Source of the DNA: Diplocarpon mali
Lineage: Eukaryota > Ascomycota > Leotiomycetes > Helotiales > Drepanopezizaceae
Length of the DNA: 64,000 nt
Direction of reading: 5' to 3'
NCBI GenBank assembly: GCA_024741835.1
Contig: JAENRP010000069.1
Location: 113,233 to 177,232 of the forward strand
The notes beneath the pieces are model-generated. The model was not told the DNA's origin. It worked only from the letters and a program-made list of their open reading frames with translations, and did not search any database. Positions 1 to 64,000 of the stretch are shown here, in pieces; positions within the stretch are counted from its first letter, which is position 1; each line of letters starts with the position of its first letter. A program made the translations under genes and the position numbers.

Positions 1-2237
1 TCTGATCTTGGGAATTCCCCTCCTTCTTCTACGTATCAAGACTGCGGGCTAAGGTGTTCGTTGTAGTAGAGCGTTTGATCTTGGTATGATTGTTTACCTC
101 TCTGCCCTCTGTGTGTAGCAGCTCGCGGAATCCAGATACCAGGTCAGGTATGGGAGGCCATATGGGACCCGTCCCGACGCGCTCAGCACAAACTTCCTGG
201 AAAGATTTCACGCCGTGACTCCCACCCTGCCTAGGGTTCCAGCCGCCTGAGACCAGTGGGTCGCAGTTCCCCGTTTGGAGTATCGTCTAGGTGTGAACAA
301 CAGTAATACCATGGCTTCAAAAGATCTAGCCTTCTAATGGTAATAAAAACCATACAAAGAATCTAATTTCATGATAGTATGACACGTAGTAGAGTATAGG
401 TTCAATGTGTTCCTTGGTTGGGCTTAGCACATGGCAATCTAGTCTCTTGCTCTAGTATAAGCTTAAGAGAAAGTATTTTTCAAACCCTTTCTGAAACCTT
501 TCAAGATAAGAGCAATTTGGTGATGATTGTACTTTAAATAAAATGTTACTTTATTGAAGTTTAAGTATTGACCTTGTGAGCGCTAGTGCTAGCAATAGAA
601 TATCAGGATTTTTTCTACTTTACTAATGCTAAAGGTGACGTTCAAAACAAGTAGAGATTTTGGCCTAACTTAAGCGAGAAACATTGATATTTACAGTTTA
701 AACCGATGCATACGAATATATAAAGGTACTACTATATCAGGCTGTTATCATAGCTGTTTATAAATGATTCTTACGTAGCAGTTCTAATTATGTTTGTATT
801 GTTTTGAACGTTTTATAATATATAGAAACTCGTTGGCTTTGGTAGGAAAACGCGTTTTGGCTAATACTTAATTCAAAACAGCTCAGTGTAGTCCCGAAAG
901 TCACCATAGCCCAGCATTGCTTCGCAGCTAAAGGGTAAGAAGAAAAATGTATTTAAATTTATATATTTATATTTACGAAAGCTTGAAATGGCCATATGAG
1001 ATGGCAAACGACGTACTAGTGGGAACCTGGAAGTTAGAAAGGAGAAATCTAAAGCATCTTAAGAATTCAGCATCGTTGCCAGAACGCGCCATTGCGCCTT
1101 ATCCATGGCTGGAGAGGTTTCAAAAGACCGGTCGTTCTGGGACTGCTGTTCTACTGCAACGCGTATCCCTCTCATAACCCAGCAGCAGCAGTAGTCGACG
1201 TGTAAGAAAACGAACCGCCTGTCACCAGCCCGAGGGTCTCTTGGACGAGGCATAAGCTTTAGGTCATGCAGCTCATATAATATTTACTCTGTGTTCACAC
1301 GCATATATACAAACATATATATGCCGCGATTGGTCGGCCAAGCTCTACGATACAAATGTATGAATAAATAAATCTCATGAGTCAAAAAACATACCCAACT
1401 TATGCACAAGGACTTACCCATTCCTTTCTCATCAAGACCAGAGTACCCCGCACAAACAAGATGAAACAAGATAAGACAAGTTAACGGTAAGCAGCAAGCC
1501 CATGATATAAAAAGAACAGAGGAAACATAAGAAAATGCCAAAAACCTCCTCCTTCCCGTATGCTCGCAAGGCAGTTTGAGCTTTTATGAAAAAGAGATAT
1601 AATTTAATAATGTAATGTGATATATTGCGCTGCGAAATCACTTTTTCATAAGATCTTACATGGAAAATCTATCGCGAAGCAAATTCAATTGACTATAATA
1701 GAAAGGAAACATGGTACAGTGGGCACTAATGAAGTAGCCAGGGCGGGAAACGCGCAATTATCGTGTTTGATTTTTTGGTGCGAGTGGTGTGTGGCCTGAT
1801 ATAATATAGTTTGACCTCAGATCAGATCAGAGCAGAGCAGAGCAGTAGAGCAAAGGCAGGACCGATAACGGAACTAGTATCACTGAATTCAGGACTCTAT
1901 ATGTACATGTGCGATTCCCGATGCTTTCTTATTTGATGAGAATTGGTACTCTGTTTGTGAAGTGAGAACGAGTATGATTATTCAATGTAGGTGTATATAG
2001 CAGGCAAGCGAAAGGCTTCCTCGCCTAGGGAGTTTAAGCGTTGAATATCGCTAATATGGCATCGTGGACAGTAGCACGGATTAGTCACGGCGCTGTCATT
2101 ATTCGGAAATCGCAGACGAGGCGGGTGTAGCAGAATGTATATCGATGCTTTTCATAGAGCCGTCAGTATCTTCTGACCAAGGGCTGAGTATTGGTAGCGA
2201 AAACAATTGGCATATGCATGATTGCTCTGCTTCCTGC
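1..2237. other. Intergenic region without recognised gene
   Basis: No coding region is supported here. The first 300 bases are less AT-rich than the rest but contain only short chance reading frames. From about 300 onward the DNA is AT-rich, with a small GATCA/GAGCA simple repeat around 1817-1846. The stretch lies downstream of the permease that ends at 2238, so the proximal part should hold its 3' UTR. Confidence 0.6.
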
Positions 2238-4252
2238 TTAGAACATGTATCCCAGCGTATGGCGATAGATCTTTTGGAGCATGGACTGGGGACGAGCCAT
2301 CTCCTCCCGCTCGGCCGCGAGGTACTCTTGCTCCTCCCGATCGAACTTGGCTTTGCCGGAGTACAGATCCGCCTCTGCAGACTTGATGATCGAGGTCTTC
2401 ATGACGAACTTGTAGCCCAAGTACATGATAAAGTAAAGTGGGATGCCGAGGTAGGTGGTGATGAAGGTCGAGGTGTCGAAACTGGAACCCTTCTTGATCT
2501 TCTTGTGGGCGAACAGGGCGAACCCCTTGAAGATCGCGATCAGGATACAGAAGACGAGAGCACCCCACGATCCCCATTTCCCGAGCGGTGCGACGTACGC
2601 GCAGGCCGTGTCGGGGATGTTTTGAGCAATGCGAGCGTTGACGAAGGAGATGTGGGAAATAAGGATGGAGATCCAGGTCAGGAGACCGAACATCGTGACG
2701 AGGTTGACAAAGTATCCGAACACCGTGTAGGAATCGGTGTTGACACCGAGGAAAGCCAGGAGGCAGAATGCGCAGGCGAGACCCAGGGCATAGATGGGAA
2801 CACCACGCGAGTCGGTCCTGGTGAAGATCTTGGGTGCTTTACCTTCATGAGCCAGGCCGAAGAGGGTTCGCGAGGCGATGTAGAGATCCGAGTTGGCGGC
2901 CGAAAATAAAAAGAGCAGGATACAAGCGTTGAGAATTCCGGGGAGGACTGGGATACCCGCGATCTTGATGGCAACAACGAACGGAGACGCAGCGGCAGTG
3001 TTGCCACCAGATGCGATCCCATCTTTTAGGGGCTTGGAGTCATACGGGACCAGGAGGCCAAGAAGGAAGACAAGGACAACGTAGAACAGAAGAATCCGGT
3101 AGAATGTCAATTTGATGGCTCGTGGGATCACTTTGCGTGGGTTCTGGGCTTCTCCCACGGTGACCCCGACGAGTTCGGTTCCAAGGTATGCGAAGACGGC
3201 GGTCGTGAAGGTGGCCCATACAGCCAGGAATCTACCGGCGGCTCCCTCTAGATCGACGTCAGCGTGTGCAAAGCTCGCGTGTTTGTTTGTCTTCGCTTAC
3301 CCAGGATGTATGGACGGAAAGCGCCGGGGTTCTTCCAGTACGTAAAGCCAGTCGCAACGCCGTCCGGACCCCCACCCGAGGCAAGAATCAAGCAGAGAAG
3401 AATCAAGCCGAGAATGACGATGACCTTGATGGATGATAGCCAGAATTCGAATTCACCGAAGAATTTGACTCCAACGTAATTGATGAGGACCACCGCCACG
3501 AGGAAAATGGCGATGAAAGCGCCCGGGTTGACCTTCGTACGCGGAATCCAGTACTGAATGATAAGCGAAGCTGCGGTAAGATTGTTCGGGGTAACGATAA
3601 TGTACTGGCGACTTGTTAGAGCAAATTTCGTTCCGCGCCGTGAGCAAGGATGCTCCGATATCTGGGGTGCCTGCTTTGCTCGAAACGAAGACTGCAGTCT
3701 GGGTATGACGAACCTTGAAGAAGTAATTCCATCCCAGACAGAAGCCCAGGGCGGGATCCACAAAGCGAGAGGCATATCCAGTGAATCCCGAGGGCATAGG
3801 AAGCCAGGCAGCCATCTGATATGCGTATGTTAGTAGGCGGCTCGAGCTGGTGTTGATGGCTTTTGGGGGGTAAAACAATTACATACCTCTCCCAACGCAG
3901 CCATGACCAAGAAACAGAGAAAACCGACTAGTAAGTAGCCGATGAATAGGGGCGCCGGGCCCGACTGAACGAGGGACTTTCCACTGTGATTCGCGTCAGT
4001 TCAAGCTCGTCGAGGACATGAAGCCTATAATATGGCGACTCACGTGCCGACAATCAGGCCTGTCCCGATGGCACCACCAATTGCGATCATGGTAATTTGG
4101 CGGGAGCTCAAGCCACGGTGTAGCGAGTGACCGCTCTCGAGCTCCTCGCCATTGGCGCCGACGATATCGGATCCGTCGCCATGGGGATCGTAGGTCTTCC
4201 TTTCGGGAGAGCCTTCGGAGGAGTGTTCGTATGCCTTGAGGTTCGACGACAT
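2238..4252 (-). CDS. Amino-acid permease (fungal YAT/AGP family)
   Basis: This is a plasma-membrane proton/amino-acid symporter of the fungal general amino-acid permease family (APC superfamily, PF00324). I read five exons: 4252-4044, 3983-3887, 3815-3714, 3604-3301 and 3247-2238. They join in frame to 573 residues, the usual family length, with about 12 membrane segments. The family signature GGAIGTGLIVGTGKSL follows a hydrophilic N-terminus and spans the first splice junction, and AANSDLYIASRTLFGLAHEG is the conserved loop before a late helix. The exon joins give PYILG-EGAAGRFLAVWATF and WNYFFK-YIIVTPNN, as in homologues. The first ATG is at 4252; the frame runs open further upstream to a GTG at 4300, which is not a likely eukaryotic start. 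Substrate range cannot be told from sequence. It is isolated, with 4.3 kb upstream before the next gene. Confidence 0.93.
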
Positions 4253-4713
4253 CTTGACTTGTACCCGGTCGAGATCAAGCTGATGATGCGAAGAAGACAC
4301 GGGTTGAAAACTCTGTACACAGTAAGGAGAATAGGACGAGGTAGGGAGGGGGGTGAAGACGAGAGAGGTTGCTGGGGAAAGGGAACGCTTTTATGGATTA
4401 GAGGTTCCATTCAGCCTTGCCTTGCCTTGCCTTGCAGCTGCATCTCCGCAGCCGTACCGATCCATCAAACTCAAAATTAAAAAACATTCGGGCTGGGCTT
4501 GGAGGAGTAGAACAGGGTCTGAGGTGGGGGGGTGGAGGGGGGAGGAGGAAAGGGGGATGCCTTGTATACAATACGGTTAGCTGAACTGAGACTTACTTTG
4601 TACACTTCTGTGGCACGTTGTGTATTGTGCATTGTATACTACGTGCCTCAGGTATCTACTCTCTTGGCCCTCCCTGCATCTCTTAGTGCCGTCTACCAAC
4701 CTCAACTACTCCT

Positions 4714-4803
4714 CTCATCTACTGTCATCATCTACTATCATCTACTATCATCTGCTAATATCATCTGCGATTACTATCTGCTACCTCCATCATCTACTAT
4801 TCC
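4714..4803. repeat. Degenerate ATCATCTACT tandem repeat
   Basis: Units of about 10 bases related to ATCATCTACT recur with small changes (TCATCTACTATCATCTACT, then CATCTGCTAAT and CATCTGCGATT). It lies about 460 bases upstream of the permease start codon. A short TTGCC repeat sits at 4418-4436. Confidence 0.7.
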
Positions 4804-5215
4804 CATTACCTACTAGGCTCGCACTCGATCATATCTCTTGGAGCTGCACGGCCCATTCCATTCCATCCCCTGGGCGCCCAGCTTGTCTTATCTTCTCTGA
4901 TCAGCCCGGGCTTTTTTAAGCCATGCTATTTCTTCTTCCTGACCGGTCCCAGGCCCGGCATGCCCAGCACGCACCAGGCCACTAAAACCGTTGGAGTATC
5001 AACAGAAAGACATGTTGCCTCAATCTGGAATACTGTGCGACTAAAACAATAGCACAGAGGTAGCTAATCACACCGAGTCCTCTTGGCGACAAGCTTGGTT
5101 GGTAGGCTTCCTACAACACAGTTCGGCCGGACATCCTAGAGAGCGAGATAAGCCAACTTGGCCCGGACGACATCAAATCTTGTTCCTTTCTGTTCGGCTC
5201 TTGTCTGTCAATTTC

Positions 5216-5320
5216 TGCTTCCTTTTCTCTGCCTCGTTCTCGTTTTCTCTCTATCTCTTCCTTTATCTCTTCCTCTATCTCTTCCTCTCCCCCTCGCTCT
5301 CCTTCTCTTTCTCTTTCATC
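5216..5320. repeat. Pyrimidine-rich low-complexity tract
   Basis: About 100 bases are almost entirely C and T on the plus strand, with repeated CTCTATCTCTTC units. Apparent open frames over it (Ser/Leu/Phe-rich on plus, Glu/Arg-rich on minus) are consequences of this composition. Confidence 0.75.
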
Positions 5321-7546
5321 GGAAAGGAACCGAAATCCTTGGCCGCGCTGCCCTAGAAAGCTTTGGAAGGGGTCCGGCCAGCGGGTCCTGTCCATATCCT
5401 CCCACCTCCCAAGGTCAATTCCAACGTCGAGACCCAGGATTTATCCCCCCCCCTCTAAATGTTTTTCCTCACCGCCATCTCCTCCCAATACGACCGTGTA
5501 TTCCATTCCATTATGACTCGACCCGAAACCCAGGTCCAAAGCCCTGCTTATCTTCAATCTGTTATGTCCGGCTTTTATCTGTACCGAATTTTCTAATCCA
5601 AGATATTGCCTAGCTCCTATCAACTTGAACCCTGTTCCTAGTATATCCAAAACCTGGGTACCTGGCCATCCCCATCAGCACTACACTGGCCGGGCAAATC
5701 CACCGCTTCCCGGGTGTACAGCGAATGCTGTAACAAACTCAGTCGGTGCTCCCGATTTTTTTTTAAGTACAGTGGATCACGCATCGGACTGTTTTCTCGC
5801 AATTCAGTTTTCAGTCTTTGTACTTGGAAATGATGCTTTGAAGAAGATTTTATTATCAAGTCCGATTTGTATGTTGCTGGATCCGTCATATCCCCAAAAA
5901 AAAATCGAGATTATTGGAGTGGGTGAAATAGTACTTTTCAAAGTACTCTCTTTGTTCTCTATTTCTTTTTCGCAGACTAAGTATCTAAATACCCACTTTT
6001 CGTAACGTTTTCTTCGAGGCAGCGATTAAGAGTACAAATGCTAAAAACTGCATGGCCAGATAAACTATTCAATGCGTGGTTCACTGCCTAAAAATAAACA
6101 GCCTGCTTTTGTCACTTCCCAAGGTCTGGAATGTTTAGTTGCTGCTCTAAATATTGAGATTTCATGCTTTTCAGGGCATTTAAGTGGGCTTTTCTATTCA
6201 CTATTTGAACTAGGAAATTAGGGGACTGAAGCTTGTTCGCCACCTTGTGCCGAATACGGAGACACAAATGTCAGGTAGCTTACGTAGCGCTAAGGCGAGA
6301 GCTTCGGGTAAGATCTTAACTTGAGCCCTCGTACGTGCAATCGAGAATCCTCAAGCCTTGAAATAAGACTTTCTGTCTTTCCTACCCGCTATCGGAGTAA
6401 CTCACACGATGCGCGACAAGCTCACCGTTATGCAACCTAATGCCCCTTGCCTGTACCTGGCTAATAGCCAGCTCTCAGCAGTTCCCCCAGGACTCTATAG
6501 AATACAAGAAAGACATCAGGGCGAGAATATACTAGACCATCAACGCGACCGATACACCCCGCTCCCTCGCGCTCCCCTAGATCAGATGATCTGCAGAATA
6601 CGCTAGCGATTAATTGCGAGAGCATGGAATACAATTGCTACTCTGCCTCCAACTGTGTCCGACGTAGCATAAACCACTGTAAGAATAAACCGGGTACTTG
6701 AGCCGAGATATGTTCTTTGCAATGCCGGTGAATCAATCTCACTTGACAGTCTCTGTATTTGGAATGCCACCCACATGGATATCGAAACTAGACAGGAGGT
6801 CTTGGGCGCATTCGGAACGCCTTGTCCTCCTGGGAGGCACGCGAAAAAGTCAATAGCAAGCGATAACAGAGAGAGATATGTATAAACAAGGTATGTCTGA
6901 AGAGCTCAGGCGATCCCGGCTGACCCAGGATGCCAGGATGGCCGGAGTAGGAATCCGAAAAGGTGATTGAGGGTTTCTTGCTCTACCGCCATAATAGCCC
7001 GGGGTGTCGGGTGTATAGCAAGCACAGGATAGTCGGAGGGAGGGGGGGGGGCTCCCAAGATCCCGCCAAGACCCGGCAAGACCGCAGCAAGGCTTGGCCC
7101 CCCGCCCCGCCGGCGCGAGCCAAGGGCGGCCTGCCCGTTTAAGCTACGGCACCTAAAACCAGGATCCCCCTTCTTTCTGATCGAACGTCCCCTCTCTCAC
7201 GCTCGTGCTCCTTTGTCCACACAGTCGGTAAACACAGTCTGACGCCGCACGATGGGCCTCGCCTGCGAGATCTGGGATCCCCATCCGCCCATCCGGAAGT
7301 CAGCCTCTGCCCTGCTCGGTGTATGATGTCAGGCTGGAGCCCCCGGCGGCGAGATTCCATGCCAGGTGACATTTCGTTGACACGCGGAAAAACCTCTTTC
7401 TCGTTCTCCCGGCAGGGGAGAGAGATAGGGAGAGGGGCCGAGAGGAGCCGAGAGGAGCCGGCTCGATGCCTTCGGCGCAAGCCTCAGCGTTGTTGAACAG
7501 GCTCTCAATCGATATCGCCGCCGTGACACGAGGGATGGGCGTGGGC

Positions 7547-8000
7547 ATACCCGGGTATACCCGGGTATACCCATAGGCGTCGCCGGGTGGGGACCCGGCA
7601 AGCCGACCTTTGCTAGGTGTATACGCAGAGAATCAATGAAAACCAGGTGGGTATTCGAATGCCTAATAGAAAATAGATTCTCTGGCTCCGTTGCTGAATG
7701 ATTAATTGGATTTTCATATTGCCCTCCGCCTTCCCCTCTCTAGCCCTCTTGCTCTTGTCCTCCTTTGCCGTCTAATGTACGGGAAGAGTACCAAATTTAC
7801 CCTAGAATACTACTTTTTATATTGATGCTATACTAGAATTACACTAAATTATACTTAGACTATAGATTTTACGATAAATTTTACAATCGGGTATACCCGG
7901 ATATACCCGACACCCAGAGGGATTATACCCGGGCTACAAAGATTTAGCCAGGTAGGGTACCAGCCCTCAATTACCCGGGTTACCCGGGTATACTCTACCC
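7547..8000. repeat. Cluster of GGGTATACCC palindromes
   Basis: CCCGGGTATACCCGGGTATA-type palindromes occur in tandem at 7547-7573, again at 7888-7910, and as TTACCCGGGTTACCCGGGTA at about 7972-7991. Each is its own reverse complement or nearly so and could form a short hairpin. There is no coding context. Confidence 0.65.
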
Positions 8001-8531
8001 AACGCCCAACTCTGCCGTGAAGTCTGTGTCGACCACGCTGCATATAAATATATATATGCGTGTCTATACACACATTTCAGTGTGGCAAAGAGGATATGCG
8101 TAACTATGCGCTAGGCAGTGCCAACAGCCTGCAGCTTTTCAGAATGAGCAACCACTCTGCCGGTCATTCATGAATCTCAACTCTCTTTCTACTTTCAGAT
8201 ACCGTGGCAAAGGTCAATGCATGTTCTCATCCTTCAAGTCTAGTCCCAAAGTGACTCTTTTTACCTTCAACTATATCTTTAGCGTGTATACGTACCTTAT
8301 GATTCGGCTACAGCCTACAGAGCATATGAGCCACACCTCGTATGAAAATCTCCTACAGCATCAGCGATTGTCCAACTTGGAGGCCCCCTTATTCCTGGAT
8401 ATACAAAGATCCTGGTTCAAATGTCTCCTCTCGAATTTCCCATTCTAACCAGACCCTCTAGGATGGAATCTGCCCTCTCGATTAGAGCCTGTGCCACATC
8501 GCCTAAATTGAGTCTCAAAGTCCTTCTCTCA

Positions 8532-11500
8532 CTAGAGGCTTCGAGGGACAAACTCTCCAACGGTAGCACCTTTCCCATCCTCCTCCCAGCATCCCTCGAT
8601 CTCCAAGCGCATATATTCGCCACTCCATGAACCGCCGACGATGTTGACAGTCGTCGTGTTACTCTTGTCTGGCGCGATCACGAGGACGTTTGCCAGCGTA
8701 GTAGCAGCATCATAAGGTTCGTTGGGCGCAATGCCTGTAATCTCGATCTGGGCTTCGCTTCCTGTGTTAGCAACGCCGTTGGTGTAATTACCAAAGGACA
8801 CCACGGCCCTACGAGCTGGCCGACGACCCCAATCGAACTGAATGCTCGGAACAAGAAACGCTGGGACGGCCGTCGTGTCGATGAAGATAGCGGCAGACTC
8901 GTTTGTAGCCGGTTGCCACCTGGTAGATATTGCTCCATCGATGGCGGCAACGGGGAATTGGCCGGGTATATAAGCGTCTTCACTCGTAACTGTCAGGCAC
9001 TGCGCAATGTTACCTGAGACGGTCTTATTCTGCCAGTACATTCGATTTGACACGGTGATCGTTTGATTGATGGCAATGGCGTAGTTTGTTCCTGGCGTAC
9101 CTGAGTTTGGAGAACCTAATATGAAGGGAATTGTTCGATTGATATAGACATCAACAACCCCGGCATCGGCTGGAGTAGGGAGACGAGTTAGCTTCGTGTG
9201 ACTGCTATTCATCGCCGCCGAGAATCTCGACCCGCCAAAGTAGAAATCGCGAACACGGAGATGAGGAATCTGCGGAGGTAACGAGGGATTGATATGGAGT
9301 ACAGGCTCTGTTGTCCTGACTCCTAGAAAGCCGAAGGGTACAATCTGCATGACGCCGCCATGGCCTGTCAGAAAGGGGAACTGTCGAAGGATCAGCTTCT
9401 TTTTTTGGCAAGGGCTGAGACGAGCTTTGTCTTGAGATCTTATCTTAAAGGGCAAGAAATCTTGAAGCATTTTACAAGCAGCTAAGTGGTGGTACATACG
9501 CCAGGTTTCGTGTTACCATTGATTTCAGGGTTATCAAGAGCTTGCTCAGAGAATTGGTAAAACGGAGCCCGGAGATAAGGGAGTAAGCTAGCCTGTGTGT
9601 AGGTGAAAGCAGAACATCCAGAGAGAGACAACTCATTAGCACTTATCGCGAACATTGAAAATGTCATTGCAGGCCCATCGGGGCTTTGTCTTTCGCCATA
9701 CTGTGATTGATTGATTAGCCGAATTAAGGCATCGCAACCGGAGATGGGCTTACGTATTCCTGATCACGAAACTTCTGCTCGACAGTGTAATTCTGGCTAT
9801 ATCCCAAAGGATATGCCAACAATGCGACATCGGCTTGCTTGATTGGGGCGGTGTTGTTCATCGTATCAAATTCCTTTGTGATCCCAAATTCCGAGATAGC
9901 AATGTTGATGTTGTCTGCTTGGCCTAACCAAGTCTCATTGACTGGCTCTCCACGCTTAATCCCCAGTTGATAATCCGCTTTCAGTAAAATGGAAATTCCA
10001 GCCAGGGTAAATGCTGTGTTATTGACATTGTTAGCATACTCGTCAGGGTCCGTAGCGTTGTAGACTGTGTTGGAGCTCCGAGTCAGTTTTGCTTCTCCAA
10101 ATAAGGACTTGAACGCAAAATTAGTATGGAGAGGTGAGAGGTATATTTGTGGAGGGAGTTGTGCCTTGAGCCTCCCGAGACAATCTTTAAGACGAATTCA
10201 GAACTCGGAAAATACATACTGTCATAACCATTTGCAGTCCCGTTCCAGCTGAGCAGATGGGACATGGCTTTTGCAATACTGTGAATGACATCCCTAGGCC
10301 CAGCGACGGCGTCAAACCAAGTCTTATTTCGGTTGATATTGTACTCCTGTAACAGATTTAAAGCAATATCGACGTTCAGATGATACTGATAATCAACGCA
10401 CGGTCCAGTGGCGGTGCAATTTCCGTATCTACCAGCGGTCCAAGGAAATAGAGCAGAGCCACTGGGGAAGTTGTTGAACGCGGCATTGGCCAAAGCTTGA
10501 GGAAATTGCTTCAATCGAAGGTTGCTGATCTGTCTGCTCCAACGGGGGAAGCCTAGGTTCAGGGCAGGCGCCATAAAGAAATCCGAATCCCAAAAACGCA
10601 GACCCGCGTATGAGTCTGATGTCAGGCCACCGACAGAGATACTTTCCTCATTGAGGCCGCTTCCCTCTGGTTGCAGATTTTGAATCAGATAGAATGTGCT
10701 TGAAATGCTAGACATCTGAAGGATTTCCGCGAACTTATTTGGAAACAAGCCAGTGACAGGGTCTCTAAAGTCATCGAGACGCTCGGCCATCATCGTCTTA
10801 CCCCAGTCCTCACTATGCTCGGCAGCAAGCACGTCCCAACCGTCCTCTTCAGCCAAATCTCGACATTCCCGAGCCGTTGCCTCGGCATTTTTGAACTTAT
10901 CTGTAGATGCAATCCCGACATACTTGTAGAAAGTGGCAGTCTCTCCTTCTTTGAGATCGATAGTATAAGTTTGCCCAATCGTTGATTCGTCACTACCAAA
11001 ATGTTTCGCTGCGATAACCCTTGAAGACAAATTTGTGTAGCCGTTTGTGAAGTTAGTGCCAGACACTAGCCATCCTGTCGTACCTGGGAGGTTATCGGGG
11101 TGAACGGAAGTAAAAATTGTATCGCTGTCTGCATCAAGTCCCTTCGAGTTGAGGTAGGCGCGCTGAGCACTGCGACCATCCAGGAGATCTGTGATCGTTC
11201 CACTGACATCTTCGGAAGGAGTAATTCTTGTCTTCACAGCAACGATATTGGGTCTGCGTCTGCTGATTATAAGGGAGTAGTAAATAATGAAACCAATACC
11301 ACACCCTTGGGGACTCCAGGTGTAAGTCCACTCAGGGAGTCCAGTCTGGAAAGAAATTTTCGAGCTAAAGTTGGAAATGGACGAGCTGCTGACGGTGGCA
11401 TCCAAGTAGTCATCCCCAAAGCCGTAGATAATGGCAGAGGGATGGGGAATTCCAGATATGAACGAGTCCCAGCCGTATTGCTGAATCCATTCGTAGTTAG

Positions 11501-11904
11501 TCCTCGAGGCATTCTCCTGAACGTCGAAGAATCCCGAGATAGTGGCAAAAGTTTGCCTTGGGTTGTCTAGAGGCCACCCATTCAACGGTGGCGCACCAGT
11601 TGAATCTGTGAAGTTGACATCGGCTTCAAAGAACGGTCCGGAGGCAGCGAGGGCAGCTCCTATATAACTGTTGAGCGTTAGTTCCATCTTGAGAAAAACA
11701 TTGGAGCCCAACGCACCCATTGGCGAGCGACAGTCGGGATTGAAAATGCCCTGGGGCAAATCTGTGCGTGGTCAATGACGAATCGCGCCAGTCTATTTGG
11801 CTGATGTTACTCGTGACGGAAAAATCGAGGGAGGCATTGACTGTTCCAGCGTGGAGTAGAACAGCAGCAGTTCCGATCAGCAACAGTTTCGTGTAGTGAG
11901 CCAT
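8532..11904 (-). CDS. Secreted acid trehalase (GH65)
   Basis: The enzyme hydrolyses alpha,alpha-trehalose to glucose at acid pH, outside the cell or in the vacuole (fungal acid trehalase family, GH65, like Aspergillus treA and yeast Ath1). Five exons, 11904-11717, 11667-10220, 10064-9754, 9700-9500 and 9380-8532, join in frame to 998 residues. Residues 1 to about 25 form a signal peptide (hydrophobic core, cut near VNA-SLDF). The GH65 N-terminal domain starts with GHFQSRLSLANGYIGAALAA across junction 1. RFWDSDFFMAPALNLGFP is the conserved (alpha/alpha)6-barrel motif, and TDPDEYANNVNNTAF carries the general acid, Glu554. The C-terminal 250 or so residues look like a beta-sandwich, F5/8-type-C-like module (SIQFDWGRRPARRAVV). 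Many N-x-S/T sites fit secretion. The start ATG follows a CAT at 11902-11904. Family call sure; location inferred. Confidence 0.93.
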
Positions 11905-12000
11905 TGCTGTAGAATTCCGAGAAGAGTAAAGAATGAAGGGGATGGTGGTGAGAAACAGAGGCTCGGAGGAGGAATGGGCGGGGAAGGTGTTTATATCTGC

Positions 12001-12079
12001 GTTGAGATGAGAGAATTGAAGGCACGACTAAGATAGTCAGTCTTCCAGAGAGTTGAGATGAGGAAATGGAAGGTACGAT
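12001..12079. repeat. Imperfect 28-bp direct repeat upstream of trehalase
   Basis: GTTGAGATGAGAGAATTGAA at 12001 recurs in altered form at 12052 (GTTGAGATGAGGAAATGGAA), each followed by GGCACGAC or GGTACGAT. It lies 100-175 bases upstream of the trehalase start codon, in the 5' UTR or promoter. Confidence 0.6.
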
Positions 12080-12090
12080 GGTCGAAATGT

Positions 12091-12148
12091 GATGTAGAAG
12101 ATGTAGAAGATGTAGAAGATGTAGAAGATGTAGAAGATGTAGAAGATG
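12091..12148. repeat. 9-bp minisatellite (GATGTAGAA)6
   Basis: Six perfect tandem copies of GATGTAGAA plus a partial copy, followed to about 12213 by degenerate units (GGTGTAGCAGAT, GCTGTAGAAGAT). It lies about 190 bases upstream of the trehalase start codon and should be length-polymorphic. Confidence 0.9.
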
Positions 12149-12213
12149 CACGGTGTAGCAGATACACGCTGTAGAAGATGTACGGTGCAGAGGTTTTACG
12201 GTGTAGAAGATGC

Positions 12214-14141
12214 GAGTAACCATCTATGAGGAGGATCTCAGAGGTTTGTATGAAGAGGTGATGTTGGTTTGCATAGGAATCTGCCTCTTTATGTAGCTAG
12301 TTGAATCGTATGTAGGGTTTTGAAAAAACGATCAATATCTGAGGTTGACCTCCACCTCTTGGAATCTTACCTAACGTCTGTAGGTGCATATCGTAATAGT
12401 CGGAAATGACTGTACGAGTATGAGGCCCTACCTGTAAAACGAAGCCCGGGCTAATAAGCTATCTGGCCGCAGTCGACTTAGCACCAAACTAATGCACCAA
12501 AATCGATTAGAAAGGATTCACTTTCACGCTTATCTTGCACTGGAAGTTTTGTCATCCTATTCATAATCGCGCTACGCTTTCTTTGAAACTCTAGTGGCCT
12601 GTAAGTTTCAATGTAGACGAATTACCAGTATTAGTTGAAACACTTATCTGTCCCCGTATCGCATATGTGATAATAATTATTATAAAATGTGTGATTCGAA
12701 TTGCTCTTTGGCGGTTTGGATGATGAAGTAACATTATGCTTATTACGAATTTGTAATTTTGCGACTAGAATCTAAGTGCGCAACCACGCGGAAGTATAAA
12801 ACTATGAAGGTATCAAATGTTTAGCGGTGACGGAGTTTTTCACTCATTATTATTGGACTGTAACCATGAAAACTGGAGCAACTCTTCTAATTCGGCGAAA
12901 GATCCGGCGATTTGATTTATTTCAATTTCCATTAAACGCAGCGCAGCGTAATCAAGAAACCCCTAACGCAAGTTTAAAGATCCATCTTAATAGCGAAGAT
13001 CACAAGGTCAGCATTACATGTTTCCTAAGGCCTTGAGAGATGATATGAAACCTTGATATCAAAAATATTATTTTGTCTAAAACTAGGTAGGTACGTTCCG
13101 AAAACCTCCAAAGTTAGTGCGTTGCTACTTGTATTCTTTTCGGTCACCGTAAGATCTACTTATGAATATTATAGACCCCTGCCTTTACATGAAGCGGAAT
13201 ATCATCGCCGCATAATTTTGATCTGTAGCAGAGGCAGATCGCTTATAGCCTTGAATTAAAGCCCGGCTGCTCGCATCGGAATTCAGACATCTTTCATGCT
13301 CAAGTCAACGTGAAGTATGTGTAATTTTACCAGGAATGTCGAGATGTATGAGGTGTCCCAAAAAAAAAGTGTCTGAGGGGCATATTCCAAAGTGGAAGTT
13401 TGTTCATGATTAAGACTCCCTTCAGTGAAACAGAGAGGTTCTGCCGAGAATGACTTCTCCGCCAGGTGGCTGCTCTAGGGCTGGGCTTTTCGTCGCCGCA
13501 GTCTGGTAGCTGGCTAGCATCGAGATCCAGTCATCCAGATGATTTTGCAAGATAGTCTCCTGTGCGGAAGAGCCACGAAATCCGGACGAGAAGCAGACAA
13601 GTGATGCTCAGATTCGACAACCCAAGTGCCGTGAGCCTTGAGAAGCAGGTTTACTTTGCCTGTTGTGGATGGTGACGCTCGATGCAGTATTGCAATTACC
13701 CCGCACCGGGCAAGCCACCTCACAGCTCGTCCTCCTGCTACAGTAAACTAATGCCGCATTTCTTTGGCTCTCTTGCAAGGGAGAACGCCGGCTTGGAATA
13801 TGGGCTTCTGCGGCCGAGACACAGTTTTGTCGCTCAAGGCACTGGCGAAAGAGCGAAAAATTCAAGGCTATGGATGGTCAGCATTGTGGCGGCGCAAAAG
13901 CACGTGCATGATTAAGAAGATTCGAAATATGCCATGCAGCTTCTCCCGGGTATGGAAACAAGGCCTGTCGCTATCAGACCTACTCTGCGCGGGCGCGGCA
14001 TGAAAGAGAGAACTCAGGTCGAGGCTATGATGGATGAAAATTTACCTTCTCTTCACATACGTAGCGTAGCGTACATCCGAGTAACACTTGGCTACACTTA
14101 TCTACGTGCTAATCAATCTGCGAAAAAGGTATTCATTCATG
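12214..14141. other. Intergenic region between trehalase and ArfGAP gene
   Basis: No gene was recognised. The distal part of the trehalase promoter is AT-rich. The piece at 13400-14050 is more GC-rich and has overlapping short frames on both strands, none of which resembles a protein I know or shows splice-joined homology. Confidence 0.5.
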
Positions 14142-16298
14142 CTATCTCATAGATCTTGCGGATATCGAGCCCCAAGCATCTGGACTGTGACGACCATTGG
14201 CCCACCCGCCTGCATCCACACTCTCTTTACTCACGTGCCGGCTTCCTCCATTCTGCTTTGGCTGAAATTGGCCCATCGGTCCCATGGTATCACCTGGATT
14301 CTGGACTGCATTACCTCCGCTCATCGCAAAAGGGTTGTTGTTCCCCGCAACTAGAGGAGACGAGACTTGCTGTAGCTGTTCAGCTGCTTGCGGTCTGGAT
14401 ATGTTCGGTTGTGGCTGGCCTTGGCCCTGGTTCTGCTCGGGTGGTACAATGGGTTGAGCGGGTGTCGGGGCCATTTGAGGATAGTTGTACAGGTCCATTA
14501 TACTTTTCTTATCCGCTCTGAGGGTTTTCTGCGGCATTTGAGGGTGCGTCAGTTGCCTTTGCCCTTGGTATTGTTGGTTGTAGCCGAATATTTGTTGGGG
14601 GGATTGTTGCGCTTGCTGAGCTTGCTGCTCATTAAAAAAAGGGTTGACCTGCTGCGGCGCGTTCTGACTTAGGAAAGGATTCATCGGCTGTTGCTGCAAG
14701 GCAGCCCCTCCGTTTCCAAAGAAAGCAGAGCCGTACTGCTGTGCAGGAGACTTCTGTTCCATCGGACTTTGATAGAGACTTTGATGCGGCGTCAATTGCT
14801 GGTTGTATGGGTTACTTGTAGATCTCGTATCCAAATTAAGCTGGGGCGCTTGAGCCGGTTGCTGCTGCACAAAAGGGTTGTTGCTACTCTGCTGAGGCTG
14901 GATCTGTGACTGATTTTCGTAGATCACTGGTTGGTAGAACTGCTGAGGTACAGAGGGGACAGGAGGGGTTACGGATTGTGAGTGTAATTGCTGGTTAGGA
15001 GGTTGCGCAGCGGGAAAGCCACCAGTGCGGTTTGGGAAAAGTGGTGGTGAAGGCTGAACTGACATGTTCTGGAAGGCTTGGTTGAGGTTGTACTGCGACT
15101 GTGATGGCGCAAATCCGAACGGATTAGAACTTTGAGCCGTTTGGTAAGGGTTATTTCCCATCATCTGAGGAGCAGGTAACTCTCCGGTAGACTGAGAGGA
15201 CTGAGGTGGCGCTGCAGGAGGCGTGGTATCCAGCATATCAAACGGATTCGACGAGTTCGGCGAGGGCAGGTTTTTCGTTCGACTTATCGTCAAACCAGTG
15301 GGGACCCCTACAGGCGACCGTGAGGATATCTTCTGAGGTCCAGCGAGTCCCGGAGATTTCAATGTTCCCCCATCTCCAAGCCGCACCAGAGTTTCAATTG
15401 ATTTTTCCAGATTTCCACTCAAGCCCTTGAGAACTGCCGTGTTCCTTCTATCATCTCTAAACCCCATATCCCGTAGCTTCTGCAACTTCAGCTCCAAGTC
15501 ATCAGGTCCTCCTGCGCCTACTGCCGCACCAAATATCCTCGATTGTTTGTTCCTCGGTGGAGACTGTGACCGCTGTCGCGTATTGTTGTCATAGTCTTGC
15601 CTTGCAGCTGCTTCTTTGCGAGACTTTGACGACAATGGAAAGATCGAGGAGGCTGATCTGAATCCAAATCTACCACCAGTTTTTGGTGGCGGAGGAGGAG
15701 GTTGGTCATCCGAGTTCGTACTTCCAGTGTTGTTTCTCCCGGTCGGCTTTGGCGCAGCCTGATCAATATATTTCCCCCTAATGAACCTCTCCATTGCCGA
15801 ATCTGCTTCATCGGCGTCGAAAGGAATTGGAGGCCTCGTATTTTGTGGATTATACATTCGGTTCGATGCGACGTTTCCAACTCGCTTCATGTTCTGCCAG
15901 ATCTTAGTGATTGTCTACAAGTCGCCCTGGAAGCAACTTACTTCTACCTGCTCATTTGTCCAAGAGTCCATACTCAATGACTTGACTTTCGTGATGTGGG
16001 TCCCCAACTTCCTATGTAGAGCAGCGCATCGCATGCAGAGAAATATACCCAGCTGTTTTTAAAATAAGTACGTGTCTCCAGTCAATCCAGTTCAGGTTTT
16101 ACTCACACTCCAGCTTGCCCATCCTGTTACAATGTCATTAGGTTAGATAACAACCCAATCTTCTTTGGAGGATCTTGACGTACCTGGATTCCTTGCCTGA
16201 CAATCTGCGCACACATTGTTTCCTGGCACAGACTTTATGAGATCTTGAAGAGAGCGCTCATTTCGCGCCTGCTGCCTCTTGCTTAAAGCGCCAGCCAT
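14142..16298 (-). CDS. ArfGAP with UBA domain, Gts1/Ucp3-like
   Basis: This is predicted to stimulate GTP hydrolysis by Arf-type GTPases in vesicle traffic. The architecture, ArfGAP zinc finger, UBA, then a Gln/Pro/Asn-rich tail, matches S. cerevisiae Gts1 and S. pombe Ucp3. Exons 16298-16184, 16123-16107, 16052-15942 and 15893-14142 join to 664 residues. The zinc ligands are C30, C33, C50 and C53 with the standard CxxC-x16-CxxC spacing, followed by AALHRKLGTHITKVKSLSMD. The UBA domain is at roughly residues 190-240 (LQKLRDMGFRDDRRNTAVLK). From about 300 to the end the protein is disordered, with NPF-like motifs (SSNPFGFAP, NNPFAMSGG) that often bind EH domains. Exon 2 is only 17 nt, yet it is needed to complete the zinc finger (NPG-WASWS-LGIFLC). 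A second ATG directly upstream, at 16301, would add one Met. Confidence 0.93.
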
Positions 16299-17339
16299 CA
16301 TTCACTCTCTCCTTTTGAAATGTATGCCCAACTTCCGCCGGACAGTCGAAATCCTTAAGTCAACCAGCTATAAAACTCCCCAGCTTGAGTCAAGAGTCGG
16401 CTGGGCTGAAACCACAAGTTACACCTTTGTACAATGCATTAGTTGAATGAGGAAAAAGAAACAGGAATATCAGGTTCGGCACCCAATCATAAGAGGTCAT
16501 CAATCGTGAATGGATCATACGCAGAACAGAGGTTGCGCAGAGAGGTGGCGGGAGAAAAGGAGAGTTCGGTGGAGTTGCGACCAGGTCTGGGCTAGGCAAA
16601 GCCAACATATATTATTTGCAGGGGGCAAAGCCGGCTAGAGAGCTACTTGTACAAACGACCTCCTTTACCAGTTTGGCCTAACTTCCGCCACTTTATGATT
16701 TTGGAACTCACAATGAGGACCTTTAATGTGTCAGTTAGTATATTCCTGTACTTTTCAATTGTTGCTTCCTTGCAAACTGCTCAATCTATCCTTCTCCACG
16801 CCTCTTTTCATATCATTCTAGAGTATTTCTAGTTACTAGGTATTTCTATACAACATCTCTGCAGCAAGTCCTAGTTGAATGTAATTCTATAAATGCCTAT
16901 GCGTATAAACACATCTTTCCTTTGGTCTCACTGGTCAATAGTTTGTTCTTCACTTCTTGCTGACAGTACCAGTCTATGCGCTTACTCAATCTGCTCTGCT
17001 TATTGGCTTTCTATCAGAGTTAGATTACCTGACCAGTATTATTCAATTACAATATCATTCGATTTGTTATTGCAAATTTCCACAGGATCAAGTTTCCTGA
17101 TCTCATATCAACCGCTGGGACTCTACACTTGCTGCCCAATTTCACCTTTCTAACCATCATTCTCACGCTCCACCTCCAGAAAAGACCCCTCATCCATCAA
17201 AAGTCTTGTTAAATCTCTCGATCTCCTCCGCCACATCGAGGGCAGCTACTGCAAAGCTATTTAGATATCATATTAAAGGTCGCATTGTATTTTACGGCAT
17301 AATTCTTGGCATTGAAATCGGCGGTTTGGAGTTTCCTAA

Positions 17340-18056
17340 AGCGCCCTTTTTTTTGAATATACTATATTTGTTCTAAACTTTAAAGCATAAGCGAAAAGCG
17401 CTATAGTGACAATAAGTACAAGGAGAAACTAGTATAAAATCTCCTTGAAATTATTATTTAGTCTATTATACCTATACGGGACTCTGCTTCCTTAGATAAG
17501 ATTCTATATCTTAGTAGTTATTCTCTTTGGATCTTAGGCAAGTATATTTTTAAAGATGTGCTTAAATGAACAAAGCCGCCTTTGGTTCTTTATCCTAAGG
17601 TAGCCCACCTTGCTAATACGACTATTCTTTTAACTTATATCAAGCATGTTACTATTTAGCAACGGCTATTAATTACAACCCTTCTTATCGACTCTATCTT
17701 TCGAAGAAAATCTTCGAAGTTGTCAGGCTTTGAGAAATATCTTTCTCTCTCTTTCTCTTTCTTATATATCATAACCCGTCTGGTTCTCTTTTGCGTCTAA
17801 TGTCGGGCCCTTCCTTTTAGCGCAGGAATATATCTAAATAATCCTAAAGCACGCAAGAAGACATTGAAAATAAAACTTATTTATAGAAAGGTAAGAGTAT
17901 AAATTTTTATTTCCAAGGCTTATAGAAAGTTATAGCTTCATTTGGATTAGGTTCTAATATTTCGCAGTTGAAAGGACTAAATCTCGGCTTTGTAAACTCT
18001 TTGAAAGAGTCTATAGATTCGTAGGAGACACCGCGTACAGGTATTGAGTCGTCTCT
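17340..18056 (+). repeat. Dispersed AT-rich repeat, copy 1 (left arm)
   Basis: This starts near a T-rich run (GCGCCCTTTTTTTT) and ends in GTAGGAGACACCGCGTACAG...GAGTCGTCTC. The same sequence family recurs at 18502-19204 (reverse), 24990-25083, 43125-43566 with 44326-44362, 57755-58378 and 59163-60085 (reverse). The copies are highly diverged and very AT-rich with no open frame, as expected of a RIP-mutated transposon remnant. I did not recognise a transposase. Confidence 0.7.
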
Positions 18057-18501
18057 TATTTAAGTATATAGTATAGTTTCAGACAGAGCTGCAGATTTAC
18101 GGCATAAATTCTTTTATTTTACTTAATGAAATTTGAATACGTTAGTAAACGCATATAGTTTGCCACTAGGAGTTTTCGAAAGCCAAGCCTTAATGCTTCT
18201 TGGTTAAGACTGTATCGTAAAACTAATATCCCCCTGGAACAGACGCTAATTCGTTAAAAAACTGGACCGAAGCTCTCATGCGATCTTCTAAGTGGCAGTA
18301 GACAGTCCTTGCTAGCTTTCAACTACTTATCAAAGACTGGTCTATTATAGGTATATCAGTATAAAAACTACTAGAGAGTAGCAAGGCCTGAAAATATTGG
18401 TATTATTAGTGGAACTCCCTTAAAGTCTGCCTACACCGGCTCCAGTTTTGGTACAGTTTTTATATAATATACTCTTTATTCCGGGTTAAAGAGTCGGTCT
18501 T

Positions 18502-19204
18502 GGGAGACGACGACTTAATACCTATACGCGGTATCTCCTGTGAACCTGCAGACTCTTTAAGAGTCTGTAGAGCCGAGATTAAGTCCCTTCGACTACGAAG
18601 TAGCCAAACCCTAAGTCGAATAAAGGCAGCACTTTTCAAAAGCTTCGGAGTGAAATAATTTTATATTACCTCTTTTACAACTACCCTCTACTTTCGACCT
18701 CTACTTGTATACTCTGAGATTATTCAAATATATGCCTATAATCAAAGGAAAGGCTTAACGGAGGATATAAAGGGGAAAAGGGCAGGTTATAGCATATAAG
18801 GAGGAAAGAAAGGTTTACATTTTGAATAATTTTATTTATAAAAGTTGATAAGAAGGATTATAATCAAGAGCCGCTGCCTATCAGTAAGACGCTTGATATA
18901 GTTGAATAATAGCCGCTATGGGCGTAAAGGGCTTGTCCTAAGTTAGAGAACTTTAACGACTCTATTTTTTAAGGTACCTTTCAAGAACATTCTCGCCCGA
19001 GACCTTGAGAGAATCACTACAGACTTAGATGTAAATTAAACTCTTATTTAAGGAACCGGAAACTCTAAGGATTATAGGCTAAGTGGTAAATCGCAAGGAG
19101 TTTTTTCACACTAATTTCCTATTTATACCTAACCCGACTATATCGTTTCTCACTCATGCAACATAATTTAAATCCAATGTAGAATACTCAAAGGAAAAAA
19201 AGGG
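18502..19204 (-). repeat. Dispersed AT-rich repeat, copy 2 (inverted right arm)
   Basis: Reverse orientation of the family. It begins GGGAGACGACGACTT, runs through GCAGACTCTTTAAGAG and TAGAGCCGAGATTAAG, and ends near ACTCAAAGGAAAAAAAGGG. With copy 1 it forms a 1.9-kb inverted repeat with a spacer of about 450 bases (18057-18501). The spacer has no recognisable coding content. Confidence 0.7.
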
Positions 19205-20351
19205 TCAGTTTAAAGTAACTCGACAAGCGCTAAATCTTCAACCTTAGCTCTCGATGCAACCTACCGCTGATTCACAGACACATTTATCCTTTTCAACAAG
19301 AGGTTCATCTTAGGCAATTCAAGGAAGCTGCTTCTCAACTAATCCTCGCACCATCTTCTCTTTATGAACCATGCAGCTCTTCGTGAAACCTCGTCATAGC
19401 TCTGTGCTACTACCAGTGCCCACTTGAGACTTACAATTCCTTAATGCAGTCCATCTCATCGGATTACATTCTTCTTTTTCTTATCGGCGATGCTTGTCAA
19501 AAGAAATTTGAATCATCTTCCGCCATCCTTATGAGCACGTAGGCAGTGGTGAGATTCCTCGCGGGCCCTCCAAACCTAAGTAAATAGAATCTCATCGATT
19601 AATCATCTGTATTTCTACGCTTCAGTTTCGTACTATACAGACTCCGTCCAATAGTATATCTTTGGACTTTGGTACCCTAAATTCGCCGCTTGAAGTCTCC
19701 GAACAAGGCGCTCTAATGCCCAAAACAAGAATCACAACAGTAGAACCGGATCCCAGGAATATCAAATGATAGTCAGTAAAAACCAATTCAGAGAAACTAT
19801 TATGTTGATGTCACGTGAGATAAGTGGACGGCCGGTATTAGGGAATGAGAAATCGAAACCGCCACGCCATGATTTGCAGGGTCGACTATTAACGGGTCCC
19901 GACGAATTTTTCTGCCTCGATAAAAAGTATCAAATAGAAGATACACCAGACGCCGTGGTTAAACTTTGACATTATTTTCAAGTGTCACACGTATCTTCCA
20001 CAACGAAAGCTAACAACAAATGATAAGTACAACCGGAAAGATCAGCTGTCATTCCCATGTCCAACATACTCATTACACAGGAGACTAAACCAGCAACTTC
20101 CTTTCTAGCATCAAAATATTCCTCACCAATCTCTCCCTTGTATAACGCCAACTAGTCGCCAACACATCGTCCACGTCTCACCCTAGGTGTTCAGACCACG
20201 AAGTAATCCTGTTCAATATCGCAGTTGAAAGAGAAAAAATAGGAAGGTTGTAAGCATACATAGTTTTAACAGATAGAATCATAGCGCCGTAGCAGATCTC
20301 GCGTGATCGAATTTCAATCTCGTGAGCCTGTGGACGGGGCAGGACTCAGCA

Positions 20352-23300
20352 CTAGTAGCCCCGACGCCTCGCTCTACCACTTCCCAGGTCTATGTTCTTC
20401 ATCTCTTCCAACAATGCCCAGGCATCGCCGCCGCCACCGCCAGGCTGATGTTGTGGTGGTCCTTGGATTCCCATGGGCACCTTCGCGGGAATTGGTGGAG
20501 GGCCATTCGCGCCTCGATAGGCGGGGCTGCCACTGTAGCTTGATGCATAGTTCTCACTTGACTGGAAGTCGGTAGAGTAGGACCTAGGTAGACTTCTTTG
20601 CGAGTAACTATTGTCCTGGTAGGGCGTGATGGGAGCCAGTGGGCTCGAACCCTGCGCAGGGTGAGCCGACATCCGGGCTGCCTTCTTTTGCAACCGATTA
20701 CGGCCAGTTTGAGGCGCTGAATCATATGGCAGTGTGTTACTTGTGTGGATGGGCGATGAGGCCGACAAGGAATGGGGTCGCCCGGCTACTCTCAGTGGTC
20801 GCCGCCCTGTTGTCGAGATTGGCTGAGGACCATTTGGTGGTGGTCTATAGTTCCGATCTGGAGTTTGCGATGCGTACTTTGAACCCTTGGATTCTAGCAA
20901 GGGTGCATAGTTTGACTCGGGAATGTGATCACTTGGATCAATTTCTCGGCCATCGTGAGTGATGATTTTTGCATCGGGATCTACCTTCGTCGTATCGTAG
21001 GCTGCACTCAGAGATGTCGTGGACTCAGAGCCAACGAGACTTGGATTCAGGGCATTATAGGAGTCAGGTCCAAAAGGAATGCCTGATAGCCTTCTCATTT
21101 CGTTAGAAGGCGGTGGCGCAGGGCTAACAGACTTGCGAATTGGTCGAGAATCAGGAGAGACACCCCTTTGCTCCACGGCCGGATCGATGGCAGTCGAGAA
21201 TCGACTTTGACGCTCATCATACGTACATGCCACTGGGACAAAACCAGCGTCATTTCCATGATAAGACAGTAGCTTTGGTTTGGTTTGCTGGTACTGAGGC
21301 GAATTCTGATACCTCCCTGCAACCTGGGAATTGATTGCTTGCTTCTCTTCATATATTCTCTCGGATAATTCCTGTGCAATCATAGGATCCATACCGGGAA
21401 CCAATGTAGCTGGTACAGAGGGCAGGGCGTAATTAGACGATATGTTTGCTTGATCCTCGAATTGCCCTCGTTGGTGCTGGTAGCCCGGATTAGAGACCGT
21501 TTGATCTTGAGATTCACTTCCTGGTCGTTGATAGTTCAAACGACCTCCTATATGTCCCTCAACCCGCGATCTATAATCCTGTTGCTTCATAGAGTTGTAC
21601 GATCTTTGAGACGAAATAGTGACATCAATTTGCGACTGATCTCGGAACGAATTCTGGGGATTCGAGTATGCCACTGAGCTGTTCGAGTACTGATGTATGG
21701 GAGTATTCGATGTGCCGTTTCGGCCAGAAGTGGCATTTACTCGGCCGCTCAAACTGAGAGGCGCCGGAGATGGTGCCTGTTCATACCTACGGTCATCTGA
21801 CGGCGATATCCTGGAGTCACCTCTAGGTTTGGAATAACTCGTACCGGGAGAAGGAGGAGCATCTTCGACGGTTGGTTGCATTGACCCATGGTCAGCATCA
21901 TATCTCGAATCGTAAGAGAGATGCCTAGGTGGCGATTGCTCATAGATGCCACTGGCTGACACTCGAAATTGTTCCTGATTCTTCTCTGGACTATAGGCTC
22001 GATATGTGTTGGTATGTGAGGACGATGGTACAGATTGGGGATGACCTTCATGTATCGAGGCATCGTACGCGTCTGAAGAGCGATAATCTGGGGAATAACC
22101 ATAACTATTCTGATGTTCCATAGGACGAGGGCTAACATTCTTGCTGCCTGTCCTACTTCTATGAGCCGGCGGAGGTGGTGGAGGACCTTCTGGACTTGGA
22201 GGAGAGTCATAGGTATTTGGCTGAGCAAGCTCATGTAGACCTGGCTGTCGTTGAGAGGCATAAGTATCTCGTGGATCAATGCGTTCTTCGTTGCTTCTGC
22301 AGGGGTCTGCCGAGTTGATGTGGGAGTATTCACTCCTAAATGATGGGTCGTACGTTTCGTATCGATCGTTGAGGGTAGACTGAGATGGCGGAGTAGCAGG
22401 AAATGAGTACCCGTTCAGGTTTGGGCCGCTGTCATAGCGTTGGGCAGGAGAACATTTGGATGGCGCGGTGCTGTACTCTATACTTTGAAGGGGCGACTGG
22501 TTTGGTATATAGCTGGGGGATTGGTATCTTCGCTGGGGTGTCTGGACGTGTTCGGGAATCGCTGTTGGTGGATTTTGGTATCCTCGTGGTGGTGTATGGG
22601 CATGCTCCGGTACTGATCCGTTTTGATATCCCTTAGGAGGTGCTGGCGCATGATCAGGAGCCACGGTCGGCGATGGCGGATACCCTCGAGGTGAAGTCTG
22701 AGCATGATCTGGAATTACAACTGGTGAGGCCGGGGCCCCTGTGATAGGATCCGATGGCAGAGGTCGTCTCTTCACCTGTGACTTCGGCTGTCTTGGCCCT
22801 TTGAGGGAATCTTTGCTGCTGTCGTCCACACCATTGGTAGCAGCCGGTCTGACCTTCTCTACTCTCTCTTGTTTCGGCCGCGAGTCGTAGTATGTGATTT
22901 CGATTCTGATCTCGCCAGCGTATTTGCCCTTACAACTCAAGTTGTGCCACAAGTCGTTCTGGCCTCCACCCGCGACGACTACCTCTTTCAGGTCGACCCA
23001 GGTCTCTCCGATCAAATCTGTCTTTTTGTCGTCGTTGAAAACTGAGACTTTCAGTTGATAGTAGTCGGGGGAGTCGTGAACGGTGTATCGAAGCTCTTGG
23101 TCCCTTGAATCAAAGTAAGCATTTACAATCTATGCACACTGATTCGACTTGCCATCGCGGCGTCTGACCTCCCCTTCGGTCTGTCTCGGTCTTCTTCGCT
23201 TCTTTTCCCAATCTCGCCGCGCAATAGGGATCCTGCTTGCCAATTGTCTTCCTGTTTGGCAGGTTCTTCGCGCGATCAACGATGAGGACGAGTGTTCCAA

Positions 23301-23385
23301 TTTCGGGTCCGTCCACGGTCATGTCAGAGAAAATGCCGGCTGTGTGGGCGCCATTGAGGCCACTGTGCTTCGTTTTGCTCGTCAT
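20352..23385 (-). CDS. C2-domain protein, Inn1/Fic1-like (cytokinesis)
   Basis: An N-terminal C2 domain followed by a very long Pro/Ser/Tyr-rich disordered tail is the layout of S. cerevisiae Inn1 and S. pombe Fic1. Those proteins couple actomyosin-ring constriction to septum formation through SH3 partners. Exons 23385-23153 and 23103-20352 join to 994 residues. The C2 domain covers roughly residues 28-135: GTLVLIVDRAKNLPNRKTIG, KQDPYCAARLG, then DQELRYTVHDS and DLIGETWVDL. The tail has many PxxP stretches (EGPPPPPPAHRS, NGPPPIPAKVP) suited to SH3 binding. The single intron (23104-23152, 49 bp) starts with GC, not GT: the donor reads GCAAGT. Only this choice restores the conserved TPRWDQELRY across the junction. 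The function is inferred from architecture and not shown directly. Confidence 0.85.
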
Positions 23386-25918
23386 TTTGTCCTTTTTTTT
23401 ACGAATGAAAGACTTTTTTTATTCGTAGTAGTGGCCTCGGCTGACGTTGTTTAGTTTTACGAGGCTGCTAAGCTCGAGATGAGCATTGTCCGAGGAATTG
23501 ACGAATATTTAGACACCATGCGATGCAGGAGACGTGAAGATACAGAATTGCGTAGAGTCGATGGAGTGCAGGTCGCAGATGAGTGAAAGACTTGGTTTAC
23601 TGGTGCTGGGCATTCGGCTCTCGGTCGTGGAGCTGGCGGATAAATCACGATGGCGCAGCTGGAAGAGGCTGGGGAGACACGGAACTAAACAGGTTGTTAA
23701 AGAAACTTTCTGATTGCGTATATATTACTCTGCAATTAGTCGGGGGTACTGGGTCAGTATAGTCAGACGATAATCAGAGACTGACCTATGTTAGGTATCT
23801 ACTTTGAATTCCTCGCAATCACCGTCCTTGATCTGGCTGACGGCGAAGTCGGGCTGATTATAGAGTGAAGGTAGCTGAATCGGTGTCTTGTTTGTTTACT
23901 CTCTTTCGTGGTTGCGCGGATAGCGACGGCTACGACTAACAGGGGTGATTGGAGCTTGGCGTCATGTATAAATCTATAAATGGGCTCAAGTCGGGGCACT
24001 TCACTTCTACTAGCCATGAGATCCTTGGAACAATCACTGCAGATCATTGCGGACAACATTTCCGAATGTCCACTCTCGTACTTTCGCACTCTTCAATCTT
24101 AAGGATTGTTTATTACACGCAAAGTCCAAAGGACATCTCTGTCGGAGGCGATAACGCAATGTCTAGCGGATCGAGGTCGGAGACGCCGAAACTCGATAGC
24201 CAAATCTAGGATACGATTTGCTCTTTCACATATGAGTACGCAGCCTTCTAGAACTACGGTAGTTGTCTGTGCTGATGAGACCTTTAAGCAGCAGAGTTTA
24301 TAAATTAATCAGCCTCGAGTCAGAGACAGCACGAAGGCCGTGCCCTACAGCTAACGACCTGAAAGTTGAGCTTACGTAATGATATCTATACAGCTCACGA
24401 CTTCTCATCTTAGCCTCCTATATTCTCCTACGTATCCCTGCATCGAACTTGGGGAAATAAGAAAAGCTTGACAGTCTTTTCAAATTTTTTCTCATTCTAT
24501 ACCTATCCTTCTTGCCCATCTATCAGATCTTTCTCGCTCTTTACCTGCCCCTCCAATCAATTTCCATGCTTCTTCAATTCGCCAGGATCACTGCATATGC
24601 TCTAGTGGTATTATGACTGAAATTTGATAACATGGCTAGATTCAGAATGTAATAGTGCTTGGCTATCCGTCGCGATTGGGGACAATGCCTGACGAACAGG
24701 GTCTTCCAAGTTTCCCGTGCAGTTGCCAGCACACATCGCTTCATCCGATTCCGCGATGATGATCTTAAAACAGTTGGTGATGCTACAGAAGCTTATTTGC
24801 GACGTAAAATTACCAGTACAAGGTTGATGAACTTGAAAGATAGTGAACTGGGCAGCTAGAAAAGTAGGACTGGCTCAAGTGAGAAGCTCGATGGTATCAA
24901 AATTCTTCTTGGCATCCTCGCTGTACCAAGACTACTGATTGAAACTACCTCCGTTATGGTAAAAGAGCATCGTTGCCTATGAAATAATGCTAAAGGGACC
25001 TAATCCTAGCTTTGCAGACTCTTAAGGGAGCCAGAGGTTCGTAGGAGACAACGCGTACATGTGTTGGGTCGTCGTCTCCCAAAAAAATTCGAAGTTATGT
25101 TAGGAGTACGCCGGATTCAAACTGACAATCCGTTGAGATCTTGACTATCAATCAGAATAGAAATAAAATGTATTAATAATAGGCCAGTACTTCTCATCAG
25201 CGCTGGTATTTTATACCGTTAAGTGGTTATACGCAAGCTAATTACCTACATAATTACCATAATTTCCAAACATACTGTCCCTAGCTTCGATCTCGTTCGT
25301 TGAAATTCTTGCGCAGTTTTTCGTTACAATTTAAAAGTGTTAACCTTCTCGTCGATTGCAATTTAGTCTGCACAATTCTCGAGAAACCGATAAGTAATAC
25401 TTAGGAAGCCTTGAATATGATTGTTGAGCAGTAACATATCATTTACGCTTTTTAGGAGCTCTACACGAATTTCAAATACCTAATACAAGTTATAAGATAG
25501 TCTGTCAGGAGTGTTATGAAGACAGTGCTTCTAAGTCGCAGAACTATTCATATAGTATTGACTATGCATATACACGTCCTAATTATAATACTAAGTTTTA
25601 AGCTTGCTATGATATCACATAGGCTCCTGGCTATTCACATCAACTTATCTGGTGTGACGATAGAAGATACTTATATTTAGAAGCCAGATCTTGGAGATTT
25701 GTAGACGCAAGAGTCCCTAAGAATAAACGAACAATATTAATACATAGCCGATCAAGGGGCACGAGATGTAAACAAAAGACTTGACCCATTTATCTAACCC
25801 CTGAAACTAGGTACGTACTGTGTACATTTACGCCAAGCCGCACGACCCAGCCCCGGGCCGAGGTTTCAACGTGACAGCATCAACTCTCCCTTCCATTCCT
25901 CTCCACCAGCCCGAAAAC
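23386..25918. other. Intergenic region, promoter side of C2 gene and TMEM234-like gene
   Basis: No gene was recognised between these divergent genes. A short member of the dispersed repeat family sits at 24990-25083. The DNA at 25.1-25.8 kb is AT-rich. Short frames at 23.8-24.9 kb show no domain. Confidence 0.55.
24990..25083 (+). repeat. Dispersed AT-rich repeat, short fragment
   Basis: This is only the terminal part of the family: CTAATCCTAGCTTTGCAGAC, then GGTTCGTAGGAGACAACGCG and the end TGGGTCGTCGTCTCCC. It gives the cleanest view of the family terminus GTCGTCTCCC. Confidence 0.7.
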
Positions 25919-26515
25919 ATGTCAGACGCACCGTTCGATACGCCTCACATCCTCCGCTACATCCTAGGATTCATTTGTGTAGGAATAGCCTGGGGCTTCA
26001 CCACACCCTTCATCCGCAAAGCCGCACAAACACACTCTCCACCAGCCCACCCGATCCTCGACTCTCCCGCCGTAAAGGACAGCTGGGTTAAGAGCAAATT
26101 ATACGGAGCTTTCTTGGGGGTGTTGGATCTACTGAAGAATCCAAGATATGCCATCCCGCTGGTTGTTAATTTGACGGGGAGTGTGTGGTTCTTTTTGCTG
26201 ATTGGGAAGGCTGGTGAGTTTTTCTTAAGGGGTTTTTTTAGTCGATTCACTCCAAGGGACATTTGTGCAGGGAAGCATGAGCCGAGAGCTGATTTGTGAG
26301 GATCTAGAGTTGAGCTTAACGGTTCCGATTACGAACTCATTGGCGTTTTTATTTACGGTCCTGGGAGATTGGTATGTTGACAGGAAAGTCATCAGTCGAG
26401 GTACGTAGCCTCAGATGCTAGTTTCGGCTGTTGCTTACCTGCAAAAGACACCTGGATAGGCATGGCCCTCTCCCTACTAGGAATTGCCCTTTGTGTGCAG
26501 AGTAAGACAAAGTAG
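25919..26515 (+). CDS. TMEM234-family membrane protein
   Basis: A small multi-pass protein of the TMEM234 family (DUF1632, distant relative of small drug/metabolite transporters). Exons 25919-26213, 26308-26400 and 26448-26515 join to 151 residues, typical of the family. Four helices are visible: ILGFICVGIAWGFTTPFIRK (with the family's GxxWGFT/PFIRK motif), YAIPLVVNLTGSVWFFLLIG, LTVPITNSLAFLFTVLGDWY and WIGMALSLLGIALCV. The first junction makes GKA-E-LSLTVP, the second VISR-DTWIGMAL; both match the family pattern. The start is the first ATG giving a short polar head (MSDAPFDTPHILRY); the frame is open further 5' but has no ATG there. The molecular role of the family is not established; human TMEM234 is linked to the kidney filter. 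Confidence 0.88.
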
Positions 26516-28682
26516 TTGCCTATGAGTAAAGAGAACTTCCGCACGTTATATTCAAGACTTCATTATCTAGTTACTATTCAATGAAATAAGACTTTCGTCT
26601 AATTCCGCAAAATTGCGCTTGGCAATCCTCGCTATTCGCTAGTACTGGCTGCTGTCCTGCACCGCTAGAGAATCGAAGCGTCGATCCCAATGTCCTGATC
26701 TCAGTAATCAAACTGGCTTCCTTGCCCCGTTTCCCAAAGTTGCTAAGTTGATAAATATTTTTAAATTTTCTGCCTATCAGGAACCCAATTACATATTTTA
26801 TTGTACTCCTGTTGAGCCTGACATTCAGCGCCGGGCTCGAAGCCACCTTTGAACACGTCTCAGGCGTGAATCTTCCAGTGTCCAGCGACCAATCTGGTAA
26901 TACGAGGATCGCGAATCTGAGTAAATTGAGTCGTCTGGGATAACCGCCAGTTCCTATTACAGCTCAGATGGTGTTTCTATATTATAGCGAATGCTCTTGT
27001 CTAGAGCTGCGTGATCTGCCAGTCCGCATTCGAGCATGTTTCCCTCGACAAGCAACAACTGTGGCCGCGTTGGGTTAAAAACGGACATTGTACTTACAAA
27101 TCGTAATTGTGCATCGCAAGCAGCCAATTGCTCGGTACCATCAGTGTGTAGTTGCTGCCCTCCAAGAACCTGGTGCCGCCATCTAATCCACCTTTGAGCG
27201 GCTCCCTGTCTAAGATATATGTATTTGCGCCTCATGACGGCGGGAATATACATCAAGCATGACCCTAAGAACTGACATCAAGCAAGCTCAAAGATTACCG
27301 AAATAGCACCTACTGTTGCAGCCGCAATTTAGTATTGCAAGGTTCGAAAATATTGTAGTAGATCTGCTATACGAGCAGTCCGTTTATCATTTAATTTGGC
27401 AAGTCTTAGCCTTGAACTCATGTGTATCGTGTAAAAAAGGGGCTAAAGGAAGAAAGTATCGGCTGAACTCATACCCGTCTACTATCTCGAAGCAGAGAGA
27501 TTGGGTGCGTGAGAGAAGAGATACTACGTGGAGGAGAAAACGATCCGATCTCTTGAAAAGGAGTGAAAGAGAGACTGGGGTGATAGTTGGCCATCGAATA
27601 ATGTCTCGGAAGGTTCGCCTTGCGGAGAAGTATGAAGGCAGAGGGTACACAGGAACATAATAGCCAGCATACCGGACGGAATCCCTTTCTAAACAGGACT
27701 TCATATCATGCTAGCTATCCATAATTTTCAGCCATTATCAGTGCTCGTGCCTGTCCCTTGGTACCGCTGACATCTCTCCAGTCCGCTCCACAGGTTGGCA
27801 CTATCTCCATATGTTGAAACTTGCAAGCTCATAGCTATGGAGACAGGAGCCCTACCTTACTGTAGACCAAGGTGCACTTCTCATCTGCGCCGCATGACGG
27901 AGCTGGTCGCAACATGAAGCGACGAAGAAGGCCAGAGTCGAGAGGTAGTAGTAGGTTGGTGGGTAAGTAGGAGGTGGGATGCCATGACATATTCAGCTCA
28001 CTTGAGCTTCAGCTGGGCGAAGCGAGTTCGAGGTTTCAGGTGTCTGTGCCCGGGCTCATGGAGGCCAAAGGCTGAAGATGGGGAGGGAGATGGTGTTACA
28101 GGTCCATTAAGCCGGTGATTCGGCCTCTCTAGCTCCATGGCGTTTTCAGGCCCAAACGACTGGCTCATTCTCATGCTGAATTGCAAGGCGTCGACTGAGG
28201 GCTAGCACCGTTAGCTGCTCCATACAAAGTCCATATAATACCGCTCCTGGGCCATGTGGCTGCAGAGTAATCCGTCGAATCTGGCCTTCAACTCTGCAAC
28301 CTTCCCGAATGCTGGCACAATACTTGCTTCTCTTGACGCTTTCGGGACCTATCTGCGCAGTGTCTGCGTTATAATTCTACGGTGAGGCTGAATACAGTCA
28401 GTCATGGCATGCTCTCCTTAGGCCAAGCCACAACAGAAAATGAGTTGTCCCATGATCCCAAGATTATGCTGCCAATAGACGCCGACGTGAGCAAGTTGGG
28501 TTTCGCAAATGGTATTGAGACTAATGACACAATATCGAAGAGAACTGGCTTGACGCCAATACTTTTCTGTTCTATCACAAGGCACCGCGATGGAAAACAG
28601 CAGACCTCTTGAAAAAAGCCACCCGACGGTGAAGCCGAACGCTGCATCGCATCTCTGGATACTACACTCGCCTTGTGCAAAC
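26516..28682. other. Intergenic region without recognised gene
   Basis: 2.2 kb between the TMEM234-like gene and the proteasome gene, which both end into it. Several short frames on both strands (around 26.6-26.8, 27.0-27.3, 27.3-27.7 and 28.0-28.2 kb) have no domain, no splice-extended homology and overlap one another, so I call nothing. Confidence 0.5.
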
Positions 28683-29723
28683 TCAATCCTTCTCCGCAAT
28701 CGCCTGGAGTCTTTCATCGATCTCCTCTTCCGTCAGAGCTCTAAATCCAGGGTCGATACCTTCCTTCCCATCCTTTCTGGGGCCCCCAACAATGCCAACT
28801 TCCAGCTCGCCCTTCTTGAAATCAACGCTAAGGACCGTGCTCAACGTAGTAATCGCAAGTTCCACAACATCCTCCCAGCTGCCCTCTGCGTGATCCTTAT
28901 TTTTGAGCTTCTTCTCCAGGTGGTTGAAAGCCTCTTGCTGCTTGGGACCTGAAGCAGTACCTTTGTAGCCGGTATAGTATCCTGCTGGGTCGCACTTGTA
29001 CAGTTGGGGGCCGTATTCGGAATCCAGTGATATCAGAGTCGTAGCAACGCCATAAGGACGCATGTAAGCCTAGGGTAGCGTCAGCCAAGGGGTTGTATTC
29101 AGTGCCTAGCGGAGTTTACTCTTTGAGTATAAACCTGACTGATGTTTGCGATCCGCTTAGCCAGAGCGTCGCAGGGCATCTCGTATCCGAACTTGTATCT
29201 GAATTCGGCGGCTTCACCGATAGCTCTTTGAACTGAAGCTCTAGCATCTGCAATGGATCCGGTCATGACGCAACCGACCGATGGCGAGAGCTGGAAGATA
29301 TGCGAGACGGAGGATGGGTCGATGAGCTTGTCCTAGTGACACCAACGTATTAGTCGTGATCTTAAGATAGCCGTCCACAGAGTCGTCTCTCATGTATCCA
29401 GGAATGAACAGGATTGACCTACTGGAACTTTCTTCTGCGACAGAACAACCGCACAGTCCTTGCCTCGCACACCGATCGACATGATGTTCGCTGCTGTGAT
29501 AGCTTTGAAGGCATACTCTGTGGTACTTATCAGCAACTTCCATGTACCCGCAGGAATATTGGAACATAGCTTACCAACTTGGTAAAGTCGTCCCTGATCT
29601 GAAAAAATCGTAATGTGTCTATCATATCCTGCACTGCCTATTCATATGCTGATTAGCTGTATTTCTGTATTCCGATGTCACCAGCTGGATATCGTAATTT
29701 GTAGGATTTAAAATACCTGACAT
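28683..29723 (-). CDS. SCL1: 20S proteasome subunit alpha1
   Basis: This is a structural alpha-ring subunit of the 20S proteasome (yeast Scl1, human PSMA6), non-catalytic, in nucleus and cytosol. Five exons, 29723-29717, 29637-29575, 29517-29423, 29332-29120 and 29069-28683, join to 254 residues; yeast Scl1 is about the same size. The proteasome alpha signature [20 protein letters not shown] is split over junction 2. The join [17 protein letters not shown] gives the conserved H2-S region, and [18 protein letters not shown] is diagnostic for alpha1. The first exon encodes just MSG and two bases are borrowed across the intron, a common fungal pattern for this gene. It is divergent from the WKF-domain gene, 291 bases away start to start. 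Confidence 0.97.
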
Positions 29724-30014
29724 TTTGATTGGGTGTATACAGTCGGAAGAATTGAATTGTCAGAGATGGCAAGCGACTTAGTAGATGTCGTTGGTGGAAT
29801 CAGGTAGACAGTGAAGCTATTACCAAACAGCTGGAGCTAGATGTTGCGCGTCTTGCTGCCTCACGCGGCAAATCGAGTGGCACGTGCTGATAAGCTAGTG
29901 TTCGATAGCAGCAGCTGGAAACTTTTCTTCGGGTGCGTTGGCATGGATCATGAATCCAAAAGCCACAAGTATATCAGCGTTGACTTAGGTTTCTGCAGCG
30001 AATACCAATCGATA
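29724..30014. promoter_or_regulatory. Shared divergent promoter of SCL1 and WKF-domain gene
   Basis: Both genes point outward from this 291-base interval, so core promoters and 5' UTRs of both must lie here. A weak resemblance to the proteasome element GGTGGCAAA (GATGGCAAG at about 29766) is not good enough to call. The interval shrinks to 117 bases if the upstream ATG at 29841 is used. Confidence 0.6.
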
Positions 30015-31274
30015 ATGTTGCCCGCCTCAATCGCCAATTTCGCTCACATACCAGCCTGGAGAAGATTGGGCCTCAAGTTAAAGTCTGCTCAGAATACCCT
30101 CTCCACTGATTCAACCAACGATACGACCAAGAGGAAGAGGGCATCCCTTGTTGACACGCCTTTGAAGAAGTTTAAAACGAACCCTAAGGTCCCCAAAGAA
30201 CCAGTAACTCCTCAGCTGGCACGGAGAAAGTCTGTTACGTTCACACCCGAAACGAAGATTGACGATGGGGATAGCATAAAGCAATTATTCAACTCGTGGA
30301 AATTGGAACAACAAGCACAAGATCCGTCCTTCGAATTTGGAAACTCCAATCCTGCTTTTCAAATACCACCACCTCCACAGGTCGAAGAGCAAGTTGACGC
30401 AAGTCTCCTCGACGAGAAAGAGAGACGACTGAAGAGGGTCAAGAAGTCTACGGCAGAGAAGCCAAGTAAAGCAAAGTCACATAAGCCAAAGAAGATTGTT
30501 AAACCTTTAAAGGTATCCTCTCGACCTTTCCTTCAATATCTCAGACAATACTGCGAATCTCGAGACGATTGGAAGTTCAACAAGAACCATCAGAACCATC
30601 TCCTCAAACACGCCTTCAATGTTGACGTAGTTCCACCCGACCACGCCCACTTTCTGATCGAATACGTCAAAGGCTTACAAGGAGGAGTGCGAACAAGGCT
30701 CCGTGATATCGCTCTTGAAGTCAAAGTGAAGGATCAGCAAGACGGTGTTGAAGGATTTCCGGACACTATGGCCCAGTCTGAGAAGAGACAAAGAGACTAC
30801 GAGATCGCACTTCAAGAGTATGTCGATACTATGACGGCCGTAGAGGTTGGGGAGGAAGTCGGTTACGAGGAAGGTGTTCTGCTCAAGCTCCCGGACAAAG
30901 GAATGCAGAGCCGCGTTGCGAAGCGCATGAGAACAGAGAGAATACTTGCGACTCTGGCAGCCACACCAGATCGCAGCGGTGGTCAAGCCACAGTGTCCGA
31001 AAAATTCAGGGTCGTTGCGGAAGCTGAGAGGGAGCTTGGAGGCAAGGAGCCGACTCAATCGACTGCCCGCAAACGGAAGCAGAGAACGGCGGTTACAGTT
31101 GACTCGGAATCGTCTAGCTGTTCTTCGGATGGTAGCTCGGATGACAGCTCGCAAGACTCTGCGGGGCAAAACGAGCAGGATGAAGAATCTTCGTCGAGTT
31201 CTTCCAGCTCATCATCTTCTGATTCTGGCGGAGACAGCGAGTCTGAAGACAGTGATGAGAGCGATAGCGAGTAG
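30015..31274 (+). CDS. WKF-domain protein (C7orf50-like)
   Basis: An intronless protein of 419 residues with a WKF domain (PF10180, as in human C7orf50). The domain spans about residues 175-240: RPFLQYLRQYCESRDDWKFN, then KNHQNHLLKHAFN, DHAHFLIEYVKGLQGGVRTR. Around it are Lys-rich, probably nucleolar, stretches (KERRLKRVKKSTAEKPSKAK). The extreme C-terminus is a long Ser/Asp/Glu tract (about 60 residues), a typical acidic tail of ribosome-biogenesis factors. The frame is open from an ATG at 29841, but homologue-like sequence begins at PAWRRLGLKLKSAQN, so I prefer the internal ATG at 30015. A role in ribosome assembly is inference from composition and family context; no activity is known. Confidence 0.85.
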   Translation: MLPASIANFAHIPAWRRLGLKLKSAQNTLSTDSTNDTTKRKRASLVDTPLKKFKTNPKVPKEPVTPQLARRKSVTFTPETKIDDGDSIKQLFNSWKLEQQAQDPSFEFGNSNPAFQIPPPPQVEEQVDASLLDEKERRLKRVKKSTAEKPSKAKSHKPKKIVKPLKVSSRPFLQYLRQYCESRDDWKFNKNHQNHLLKHAFNVDVVPPDHAHFLIEYVKGLQGGVRTRLRDIALEVKVKDQQDGVEGFPDTMAQSEKRQRDYEIALQEYVDTMTAVEVGEEVGYEEGVLLKLPDKGMQSRVAKRMRTERILATLAATPDRSGGQATVSEKFRVVAEAERELGGKEPTQSTARKRKQRTAVTVDSESSSCSSDGSSDDSSQDSAGQNEQDEESSSSSSSSSSSDSGGDSESEDSDESDSE

Positions 31275-31780
31275 AGTAGGGAGCATTCAAGCTTAAATTC
31301 GGCAATTATGAAGCCTGCGAGCAAGTTCTCATTTGGTCTCACCAATACCGAATACACTAACATGCCCCAAGCAACATTACTGGCATGTGCGAGAATCCTT
31401 ATCTCGGATGCTACCTTTAATGCTATCAAAGGTGTGCCTCGTGAACAATCAGCATATGCAGCTCCTGAAGCCGCCAGACTGACGTAAGGCGAATTGAACC
31501 AATCAATCTCCAGGATCTACCCAAGCATTCGCTATCGCATCCCGACGCGCTCAACCCTCTTAAGCAGTCAAACGGCCGCTGCGGATACACTCAAGCTCGA
31601 TAAAATTTTGACCGCGTTTTGCGCTTGCCGGGGTACGGCTGGGATCTGCATACATAGCGCTCAATCAGGCGGCTAGTGTTGATTCCCGCCCTCAGTAACA
31701 AAACTGCATATTCCCCTCACTACGCGTTAATAATTTCTGGGAAAAGGTACTTGGGCTCTGGAGGGGAGGAATAGGTTAGG
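31275..31780. other. Intergenic region
   Basis: About 500 bases between two genes on the same strand. It should hold the 3' UTR of the WKF gene and the promoter of the claudin-like gene; no other feature was seen. Confidence 0.5.
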
Positions 31781-32464
31781 ATGACGAGAACTTTCGTATA
31801 CTCTCTGGCCCTGGTTGCCTTCGTAGGAGGTAAAGCCGCACGCTTGAACCATCTCCAGGCATCACTGACTCCATGCAGCAACCGCCATGACATTTTCTGC
31901 AATCTTCATACCAGACTGGGTGACTTGGACTGTCGAATCTCCCTCGGGCGGGCATTTCACAAAGACAATAGGCTTGCATCAAAGCTGTGTATCGACGACA
32001 AATACATGTACACATTTCCCGCAGAAGGAAGATTGCAGTGGGAACGACAGATATTTCTGCTCGATGTGGAGGTCGGTGGGCTTCTTGATGTCGTTCGCGG
32101 CTATCTTGGAACTGGCTACAATCATTACATATGTTTTGATCATTGGGGGCGGGAAGCAGAAGAGGGAAAAAGGGTGGAAGGTATTGACATTTATGCTGGT
32201 GCTTGTGGGCATTGTCCAGTGCGCTGGTATGGCTATTGTGGTATCTTCCCTTCTAGCTATTCAAGGAGTTTGCTAATCAGAAAGGCCTACCTATTCGACA
32301 ACGACGATCGGTTCTTCATAGGCTGGAAGCTGGATAAATCCTGGATTCTTTGCACGATTAGCTGGAGCATTGCGGTAGTAAGCGCTGCATTGATCTCCTT
32401 GTCCGCCTTTGTCTTCCCATCTGAAGGAGGCTACGAACTCATCCCTAGTGAGAGACTCGGTTAG
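31781..32464 (+). CDS. Four-helix claudin-like membrane protein
   Basis: Exons 31781-31829, 31879-32240 and 32285-32464 join to 196 residues. Four membrane helices are clear: FVYSLALVAFVGATAMTFSA, SVGFLMSFAAILELATIITY, VLTFMLVLVGIVQCAGMAIV and ILCTISWSIAVVSAALISLS. Between helices 1 and 2 lies a long loop with DWVTWTV and four cysteines (GLHQSC, NTCTHF, KEDCSG, RYFCSMW). This is the layout of the claudin/PMP22/Sur7-type fold. The C-terminus PSEGGYELIPSERLG is polar and presumably cytosolic. The intron choices are fixed by the joins FVG-A-TAMTF and AGMAIV-AYLFDND, which keep the helices intact. I believe this is a conserved but uncharacterised ascomycete protein; the exact subfamily (Sur7, Dni1-like or other) is not decided. 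Confidence 0.85.
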   Translation: MTRTFVYSLALVAFVGGKAARLNHLQASLTPCSNRHDIFCNLHTRLGDLDCRISLGRAFHKDNRLASKLCIDDKYMYTFPAEGRLQWERQIFLLDVEVGGLLDVVRGYLGTGYNHYICFDHWGREAEEGKRVEGIDIYAGACGHCPVRWYGYCGIFPSSYSRSLLIRKAYLFDNDDRFFIGWKLDKSWILCTISWSIAVVSAALISLSAFVFPSEGGYELIPSERLG

Positions 32465-33388
32465 GGTGGAGTACGAAATCTAAGTGCATCATGAGGCGTT
32501 CAGGGGTGCTGTTCCAATGAGGATTTTCGAGCAGGCTTAGAAAGATTTGGGTTCGTAGTTTTATTGTTATGAGCAGCGGATCCCTTTTAATGGTTTTATG
32601 ATATATTGAGGACTTATCAATTATTCGAGAGACACAGAAGAGCTTTGAGCGGGTCTTATATCTTCACTCGTGATCGATACATAATTATGTCGCATACTTT
32701 ATGAATGATTGAACGGAAAATCTAGAAGAGATGTTGCATCTGCTCACGAGGTGGCAGATCATGGTATTGGTCGAATTGAAAGACATGACAGGCACGTGTC
32801 AACAATATGGATGCGATGAAGGAAAGAATTCATTAACAACCACAAATGAGATATATTGCAAGACGCTAGAAGTCGAACCTGGTAATTATGAAGATAACGT
32901 GAAGTCGAATACATACAAAGCAGAAAGAAAATACACAGAATTGGGTGATGAAGTATCTCGAGTACCAGTTGACGGAGTCTGAATGTGATGGCCATGATGA
33001 GGAAAGTAGCAACTGTGTAATTATCAATTATTTGGGAATCCCAATAGATGCAGATGATGGTACCCAAAGTTGATCCCTCATCTTCTAAGCCCCTGTCTGA
33101 TGCTTGTGATATAGTGCCAATGCTTCCGACAAAATGTTCTCTGCCCTGCATATACTGATATTGGAGGCATACTTTGTGCAGTAGATTCTAATCACCAAGT
33201 TAAATTTGTAAGAGGTGCCCCTACAGTACAGTAAGTTACTTCGTTTTACTTCAAAGCTCTCCACTTTCCCATAACAGGTGCCGCACTATCAAAACAAATC
33301 CCAACGAATTGGGGTTTGTGTCGATACAGTAAATTGTGAATTTATGACTGAGTCAAGTAACAAGGCTGAGCACTTCGTAAAAGTGGAT
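32465..33388. other. Intergenic region upstream of tRNA
   Basis: AT-rich, no gene recognised. A sequence at 32865-32885 resembles a tRNA B box on the minus strand, but its flanks cannot form a T stem. Confidence 0.5.
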
Positions 33389-33535
33389 GCTGATTTGGCC
33401 GAGTGGTTAAGGCGATGGTTTTAAGTCTCAAATGATATATCACCATTATCGCAAGATGCGTAAGTATATTTATCCCGAGTCTGTATGCGCCTAATCTAAC
33501 TATTATTCAGGTGCGTTCGAACCGCACAGTCAGCA
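33389..33535 (+). tRNA. tRNA-Leu(UAA) with two introns
   Basis: A class II tRNA. Acceptor arms 33389-33395 (GCTGATT) and 33528-33534 (AGTCAGC) pair over 7 bp (one G-T), with discriminator A at 33535 as expected for leucine. The D stem is GCC/GGC (33398-33400, 33411-33413). Anticodon stem ATGGT (33415-33419) pairs with ACCAT (33442-33446). The anticodon is TAA at 33422-33424, decoding UUA. The ordinary tRNA intron follows position 37 (33426-33440, 15 nt). The variable arm is ATC-GCAA-GAT (33448-33457) and the T arm GTGCG-TTCGAAC-CGCAC (33511-33527). Between variable arm and T stem lies an extra 51-bp segment (33460-33510) that looks like a spliceosomal intron: GTAAGT at the 5' end, CTAATCTAAC branch region, CAG at the 3' end. 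Without both, 81 nt remain. The A-box and B-box promoters are intact. Confidence 0.9.
33460..33510 (+). other. mRNA-type intron-like insert in tRNA gene
   Basis: 51 bases starting GTAAGTATATT and ending CTAATCTAACTATTATTCAG. The 5' site equals the best fungal consensus, and the branch adenosine (CTAAC) lies 12 bases before the terminal CAG. The length matches the 47-60 bp introns of neighbouring protein genes. It sits after tRNA position 48 and directly before the first T-stem base. It shows no bulge-helix-bulge pairing that I can see for the tRNA splicing endonuclease. Confidence 0.8.
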
Positions 33536-33544
33536 AGGAGCGTC

Positions 33545-33550
33545 TTTTTT
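33545..33550 (+). terminator. Pol III terminator
   Basis: A run of six T, 9 bases after the tRNA discriminator base. This is the expected spacing and strength for RNA polymerase III termination of the tRNA-Leu gene and supports it being a live transcription unit. Confidence 0.8.
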
Positions 33551-34041
33551 GCATCTTACAAATAATGACAAGTAGCACGGTAGCCAATATACCCAGTAGA
33601 AAGAACAATGAAACAAAATGCCGGTCCGCTTCTTCAGTTTACGTAGTTCTCCGATATATTTGATGCTAGGTGTTTGGAAATTGGTGAACGAGTGACACTG
33701 AACATTGAACGTCCTCCATTTTGCGTCTCTCTTACAGTGTCGTGTCATCGACTCTTCACTTATTCTCATGCTTTACTCGGAATTAGTCTTCAGATGCGCT
33801 ATGTTGTTGGTGTGACGGTTTTTATCAATTTCTTGACTCGCTGAACTCAAGCGACTGTTGAATTGCGCGGAAGTCTTGATGTATTGAACATTTGTGTGTG
33901 AAATTCTCATTATATTAAGCCTCGTCGAGAACATCAACCAAGAATCCTTATCGCGGCGGTGCAATCGCGATAAGCTTAACCAGACTTCCACGAACTCTTC
34001 CCCTTTTGCTTCTGCTTACTGAATCACTTGCAACTTTCAAA
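33551..34041. other. Intergenic region, promoter of PhyH-like gene
   Basis: AT-rich, without recognised genes. The distal end carries CT-rich sequence (TTCCCCTTTTGCTTCTGC) just upstream of the start codon, common in fungal 5' UTRs. Confidence 0.5.
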
Positions 34042-35024
34042 ATGGCAACCTCAAGAACCTCGCCGGCCCTTGTATCAACAGGCCAAGGCCTTTCAAAAGA
34101 TCAATTAGGAACCTTTGAACGAGATGGCTACCTCATTATCCCCGATGCTCTGTCCGCATCCAAGGTCTCCGAGCTCCTCACAGAAACTTATTCCCTCCTG
34201 GACAACTTTTCTCTGTCGGACCATCCTATGACCAAGTTCTCCACTGGGGAGAAGAGCGAGCATGTGGGAGATGATTATTTTCTTTCCAGCGGCGACAAAG
34301 TGCGATTCTTCTTCGAAGAAGGTCGATTTCTCTCCATATTCATGATCAGCGTATGCCACTGACAACCCCAGATGCATTCGACACAACTGGGGCCCTCACA
34401 AAACCCAAGGCCCTCGCTATAAACAAAATTGGGCATTACCTGCACGTACTCTCGCCACCTTTCGCCTCCATTCTCTCCCCATCCGCAGCCCATTCCCCCT
34501 CCCTCATCGCTCGCTCCCTTGGCTTCCGCATGCCGCATTGTCTGCAAAGCATGATAATCTGTAAGCAGCCCGAGATAGGGGGCGCAGTGCCTCCACATCA
34601 GGACTCTACCTTTCTGTACACAGATCCGCCGAGTGCAGTGGGCTTCTGGTATGCGCTCGAAGATGCTACCGCTGAGAATGGGTGCTTGAGTTTCTTGCCT
34701 GGGAGCCATAAGACGGCGGGGATCGGGCAGAGATTCGTCAGAAAGAAAGATGGCTCGGGAACTGAGTTCATGGACAACGTAGGGAAGCAGTTCCCAGTTG
34801 GCCCAGAATATGGTGCTCAGAAGATAGAAGGGGATTATGTGCTTGGAGAGGTAAAGGCAGGAAGTTTGGTACTGATACATGGGAACCTGTTGCACAAGAG
34901 TGAGAAGAATTTGAGTACAAAAGGCAGGATTATTTACACGTTTCACGTTATCGAGGGAGAGGGCACGGTTTATGATGAGGAAAATTGGCTGCAGCCGCCA
35001 AAAGAAGGCTTCACCAAATTATAG
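34042..35024 (+). CDS. Phytanoyl-CoA dioxygenase-like enzyme (PHYHD1 type)
   Basis: A non-haem Fe(II)/2-oxoglutarate-dependent dioxygenase of the PhyH family (PF05721), closest in feel to PHYHD1. Exons 34042-34321 and 34372-35024 join to 310 residues. The iron-binding HxD is H169-Q-D171 in AVPPHQDSTFL. The distal His is in LVLIHGNLLHKSEKN, most likely H268, and R282 (KGRIIYTFHV) is placed to bind the 2-oxoglutarate carboxylate. The N-terminal GLSKDQLGTFERDGYLIIPD is the usual start of the fold. The splice restores FFFEE-DAFDTTGALTKPKA. There is no clear peroxisomal C-terminal signal (it ends TKL). The start is the first ATG after the CT-rich leader. The substrate is unknown. It is convergent with HRP1, only 144 bases between stop codons. 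Confidence 0.93.
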
Positions 35025-35168
35025 GCAAATCAAGACGAAGCCACGCGTTTCTTCATTGTTGCTACATGTTGGCCTGTGAGACACCCAAACATAGAGATAT
35101 GTATCCTTGAACCATGATATGTGTACGGGAATGCCACAGCTTTTTGTTCCTCGCACCCAGAACCGTAC

Positions 35169-38100
35169 TTATCTGGCGTACGGGTGGAAACCTCTATTAC
35201 CTCCACGCCCACCGCCCCGATAGTTTGCACCTGGCTTGCCAGCATTCTTCGGTCCAGTTGGTGCATTGGCAGGAGGGGCACTCACAGGTCCGGTTTGGGG
35301 TGGAACCGAACCCCCATTGCTACCACCACGAGGACCCTGAAATCCACCACGAGCACCCCCACCGCTAGGAGCACTCGGCTGTGGCACGTCGTCGTACATG
35401 CCCTCCCAAGAAGTTGGTCCGCCACCATAACCACCGCCCTGTCCATAGCCGCCGCCTTGGTTTCGTCGCATTTGTTGTTGCTCGTACTTTTGCTGTTCGA
35501 AAATCTGTTGCTCGTAGGCATTGTATCCTGGCGTACCAATCCGTCCACCTGGGTTGCTTCCACCGCCGCCAGCATAGTTGTTTCCTCCACCCATCGCGGC
35601 ACCCCCTCCTATTCCTGCACCACTAGTACCACCACCCATACCTTGCATTTGCATCTGTTGCATCTGTTGCATTTGTTGCATCATCGCTGGGTTCATACCT
35701 TGCATAGCAGCAATTCCAGCACCTGGACTTTGAGGGCTTTGGCTGCGGTTTCCTCCACCTTGTTGCATCTGCTGCTGCATGGCTTGCATCTGCTGCATCT
35801 GCATCATCATAGCTGGGTTCATACCACCTGGCATGGTAGGCATTCCACGTCCACCACCCATGGCCATTTGTTGTTGCATCATGGCGAAGTATTGCTGCAT
35901 ACGTTGCCAGTATTGTGCCATCAACTGAGGTGTCATACCAGGAGTCATCTGATTGCTACCGCCTTGTTGAATTTGGTTGGCGTTCTGGATCTCATCGCTG
36001 CCGCCTTTGCGGAAGCGACCTCCACGACTACCACGAGCCTCCTCTTCCTCTCTCATGTTGCCACGAGGCTGGGCTTTCTTGACTTCGATTGGCTTGCCGA
36101 GAATCTCAAGTGGCGAGTCTAAGCAAGCGTCGACAGCTGTCTCGCTATCAAAAGTGACGAATCCGAAGCCTCTTGGCCGACCAGTGTCCTTGTCCATCAT
36201 GAGGGTAGCATCGACGACTCTTCCAAATTGCATGAAGTACTCCTTAAAGTCTTGCTCAGTGGCCTCCTGGCTGACACCACCGACGAAGATCTTGCTGGTA
36301 CGTTCTTGCTCATCTCTGGGAATTGCCCGCTTTGGGTCGATCTTGGAATGGGCATGTGAGCTTGTGATTTTCATAAGAAGAGGGTCTTTAAGAGAGGTCT
36401 TTGTAAGGACAGTGGCGCCACAGACTGGAGTGAGATTGGAAATCTGGCCTTACAATTTTGCCATCAAGATAGTGTTCCTTCACCATCACGATGTTAACAG
36501 TACGAGCGTCCTTGAAGGTCAGAAAGCCAAAGCCACGAGAACGGCCCGAAGCACCATCTCTCATGACAGTACACTCCAAAACCTCACCAAATTGAGAGAA
36601 GTAGTCTTTCAGAGATTCTAGACAGAAATATTAGGCAATGTACAGATGTGAAGATCTGACTCGGGTACTTACGATCAGTCGTCTCCCAATTCAATCCACC
36701 AATGAACATCTTTCTGTGAGGCCATGGCTAGTCAGCAAATACAACATGCAAAAATAAAACAGCGGCACAACAACATCCAGAATTCATCATCCAGAGCTCA
36801 TCAGACTTGAATTAGCCGTAACATTGTCTCAAGTATTTTATTCGGGAACATTTGAAATGTTGACATTATCGACTAGAGGCACATCGACATTTTCAGACCG
36901 TCTGGCAACTCATACATTGGTGTTGGATCATCGAGTATTGGGCGTGCGACGGAAGCAAAGCTGGCAGATTTGTTTGTCGTCCTGACTGGAAGAGAGAGCT
37001 TCTCGCTGCACCTTACACACCCATATCGCCTTGCCAATCCATGCCACTGCGAATCCGGAGAATTCATGCAATGAATAATGACACTGCAAGATGTCCAAGA
37101 ACAATCGTTGTCTTTTGCTATCGTGATGCTAGGTACTGGCGTCGAGCGCTACGCGCTGCCTTCTGCTCTAGCCTATCTGGGGCCTTCTCTGACGCTCTAT
37201 GAAGATTATATCGACAATAGGATATGTAGTAGTAGGCTTGACTATGGCTGCTGTTGATGTCGAATGCATGAGGCGAAATCAGATTCCTCGCAATCCTCTC
37301 TAGACGCCTGTATTCCCCTCTGGAAGATTTTCACAGTCTTGTGTATCTGCATGGCTCTCCGCAATACCCTGCGCGCTCTTCGGCCTCGCCCCATTCATCC
37401 CAGGAACCGACTGGTCCTCGCACGACTGCAAGTTATCAGAAGTGCTCAGGAGCCTGATTTTATATGATCAATGCTCCGTCTCTCGCACCTCCCATTACCA
37501 GCTCCATTCTTTTCAAGGCTTTTCCAACCATCAAGATCCAATTTTCTCCTTCCAACCAACCGAGTTCCAAATTCTCGTCCTTCCGTTTTGTTTGCTTCGG
37601 GGATATATTGGTGTCCAGAAATCGCAATGCGTTCGCGACGAATAAGTGCGCATGCGACTAGAATCAAGTATTGACTACTGAACTGCGCGCTAGAAAAGCG
37701 AATGAAAAAGTTGATCTCTTACCCGTCTTCCTTGATGCCAGGCCCATGTGCTTCATTGTGGCTAACTGAAGCATCGTAGCTATTTCCGTTCCCACCCAGA
37801 TTGAAATCAATCTCGTCATCCATTTCCTGGTCCCCAGTGTGGGTTCCTTCGCCACTTCCGCCCTTTTGTTCTGTATGACCAGGCACATCTTCGCTCTTGT
37901 CTTCCCCTTGAATAGGCTCGCTTTTGGGTTCGGTGTTAACAGCTGCCGACTTCGGCGCACTATCCTCCTCGGTGTACCTGATATTGGTGTTAGTTTTAGT
38001 CTAAATATGGATTTTAAATGATGAATTAGAAGAGAATAGGCAGGGTGTGAGAATGTGATTTTTGTCGCACGTTAGGGCTGGTTTATGTAGGGACAGCTGT

Positions 38101-38172
38101 ACAGTTGCACATGCTATGATCAACGTACAGATCAGCGAATAAATCCTCCTCGAAGTTGTCGGGTTCAGCCAT
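35169..38172 (-). CDS. HRP1: Hrp1/Nab4-type RNA-binding protein
   Basis: A nucleo-cytoplasmic RNA-binding protein of mRNA 3'-end processing and export (yeast Hrp1/Nab4, cleavage factor IB). Exons 38172-38129, 37977-37723, 36713-36673, 36617-36454 and 36341-35169 join to 558 residues. An acidic N-terminus is followed by RRM1 (about 101-175: KMFIGGLNWETTDQSLKDYF, RNP1 RGFGFLTF) and RRM2 (about 186-260: KIFVGGVSQEATEQDFKEYF, RNP1 RGFGFVTF). The linker IDPKRAIPRDEQERTS is the hallmark of this family. The tail is Met/Gln-rich, then Gly/Arg-rich (RGGGRGGNRGFHPYAR), typical of a prion-like, arginine-methylated region. Intron 2 is 1009 bp, far longer than any other intron here. Exon 1 starts MAEPDNFEEDLFADL. 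It is divergent from GYP1 (627 bases between starts). Confidence 0.94.
36714..37722 (-). other. 1009-bp intron of HRP1
   Basis: The donor GTAAGA (37722) and acceptor CTCACAG (36714) are good. The flanking exons give EDG-KMFIGG, which matches the family, so this length is real unless an unseen exon lies inside. I saw no coding exon, tRNA or repeat in it. Confidence 0.75.
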
Positions 38173-38799
38173 GTTGATGTATTATTTATCGGGAATCTGC
38201 TGTGTGGCAATCTACTTGAGTAGACCTGTTGCTTATCCTGAGGTAGGTGCAAATGCTTTTCCAGGAAAAAGGGCCGCGGAAACGCAGGGCAGCGCTGAAT
38301 CTTTTGTCGAAATTTCCAAGGATCAAAGGTATGAAAGAGGGAAATAAACAAGTAAGAACAATAGGAGCCTGATCGTTTCGTGGAGGTGAAGAGAATGTAG
38401 AGTGAACTCGTTGTCGTAGAGAAGGAACAATGTTGAAGTAAACTTAATGGGAGACAAGTTCTTGGCAGCGCTAGTCTAGTAGTAATGTTGGTTCGGTGTT
38501 CCAGAAACACATCTGGACCTCCAGCAATAAGAACTGTATCAAAGTCAGTGGGACTTGTAAATATGTTTTCTTCTTCAACTGGAAGTAAAAAGCCACCCGT
38601 CCAACAGGTCAGTTTGAAAGTATCATTCCAGGCAATATGACAGAGCTGATTCTAGCTGCAAGGAAATGGTCCAAGTTGGTCAGTTCAAGCTCCCCTTAAT
38701 ACTCTGGAATAGCTCCTACGCGATTATCATGTATTATAGCGAGCTATAACTGACACAGCGAAATCATCGCAGAAAGATCCGAGTATGTTTTAATTCAAT
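38173..38799. promoter_or_regulatory. Divergent promoter region of HRP1 and GYP1
   Basis: This 627-base interval separates the two start codons and must carry both promoters and leaders. No specific binding site can be supported from sequence alone. Confidence 0.5.
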
Positions 38800-40707
38800 A
38801 TGCAAGAAAATCTCACGGGCGGGGTAGAAGAGTTTAGTCTCTTTGGGAACAATTCACTGACTGGGAGAACTAGCACCTCGTCTCCTTTCTGGCGAACCCG
38901 GACTGGTGAAGGACGCCGTGAACCTTCTCCTAAGAAACAGACTGCGCGGGACCCAGGTATTATTGTTGGCGCCTCATATTCGCATGCCGATATGATGAGG
39001 TTTGACAGCCTGTACGATCACAACCTATAATTGGGAGATCGAGCCACTGACAGGTCCTTATAGATCTCTATCATCTACTGTTGCTCGCCCTAAGACCCCT
39101 CCTTCTTCTTCATCGCATAAAACTCGGAGCGATACCCCTCCTTTACATCATGGGTCCTCTAGCGTGGCATCTCCGCCGAGAAGAAATTATACGGACTTTC
39201 TCTCGAATACAAACAATGACTGGAATGTAGATGATGAGGCAGAGGAATATTATGATTATGGATATTATAATGACGATGGGGACGATTTTGGTTTGCCTAG
39301 CATTACTAGCATGAACAGAAAGAGCAAGAAAGGTCCTGGAAAGAGCAGTGTTGACGATGCGGGAAATGTGCCTTCGTTTGGGCATGGTCTACAGGGAGCT
39401 ATCGGTACATTTGGGGCCAGAAGACTTTCAAACAGTGCTGATATCGCCATTGAGCGCCCAGCACCCACTTACCCAGTTTCTAAGAAGACTGAGGGCAAGA
39501 TTTTGAGACCTCAGTACAAGGAAGTTCTTAGAGATCCGGCAAACTCGCTACATCTCATAAACCATCCACCTATTGCTGCTAATTGCTCTTCCAAAGAAGC
39601 AGATGTCTATTCGGCACGAATTTCGAGAATCAACAAATTCAAAAAGATTCTACAGGCGACCTCGATAAACCTGACAGATTTGAGAGCAGCCGCATGGTCT
39701 GGAGTTCCTCAAGAAGTCCGAGCGATGACATGGCAGCTACTACTTGGATATCTTCCCACGAGCAGTGAACGGCGTGTGGGAACATTGGAACGTAAGCGAA
39801 AAGAATATCTTGATGGAGTCAGACAGGCCTTTGAAAGAGGTGGAAATAGCTCTGGCTCATCAGGCAAAATCAGAGGGCTTGATGAGGCAATTTGGCACCA
39901 GATCAGTATTGATGTTCCCCGAACGAACCCCCATTTGGAGTTATATAGCTACGAAGCCACGCAGCGATCACTAGAGAGAATCCTCTATGTCTGGGCAGTA
40001 CGGCATCCAGCCAGTGGTTATGTGCAGGGTATCAATGATCTTGTCACACCTTTCTGGCAAGTCTTTCTTGCAAGCTACATTACCGATTCGGATGTTGAAA
40101 GTGGCATGGACCCAGGCCAGCTTCCCAAAACAGTCATCGATGCGGTGGAAGCTGATACTTTTTGGTGTATTACGAAACTTCTGGACGGCATCCAGGATAA
40201 TTATATTTTTGCACAACCAGGAATTCAGCGGCAAGTTGCAGCACTTCACGATTTGACGGCTAGGATAGACGAGCCTCTTGCAAGGCATCTTGAGCAGGAA
40301 AGCGTTGAATTTATACAGTTCAGTTTTAGGTGGATGAATTGTCTCCTGATGAGGGAGATAAGTGTCAGGAACACCATTAGGATGTGGGACACGTATATGG
40401 TATGTCAATTTAATTCCCTATCACACTATCACTGACAAACAAGTAGGCTGAGGAACAAGGATTCTCGGAATTTCACCTTTACGTGTGCGTGGCTTTCTTG
40501 GTCAAATGGTCCGACAAACTACGGAAGATGGATTTCCAAGAAGTAATGATGTTCCTTCAAGCTTTGCCTACAAGGGACTGGACCGAGAAGGATATTGAGC
40601 TTCTCCTCAGCGAGGCGTTCATATGGCAGTCTCTTTTCAAGGGCTCGACATCTCATCTGAAAGGAGGATCGAGTACCACGCCATCGAATGCAGCTGCTCT
40701 AGGATGA
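38800..40707 (+). CDS. GYP1: Rab GTPase-activating protein Gyp1
   Basis: A TBC-domain GAP acting on Golgi Rab GTPases such as Ypt1 (yeast Gyp1, human TBC1D22). Exons 38800-39011, 39064-40399 and 40447-40707 join to 602 residues. The first 200 or so residues are Ser/Pro-rich and disordered, with an acidic Tyr/Asp patch. The TBC domain starts at about 240 with LRAAAWSGVPQEVRAMTWQL. The arginine finger is in IWHQISIDVPRTNPHLELY (about residue 357) and the glutamine finger in ASGYVQGINDLVTPF (about 391). The ending FHLYVCVAFLVKWSDKLRKM and LLSEAFIWQSLFKG fit Gyp1. For intron 1, only the acceptor CTTATAG (39063) keeps the frame; a nearer CAG at 39053 would not. The start at 38800 is the first plausible ATG but is the least certain part. 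Confidence 0.92.
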
Positions 40708-41617
40708 ACATGACACTGATTTGTGTCAGGAATTTCCTATACCGATAGAGGTAGCGTTCAGCGGCTACTTTGCGACACCAGCGCCCTTCTGTTTTGGAAA
40801 CGGCACTATGCCTCCACAATCACTAAATTCCATAACCAAATGGATATGTGAAAAGTGGTCAAACAGAAAAATGATGCTACCAGCTTTGGGGCATAGAAGA
40901 TGCAATGCGAAGACCTGGCGATGAGCAGTAGTGCAACTCTGATTGATTCATTGCCTAAAGACGCAAGTGACAATGAAACGAACAGAACCCAGGTAACTCA
41001 AGCAACTACAGAGAAATACCTGGACTGCGTGAATTAAATACCGCGGGATGGTTCAACATCAAAGCACGATTTTGGTAAAAACCCCATGGCCTGCTCCAAA
41101 GGTGTTTTGTTACCTCCTTGTATGTCCTCCATTTCCGGTCGGATTCCCAAACACCGACTTGTCACAATTCTACTCCTTTCCCCTCTCACCTCCAGCTTCC
41201 ACCACAGCAAGACCTCTCGAGACCCAGTCTGCCCCTTGCCATAGGTTCATACTACATTAAAAGCCTTCTCCGACTCGACCTTTGTTTAAATCTTCCGATG
41301 CTCCAAATGAAGGGCACCAGAATATATATACGTGAGGCGGTTGGGGCTGTGGTATATCTGGCTCGGCTCGTTTGGGATGCTTTTGGAAGGGTACCCTAGG
41401 TTTGATATGAAAGGTTGTTAGTGCTAAGAGATTCGACGTTACAAAAGATGCATCCATGCCCATAGACTTGACCTTCATATGTAGAACTTTCAAGATGTAA
41501 GGTGGCTCAACACAAACAAGATGCTTGAATAATCCCAATTACACTTTAGGAGACTCAGTGAAGCCCAATTTCCACCAACGCCTTGCTAATAACAAACCCA
41601 ACCCCCGAGCTTCCCAC
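40708..41617. other. Intergenic region between convergent genes
   Basis: 910 bases between the stops of GYP1 and DIM1. No additional gene was recognised; it should hold both 3' UTRs. Confidence 0.5.
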
Positions 41618-43124
<1,507 letters not shown>

Positions 43125-44362
43125 GTGTTTGAGGCTCTTTTTTTATAAGAATACTTATAACAAGCGGCTATTTATTTAATTGCATTTAGCGTCTTACTAG
43201 TTAGGAGCAGCTGTTAATTGTAACTCTTTTTTGAGGAAATCTTCGAAGAAAATTTGTAAAAGCTACAAGGCTTCGAGGTATTACCATTCCTTTCTCCCTT
43301 TTCCTATAGCCCACCTTATTCCCCTTTGCATCTATTATTAAGCGCTTTCTATAGTAACAAGTATATCTCTGAACAAACCTAGAGTACGTAAGTAGAGGTC
43401 GAAAGTAGAAGGTATCTGTAGAAGAGGTAGAGAGATGATTTTTTTTCCACGCCTACGAAAGGTTCTAGCTTTATTCGACCTAGGGTTTAATTTTTTCGTA
43501 GTCGAGAAGACTTGATCTCGGCTCTGCAGACTCTTTGAAAATAATCTAAAAATCTGCAGGTTCGTAGGGGTGCAAGGGGTTTGAATACCACCCCCCTGGC
43601 AGCCAAGGCTCACTTACTTGATATGGGTACTCTTCTCATGCTGCTTTTTAATACGTGTCTTACTAAAATACCCTCTTTTTTTAGAAATTCAAGATATACA
43701 ACAGAGCTATGCTATACTATAGCTAGAAAATGCTCTAATGCTAGTCTAGAATGGTGTACGAGGAAGTATGAGAAGCAAACGATGGTGTTGGTAGTTGTCT
43801 TGTTGTCTAAGAGAGAATGTTCTATGAACTCGAGAATATCTAAGTATGTGCCTCGGCCTTAGCGCCTTGGTACTGCGTCATGTGATGAGCATGTGACATG
43901 CACTTACCTGCGACATATATTAAGGGCATATATTAGAAGGGATACTTCGAAAGATGCATATCTACGTAAGAGAGAAGCCTCCTTATTCACTCAACATGAA
44001 TCTGATTGAGAACCTTTGAGCTTTGGTAAAAGCGGAGTTAAATCAATTATATCCCGAGCTCGAATATGCCCCTGATACTAGCGCAACTTCAAATGCTCTG
44101 TTCAAGAAGCATAAGAAGCATAGTATAATATCGATAATACATCATTATATAAATTAGCTGCCACAATCCACTCTTGAGTGCAAGATGTTGCTCATGCTAA
44201 AGAGTAGTATACAAAATATTAGGGTCCAAATATTTACTCTTAAAAGCAGTGATACCAACAATCCCGAGTGAAGTAGGTAAGTCTTAGTTGCCAGGGGGGG
44301 TGTTTAAACTTTTTGCACCCTATTGTAGGCGACACCGCGTAGAGGTGTCATGTCGTCCTATC
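43125..44362 (+). repeat. Dispersed AT-rich repeat interrupted by a Tc1/mariner copy
   Basis: Another member of the family found at 17.3 and 57.7 kb. The left part runs to 43566 (TCTGCAGGTTCGTA). The right part resumes at 44326 (TAGGCGACACCGCGTAGAGG), matching GTAGGAGACACCGCGTACAG of the copy at 18.0 kb. About 250 internal bases present in the 57.7-kb copy are missing here. The interruption is the transposon at 43567-44325. Confidence 0.7.
43567..44325 (+). mobile_element. Decayed Tc1/mariner transposon
   Basis: About 760 bases are bounded by imperfect terminal inverted repeats of about 50 bases: left GGGGTGCAAGGGGTTTGAAT, then CCACCCCCCTGGCAGCC; right, on the minus strand, AGGGTGCAAAAAGTTTAAAC, then ACCCCCCCCTGGCAACT. 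A TA dinucleotide lies on each side (43565-43566, 44326-44327), as Tc1/mariner target duplication requires. Inside, frame-by-eye translation at 43988-44082 gives the C-terminal transposase signature: a DLNPIENLW-type stretch read as NMNLIENL-stop, followed by ALVKAELNQLYPELEYAPDT. The Trp codon is now TGA (44017-44019), a G-to-A change of RIP type. It is much shorter than an active element and cannot be functional. Confidence 0.85.
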
Positions 44363-46536
44363 ACCTTGGAGGCTCCTCGTAGGGCATAAAAAACGGGTTT
44401 GGCCAAAGGATACAAATTCCTCTCTTGTTTTCTGCTCCTTGGCTGGGGCGCGCACGAGGGGTTTTCCCATAAGCTTCTCGACCGCCGATAATTGGGTTTG
44501 GTCAATGGAAAGGTAAACAAAATTCCCTTCTTGAACGTCGATCCAATTTAGTATACCTCCAAAATCTAAGAAGAATCTGTGCGCGCTGCCGACACACCCG
44601 AACCCGCATACGCTATCTAAGCCGACATGCCTCAATCTAGTCATGCGCTTATACACTTGTACTCCACTCTTGTTTTACTCTGTAATCAAGCTGCCTTATA
44701 GTAGTTCAGACTTTCAACCCCCCCCCTATAATCCGAAAACCCTAGCTCTTCCAACCCTGAACCTCTCGCAATCTTGTGACACTCCCCCTCGCCCGTGACT
44801 AAATGCTGCTACTCCCTTTTTTCCGCAGGCTGTGAAGCCACTTGGTATTAGTAGGGTAGAACGCCGAATAATTCCTACTCGGATATTAATATCGAGCAGA
44901 CTTGAATTTCCTGGGCTTTCAAGGAGGGGTTTTACTTTATATCGGGAAACCTGCGGCTATGTCACAGATGGACCCATTACTACTCCAACTAATAAGTTAA
45001 GATTCAAAGGCATAGACGAAGCAATCTATTTTGTGCTATAATGGTAGCGTGAATAGTACGATACAGCCTATATTTCGGCGTTCGGATGTAAGAAACGCCC
45101 TTGAAATCGTAGTTATCAAATGGATAAAGCCCCCTTGTAATGGAGAAGCCGATCAGCGGATTTTATAGTGGGGTTGAGGAAAAGGAGTAGAAGAGGCTTC
45201 GCGGCTGTCGACTTGGCCAATTTCCATCCGAACATCACAGCAAAGCATATTCAACCTTGCAAACCCGCTCTTATCCCCCTCCCTCTCGGACATGACGCTA
45301 ATGTGGTATCGGACGGGCCTGCGTCGAAGGACCGTAGTCGGTACAGACCCGGATCGCCCGCTCTATTTGCACAACCCCCGCCTCAGGATTCGGTTGTCTG
45401 CGTATCGCGGGTACCTGGTCCAGATCTATCGCGTTGCGCTGTCCGCAAAAAAACCCCCCCCTTCTTCGTCTGCTTTTGGCGCCTTTATTTCTCTACTTAC
45501 GAAAGTTCCTAACATGCGGACGCATATGATGACGAGACGACGCCTGGTGGGGGGGGGGGGAAGGGGGAACAAGCCCCTTTCTACTCACCGGCAAGGCCGT
45601 GTTGTAATGGTCCTCCAGCTCCGTCTTTCTCTATTTCCAGTACGGCGGATGAAAAAACCCGCCGATTACGTGATCCAATAATAACGCTTGAATTCTGAAT
45701 TTGTCGCCGGTGAAACGAACACATGAAAGCATGTTTAATTAGACTTGCCAATGCGCCAGTCGGCAAATACGCCCAGATGGTTTTTGCTAGGCCTTTGACG
45801 AAGTAGCGGGCGTAATCAATGCGTCAATTACAAGGGCGGATTACAGTGGGTCTGCAAGGTTGAAAATATACTTTCATGTGGTGCTTGTTGCGCCTGCGAT
45901 GACGTGCAAAGAACGCACTGACAGTATTAGGGTTTAAAGCTTTCGGCCTGCTTTCTCACTGGCCAGAAATCCTATTCTTACGTGGATCTCGGCCCTGGGT
46001 TCGGTTACCGTACTCGGAATATAAGTGTTTTTAAAATAAAATAAAAAGAGCGAGTCAGACTTGGCACTGGGGCTTCCGCGGAAGTGCGCCGGCACAAGCA
46101 CTGTGCTTGTACTGGGTAGTATGCGTCGAGTTGGCTATGTCGGTTTGAATTTGTCGGCCTAGCAATCTTCGCATTCTGGCTATTCGAATCTGGATTTCGA
46201 CAAGGGAAAATGCTGTCTTAATCTGGGTTCATTTTCCCCAGAACTCATCAGTGGGCTCGCTGATCCAGAAAGATGGACAGTGGATTCTTGCCAACTGTAC
46301 CAAAATACCTGAACAGCCCGGATATAGTTTCCATTGGTCCTGGAACTTATTTTGTCTTTGGGTCTCTTGGCAGGCTCACATTTCAATCCCAACTTCTGAC
46401 CAGCTAACCCGAACATGTAGGAGTCAAGTCGAATCCTCCCAGGAGCGTACAAGTGTATATATATGGGCTCCAGCCGCCTCTTTCTCACTATCGCTCACAT
46501 CGGTTTATCTTCAGACTCATCGCGGAGAGAATCATC
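44363..46536. other. Intergenic region with homopolymer runs
   Basis: No gene was recognised. It contains poly-C/poly-G runs (44718-44728, 45549-45560) and a 102-codon open frame on the minus strand (44348-44656) that I could not assign. The last 150 bases before 46537 are the leader of the peptidase gene. Confidence 0.5.
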
Positions 46537-48249
46537 ATGGCAGCCTCCCTCACCCTCCTCCTCACCCTCGGCCTCGCTTCCGCGAGCTCCTTGACCTGGA
46601 CGCCTTGCGGCGACGGTCTAGACTGCGCAACACTCACCGTGCCCCTGGAGTATGGCGCGTCGTCCTCGGGCGCAAAGTCAGGAGAAGCACAGATAGCTCT
46701 TGCGCGTTATAAAGCCACTTCGCCCAGCTCCGAGCGACTGGGCTCCATGCTCGTCAATCCCGGCGGCCCCGGCGGCGCCGGCGCCACCTTCGTGAAAGCA
46801 GGCGCCGGCGCCGCCATCTCGGCCATCACAGATGGGCGGTACGACATCATCGGCTGGGACCCGCGAGGTGTCGGGCAGTCGACCCCCAAGCTGCAATGTT
46901 TCCCTAATGCCGGTGACGAGATGTATGCTTACGACGTTTTCCCCTCCGGCCCGGACAGCTGGGCGGGCGTGTTCCAGGACCCGGAATACGACGAGAAAGT
47001 CAGGCAGGAGTTCGAGGAATTCGACGTTGCGGCGGCCCTCCTGGCTGAATCATGCGTGGAGCAGGATTCGCCCGCGTTGTTTACATCGTCTGCTGCGTAC
47101 GTGGCGCGGGACATGGCTGCGATAGTGGATGCCGTCGACGGGAAAGACGCGTTGTTGAATTACTGGGGCTTTTCGTACGGCACTATCTTCCTTGCGGAGT
47201 TCGTGCAGGAATTCCCCGGACGGATCGGCCGTGTCGTCGCGGACGGCGTCGTCGACCCGGAGGCCAACGCCCTCACCTACGCGAGCCAGCTGGCCAACGA
47301 CCAGGTCTCCGTCCGGGACGCGCTCGACGACTTCTTCTCCATGTGCGAACAGGCCGGCACGCTTTGCCCGCTGTCCGAACCTCCCGCCGGCGTAGTCGCC
47401 AGCATGGCCACGCGCTTCGACAAGCTGTTGAGTTCCCTGTACACCGAAGCTGTCATCGCTTATGACCTCCCAATTGATTCTGAGATTCTCATCCGCGTCG
47501 TCTGGTCCTACCTACGCGTCCCCGCCTTCTGGCCTCGGCTTTCCATGGCCATCAACCAGCTCGAAGCCGGCAAGAGACCTAAGGTCCTCATCTCGATGAT
47601 CGCCGACCAATTCGCCGACGAGCCTAAAGATCCGCAAGGGCCCGCTCGCGGCCTGTTTATAGAATTCCCGCTCACGTGCATCGACAATGCGCCCTCCAGC
47701 CACATCACCCTCGAAGAGATTATCCAGCTGACCAAATCCATCAGTATCGAGCAGCAGACGCCCCTGCTCACCGCGGGGATCACGCCCATCGCTTTCTGCA
47801 GCCACTTCCCCGACAGGCGGCCCCTTTTGCGCGCGGCGGGCGTGTCGCGGATGGGCGCCGCAGACGCCGTGCTCTCGGAAGCCAAGAAGACTATCTTGAT
47901 CGTCAACCCCCAGCACGACTCCACGACGCCCTTGAAGTCGGCGCGCAAGCTGCGATCGCTGCTCCCGAACTCTTCGCGGCTGGCAGTTCGCGGCGGCGCC
48001 GGCCACACCACGCCCGTGCTCGCTTCGCTGTCTCTGACCGAGACGGTGCGCAACTTCTTCGTCACGGCTGAGCTGCCGAAGGCTGACGAGACCTACCATG
48101 CCATCGATCAGTTAATCTTTGTGCCCGGGGAGTACACGGATGAGAACCCTCTGGCGCCGGCGACCTACAACGGGACGTATACTGAGTCGCAGACCAAGCT
48201 TCTGCATGCTAACTACAACCTGACCAAAGCCTTTCTCGCTATTGCCTAA
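46537..48249 (+). CDS. Secreted S33 alpha/beta-hydrolase peptidase (TAP-like)
   Basis: Likely an extracellular exopeptidase of the tripeptidyl-aminopeptidase-like group in MEROPS family S33. It is intronless, 570 residues. Residues 1 to about 18 are a signal peptide (MAASLTLLLTLGLASASS). The oxyanion region SMLVNPGGPGGAGATFV and DIIGWDPRGVGQS are textbook S33. The nucleophile is S213 in YWGFSYGT, the acid D461 in VNPQHDSTTP and the base H490 in RGGAGHTTPVL. The C-terminal part with these last two residues corresponds to the TAP-like domain (PF08386). C-terminal N-x-T sites (NGT, NLT) fit secretion. The frame is open upstream to 46453 without changing the call, but the ATG at 46537 directly starts the signal peptide. 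The gene is visibly more GC-rich than its surroundings. The natural substrate is unknown. Confidence 0.93.
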   Translation: MAASLTLLLTLGLASASSLTWTPCGDGLDCATLTVPLEYGASSSGAKSGEAQIALARYKATSPSSERLGSMLVNPGGPGGAGATFVKAGAGAAISAITDGRYDIIGWDPRGVGQSTPKLQCFPNAGDEMYAYDVFPSGPDSWAGVFQDPEYDEKVRQEFEEFDVAAALLAESCVEQDSPALFTSSAAYVARDMAAIVDAVDGKDALLNYWGFSYGTIFLAEFVQEFPGRIGRVVADGVVDPEANALTYASQLANDQVSVRDALDDFFSMCEQAGTLCPLSEPPAGVVASMATRFDKLLSSLYTEAVIAYDLPIDSEILIRVVWSYLRVPAFWPRLSMAINQLEAGKRPKVLISMIADQFADEPKDPQGPARGLFIEFPLTCIDNAPSSHITLEEIIQLTKSISIEQQTPLLTAGITPIAFCSHFPDRRPLLRAAGVSRMGAADAVLSEAKKTILIVNPQHDSTTPLKSARKLRSLLPNSSRLAVRGGAGHTTPVLASLSLTETVRNFFVTAELPKADETYHAIDQLIFVPGEYTDENPLAPATYNGTYTESQTKLLHANYNLTKAFLAIA

Positions 48250-48581
48250 CCGGATTCCGTCGCAGCCGCCTCATCCGTCTTATTGATCCGGTGCAAGCAG
48301 GTGTGTCACAGTTTTGGCCCAATCACGTACTCTAACCAGTGTTTTTCTTGTAGCGCAAAGGATGGTAATGTCTAGTGTTGAAGTAGAATTGATTGAATTG
48401 AAAAAGAGAGGAGCTGAGAAGCAGCTCTAAAGCTACTTATATAGGTATATGCTAATAGAACTACGCTAAACCCAATCTAAGATAGGCGAAACCGTCGCTT
48501 ATCTATGTACTAGCGAAGTAGTAGCCGATGTGAGATAGCTCCTTCTAACATCTAGATATATCCCGAAAATCAGAGTCTCTG

Positions 48582-48665
48582 TCTTGGCTAATTGGCATTT
48601 TGGCGAGGGGATTGGCATCAGAGTATTTTGTCTTGGCCAATTGGCATTTTTGGCGAGCGGTTTGG
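48582..48665. repeat. Two-copy direct repeat (TTGGCTAATTGGCATTTT)
   Basis: CTTGGCTAATTGGCATTTTG at 48582 is followed 50 bases later by CTTGGCCAATTGGCATTTTT. Both continue into GGCGAG and a TTGGC. Only two units are present. Confidence 0.65.
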
Positions 48666-48870
48666 CTGTTTGAATATGTCTATCTCATAATATATATGCT
48701 TGCGAAATGTTCACCTACTCGCACCTACATCTTGTGAAGTCTCCTCGCGAATACGCGCTTAAAATCGTTGTAAGGGCGCGCTAGCGTTCAGCGCCACGGG
48801 ATATTCAAGACTAGGAAAAAGCCACTAATAAATTCATTTCCAGCTATATCCATACATATACATATATTTA

Positions 48871-48934
48871 TCTCTCTCTCCCTCTCTCCCACTCTGCCTT
48901 TCTCCCCCTCTCCCCCTCTCTCTCTCCCTCTCTC
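48871..48934. repeat. CT-rich microsatellite
   Basis: Repeated TCTC/CCCTC units with only two interrupting purines. Non-coding. Confidence 0.8.
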
Positions 48935-50086
48935 ATCAAAGACCCCGAGAGCGCTCCGCCACACCATCATGACCAGGTCACTTCCCAAGTAGTCGTGAAG
49001 TATTCCTCGGCCCAAACTGACTCTCTTCTGGCTGCGAGCCAGGCCTGTCGCGTCACCCCCCTCCCGCTCACTTGAGCGAGAGAGAGGCGCGGTCCGGCTT
49101 ACTGGACTTTTGACTTCTGAAAAGGTAGTCTACTCACTACATCGAGGCGCGGCTGAGATGCTTCACCTCCGCTACCCTCTGAGCAGCAGAGGGGATGGCT
49201 CGCGCTCTGCAACTTTCTATACCATTTCCCCGCTCGTCGTATGTTGGGCACAGAGAGAGGATGGGCCAGGGACATGATGGCACATCAGAGTTATCCAGTA
49301 TTCATCTAGTAGATTGCGGCCAGCCACTTGGGCCGTAGTACTTGGCCATCATGGCAATTGATAAGAGAACAGGAAGCTGGGCAGAGCAACAGAGCCTCGT
49401 CCCAGGCCGCTACAGCGCCTCAGATGATAGAAGGAAAGGTTGAGGATTAAAGTGACTTAGGACACGAGCCAGATTGGAAATGTTCGTAGCCAGTGAACGA
49501 GTCAGTCAAGTTTTTATTGTTCATTCTTCCACTCCAAAACAATGTGCTTGCGTGGCGCAAAACAGTTGCACTGGACTCAGTTATCTGTATATACAGCATA
49601 GCTACCCCCTCCTCCCCAAACTTCAACATCGCATCTGCGATTTCCGACTCGACATATTCCATACAAAGCAACCACAAATCAAATCATGATTTGAGCTAAT
49701 AGCACAAAGCACGGTTTTCTCAGACATTTCAAGTCCTTCCAGAGAAGGCTCGTACAGTATAGCAAAATTCGTTATAATCTCAACATGATACTCGCTCAGC
49801 TGACTATAATCGAATCGAATTTATCGTTTCGTTCGTGGGGCTTCGTGAATGCATAAAATTGGAAGGGAGTCGCCTCGCATACCAAGGAGCAAGCGTGGAG
49901 GCTCAGGAGGCTGGTGGTGTATTATTTTCGCAGTCATTCGTTTGAAGGAAATCATGGTGCGGCCTACACCCAAGCGCCGACTATGCTCCAACGCCACTCA
50001 CAATGAATTCAAAGATGAGTTCATCCAACACCCGCCATCCTATCCAGGAGTGAGCGAGCTACCGAGCAAAATCCCGGGTACTGGAC

Positions 50087-53000
50087 TTAGACATCCATCA
50101 TTTCCGCGTCGTCAGCTAGCACGGCATCGGCTGGGCCCCAGTTCCCTTCAAAGACGGTCGCTCCGGCACGGCGGCGTTGCGCAACCCAGTCAATGCCACC
50201 TGACTGCAAGACTTCATCGATAACTGGGCGGTCTGCAGGATTTGGCGAGATCATCCACCGGACGAGCTTATCCAGTGCATGTTCGTGATACATGTCTCTC
50301 ATGAACGGTGGGGCTCTATGGAGCTCACCTCCTCTGGCGGATCCAAACAGATTCCCTGGGTCGTGGGATAGGGATCTCCCAGAGTTTCCGCAATTTCGCT
50401 TGCGGCTGCCCATCGTAGGCGATCCAAAATCAGTGTCGATCTCGTCATCACTGCCGTATGGTTCCATGGCAACGTCGCTATCCTCCAGCGGGATACCCGT
50501 TGCATCTCTTGTGAGAGTGCTGTCGCTGCTCCATGTAAGACTGGGAGCATCGCTCATGTCACCAGAGCGGAGGCGGGTCCAGGTAGGGCCGTTGTCCGGA
50601 AGTTGTACGTTGCCGGCAATTTCCAGGATGATGAGACCGAGTGCGAAGACATCTGCTGGTTTGTCGTACTTGCCCATGAGGATTTCAGGACCAATGTACT
50701 CGCGATCGCCTTCACCCTCGATGCCGGATTGAGCGGGCCAGCTAGCAGCCATACCAAAGTCTCCAATCTTGACTACGCCTTCAAAAGTGATCAGGATGTT
50801 AGCAGGTTTGAGATCCAGGTGGATGAAGCCAGAATCGTGAATATGTTTGAGGCCCTCGAGTGCTGTCAGCGATAACCGCGCATCAGACAGAGAGTGAGGG
50901 AATTATCATACCCTTCCTAGTTCCAACAGGATCTTCCAAATCCGGAAGTCATCCAAGCGTCCCTTACGACCGACAGTAGTCAGGAAGACATCGAGACTTC
51001 CTTCCTCGCAGTATTCGGTCTGAATATACAGGTGGTTCATCTCCTCCCAGCTGTCTATGAAATGCAAGACGTGATCAGACTGCCCGAGTGCTTTAAGCAC
51101 ATTGACTTCCTGCAGTTTCCGCTGACGGTCCCTGGTGCCCTGGAAAGGCTGTCTTGACTTCTTGACTGCGAAGACCCGTTCTGGCATGGGCGTCCGAGGG
51201 GACTTCCGTGATAATGGCGAGCCAGAAGCACCGTAGAAGAATGACTGAGCAGTGCTTGGGCGGGTCTTGGCGGGCTGTGTGACCCGATACACACGAGAGA
51301 ATTCACCAGTGCCAATCATCTCAACCTTTTCAAATCGTGAAATCAGAGAGTTGTCGATGTCTGACGGCGCGAATGTGCTGACGGGGGTTGTACTGAGACG
51401 GCGGTCTCCCAGGGTTGGAAAATAATCGCGGCCGGCTGTTGGGGTGGCGGGTGGGAGCATGCCATGGACCCCTGGCTGAGAAGTTTGCCCATCTCGTGGA
51501 TTTGAGATGGAGAGACCGCTCGGGTCAGGCGGAAGCATGCTGTCTTGTGGAGTACTGGGTGACAATCTTTCGAGGAAATCTATGCGCTCCAACGGACTGG
51601 CTGGAGCAACGTGACTAATTTTAGTAAAGCCCGGTTTCCTCGCAGGACTAAGAAATGAAGAAGTAGCGAGAGATCTGGGCACCAGGGGTGCCGGGAAATG
51701 AAGGTTCAGAGCACGCTCAGATCGGGATTTACTGAATGAGGGCACTGAGTCTGCAGCCTTGAGAGAATCTCGGTTGGTGACACCAGGTGTGGGAGAATCA
51801 CCCAGGTCCATTGACCCATCGCTTTCATACGATCCCTGACTATCTGGACTTGTGAAGAGGTTCAACTTACTACTTGTTCTGGTTAGTGATTTCGACAGTC
51901 CATATCCAACAGCTGATGTGGAGGCTGCGAAGCTTCGGTGGTTGCTGGGGCTACCGTTACATTGCTGTTGAGCGAGAGCTTGCTTCGTCGGAGTTGGCGG
52001 TAGATCAAAATCATTTCCGTGGCTGCCCTTTGCGTCAGGTGATCCTCCGCTCTCATCTCCATCAACGCTCAGGAAACTCCCTCTCCTATTGCCGAACGCG
52101 CTGCCGAACACACCATTGCCTTTGCCGAACGTTCCCTGCACGTTCTGGGTTCCGTGGGGGCTGAATGGCGTAGAAGGCGTTCCAAAGGAGTGTCGGATGT
52201 GTCGGGCCTTTGCAATCGCACTGCCTGGAACTGGTGCAGGATACGTGGAGAATCCACTAACATGCTTTTTGCACGGGGTGTCAGGTACGTTGCCTTTCCT
52301 GCTCCCGCGAAGAATTTGGGGCTGTTCTGGATTTCTATTGACCTTGGAGATCAGACCAGTGGAAGCAAAAGCAGCCGCATGGGGCTTAACTGATTTGTAG
52401 TTCGGGGGGGTCGCGAACGAGTTATCATTCCCAGGTGGCATGTCGAAGGAAAACGGTCGTAAGGAGCCTGCGGGTAGCGACTTGGAAAAGTCAAGTTTGG
52501 GCCTTGGATGCTCCCCGAAATGGACCGGGACATGTGTTGGCGACTCGTCGGCAATGCTTGAATTCGACGAAGAGGTTGTCATAGTTCGGGATAGAGGATG
52601 TGGATGGTGCGCCGGTTGATTAAGCAGATGCACCGAGGCGTTTGGTAAGCTTCCTTGGGATGAGAATGGACTGTCTCTCGGCATTGGAGGCATAAACTGG
52701 TCCAGGGATAGTCGGGGCCTGTTCTTGGCTTGGACAGGAGTTGATATTTGCGGTCCGCAATTTGCAAGCTGCTGAGCTGCTAATGCCTGGGCTGCTTGCC
52801 TCCTACCCCAGGAGGTCTTCTCGCCATGCCGCTGTTGTAGAGTAGATTTTCGCAGTGACGACGATCTTCTCGGCATTGCCGTGAAGGAGGTGGAATTCTC
52901 GTGCAGGACAGATGCGGTAGATAGCTCATACTCGTGATTTGAATCATCATGGATATCGAACTGCGAGGAAGACGATGGGGCGTGGTCGAAGACGTTGAAA

Positions 53001-53710
53001 TCATGCCCAAAACTTGCAGAGCCATGGAGACTCCGTCGCTTTGCAACAGGACTTCCCAGGCTCGCCTGATCAAGATTCATGATCGCGTCGCTGCGTTTGA
53101 GCGGACTTGAGGTAGAAGAGCTCATGAGAGAGTCGTTTGCGCCGTCGCCGCCCAGTCTCGAGAGCGCATGGTTGACTGGGGCAGCGGTCTCGAGACTGTA
53201 CGCCATCTTAGAAGATCGGTCGAGGCTCTTGCGCTCTGCGGGACTCGTGATGCTGATGTTCTCTTGCCCGCCGGCAGGTCCAGCTGGAGGGTGGGTGGCC
53301 GCGTTGCCGGTGTCAGAAGCGTGGCTTAGAGCACGTTTCGTGGGGCTTTTGGGCGAGGTTTTGGTTCGCGACACGGGTCGAGAGGGAGCCGCCTTGCCAC
53401 GAGTCGAAGATCGGAGTGCAAGTTTCGCACTAGGTGGGAACGGGACGGCCAAAGGCGAGGGAGTATGCGGAGGGTTGCTGGAACTGTTGCCAAAGATCGT
53501 GTGGGACACGCGCTTCGGGGGTGATAGTGGTGAGGGAGATAGCGGCGACTTCGGCGACGAACTGGGAGATTTCGTGACCAGGCGAAACTTGGAAGGAGAT
53601 CTTGAAAGCGAGCGCCGCAGAGATCTCACAGCGGAGGTCACATCCACATGGCGAACGTGTGTTGGAGATGGCAAGGTCAGTGTGCCGCCGCCGCCGTTCG
53701 AGTACGACAT
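50087..53710 (-). CDS. Wee1-type mitotic inhibitor kinase
   Basis: This phosphorylates the Cdc28/Cdk1 inhibitory tyrosine and delays mitosis (Wee1/Swe1; ankA in Aspergillus). Exons 53710-50912 and 50854-50087 join to 1188 residues. About 790 N-terminal residues are Ser/Pro-rich and disordered with many SP/TP sites. The kinase domain begins with the glycine loop MIGTGEFSRVYRVT and VFAVKKS (catalytic Lys). The junction reads KILLELGR-GLKHIHDSGF, then FIHLDLKPANIL (the HLD variant typical of Wee1, in place of HRD), KIGDFGMA, and the Wee1 motif EGDREYIGPEILMG. A long insert (about residues 1020-1110) interrupts the C-lobe. The intron acceptor is CTCGAG (50855), 9 bases past a nearer CAG, which would shift the frame. 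The start is the first ATG. Confidence 0.95.
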
Positions 53711-56700
53711 GATACGAAGAGGAATGCGATGACGCTCGTCTATGATACGGGAGATGAAGAAGAGATAGGTCTCCGTGAAGGCGGATTATCGGTCCTGCGG
53801 CATAGAGATGGCGCGGAGCTGGAACTTGCGCGGATGTTTCTTTCTACTCGTGGTGGTCGGTATGCCTGGTCAATAGCTCTACGAAGGAACAGATGCTCGT
53901 CGTGTCTGTACTGGGGAACGTCGATAATCAGCGGTATGGCGCACAGCAGATGCGATGGGACGAGTATGTCGACTTGAGGGAATGTTGGAAGGTTTCGTCG
54001 AAGGTCGGGGAATGCGTGGGTTGCGGTGCGGGCGCCTGGTTCGGGGGCAGGAATGTGACGAACAGATCGAACAAGCGTCATCCAGTTTCCAAGTCCACGG
54101 TCCTTCAACAACGACGACCACTCTCCAGCCCCAAGTCAACCTAACCTGTCGTGTTGCAGGTCCCTTTGTCGGTGGTGGTGGTGGTAGGCGATGGTGTTAC
54201 TGAGAAATGAAGAAGTGATGCGATGCGATGCCATACGCGAGGGTGGACAAGGCCTGGTGAGATCGGTGTGTTGTGGGAAAATTAGGATAGAGGGGGCGCA
54301 CTAGACCGGGGTGGGCATAGTGGGTCGATGGGCTTTGTTTACGTTTACGTACGCGGGTTGACGTGACGCGCCTTCCGGGAGGGGCGATGGACAAGGCAGG
54401 GAAGGGCAGCGCAGGGCAGGGCGAGACTCTCAAGAAGACGTTGGAAAGCATAGTAAAATGTATGAATGGATAAATTAGTACAGACTCGCATCCGGCGCTC
54501 TGCGTGGAGCGTTTTTGGAGAATCCGGATTCCACAATTCGGAATCCAGAATCCAGAATCCTAGAATAGCAACCCGAGGTAGTTAGTGTCCATGCTGCTTT
54601 GCCTCGGTGTGCCCCAGGCAAAAGACCTCGACGCGCTCTACTCGCATCGAGTACTTCTTCGTACTAACGCAGTATGTCGACGAGTGGCCAATCAGCTACC
54701 GACGCCGGCTGGACTTCGACACCTTCACGGAAGTGTCCGAACCCAGCGGTGGCTCAGGGGTCCAGGATGGGTATTCTGTCGATCCCCGCTTCGAACTCCT
54801 CTGCCGCCTGCTCTGCTCTGCTCTGCTGTGCCCTTACTCTACTCTGCCGCTGCTCTGCCGCTGCTCAGCTCCCAGCCCAGATCTAAAGTACAGGAATGAT
54901 CCCATCATCCAGAAATAGCAGTCCAGTTTCCATTATTCTGCTGCCAAGTCACCACTCGACTGCACACACGTCTGCTGGCTATCGTCCGCCTCGACAGTGA
55001 GGAGAACAGAGAAACAGAAAGCAGCGACGAATCCATGACGAGTGTACGCTTCCATCGGTTTGTTTACATGGTTTCGCGGCGTGTTTACTTTGGACGCGTC
55101 CCCAGAGAAAACAACAACAACAACAACAACAACAACCACCACCACCACCACCAAAACAAAAAAACAAAAACACACCCCCTGGGTCAAACAACAACAACGC
55201 CCAGCAACACCCTGTTGTGGCCACTTCGTATCGAATGTGTATAACATGCTTTTCTGCCCCCCCAGCCCAATTCTCGGCCCGCGCCCCAATGCTGGGAGGC
55301 CCAAGGTTGCCGACAAGGGAGAGCCTGCTCACCCGCTGTCCTCTGATCGGGAGAAAGGGGGAAAGGCTTTTAATCGCATGGTCTTCATTTTACCCGTGCA
55401 ATCTCCTTACCTGGAAATCATTCTCTTTGTGTAAATCCCGCCTTATTTTGCTGGAACGATTACCCCTTTTCGGAAGTACCGGCGATCCGTTCACCTCATC
55501 TCCCCTTTGTTGTTGGGACGTGAAGAGATCCTCATCGGCGCATTCGGATATCTCATTTGAATGTTTTCCATTTCTCACACAGCCGAGGAAGGCCGTTTTC
55601 CGGGCGGTACAAGACGGGAGGATGCGGGCACGTATCAACTATCAACTATCGCTATACCGGAAATGTATCAGAACATTCAGAATCATGGGATAGACGGGTG
55701 GCTTAGAATCAGAAATCCTTAATGATCCTGCAAAATCGGCACAGACAGTCTTTCACGGTTTACTTGCTCAATTTGCTGTAAATCCCTAAACAAAAGTCTC
55801 CGGATTCCGATCGCATCTGCTTGGCACTCATTTCAGCCTCATCAATAACCCGGCACCTTCAGCTTTCCTTCCCACCCAATTACAACCTCGCTGCTCGTCT
55901 CGGGACCAGTGGAACCGCGTCCACTACAGCTCATCCTTACTAAATGCCTGCCGCTTTACATGAATTCTCTCTAATATCAATACATACTGTGCTGTTTACT
56001 TTTTCTCATTTCTAATTTGCGTTTATTACGTATTTACAGCTGGTCGAAATGCTGAAAAGACTAGGAACCGAATAAACAAGCCGATACGCCGGGAGCGATT
56101 CAATATTAGAAGCCTTGCAATATTATTACGCACACGGCGAGAGCTTCAGCAGAAATTTCCATGTGTAGAAATAATGAAATGTCAATAGCAAACAGGCTAG
56201 GAACTTGCTTTGCTGAGTCGATGTGTACAAACTCTACTATGGGGTTTTCATTCAGCGGTTTATTGTGATTGCCAGTTATCTAGATAACTTTATACGGAAA
56301 GAGTGCGCTCTGTGTAAGAGCAGTAGGCAAGTTTGAAGCGTTGAGCTATATTATAAGCGGCTTCACTACTGTCGAGGCGAAGTACGAATAAGATGTTCGG
56401 CCATCCCAACCTCTCCATACCTCCGTACGATACAATGCATAATCTATACAAAGAAAGAGAAAGCATCCAGGTGCAAAAGTCTATTGAGAAAAGGACCCTG
56501 GCCCGGAGCTCGAGATGGTTGATCCACCAGAGCTTTCCGACAAGCCGCAAGAAATAACCCGAGGCAGATCTGCCCATCCATCCGCTTGGCTAATAATACC
56601 AGACCCTCAAAACACAAGCGTCCTTTCTAACCGTATAGCCCCGGCCCAAATTTTGTATGAACTGGGGGGAGACAAATAATATGCAAACACATTGTACCGG

Positions 56701-57754
56701 CAGGAAATATATCAGTGTGTTGCTGAGCCCTTACCTCAAAATCACACCATAGGCGAAACTCAACGACACTCCTTCCGGCTCTTAGGCCTGAAGTCCAAGC
56801 TCTCCCGGGTTGCAACTTCATGTCCCGTTCCATTCCGCATACCAAATCCCTCTACAATTTATAACAAGTGCTTACCGTACCCGCGCAGCAAACCCGCAAG
56901 ACATTTCGACACTCCTACTGGTTGTAATCGAGGAAGCCTTACGTCAGGGATATTCTCGCAATCAACGCTCAACCGAAAAGCCAACGTTCTCGACCGCGCT
57001 TCTTAAAGACCTTGAACCAAAAGAACTCTACTGCCTCAATGGCTGCTGTCCATACATAAGTGTGACCCGACGAGTAATTCGAGTTTGCGATGCTCTCGAC
57101 GATTATTGTGTAGGGATAACGGCTTCGGATACTGTTTTTCACATACAAGATACATTTCTTGAAAGACAAGTCTACGTACATGGCAAACAGGTTACATGGG
57201 ACTAAGCACGCTAGGAGGTATTCCACTTGAGATTTTCCATGTTAAGGACTGTCGAAAGCAAAGGTGAGGTATACCTCTCATTTGTTATTCTCGTCTAAGG
57301 TATAGAGATAGTTGCTACTACTCTTGTTTTACATTTGACTTGGGGTAGGATAAGCTCATGCTATTTCTTATCTATATATGAGGTTGTTGGCTTAAAACTT
57401 GAGAGTGTAGTATTTAAAAGCACTAAACTCTTGCTCGGGCGTGCCGCGTGAAGCAGGATGCGTCGCAGGTACGTATTTAGGCAGGATGGCAGCTACTTAG
57501 ATACTCATTGCTTTACAGCCTGGGATTCTAGCACCAACTCGCAAATACTATAAGTAATCTTGACCTATGGGTTGGATAAGTTGCCCGAGAAGGCATAGCG
57601 CACATTTTCAAACGTCATGTGTCAATTTAGGTAATCACCTTGTTTTCTCCGGCTGTAAACCCGCCTAGTCGTCCTATTACGGGCAGAATAGACGTATAGA
57701 GAGCAAATATTCCCCACTCGGATTTGGAAATCAGGCTGATCTGTCTCCCCTGGG
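53711..57754. other. Intergenic region upstream of Wee1 gene
   Basis: About 4 kb with no recognised gene. The first kilobase is likely the Wee1 5' UTR and promoter. Low-complexity tracts occur at 54801-54880 (TGCTC-rich) and 55110-55153 (listed). Short open frames at 53.7-57.2 kb on both strands carry no domain. Confidence 0.5.
55110..55153. repeat. (AAC)n(ACC)n trinucleotide microsatellite
   Basis: About nine AAC units pass directly into about six ACC units, then an A-rich stretch. Any apparent poly-Asn/Thr/His or poly-Val/Cys frame over it is an artefact of the repeat. Confidence 0.9.
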
Positions 57755-58378
57755 CTTTTTTCCCCCTTTTAATATACTATATCAGTTCTATACTATAAAG
57801 TGTAAGCGAAAAACGCTATTGTTGGATTTATGTGTAAGGAAAACTAACCTAAAAACTCCTTAAATATTTACTATTGTAATTCCTTAGATTAGAGTCCAAC
57901 TTGTACCTTAATTAATAGTTGTTCCTATTAAGTCTTAGGCGAGTATAATCTTAAAAGATGCTCTAGCAAATAGAGTTGTCTTAAGTTCTTTCTGTTAACA
58001 TAAGACCTTTACGTAAATAGCAGCTATTTACTACATTATGTTAAGCATCTTACTAGCCAGCGGCGGCTCTCGATTATAACTCTTCTTATCGACTTTATGT
58101 AAAATTATCGAAATATTTCCTTTTCCTCTTCCTTCTCCTCCTTTTATTCAAATACTATAACCTGTCTTTTTCTCCTTCTCCTTTATTAAGCCTTTCCTCT
58201 GGTTATAAGAACGTATTTAAACGATTATAAGATATATATAAATATAGCTCTAAAGTCAGGGGTATTTACAAAAGAGGTGGTATAATAGAGAGAAAAAAAT
58301 TCCAGCATTTCGAAAGCTCTAGCTTTATTCGACTTAGGGTTTGATTATACAGGCATTGCGTTATCGTCTCCCTCCCCT
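57755..58378 (+). repeat. Dispersed AT-rich repeat, copy (left arm of second block)
   Basis: Starts at GGGCTTTTTTCCCCCTTTTA, continues ATACTATATCAGTTCTATAC and AGTGTAAGCGAAAAACGC like the copy at 17.34 kb, and ends CGTCTCCC. The segment before the end (the TCTGCAGACTC region) is deleted relative to copy 1. A second start-like CCCCTGGGCTTTTA follows directly at 58375. Confidence 0.65.
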
Positions 58379-58566
58379 GGGCTTTTAATGAAGTTTCTTA
58401 TTCGAAATTCCATACCCTAAGAAACCTTCTAGTTCTAAAAGAGATCAAAGCGCTACGTCGGCGATTGACTTTTTTACGATCTAACTCATAGCTTTAGATT
58501 CAGACACTAGAAAGAAATCAATTTAAATATACTTTAATCTCATTATTGAGATGCTCGTTACAAATA

Positions 58567-58780
58567 CTCCCCCCCCCCCCGGCAGACGGTGGATCGAATC
58601 AACCACTTATTGTCCTGTATGCCTGGAAAAGTACAATGTATCTGCGAGGAAGAATTTTTTTCATTAAATGCTATTTCTTAAGTTTTGTGACGTTCGGTTA
58701 TTTCCCTGAACAACTAGAGTTCGTACTTTCTAGTGGGCTCTAGTGGGTTTTTTGATCCACCGTCGGTGGAAAAAAAATAG
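58567..58780. mobile_element. Small MITE with TA-flanked inverted repeats
   Basis: About 214 bases bounded by TA (58565-58566 and 58781-58782). The terminal inverted repeats are about 40 bases: left CGGCAGACGGTGGATCGAAT, then CAACCAC; right, on the minus strand, CCACCGACGGTGGATCAAAA, then AACCCAC. The interior is AT-rich and non-coding. Size, TIRs and TA duplication fit a Tc1/mariner-type non-autonomous element inserted between the arms of the larger repeat. Confidence 0.75.
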
Positions 58781-59162
58781 TACTTTTTCGGCCTTCGGAT
58801 TTGAGAATCGCTCTCAGAACCTTTTTTTAAAAACTAGAAGAGCCCCTTCACAGAAGTATAGCGGTAACTTAAGGTAACCTTCCAATAGGAATAAGATGAG
58901 GAGGGTGGGATACAAAACTTACATATGCGTTATCGTGAAATGATCCAATATTTTGATCTTTTCAAGAATAATGCTGAACCCGCCTTATAAGATATGAAAT
59001 ACATTAAGTCTGAATGCAATCAAATGTAGAAATACTCTTTCTTTCATTCCAGGATCTTACACCTCAAAGTTGGTTTATCTAGATTCCCGTATAAGTAGTA
59101 TTTGAGCGCACTTCTACATTACTATTTTGAAATAGAAGGCGGGTTATAATAATTAGCTACCA

Positions 59163-60085
59163 TAGGGAGACGACGACTTAGCATCTGTACGCAGCGCCTC
59201 CTACGAGCCTGCAGATTCTTCTTATTCTTTTTACCAAGTCTATAGAGCCAAAGTTGAACTCTTTTGACCAAGAAATATCAAAGCTCAAGTCGAATAAAGC
59301 TATATTGTTGCAACCCTTTGGAATAAATTACTATACTACCTACTTCTTTTATAAATACCATTTAATTTCGACCTTTACCTATGTACTCTGGGATTACCTA
59401 AGTATATTCCTATAACTAGAGGGGGAGCTTAATGATATATATAAAAGAGAGTAAGCTGGGTTAGTGTATCCTAGAAAAGGAGGAAGGAAAAGGATAAATG
59501 TCAAGACTTCAATACAAGTTCATAAGAAGGGCTACAGTTAATAGCTATTTTTAAGTAGTAAGAAGCTTAATTTAACTAGGTAAATAATCTATATCAGCAA
59601 GGAGAGCTCTTCTTGGGATAAGGAACCTAAGGCGACTATTTTTTCCCCTTCTTAACATGCTTTACTAGCTAGAAACTATATAGAACAAGCAAGAAATACT
59701 GTGGTCATAGTTTAATATATAAGGAGAAAACTAGCCTGTACAACTCCCTGCGATTCACTATTCATTCCCGAGTCTTTGCCCGATTCCCAAGACAAGAGTC
59801 CCCTTCTGTACCTCAGTCGAAAAAAAGGCTATTCCAGTTTCTACTTATCTAAGCACATCTCTGAGAACGTCTTTAAGTAAGACCTAAAGGGAACAATTGT
59901 TAAGTAATATATATGTTAGACTCTTATATAAGAAACCATAATCCTTGGTAAGTGTAATAGGCTAAATACTAAACGTAAAGAGTTCTTATTTTAGCTTTTC
60001 CTCATACCTAATCTAACTGTAGCGTTTCTCGCTCGTACTACAGAACTTAGAATTCATATAGCAGTTTAAAAGGGGGAGATTAGCT
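59163..60085 (-). repeat. Dispersed AT-rich repeat, copy (inverted right arm of second block)
   Basis: Begins TAGGGAGACGACGACTTAGC, passes GAGCCTGCAGATTCTTCTTA and AAGTCGAATAAAGCTATA, and ends near GTTTAAAAGGGGGAGATTAG, the reverse of the 57.755-kb start. The arrangement (starts outward, GACGACGA ends inward) is the same as at 17.3-19.2 kb. Confidence 0.65.
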
Positions 60086-60977
60086 GCTCTACCTTTGTAT
60101 AGTAAGGCAGCTGATCAGAGGATTTCATGGTAGGCTTAGAGCCCGTCAAGAAAGTGAGTGTATCGATATGCAGTAGAAACGTTCAAGTATTTCGGCGTTG
60201 ACTTAACTGACTGTATACTGTTACACACTATGCTGATCTTATTGCTAGTCTCTTTAGACAGTCCCTACCTGCTGTGCCTTTACAGATCTCCTAGCATTAA
60301 AATTTCTTATACATATATGTAAAAGAGCTAGCATAAGCTCATCCAGGAGAGCGGTAGATTAGCAGAATATACATATCATCCCTGACCAAGAAACAAGAGG
60401 GAAATTACTATATGACCAGACTCGAGAGGCAAAACGGAGTCAATCAGAATGGCAAAAGGCCAGAAGGAACACCCTCATCCAACTTCACTGTTATAATCGA
60501 AAAGCCCCTGCTACCTCCAAGTAACCTTGGTAGTTAGTATTCAAAAACAAAGAGCGATCAAAGTAGTCGATTATCTTGAATTTATTACTGTATAAGCTTT
60601 TATATGTTGAGATCTGTTTAAGGAATGCTACAACTCATTTTAATTCATTTTGACACTACCATATTTTCATTATATCCTACTACACATGCTTTACACGATC
60701 TTTGATGATTGCCAGTCAACTCGTCAAATTGGCGAAAGTGTCGTGAATGTATTTTTACTAAATATGTGAATGTGTCTTATGGCTTCGTACATTTTCAATA
60801 GATTCCAATCCAATAGGTCTGAATGGTCGCGGCACGTCCGTGCTGCCTGCGGGAGCAGCCCGCTGCATCCCTGTCAATACTGCATCTTTGCGAAACTTTT
60901 TCTTCATCGTTGCTGAGTCCAGGTATTCAAGCACACATGCATCCTCGCCCTCGGCTTTCGATACATCCCTTCATGCA
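60086..60977. other. AT-rich region upstream of MRM1
   Basis: No gene was recognised. It is AT-rich up to about 60800, then less so. The MRM1 frame is open from 60840 but without ATG before 60978. Confidence 0.5.
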
Positions 60978-62984
60978 ATGATCAGTCTTATTGTGTCGCA
61001 TAGGACCGGCCAATTCAGAATCATATCGTCCATTCAGCTTCGACCTTACCACGCTGGCAAGGCCCGCTCAGTCAACGGCGCAATCGCAGCAGGTCTCCGG
61101 AAATCGAACGGCGTTGGATTTAGAGGCAAGGAGAGAAAAACCTACAAAGACCGAGGCGATGTCGCTATCCCCAGGCCTCGGAGTCAGGAAAGAGATGCGC
61201 GCTCGAGTTATGACAAGCCAGGAAGAGGAGATGACAGATGGACAGGCAGGGGCAAGGCAGGCACACACCATTCCTCTGCTCCTGGCGCAACAATGGGTCG
61301 AGCAGAAAGAGAAAAGACTTCCAGCGGTCCATTGGGGCGGTCGGGACACTCAGGAGGCCGCGGCAAGTTTGAGAAAGCAGGTGCTCTACGTTCCAGAACG
61401 CTCGACCGGCCCCAGACAACTTCCCGCTCATTCGACCGCTCTTCCCATTTGAACTCGCCGTCTCGGTCTCAAGATCACACTCCCAAGAAATCATATCCGT
61501 CGCTGTCTTTCAAGGTAAAACCCGGTAACGAACGTCCACCTTTTGAATCAACGAACGTAGCCGCGCCTAGAACTGATAGGGGGCATGGCTCAGGTAGCCG
61601 ATCTTTTGAGCAGTCGAAAGGAATCTTTTCTCAGCGAAACTCCAGATTCGAGAACAAGACCGCTTCTGGGCGCCGGACGGGACCAAATATGCAGCGTAAG
61701 CTGAATCACGATGGGAATTCAGATGGTGGATATTCTGCCAATAAACGTGTCGCCACTCGGCAATCTGATACCAATAATCCGGGTCAAGGCATCAAACCAG
61801 GTGCGAGACCGACGGAACATGCTGAGAAGTTTTCAAAGACACTTGACGAGCCATCCGCGAGCAGCAAGCCTCATTTTACGCCCCCTGGCTCCCGCAATGT
61901 GCCGCTCTCCATCCCATACACCACACCAGCCTCAGAATTTCTCTACGGAACTTCTGTGGTAGAGGCTGCCATGACGTCGAGTCGATTTCCGAAGCGAAAG
62001 CTTTACAAGCTCTACGTTCTAACAAGCACGAATCGCGAGGACATAAAACGAGATTCTCGAATTGAGTTGTTAGCACGAAAAAATGGCGTCGCGGTGGCTC
62101 GAGTGGGCGATGATAGGGCTCCTTTGATGGATAAGTTGAGCAATGGGCGTCCGCATAACGGATATATTCTCGAAGCGTCGCCATTGCCCAGGCTCCCTAT
62201 TACTCAGCTTGGTGAGTTCAGGTCACAGTCCGAGGAGCAACAAGCTGGCTTCGAAATCACTGTTGACCACCAGTCCCGGGAAGAAGCTGCTGTCAACGGG
62301 ACGGCGAGCTTCGTCGAAACAACTAACATTCGTCCCGGATGGAACCCGTTAGTACTTTTGCTGGACAGTATCGAGGATCCAGGAAATCTGGGCGGCATCA
62401 TTCGGACCGCATACTTCCTCGGCGTCTCAGCAATCGCCATTTCAACTCGCAATTGCGCATCATTCTCCCCGGTTGTACTCAAAGCCTCCGCGGGAGCTTC
62501 AGAGTATGTAACTCTGTTCTCGGTCAACAAGCCCGCCGGGTTCGTCGTTGACTCCAAAGCAGAGGGCTGGAAGATTTTTGCAGCTGTTGCCCCATCAAAG
62601 TTTAATGATCCATCAATGCCAGAGTCGATATCTACTGACGACCTGAACGAACCTTTATCTGAGGCTCCATGCATTCTGATGCTTGGGAGTGAAGGCGAAG
62701 GCCTTCGCTCGAAGCTGAGAAGCAAGGCAGACGTTAATTTGTATATTCAAGGATGTGGTCAAGGCTCTAATGTTGACAGTCTCAATGTTAGTGTCGCGAC
62801 TGGAATACTATGCAACGCTTTCTTACGTAAGAACACGGTTGCAGGCCATAACACGCCAATGATTCAGGGCATGATTAACCAGCAAGCAGCTGTAGAAGGG
62901 GCAATTGAGGAAGAGGTAATCAAGGCAAAAGGTGAGGCCGATGCTCAGACTACGAGCCCATCAGCTATAAAGAAATTGTTTTGA
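60978..62984 (+). CDS. MRM1: Mitochondrial rRNA 2'-O-ribose methyltransferase Mrm1
   Basis: A SpoU/TrmH-family (SPOUT) methyltransferase that modifies one guanosine in the peptidyl-transferase region of mitochondrial large rRNA. It is intronless, 668 residues. The N-terminus (MISLIVSHRTGQFRIISSIQ) is Arg/Ser-rich without acids, a good mitochondrial presequence. Residues 50 to about 300 are a disordered Arg/Ser/Gly-rich extension, making the protein much longer than yeast Mrm1 (about 410). The substrate-binding domain starts at about 315 with PASEFLYGTSVVEAAMTSSR. The SPOUT motifs follow: motif 1 LLLDSIEDPGNLGGIIRTAY (about 455-475), motif 2 ILMLGSEGEGLRSKL (about 565-580) and motif 3 NVDSLNVSVATGILC (about 597-611), which carry the knot and SAM site. 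The frame is open to 60840 but only through a GTG; 60978 is the first ATG. Confidence 0.95.
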   Translation: MISLIVSHRTGQFRIISSIQLRPYHAGKARSVNGAIAAGLRKSNGVGFRGKERKTYKDRGDVAIPRPRSQERDARSSYDKPGRGDDRWTGRGKAGTHHSSAPGATMGRAEREKTSSGPLGRSGHSGGRGKFEKAGALRSRTLDRPQTTSRSFDRSSHLNSPSRSQDHTPKKSYPSLSFKVKPGNERPPFESTNVAAPRTDRGHGSGSRSFEQSKGIFSQRNSRFENKTASGRRTGPNMQRKLNHDGNSDGGYSANKRVATRQSDTNNPGQGIKPGARPTEHAEKFSKTLDEPSASSKPHFTPPGSRNVPLSIPYTTPASEFLYGTSVVEAAMTSSRFPKRKLYKLYVLTSTNREDIKRDSRIELLARKNGVAVARVGDDRAPLMDKLSNGRPHNGYILEASPLPRLPITQLGEFRSQSEEQQAGFEITVDHQSREEAAVNGTASFVETTNIRPGWNPLVLLLDSIEDPGNLGGIIRTAYFLGVSAIAISTRNCASFSPVVLKASAGASEYVTLFSVNKPAGFVVDSKAEGWKIFAAVAPSKFNDPSMPESISTDDLNEPLSEAPCILMLGSEGEGLRSKLRSKADVNLYIQGCGQGSNVDSLNVSVATGILCNAFLRKNTVAGHNTPMIQGMINQQAAVEGAIEEEVIKAKGEADAQTTSPSAIKKLF

Positions 62985-64000
62985 TTTGATGTACAAAAGT
63001 ACTACTTGTAAACATATCATGCTAACTGTAAACGTATTGTGCCAATTTAAACATATCATACCACTTGCGAATATACTAAGTTTTTGCTATCAAATAGTAA
63101 GTATCAATACCTCCAAAGGCAAAGAGAAACCCACGTTTAGGATAATTGACCTAAGGCTGGAGTTCCTCTGTACGTTTGGCGTCTATTTTGAATTGGCTCA
63201 GCCATTACTTATTTGATGAGCATCTCCTCTGACATGTCTCTGACAAGTCGGTATGTCGTAAATTATGAAACATAAACATAGGTGAGAAACGCCAGAATCG
63301 TCAGCTGGCTTTTCGGGCAGCGAGTGACTCATGTCACGATAAATTGGCGTCTTTAAAGAATAGTATCTCATGCTATTGCAGGAATGCCCGTCATATGTTT
63401 GTTATATGATCTGTCATATGATACATTATATATATGATATGTCATATGACTTGCTATATGACTTAGTGGCAGCCCTTGTTAAATAGCTTGTAGTTAGAGA
63501 GCTCTTATAAATTAAAATATAAGATACCTAATATTGTCATTTACACCTTATACTTCTTTATACCCTCTTTTAGTTTACTATCAAGTTCACTATTAGAGAA
63601 CCTTATTGCTATAGGTTATAAGCCCTATATGCTTATAAATAGCATTCGACAAATTCCATCGATTAAAGTCTCTCTTATAAACGAAAAGGCTGATTGATAT
63701 TTTGAGTTTTACTTAACTAACGATATATAATAAGCGTTATCTTAATAATAAAATAGTGGCTACTCCCTTTTTAGAGCGCTATGCAATAATCTAAGCTTAT
63801 GTAAGATTCGTTACTATAGCTGAATTATTAGGACTAATAGCTGAGATTATTAGCTTAATTGCTAAAAGTACTCTACTGCCTGAATCACCTATTTTTAAAG
63901 GGATTAATATATAATACCTTAAACTCGAATTCAATAGTTTATCTCTTCCTCCTCTTCCTTCTCCTCCTTTTAATAACTTTATATATAAATATATAAATAA
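62985..64000. other. AT-rich gene-free region
   Basis: No gene was recognised. From about 63500 the base composition becomes extremely AT-rich with scattered TAT/TAA-rich stretches, like the repeat blocks elsewhere. It may be the edge of a further RIP-mutated element running out of the window. Confidence 0.55.
63389..63466. repeat. Clustered TCATATGA/TTATATGA palindromes
   Basis: GTCATATG, TTATATGATC, TGTCATATGA, ATATGATATG, TGTCATATGAC and CTATATGAC recur within 80 bases, each nearly self-complementary, spaced about 10-14 bases. Origin unknown. Confidence 0.6.

What the first reader, a model, noticed from the sequence alone, without database searches (positions are those of the whole stretch)
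33389..33535. tRNA-Leu(UAA) gene carries an apparent spliceosomal intron in addition to its normal tRNA intron
Seen: a complete class II tRNA is interrupted twice. The first gap (33426-33440) is at the canonical 37/38 site. The second (33460-33510, 51 bp) lies exactly between variable arm (ATC-GCAA-GAT-GC) and T stem (GTGCG). It has GTAAGT, CTAATCTAAC and a terminal CAG, and matches the length of nearby mRNA introns. Known: nuclear tRNA introns are normally removed by the tRNA endonuclease at 37/38. mRNA-type introns are known in a few other small RNA genes, such as U6 snRNA in some fungi; I know of no established nuclear tRNA case. Inference: either the spliceosome acts on a Pol III pre-tRNA, the tRNA comes through a Pol II route, or the gene is newly disabled. 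Perfect T arm, acceptor pairing, A/B boxes and T6 terminator argue against old decay.
Basis: partly seen in the sequence, partly recalled or inferred. Interest (0 to 1): 0.92.

Follow-up and report, generated by a model that had tools for sequence, protein, structure and literature searches.

The report
Spliceosomal introns inside fungal tRNA genes
In the genome of a leaf-blotch fungus, at least twenty tRNA genes, including the only gene found for one leucine tRNA, are cut by a short intron of the kind that normally interrupts messenger RNA genes, which suggests that its cells need the mRNA splicing machine to make tRNA.

Summary
It is not alone. The genome (likely Diplocarpon coronariae, Helotiales) holds at least 20 tRNA genes, of 13 isoacceptors, with such an insert in the D arm, variable region, T stem or T loop. 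All 20 are GT-AG. Of the 19 undecayed ones, 19 have GTNNG and YAG, 18 have CTRAY 9-14 nt before the end, and lengths are 47-65 nt, like most mRNA introns read in the window. The 37/38 introns look different; BHB motifs are not enriched. In 8 of 11 genes compared, another locus gives the exact junction. In a B-box sample, 14 of 55 tRNA genes had one. No uninterrupted gene was found for eight isoacceptors. Best reading: U2-type introns in functional tRNA genes, removed by the spliceosome from (probably Pol III) precursors that also need the tRNA endonuclease. RNA evidence is missing. Precedent: U6 and U3 introns. Ten paper searches listed no tRNA case.

The parts
33389..33425 (+). tRNA-Leu(UAA) exon 1: acceptor 5' strand, D arm, anticodon arm to G37 (anticodon TAA 33422-33424)
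33396..33406 (+). A box (TGGCCGAGTGG), intact in this gene
   Evidence: sequence; consensus recalled
33426..33440 (+). canonical 37/38 tRNA intron, 15 nt, not GT-AG
33441..33459 (+). exon 2: C38, anticodon 3' strand, long variable arm (ATC-GCAA-GAT-GC)
33460..33510 (+). spliceosome-type intron, 51 nt
33460..33465 (+). 5' splice site GTAAGT
33496..33500 (+). branch site CTAAC (branch A 33499); a second candidate, CTAAT, lies at 33491-33495
33508..33510 (+). 3' splice site CAG
33511..33535 (+). exon 3: T arm, acceptor 3' strand, discriminator A
33514..33524 (+). B box (CGTTCGAACCG), intact in this gene
   Evidence: box limits recalled
33545..33550 (+). T6 run, Pol III-type terminator, 10 nt downstream of the tRNA

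Best explanation
The 51-nt insert is a U2-type spliceosomal intron in a working nuclear tRNA-Leu(UAA) gene, and this gene belongs to a set of at least 20 tRNA genes in this Helotiales genome that have gained such introns. The precursor, most likely a Pol III transcript, is spliced twice by unrelated machines: the spliceosome removes the GT-AG intron, and the tRNA splicing endonuclease and ligase remove the 37/38 intron. Because the tRNA endonuclease is thought to measure from a folded tRNA body (PMC4090602, passages), and the GT-AG intron breaks that body (D arm, T arm or the junction beside it), spliceosomal removal probably comes first and in the nucleus. Shown: presence, exact junctions in 8 genes, splice signals, and that no uninterrupted gene turned up for eight isoacceptors. 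Inferred: splicing, its order, the polymerase.
For: 20 of 20 inserts are GT-AG; of the 19 in undecayed genes 19 have G at +5, 16 T at +6, 19 YAG, and 18 a CTRAY in the tested zone 5-20 nt before the end (nearest one 9-14 nt; 7.7% expected in shuffled introns), lengths 47-65, median 50. Six mRNA introns read in the window: 47, 49, 52, 55 nt with GTATGT/GTATGA/GTACGA/GTAAGT and CTRAY, and two longer ones, 151 nt and 112 nt (the border of the 112-nt one is doubtful, it would end AAG). Removing the insert gives an ARAGORN tRNA in 19 of 20 genes, 18 with the right anticodon; the exception is a decayed Tyr copy. Uncut, 5 of 20 are called, 2 with the right anticodon (introns to 60 nt; 7 and 3 with introns to 300 nt). 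In 8 of 11 genes compared, a locus without an intron at that place matches the spliced junction exactly over 13-30 nt, including the two elongator-Met genes, which are interrupted at different places (46/47 and 55/56) and serve as each other's empty site, and three Gly-GCC genes. Paralogues that share an intron site differ in intron sequence but keep the signals (Gly C53/C71, Tyr C36/C55, His C9/C203). The one decayed copy (Tyr C52) has lost the branch A, has an 80-nt insert and a broken T stem. No uninterrupted Leu-UAA, Tyr or elongator-Met gene turned up; UUA codons are used (8 of 2246 codons). No intron holds TTTT (0 of 19, 3.2 expected, P about 0.02), as a Pol III unit requires; 18 of 20 genes have TTTT within 45 nt downstream.
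Against: No RNA data could be examined. The internal promoter is split in 11 of 19 undecayed genes (A box in 8, B box in 3; positions, box limits recalled), which should harm TFIIIC binding, and upstream TATA-like motifs do not compensate: 8 of 20 interrupted genes against 36 of 53 uninterrupted ones. The gene census is incomplete (one search scored 63 of 2443 candidates and missed this very gene), so uninterrupted copies may exist unseen; Glu-UUC, Leu-CAG, Gly-UCC and Gln-CUG do have an uninterrupted gene, and for Lys-UUU there is an uninterrupted gene of mitochondrial look in a nuclear-type contig (L026). For three of 11 genes compared (both Gln, Gly-CCC) no informative junction match was found. 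ARAGORN alone does not fix junctions. No related genome could be compared.
Confidence: 0.85

Rival explanations
1. The interrupted genes are dead or dying copies and unseen intact genes supply the cell.
For: The census is incomplete; one Tyr copy (C52) is clearly decaying; four isoacceptors have an uninterrupted nuclear gene and Lys-UUU has one of mitochondrial look. An uninterrupted His gene with its T run more than 35 nt away would have escaped the B-box searches.
Against: B-box pattern searches that do not look at the D arm found only interrupted genes for Gly-GCC, Gly-CCC, Leu-UAG, Leu-UAA and Val-CAC; BLAST-type searches with joined Tyr and Met exons found only interrupted Tyr and elongator-Met genes. 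Acceptor stems pair 7 of 7 in the 12 interrupted genes scanned for it; Gly-UCC has two mismatches, shared with its uninterrupted sister. Introns keep splice signals, which dead genes would lose, as Tyr C52 did.
Confidence: 0.06
2. The inserts are ectopic tRNA introns cut by the tRNA splicing endonuclease at bulge-helix-bulge motifs, as in archaea, Cyanidioschyzon merolae and nucleomorphs.
For: Ectopic tRNA introns at D- and T-arm sites, several per gene, are known there (passages read in PMC4090602 and PMC3978253).
Against: The 4-bp central helix at the junctions is met in 1 of 19 (0.45 expected), relaxed 4 of 19 (3.2 expected). GT-AG, branch site and near-uniform length are not explained; the 37/38 introns of the genome are GT-AG in 2 of 38 with seven shifts allowed, about chance.
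Confidence: 0.04
3. The introns are spliceosomal, but the interrupted genes are read by RNA polymerase II as part of longer transcripts, and the tRNA is then cut out by RNase P and Z.
For: Split A or B boxes in 11 of 19 genes; the spliceosome is coupled to Pol II (recalled).
Against: TTTT within 45 nt downstream in 18 of 20 interrupted genes, like 49 of 53 uninterrupted ones; no TTTT inside introns; a Pol III transcript with an mRNA-type intron is known, U6 (PMC5832005, passages; Pol III origin in the abstract of PMC10484740).
Confidence: 0.12
4. Chance, misassembly or contamination.
For: Draft assembly of 676 contigs.
Against: Twenty loci on 19 contigs; three window proteins searched have fungal best hits, one 99% to D. 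coronariae, one 92% to D. rosae and one 87% to Cadophora malorum; log10 P about -44.
Confidence: 0.01

Closest known systems
mRNA-type introns in fungal U6 snRNA and U3 snoRNA genes
   Same: Introns removed by the pre-mRNA splicing machinery from a small structured RNA; U6 is a Pol III transcript. PMC5832005 (2017; start of abstract and passages seen) says U3 and U6 are so far the only small structured RNAs known to be often interrupted by an intron.
   Different: Here the hosts are tRNA genes, of 13 isoacceptors, which have internal promoters and a second, endonuclease-type intron.
Eukaryotic canonical tRNA introns (37/38, TSEN and ligase)
   Same: Interrupt nuclear tRNA genes; these very genes carry one too.
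   Different: Position (8/9 to 55/56, never 37/38), length 47-65 nt against 9-49 nt (36 of 38 at most 35 nt), GT-AG and branch site.
Ectopic BHB introns of archaea, Cyanidioschyzon merolae and nucleomorphs
   Same: Introns in D and T arms, several per gene, in many tRNA genes; A and B boxes split in C. merolae (passages in PMC3978253, PMC4090602).
   Different: No BHB enrichment here; splice signals are those of mRNA introns.
Ordinary U2-type introns of filamentous ascomycetes
   Same: Donor, branch, acceptor and length match those of four of six introns read in window genes.
   Different: Host RNA does not code for protein and is probably made by Pol III.

Membership tests
U2-type spliceosomal intron | GT(A/G)NGT-like donor and YAG acceptor | tested here: met
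   19 of 19 undecayed: GTNNG and YAG; purine at +3 in 17, T at +6 in 16 of 19
U2-type spliceosomal intron | branch site CTRAY near the 3' end | tested here: met
   18 of 19, 7.7% expected per shuffled intron; the 19th (Met C27) has TTGAC
U2-type spliceosomal intron | length range of the genome's short mRNA introns | tested here: met
   47-65 nt against 47, 49, 52, 55 nt for four of six mRNA introns read in the window; the other two are 112 (border doubtful) and 151 nt
U2-type spliceosomal intron | removed by the spliceosome through a lariat | not testable with these tools
   no RNA data
functional tRNA gene | cloverleaf after removal of the insert | tested here: met
   ARAGORN 19 of 20; exception is the decayed Tyr copy
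functional tRNA gene | intact A and B boxes | tested here: inconclusive
   met for Leu-UAA; split in 11 of 19 undecayed genes (positions, box limits recalled)
functional tRNA gene | T-run terminator | tested here: met
   18 of 20 within 45 nt; both His genes have one further downstream
canonical eukaryotic tRNA intron | position 37/38 | tested here: not met
   all 20 inserts lie elsewhere
BHB (archaeal-type) tRNA intron | bulge-helix-bulge at the junctions | tested here: not met
   strict 1 of 19, relaxed 4 of 19, as in shuffles
group I or II intron | ribozyme core of some 200 nt or more (size recalled) | tested here: not met
   inserts are 47-80 nt; no Rfam match other than tRNA in the window

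The most novel reading that the evidence does not exclude
In this fungal lineage the spliceosome has become an obligatory tRNA-maturation machine: a quarter or so of nuclear tRNA genes, including the only genes for some isoacceptors, carry U2-type introns gained independently many times, each precursor is spliced by two unrelated machines in a set order, and Pol III reads genes whose internal promoters are split by introns. Loss of spliceosome function would then stop translation through missing tRNAs as well as missing mRNAs.
Probability: 0.65. Interest if true: 0.97.

Novelty: new variant of a known kind. Interest (0 to 1): 0.93.

Why it matters
Nuclear tRNA introns are held to be the business of the tRNA endonuclease alone. 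Spliceosomal introns in tRNA genes would be a new class of tRNA intron, would show that the spliceosome handles Pol III transcripts other than U6 routinely, and would link mRNA splicing to the tRNA supply. They also give a clean natural system for intron gain: the exon sequence is fixed almost to the base, so gain sites are known closely, and paralogues serve as empty sites. Split A and B boxes ask how TFIIIC reads these genes. Practically, standard annotation can miss such genes: of the 18 interrupted genes outside the window that were scanned, 2 reached Rfam's tRNA threshold (Gly-UCC was not scanned).

Tried and rejected
Rejected: BHB introns; decay; one-off oddity. The idea that upstream TATA motifs replace split A boxes is not supported (8 of 20 against 36 of 53). 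ARAGORN as proof of the exact junction was rejected after the sliding-deletion control, and paralogue junctions were used instead. The A-box pattern search for Asp/His/Gly gave 9 hits: three already known Gln and Glu genes and six that are no tRNA by eye, perhaps because A boxes are split. A scan of viral contigs for one interrupted Gly gene found nothing. No related fungal genome is held, so lineage age is unknown. Paper searches; none of the titles and abstract starts listed shows a spliceosomal intron in a nuclear tRNA gene, but lists were cut and most subscription papers and preprints are not in that library.

Gene counts: the B-box searches gave hits from which I fetched 32 stretches; the other hits were tRNA genes already in hand or were set aside by eye from the printed 3' ends without fetching (for example C450 and C518). 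The 55 tRNA genes are 28 (9 interrupted), 7 (3), 1 (1), 13 (0) and 6 (1); one uninterrupted one (C40, L048) is a partial match. Dropped before counts: B-box-like hits downstream of the His and Ala genes; L050 and L053 (no ARAGORN call, 65); L134 (no tRNA found). L115 is labelled Tyr by ARAGORN; by its sequence I count it as Asn.

Full report
What is there. The 51-nt insert separates variable arm and T stem, starts GTAAGT, has CTAAC with its branch A 11 nt before the end, and ends CAG. Taking it out restores a class II tRNA-Leu whose variable arm has the length and layout of tRNA-Leu(AAG) of the same genome.

Where it is. A protein of the window (46453-48249) is 99% identical to one of Diplocarpon coronariae (Helotiales), a name that I recall as the present one of Marssonina coronaria, the apple blotch fungus. 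The assembly has 49.4 Mb in 676 contigs. The draft genome paper for M. coronaria strain NL1 reports 136 tRNA genes by tRNAscan-SE and says nothing of odd tRNA introns in the passages I saw (PMC7864672).

It is the only Leu(UAA) gene found. The 171-bp gene region, a D-arm plus anticodon pattern with up to 3 mismatches (three hits, one Leu-UAA), a gapped pattern (30 hits, of which I judged only this one a tRNA from the printed letters) and a B-box pattern give no other. UUA is used: 8 of 2246 codons in five window exons or frames, and only a UAA anticodon can read it (recalled).

It is not alone. Among 49 tRNA matches two more had such an insert, elongator Met C234 and Tyr C36. Searches with their joined exons showed a second Met gene (C27) and two more Tyr genes (C55, C52). 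B-box searches then gave Leu-CAG, Gly-CCC, Gln-CUG x2, Gly-GCC x3, Glu-UUC, Leu-UAG and, through a neighbouring hit, His C9, Val-CAC and Lys-UUU, likewise His C203 and Gly-UCC. That makes 20 genes and 13 isoacceptors on 19 contigs. In the B-box sample, which does not look at the D arm or variable region (but misses genes interrupted in the B box or without TTTT nearby), 14 of 55 tRNA genes are interrupted (with 14, 34, 44, 53). No uninterrupted gene was found for Leu-UAA, Leu-UAG, Tyr, His, elongator Met, Gly-GCC, Gly-CCC and Val-CAC; the census is not complete. For Lys-UUU an uninterrupted gene of mitochondrial look lies in a stretch of 56% G+C (L026).

Positions (exon nucleotides before the insert): 8 (Gly-GCC C60), 9 (Gly-CCC), 12 (Glu, His x2, Gly-UCC), 13 (Gly-GCC x2), 18-21 (Val, Leu-CAG, Leu-UAG, Gln x2, Lys), then in tRNA numbering, set by hand, 46/47 (Met C234), 48/49 (Leu-UAA), 52/53 (Tyr x3), 55/56 (Met C27). 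Each of the 19 spliced forms that ARAGORN calls also has an intron in the anticodon loop.

Signals. All 20 are GT-AG. In the 19 undecayed genes G at +5 is found in 19, A at +3 in 15, T at +6 in 16, Y at -3 in 19; CTRAY in the zone 5-20 nt before the end in 18 (nearest 9-14 nt; shuffle rate 7.7%); lengths 47-65, median 50. Of six introns that I read in three of the window's protein genes, by comparison with homologues or by frame, four have 47, 49, 52 and 55 nt and the same signals; two are longer, 151 nt and 112 nt, the latter with a doubtful border that ends AAG. By contrast the 38 anticodon-loop introns that ARAGORN reports in uninterrupted genes have 9-49 nt, 36 of them at most 35, and 2 of 38 are GT-AG with seven shifts allowed, near chance (some ARAGORN anticodons there are wrong, so its borders may be off by a few bases).

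Exactness and selection. For 8 of 11 genes compared, a locus without an intron at that place has the spliced junction as an exact 13-30 nt match (no informative match for both Gln genes and Gly-CCC). The two Met genes have introns at different places and agree across both junctions, so each is the other's empty site. The three Gly-GCC genes have the same 5' exon sequence after joining though one intron sits at 8/9 and two at 13/14. The two Gln genes give the same joined D arm from introns one base apart. Introns at a shared site have diverged (34 of 58, 40 of 71 and 32 of 56 aligned columns identical) but keep donor, branch and acceptor. The Tyr copy at C52 is the informative failure: branch A changed to C, insert of 80 nt, A53 opposite C61, and ARAGORN does not call it after joining.

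Controls against my reading. ARAGORN called a tRNA with the right anticodon for displaced deletions in 19 of 20 genes, mostly within several bases and by over 30 bases in Leu-UAA and Met C234, so it supports the tRNA but not the exact border. The A box is split in 8 and the B box in 3 of 19 undecayed genes; TATA-like motifs upstream are rarer in interrupted genes (8 of 20) than in uninterrupted ones (36 of 53). Four isoacceptors (Glu-UUC, Leu-CAG, Gly-UCC, Gln-CUG) have an uninterrupted nuclear gene too. The BHB test, a control for the main rival, shows no signal.

Mechanism. The inserts have what the major spliceosome needs and nothing that the tRNA endonuclease is known to use. Downstream T runs (18 of 20 within 45 nt) and lack of TTTT in the introns (0 of 19; 3.2 expected) point to Pol III. 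The known precedent is U6, a Pol III RNA with an mRNA-type intron in some fungi (PMC5832005). How TFIIIC reads a gene with a split A or B box is open. Both His genes have a B-box-like sequence downstream of the tRNA, which recalls the downstream B box of yeast U6 (recalled).

Literature. Reviews of ectopic tRNA introns describe archaea, C. merolae and nucleomorphs, with BHB motifs as the rule in archaea and C. merolae, and one says that insertions in D or T arms of eukaryotic tRNA genes are mostly taken for pseudogenes (PMC4090602, PMC3978253; passages). Ten searches listed no nuclear tRNA gene with a spliceosomal intron. Subscription journals and preprints are largely outside that library.

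Verdict. Observation confirmed, interpretation supported and widened. What is missing is RNA.

Noticed in passing
G000:C9:137564 and G000:C203:54018 (L113, L127): Both His-GUG tRNA genes have an extra B-box-like sequence about 30 nt downstream of the tRNA, before the next T run; Ala genes at C5 and C75 have a similar one.
   Followed up: partly
G000 whole genome: I recognised no Asp or Phe tRNA gene among the matches of my searches; they may be interrupted within the searched motifs, or simply unscored.
   Followed up: no
L130 and L131 (Gly-UCC, C2 and C11): Both Gly-UCC genes, interrupted or not, share two U-U mismatches in the acceptor stem (positions 3-70 and 4-69).
   Followed up: no
L085 (Tyr, C52:149416, minus strand): A Tyr gene in which branch site, T stem and intron length have decayed together, a natural negative control.
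   Followed up: partly
L026 (G000:C198:42979-43049, minus strand): An uninterrupted tRNA-Lys(UUU) with an unusual T loop (GGTTCCAATCC), mitochondrial in look, in a stretch of 56% G+C; possibly a mitochondrial insert in the nuclear genome.
   Followed up: partly
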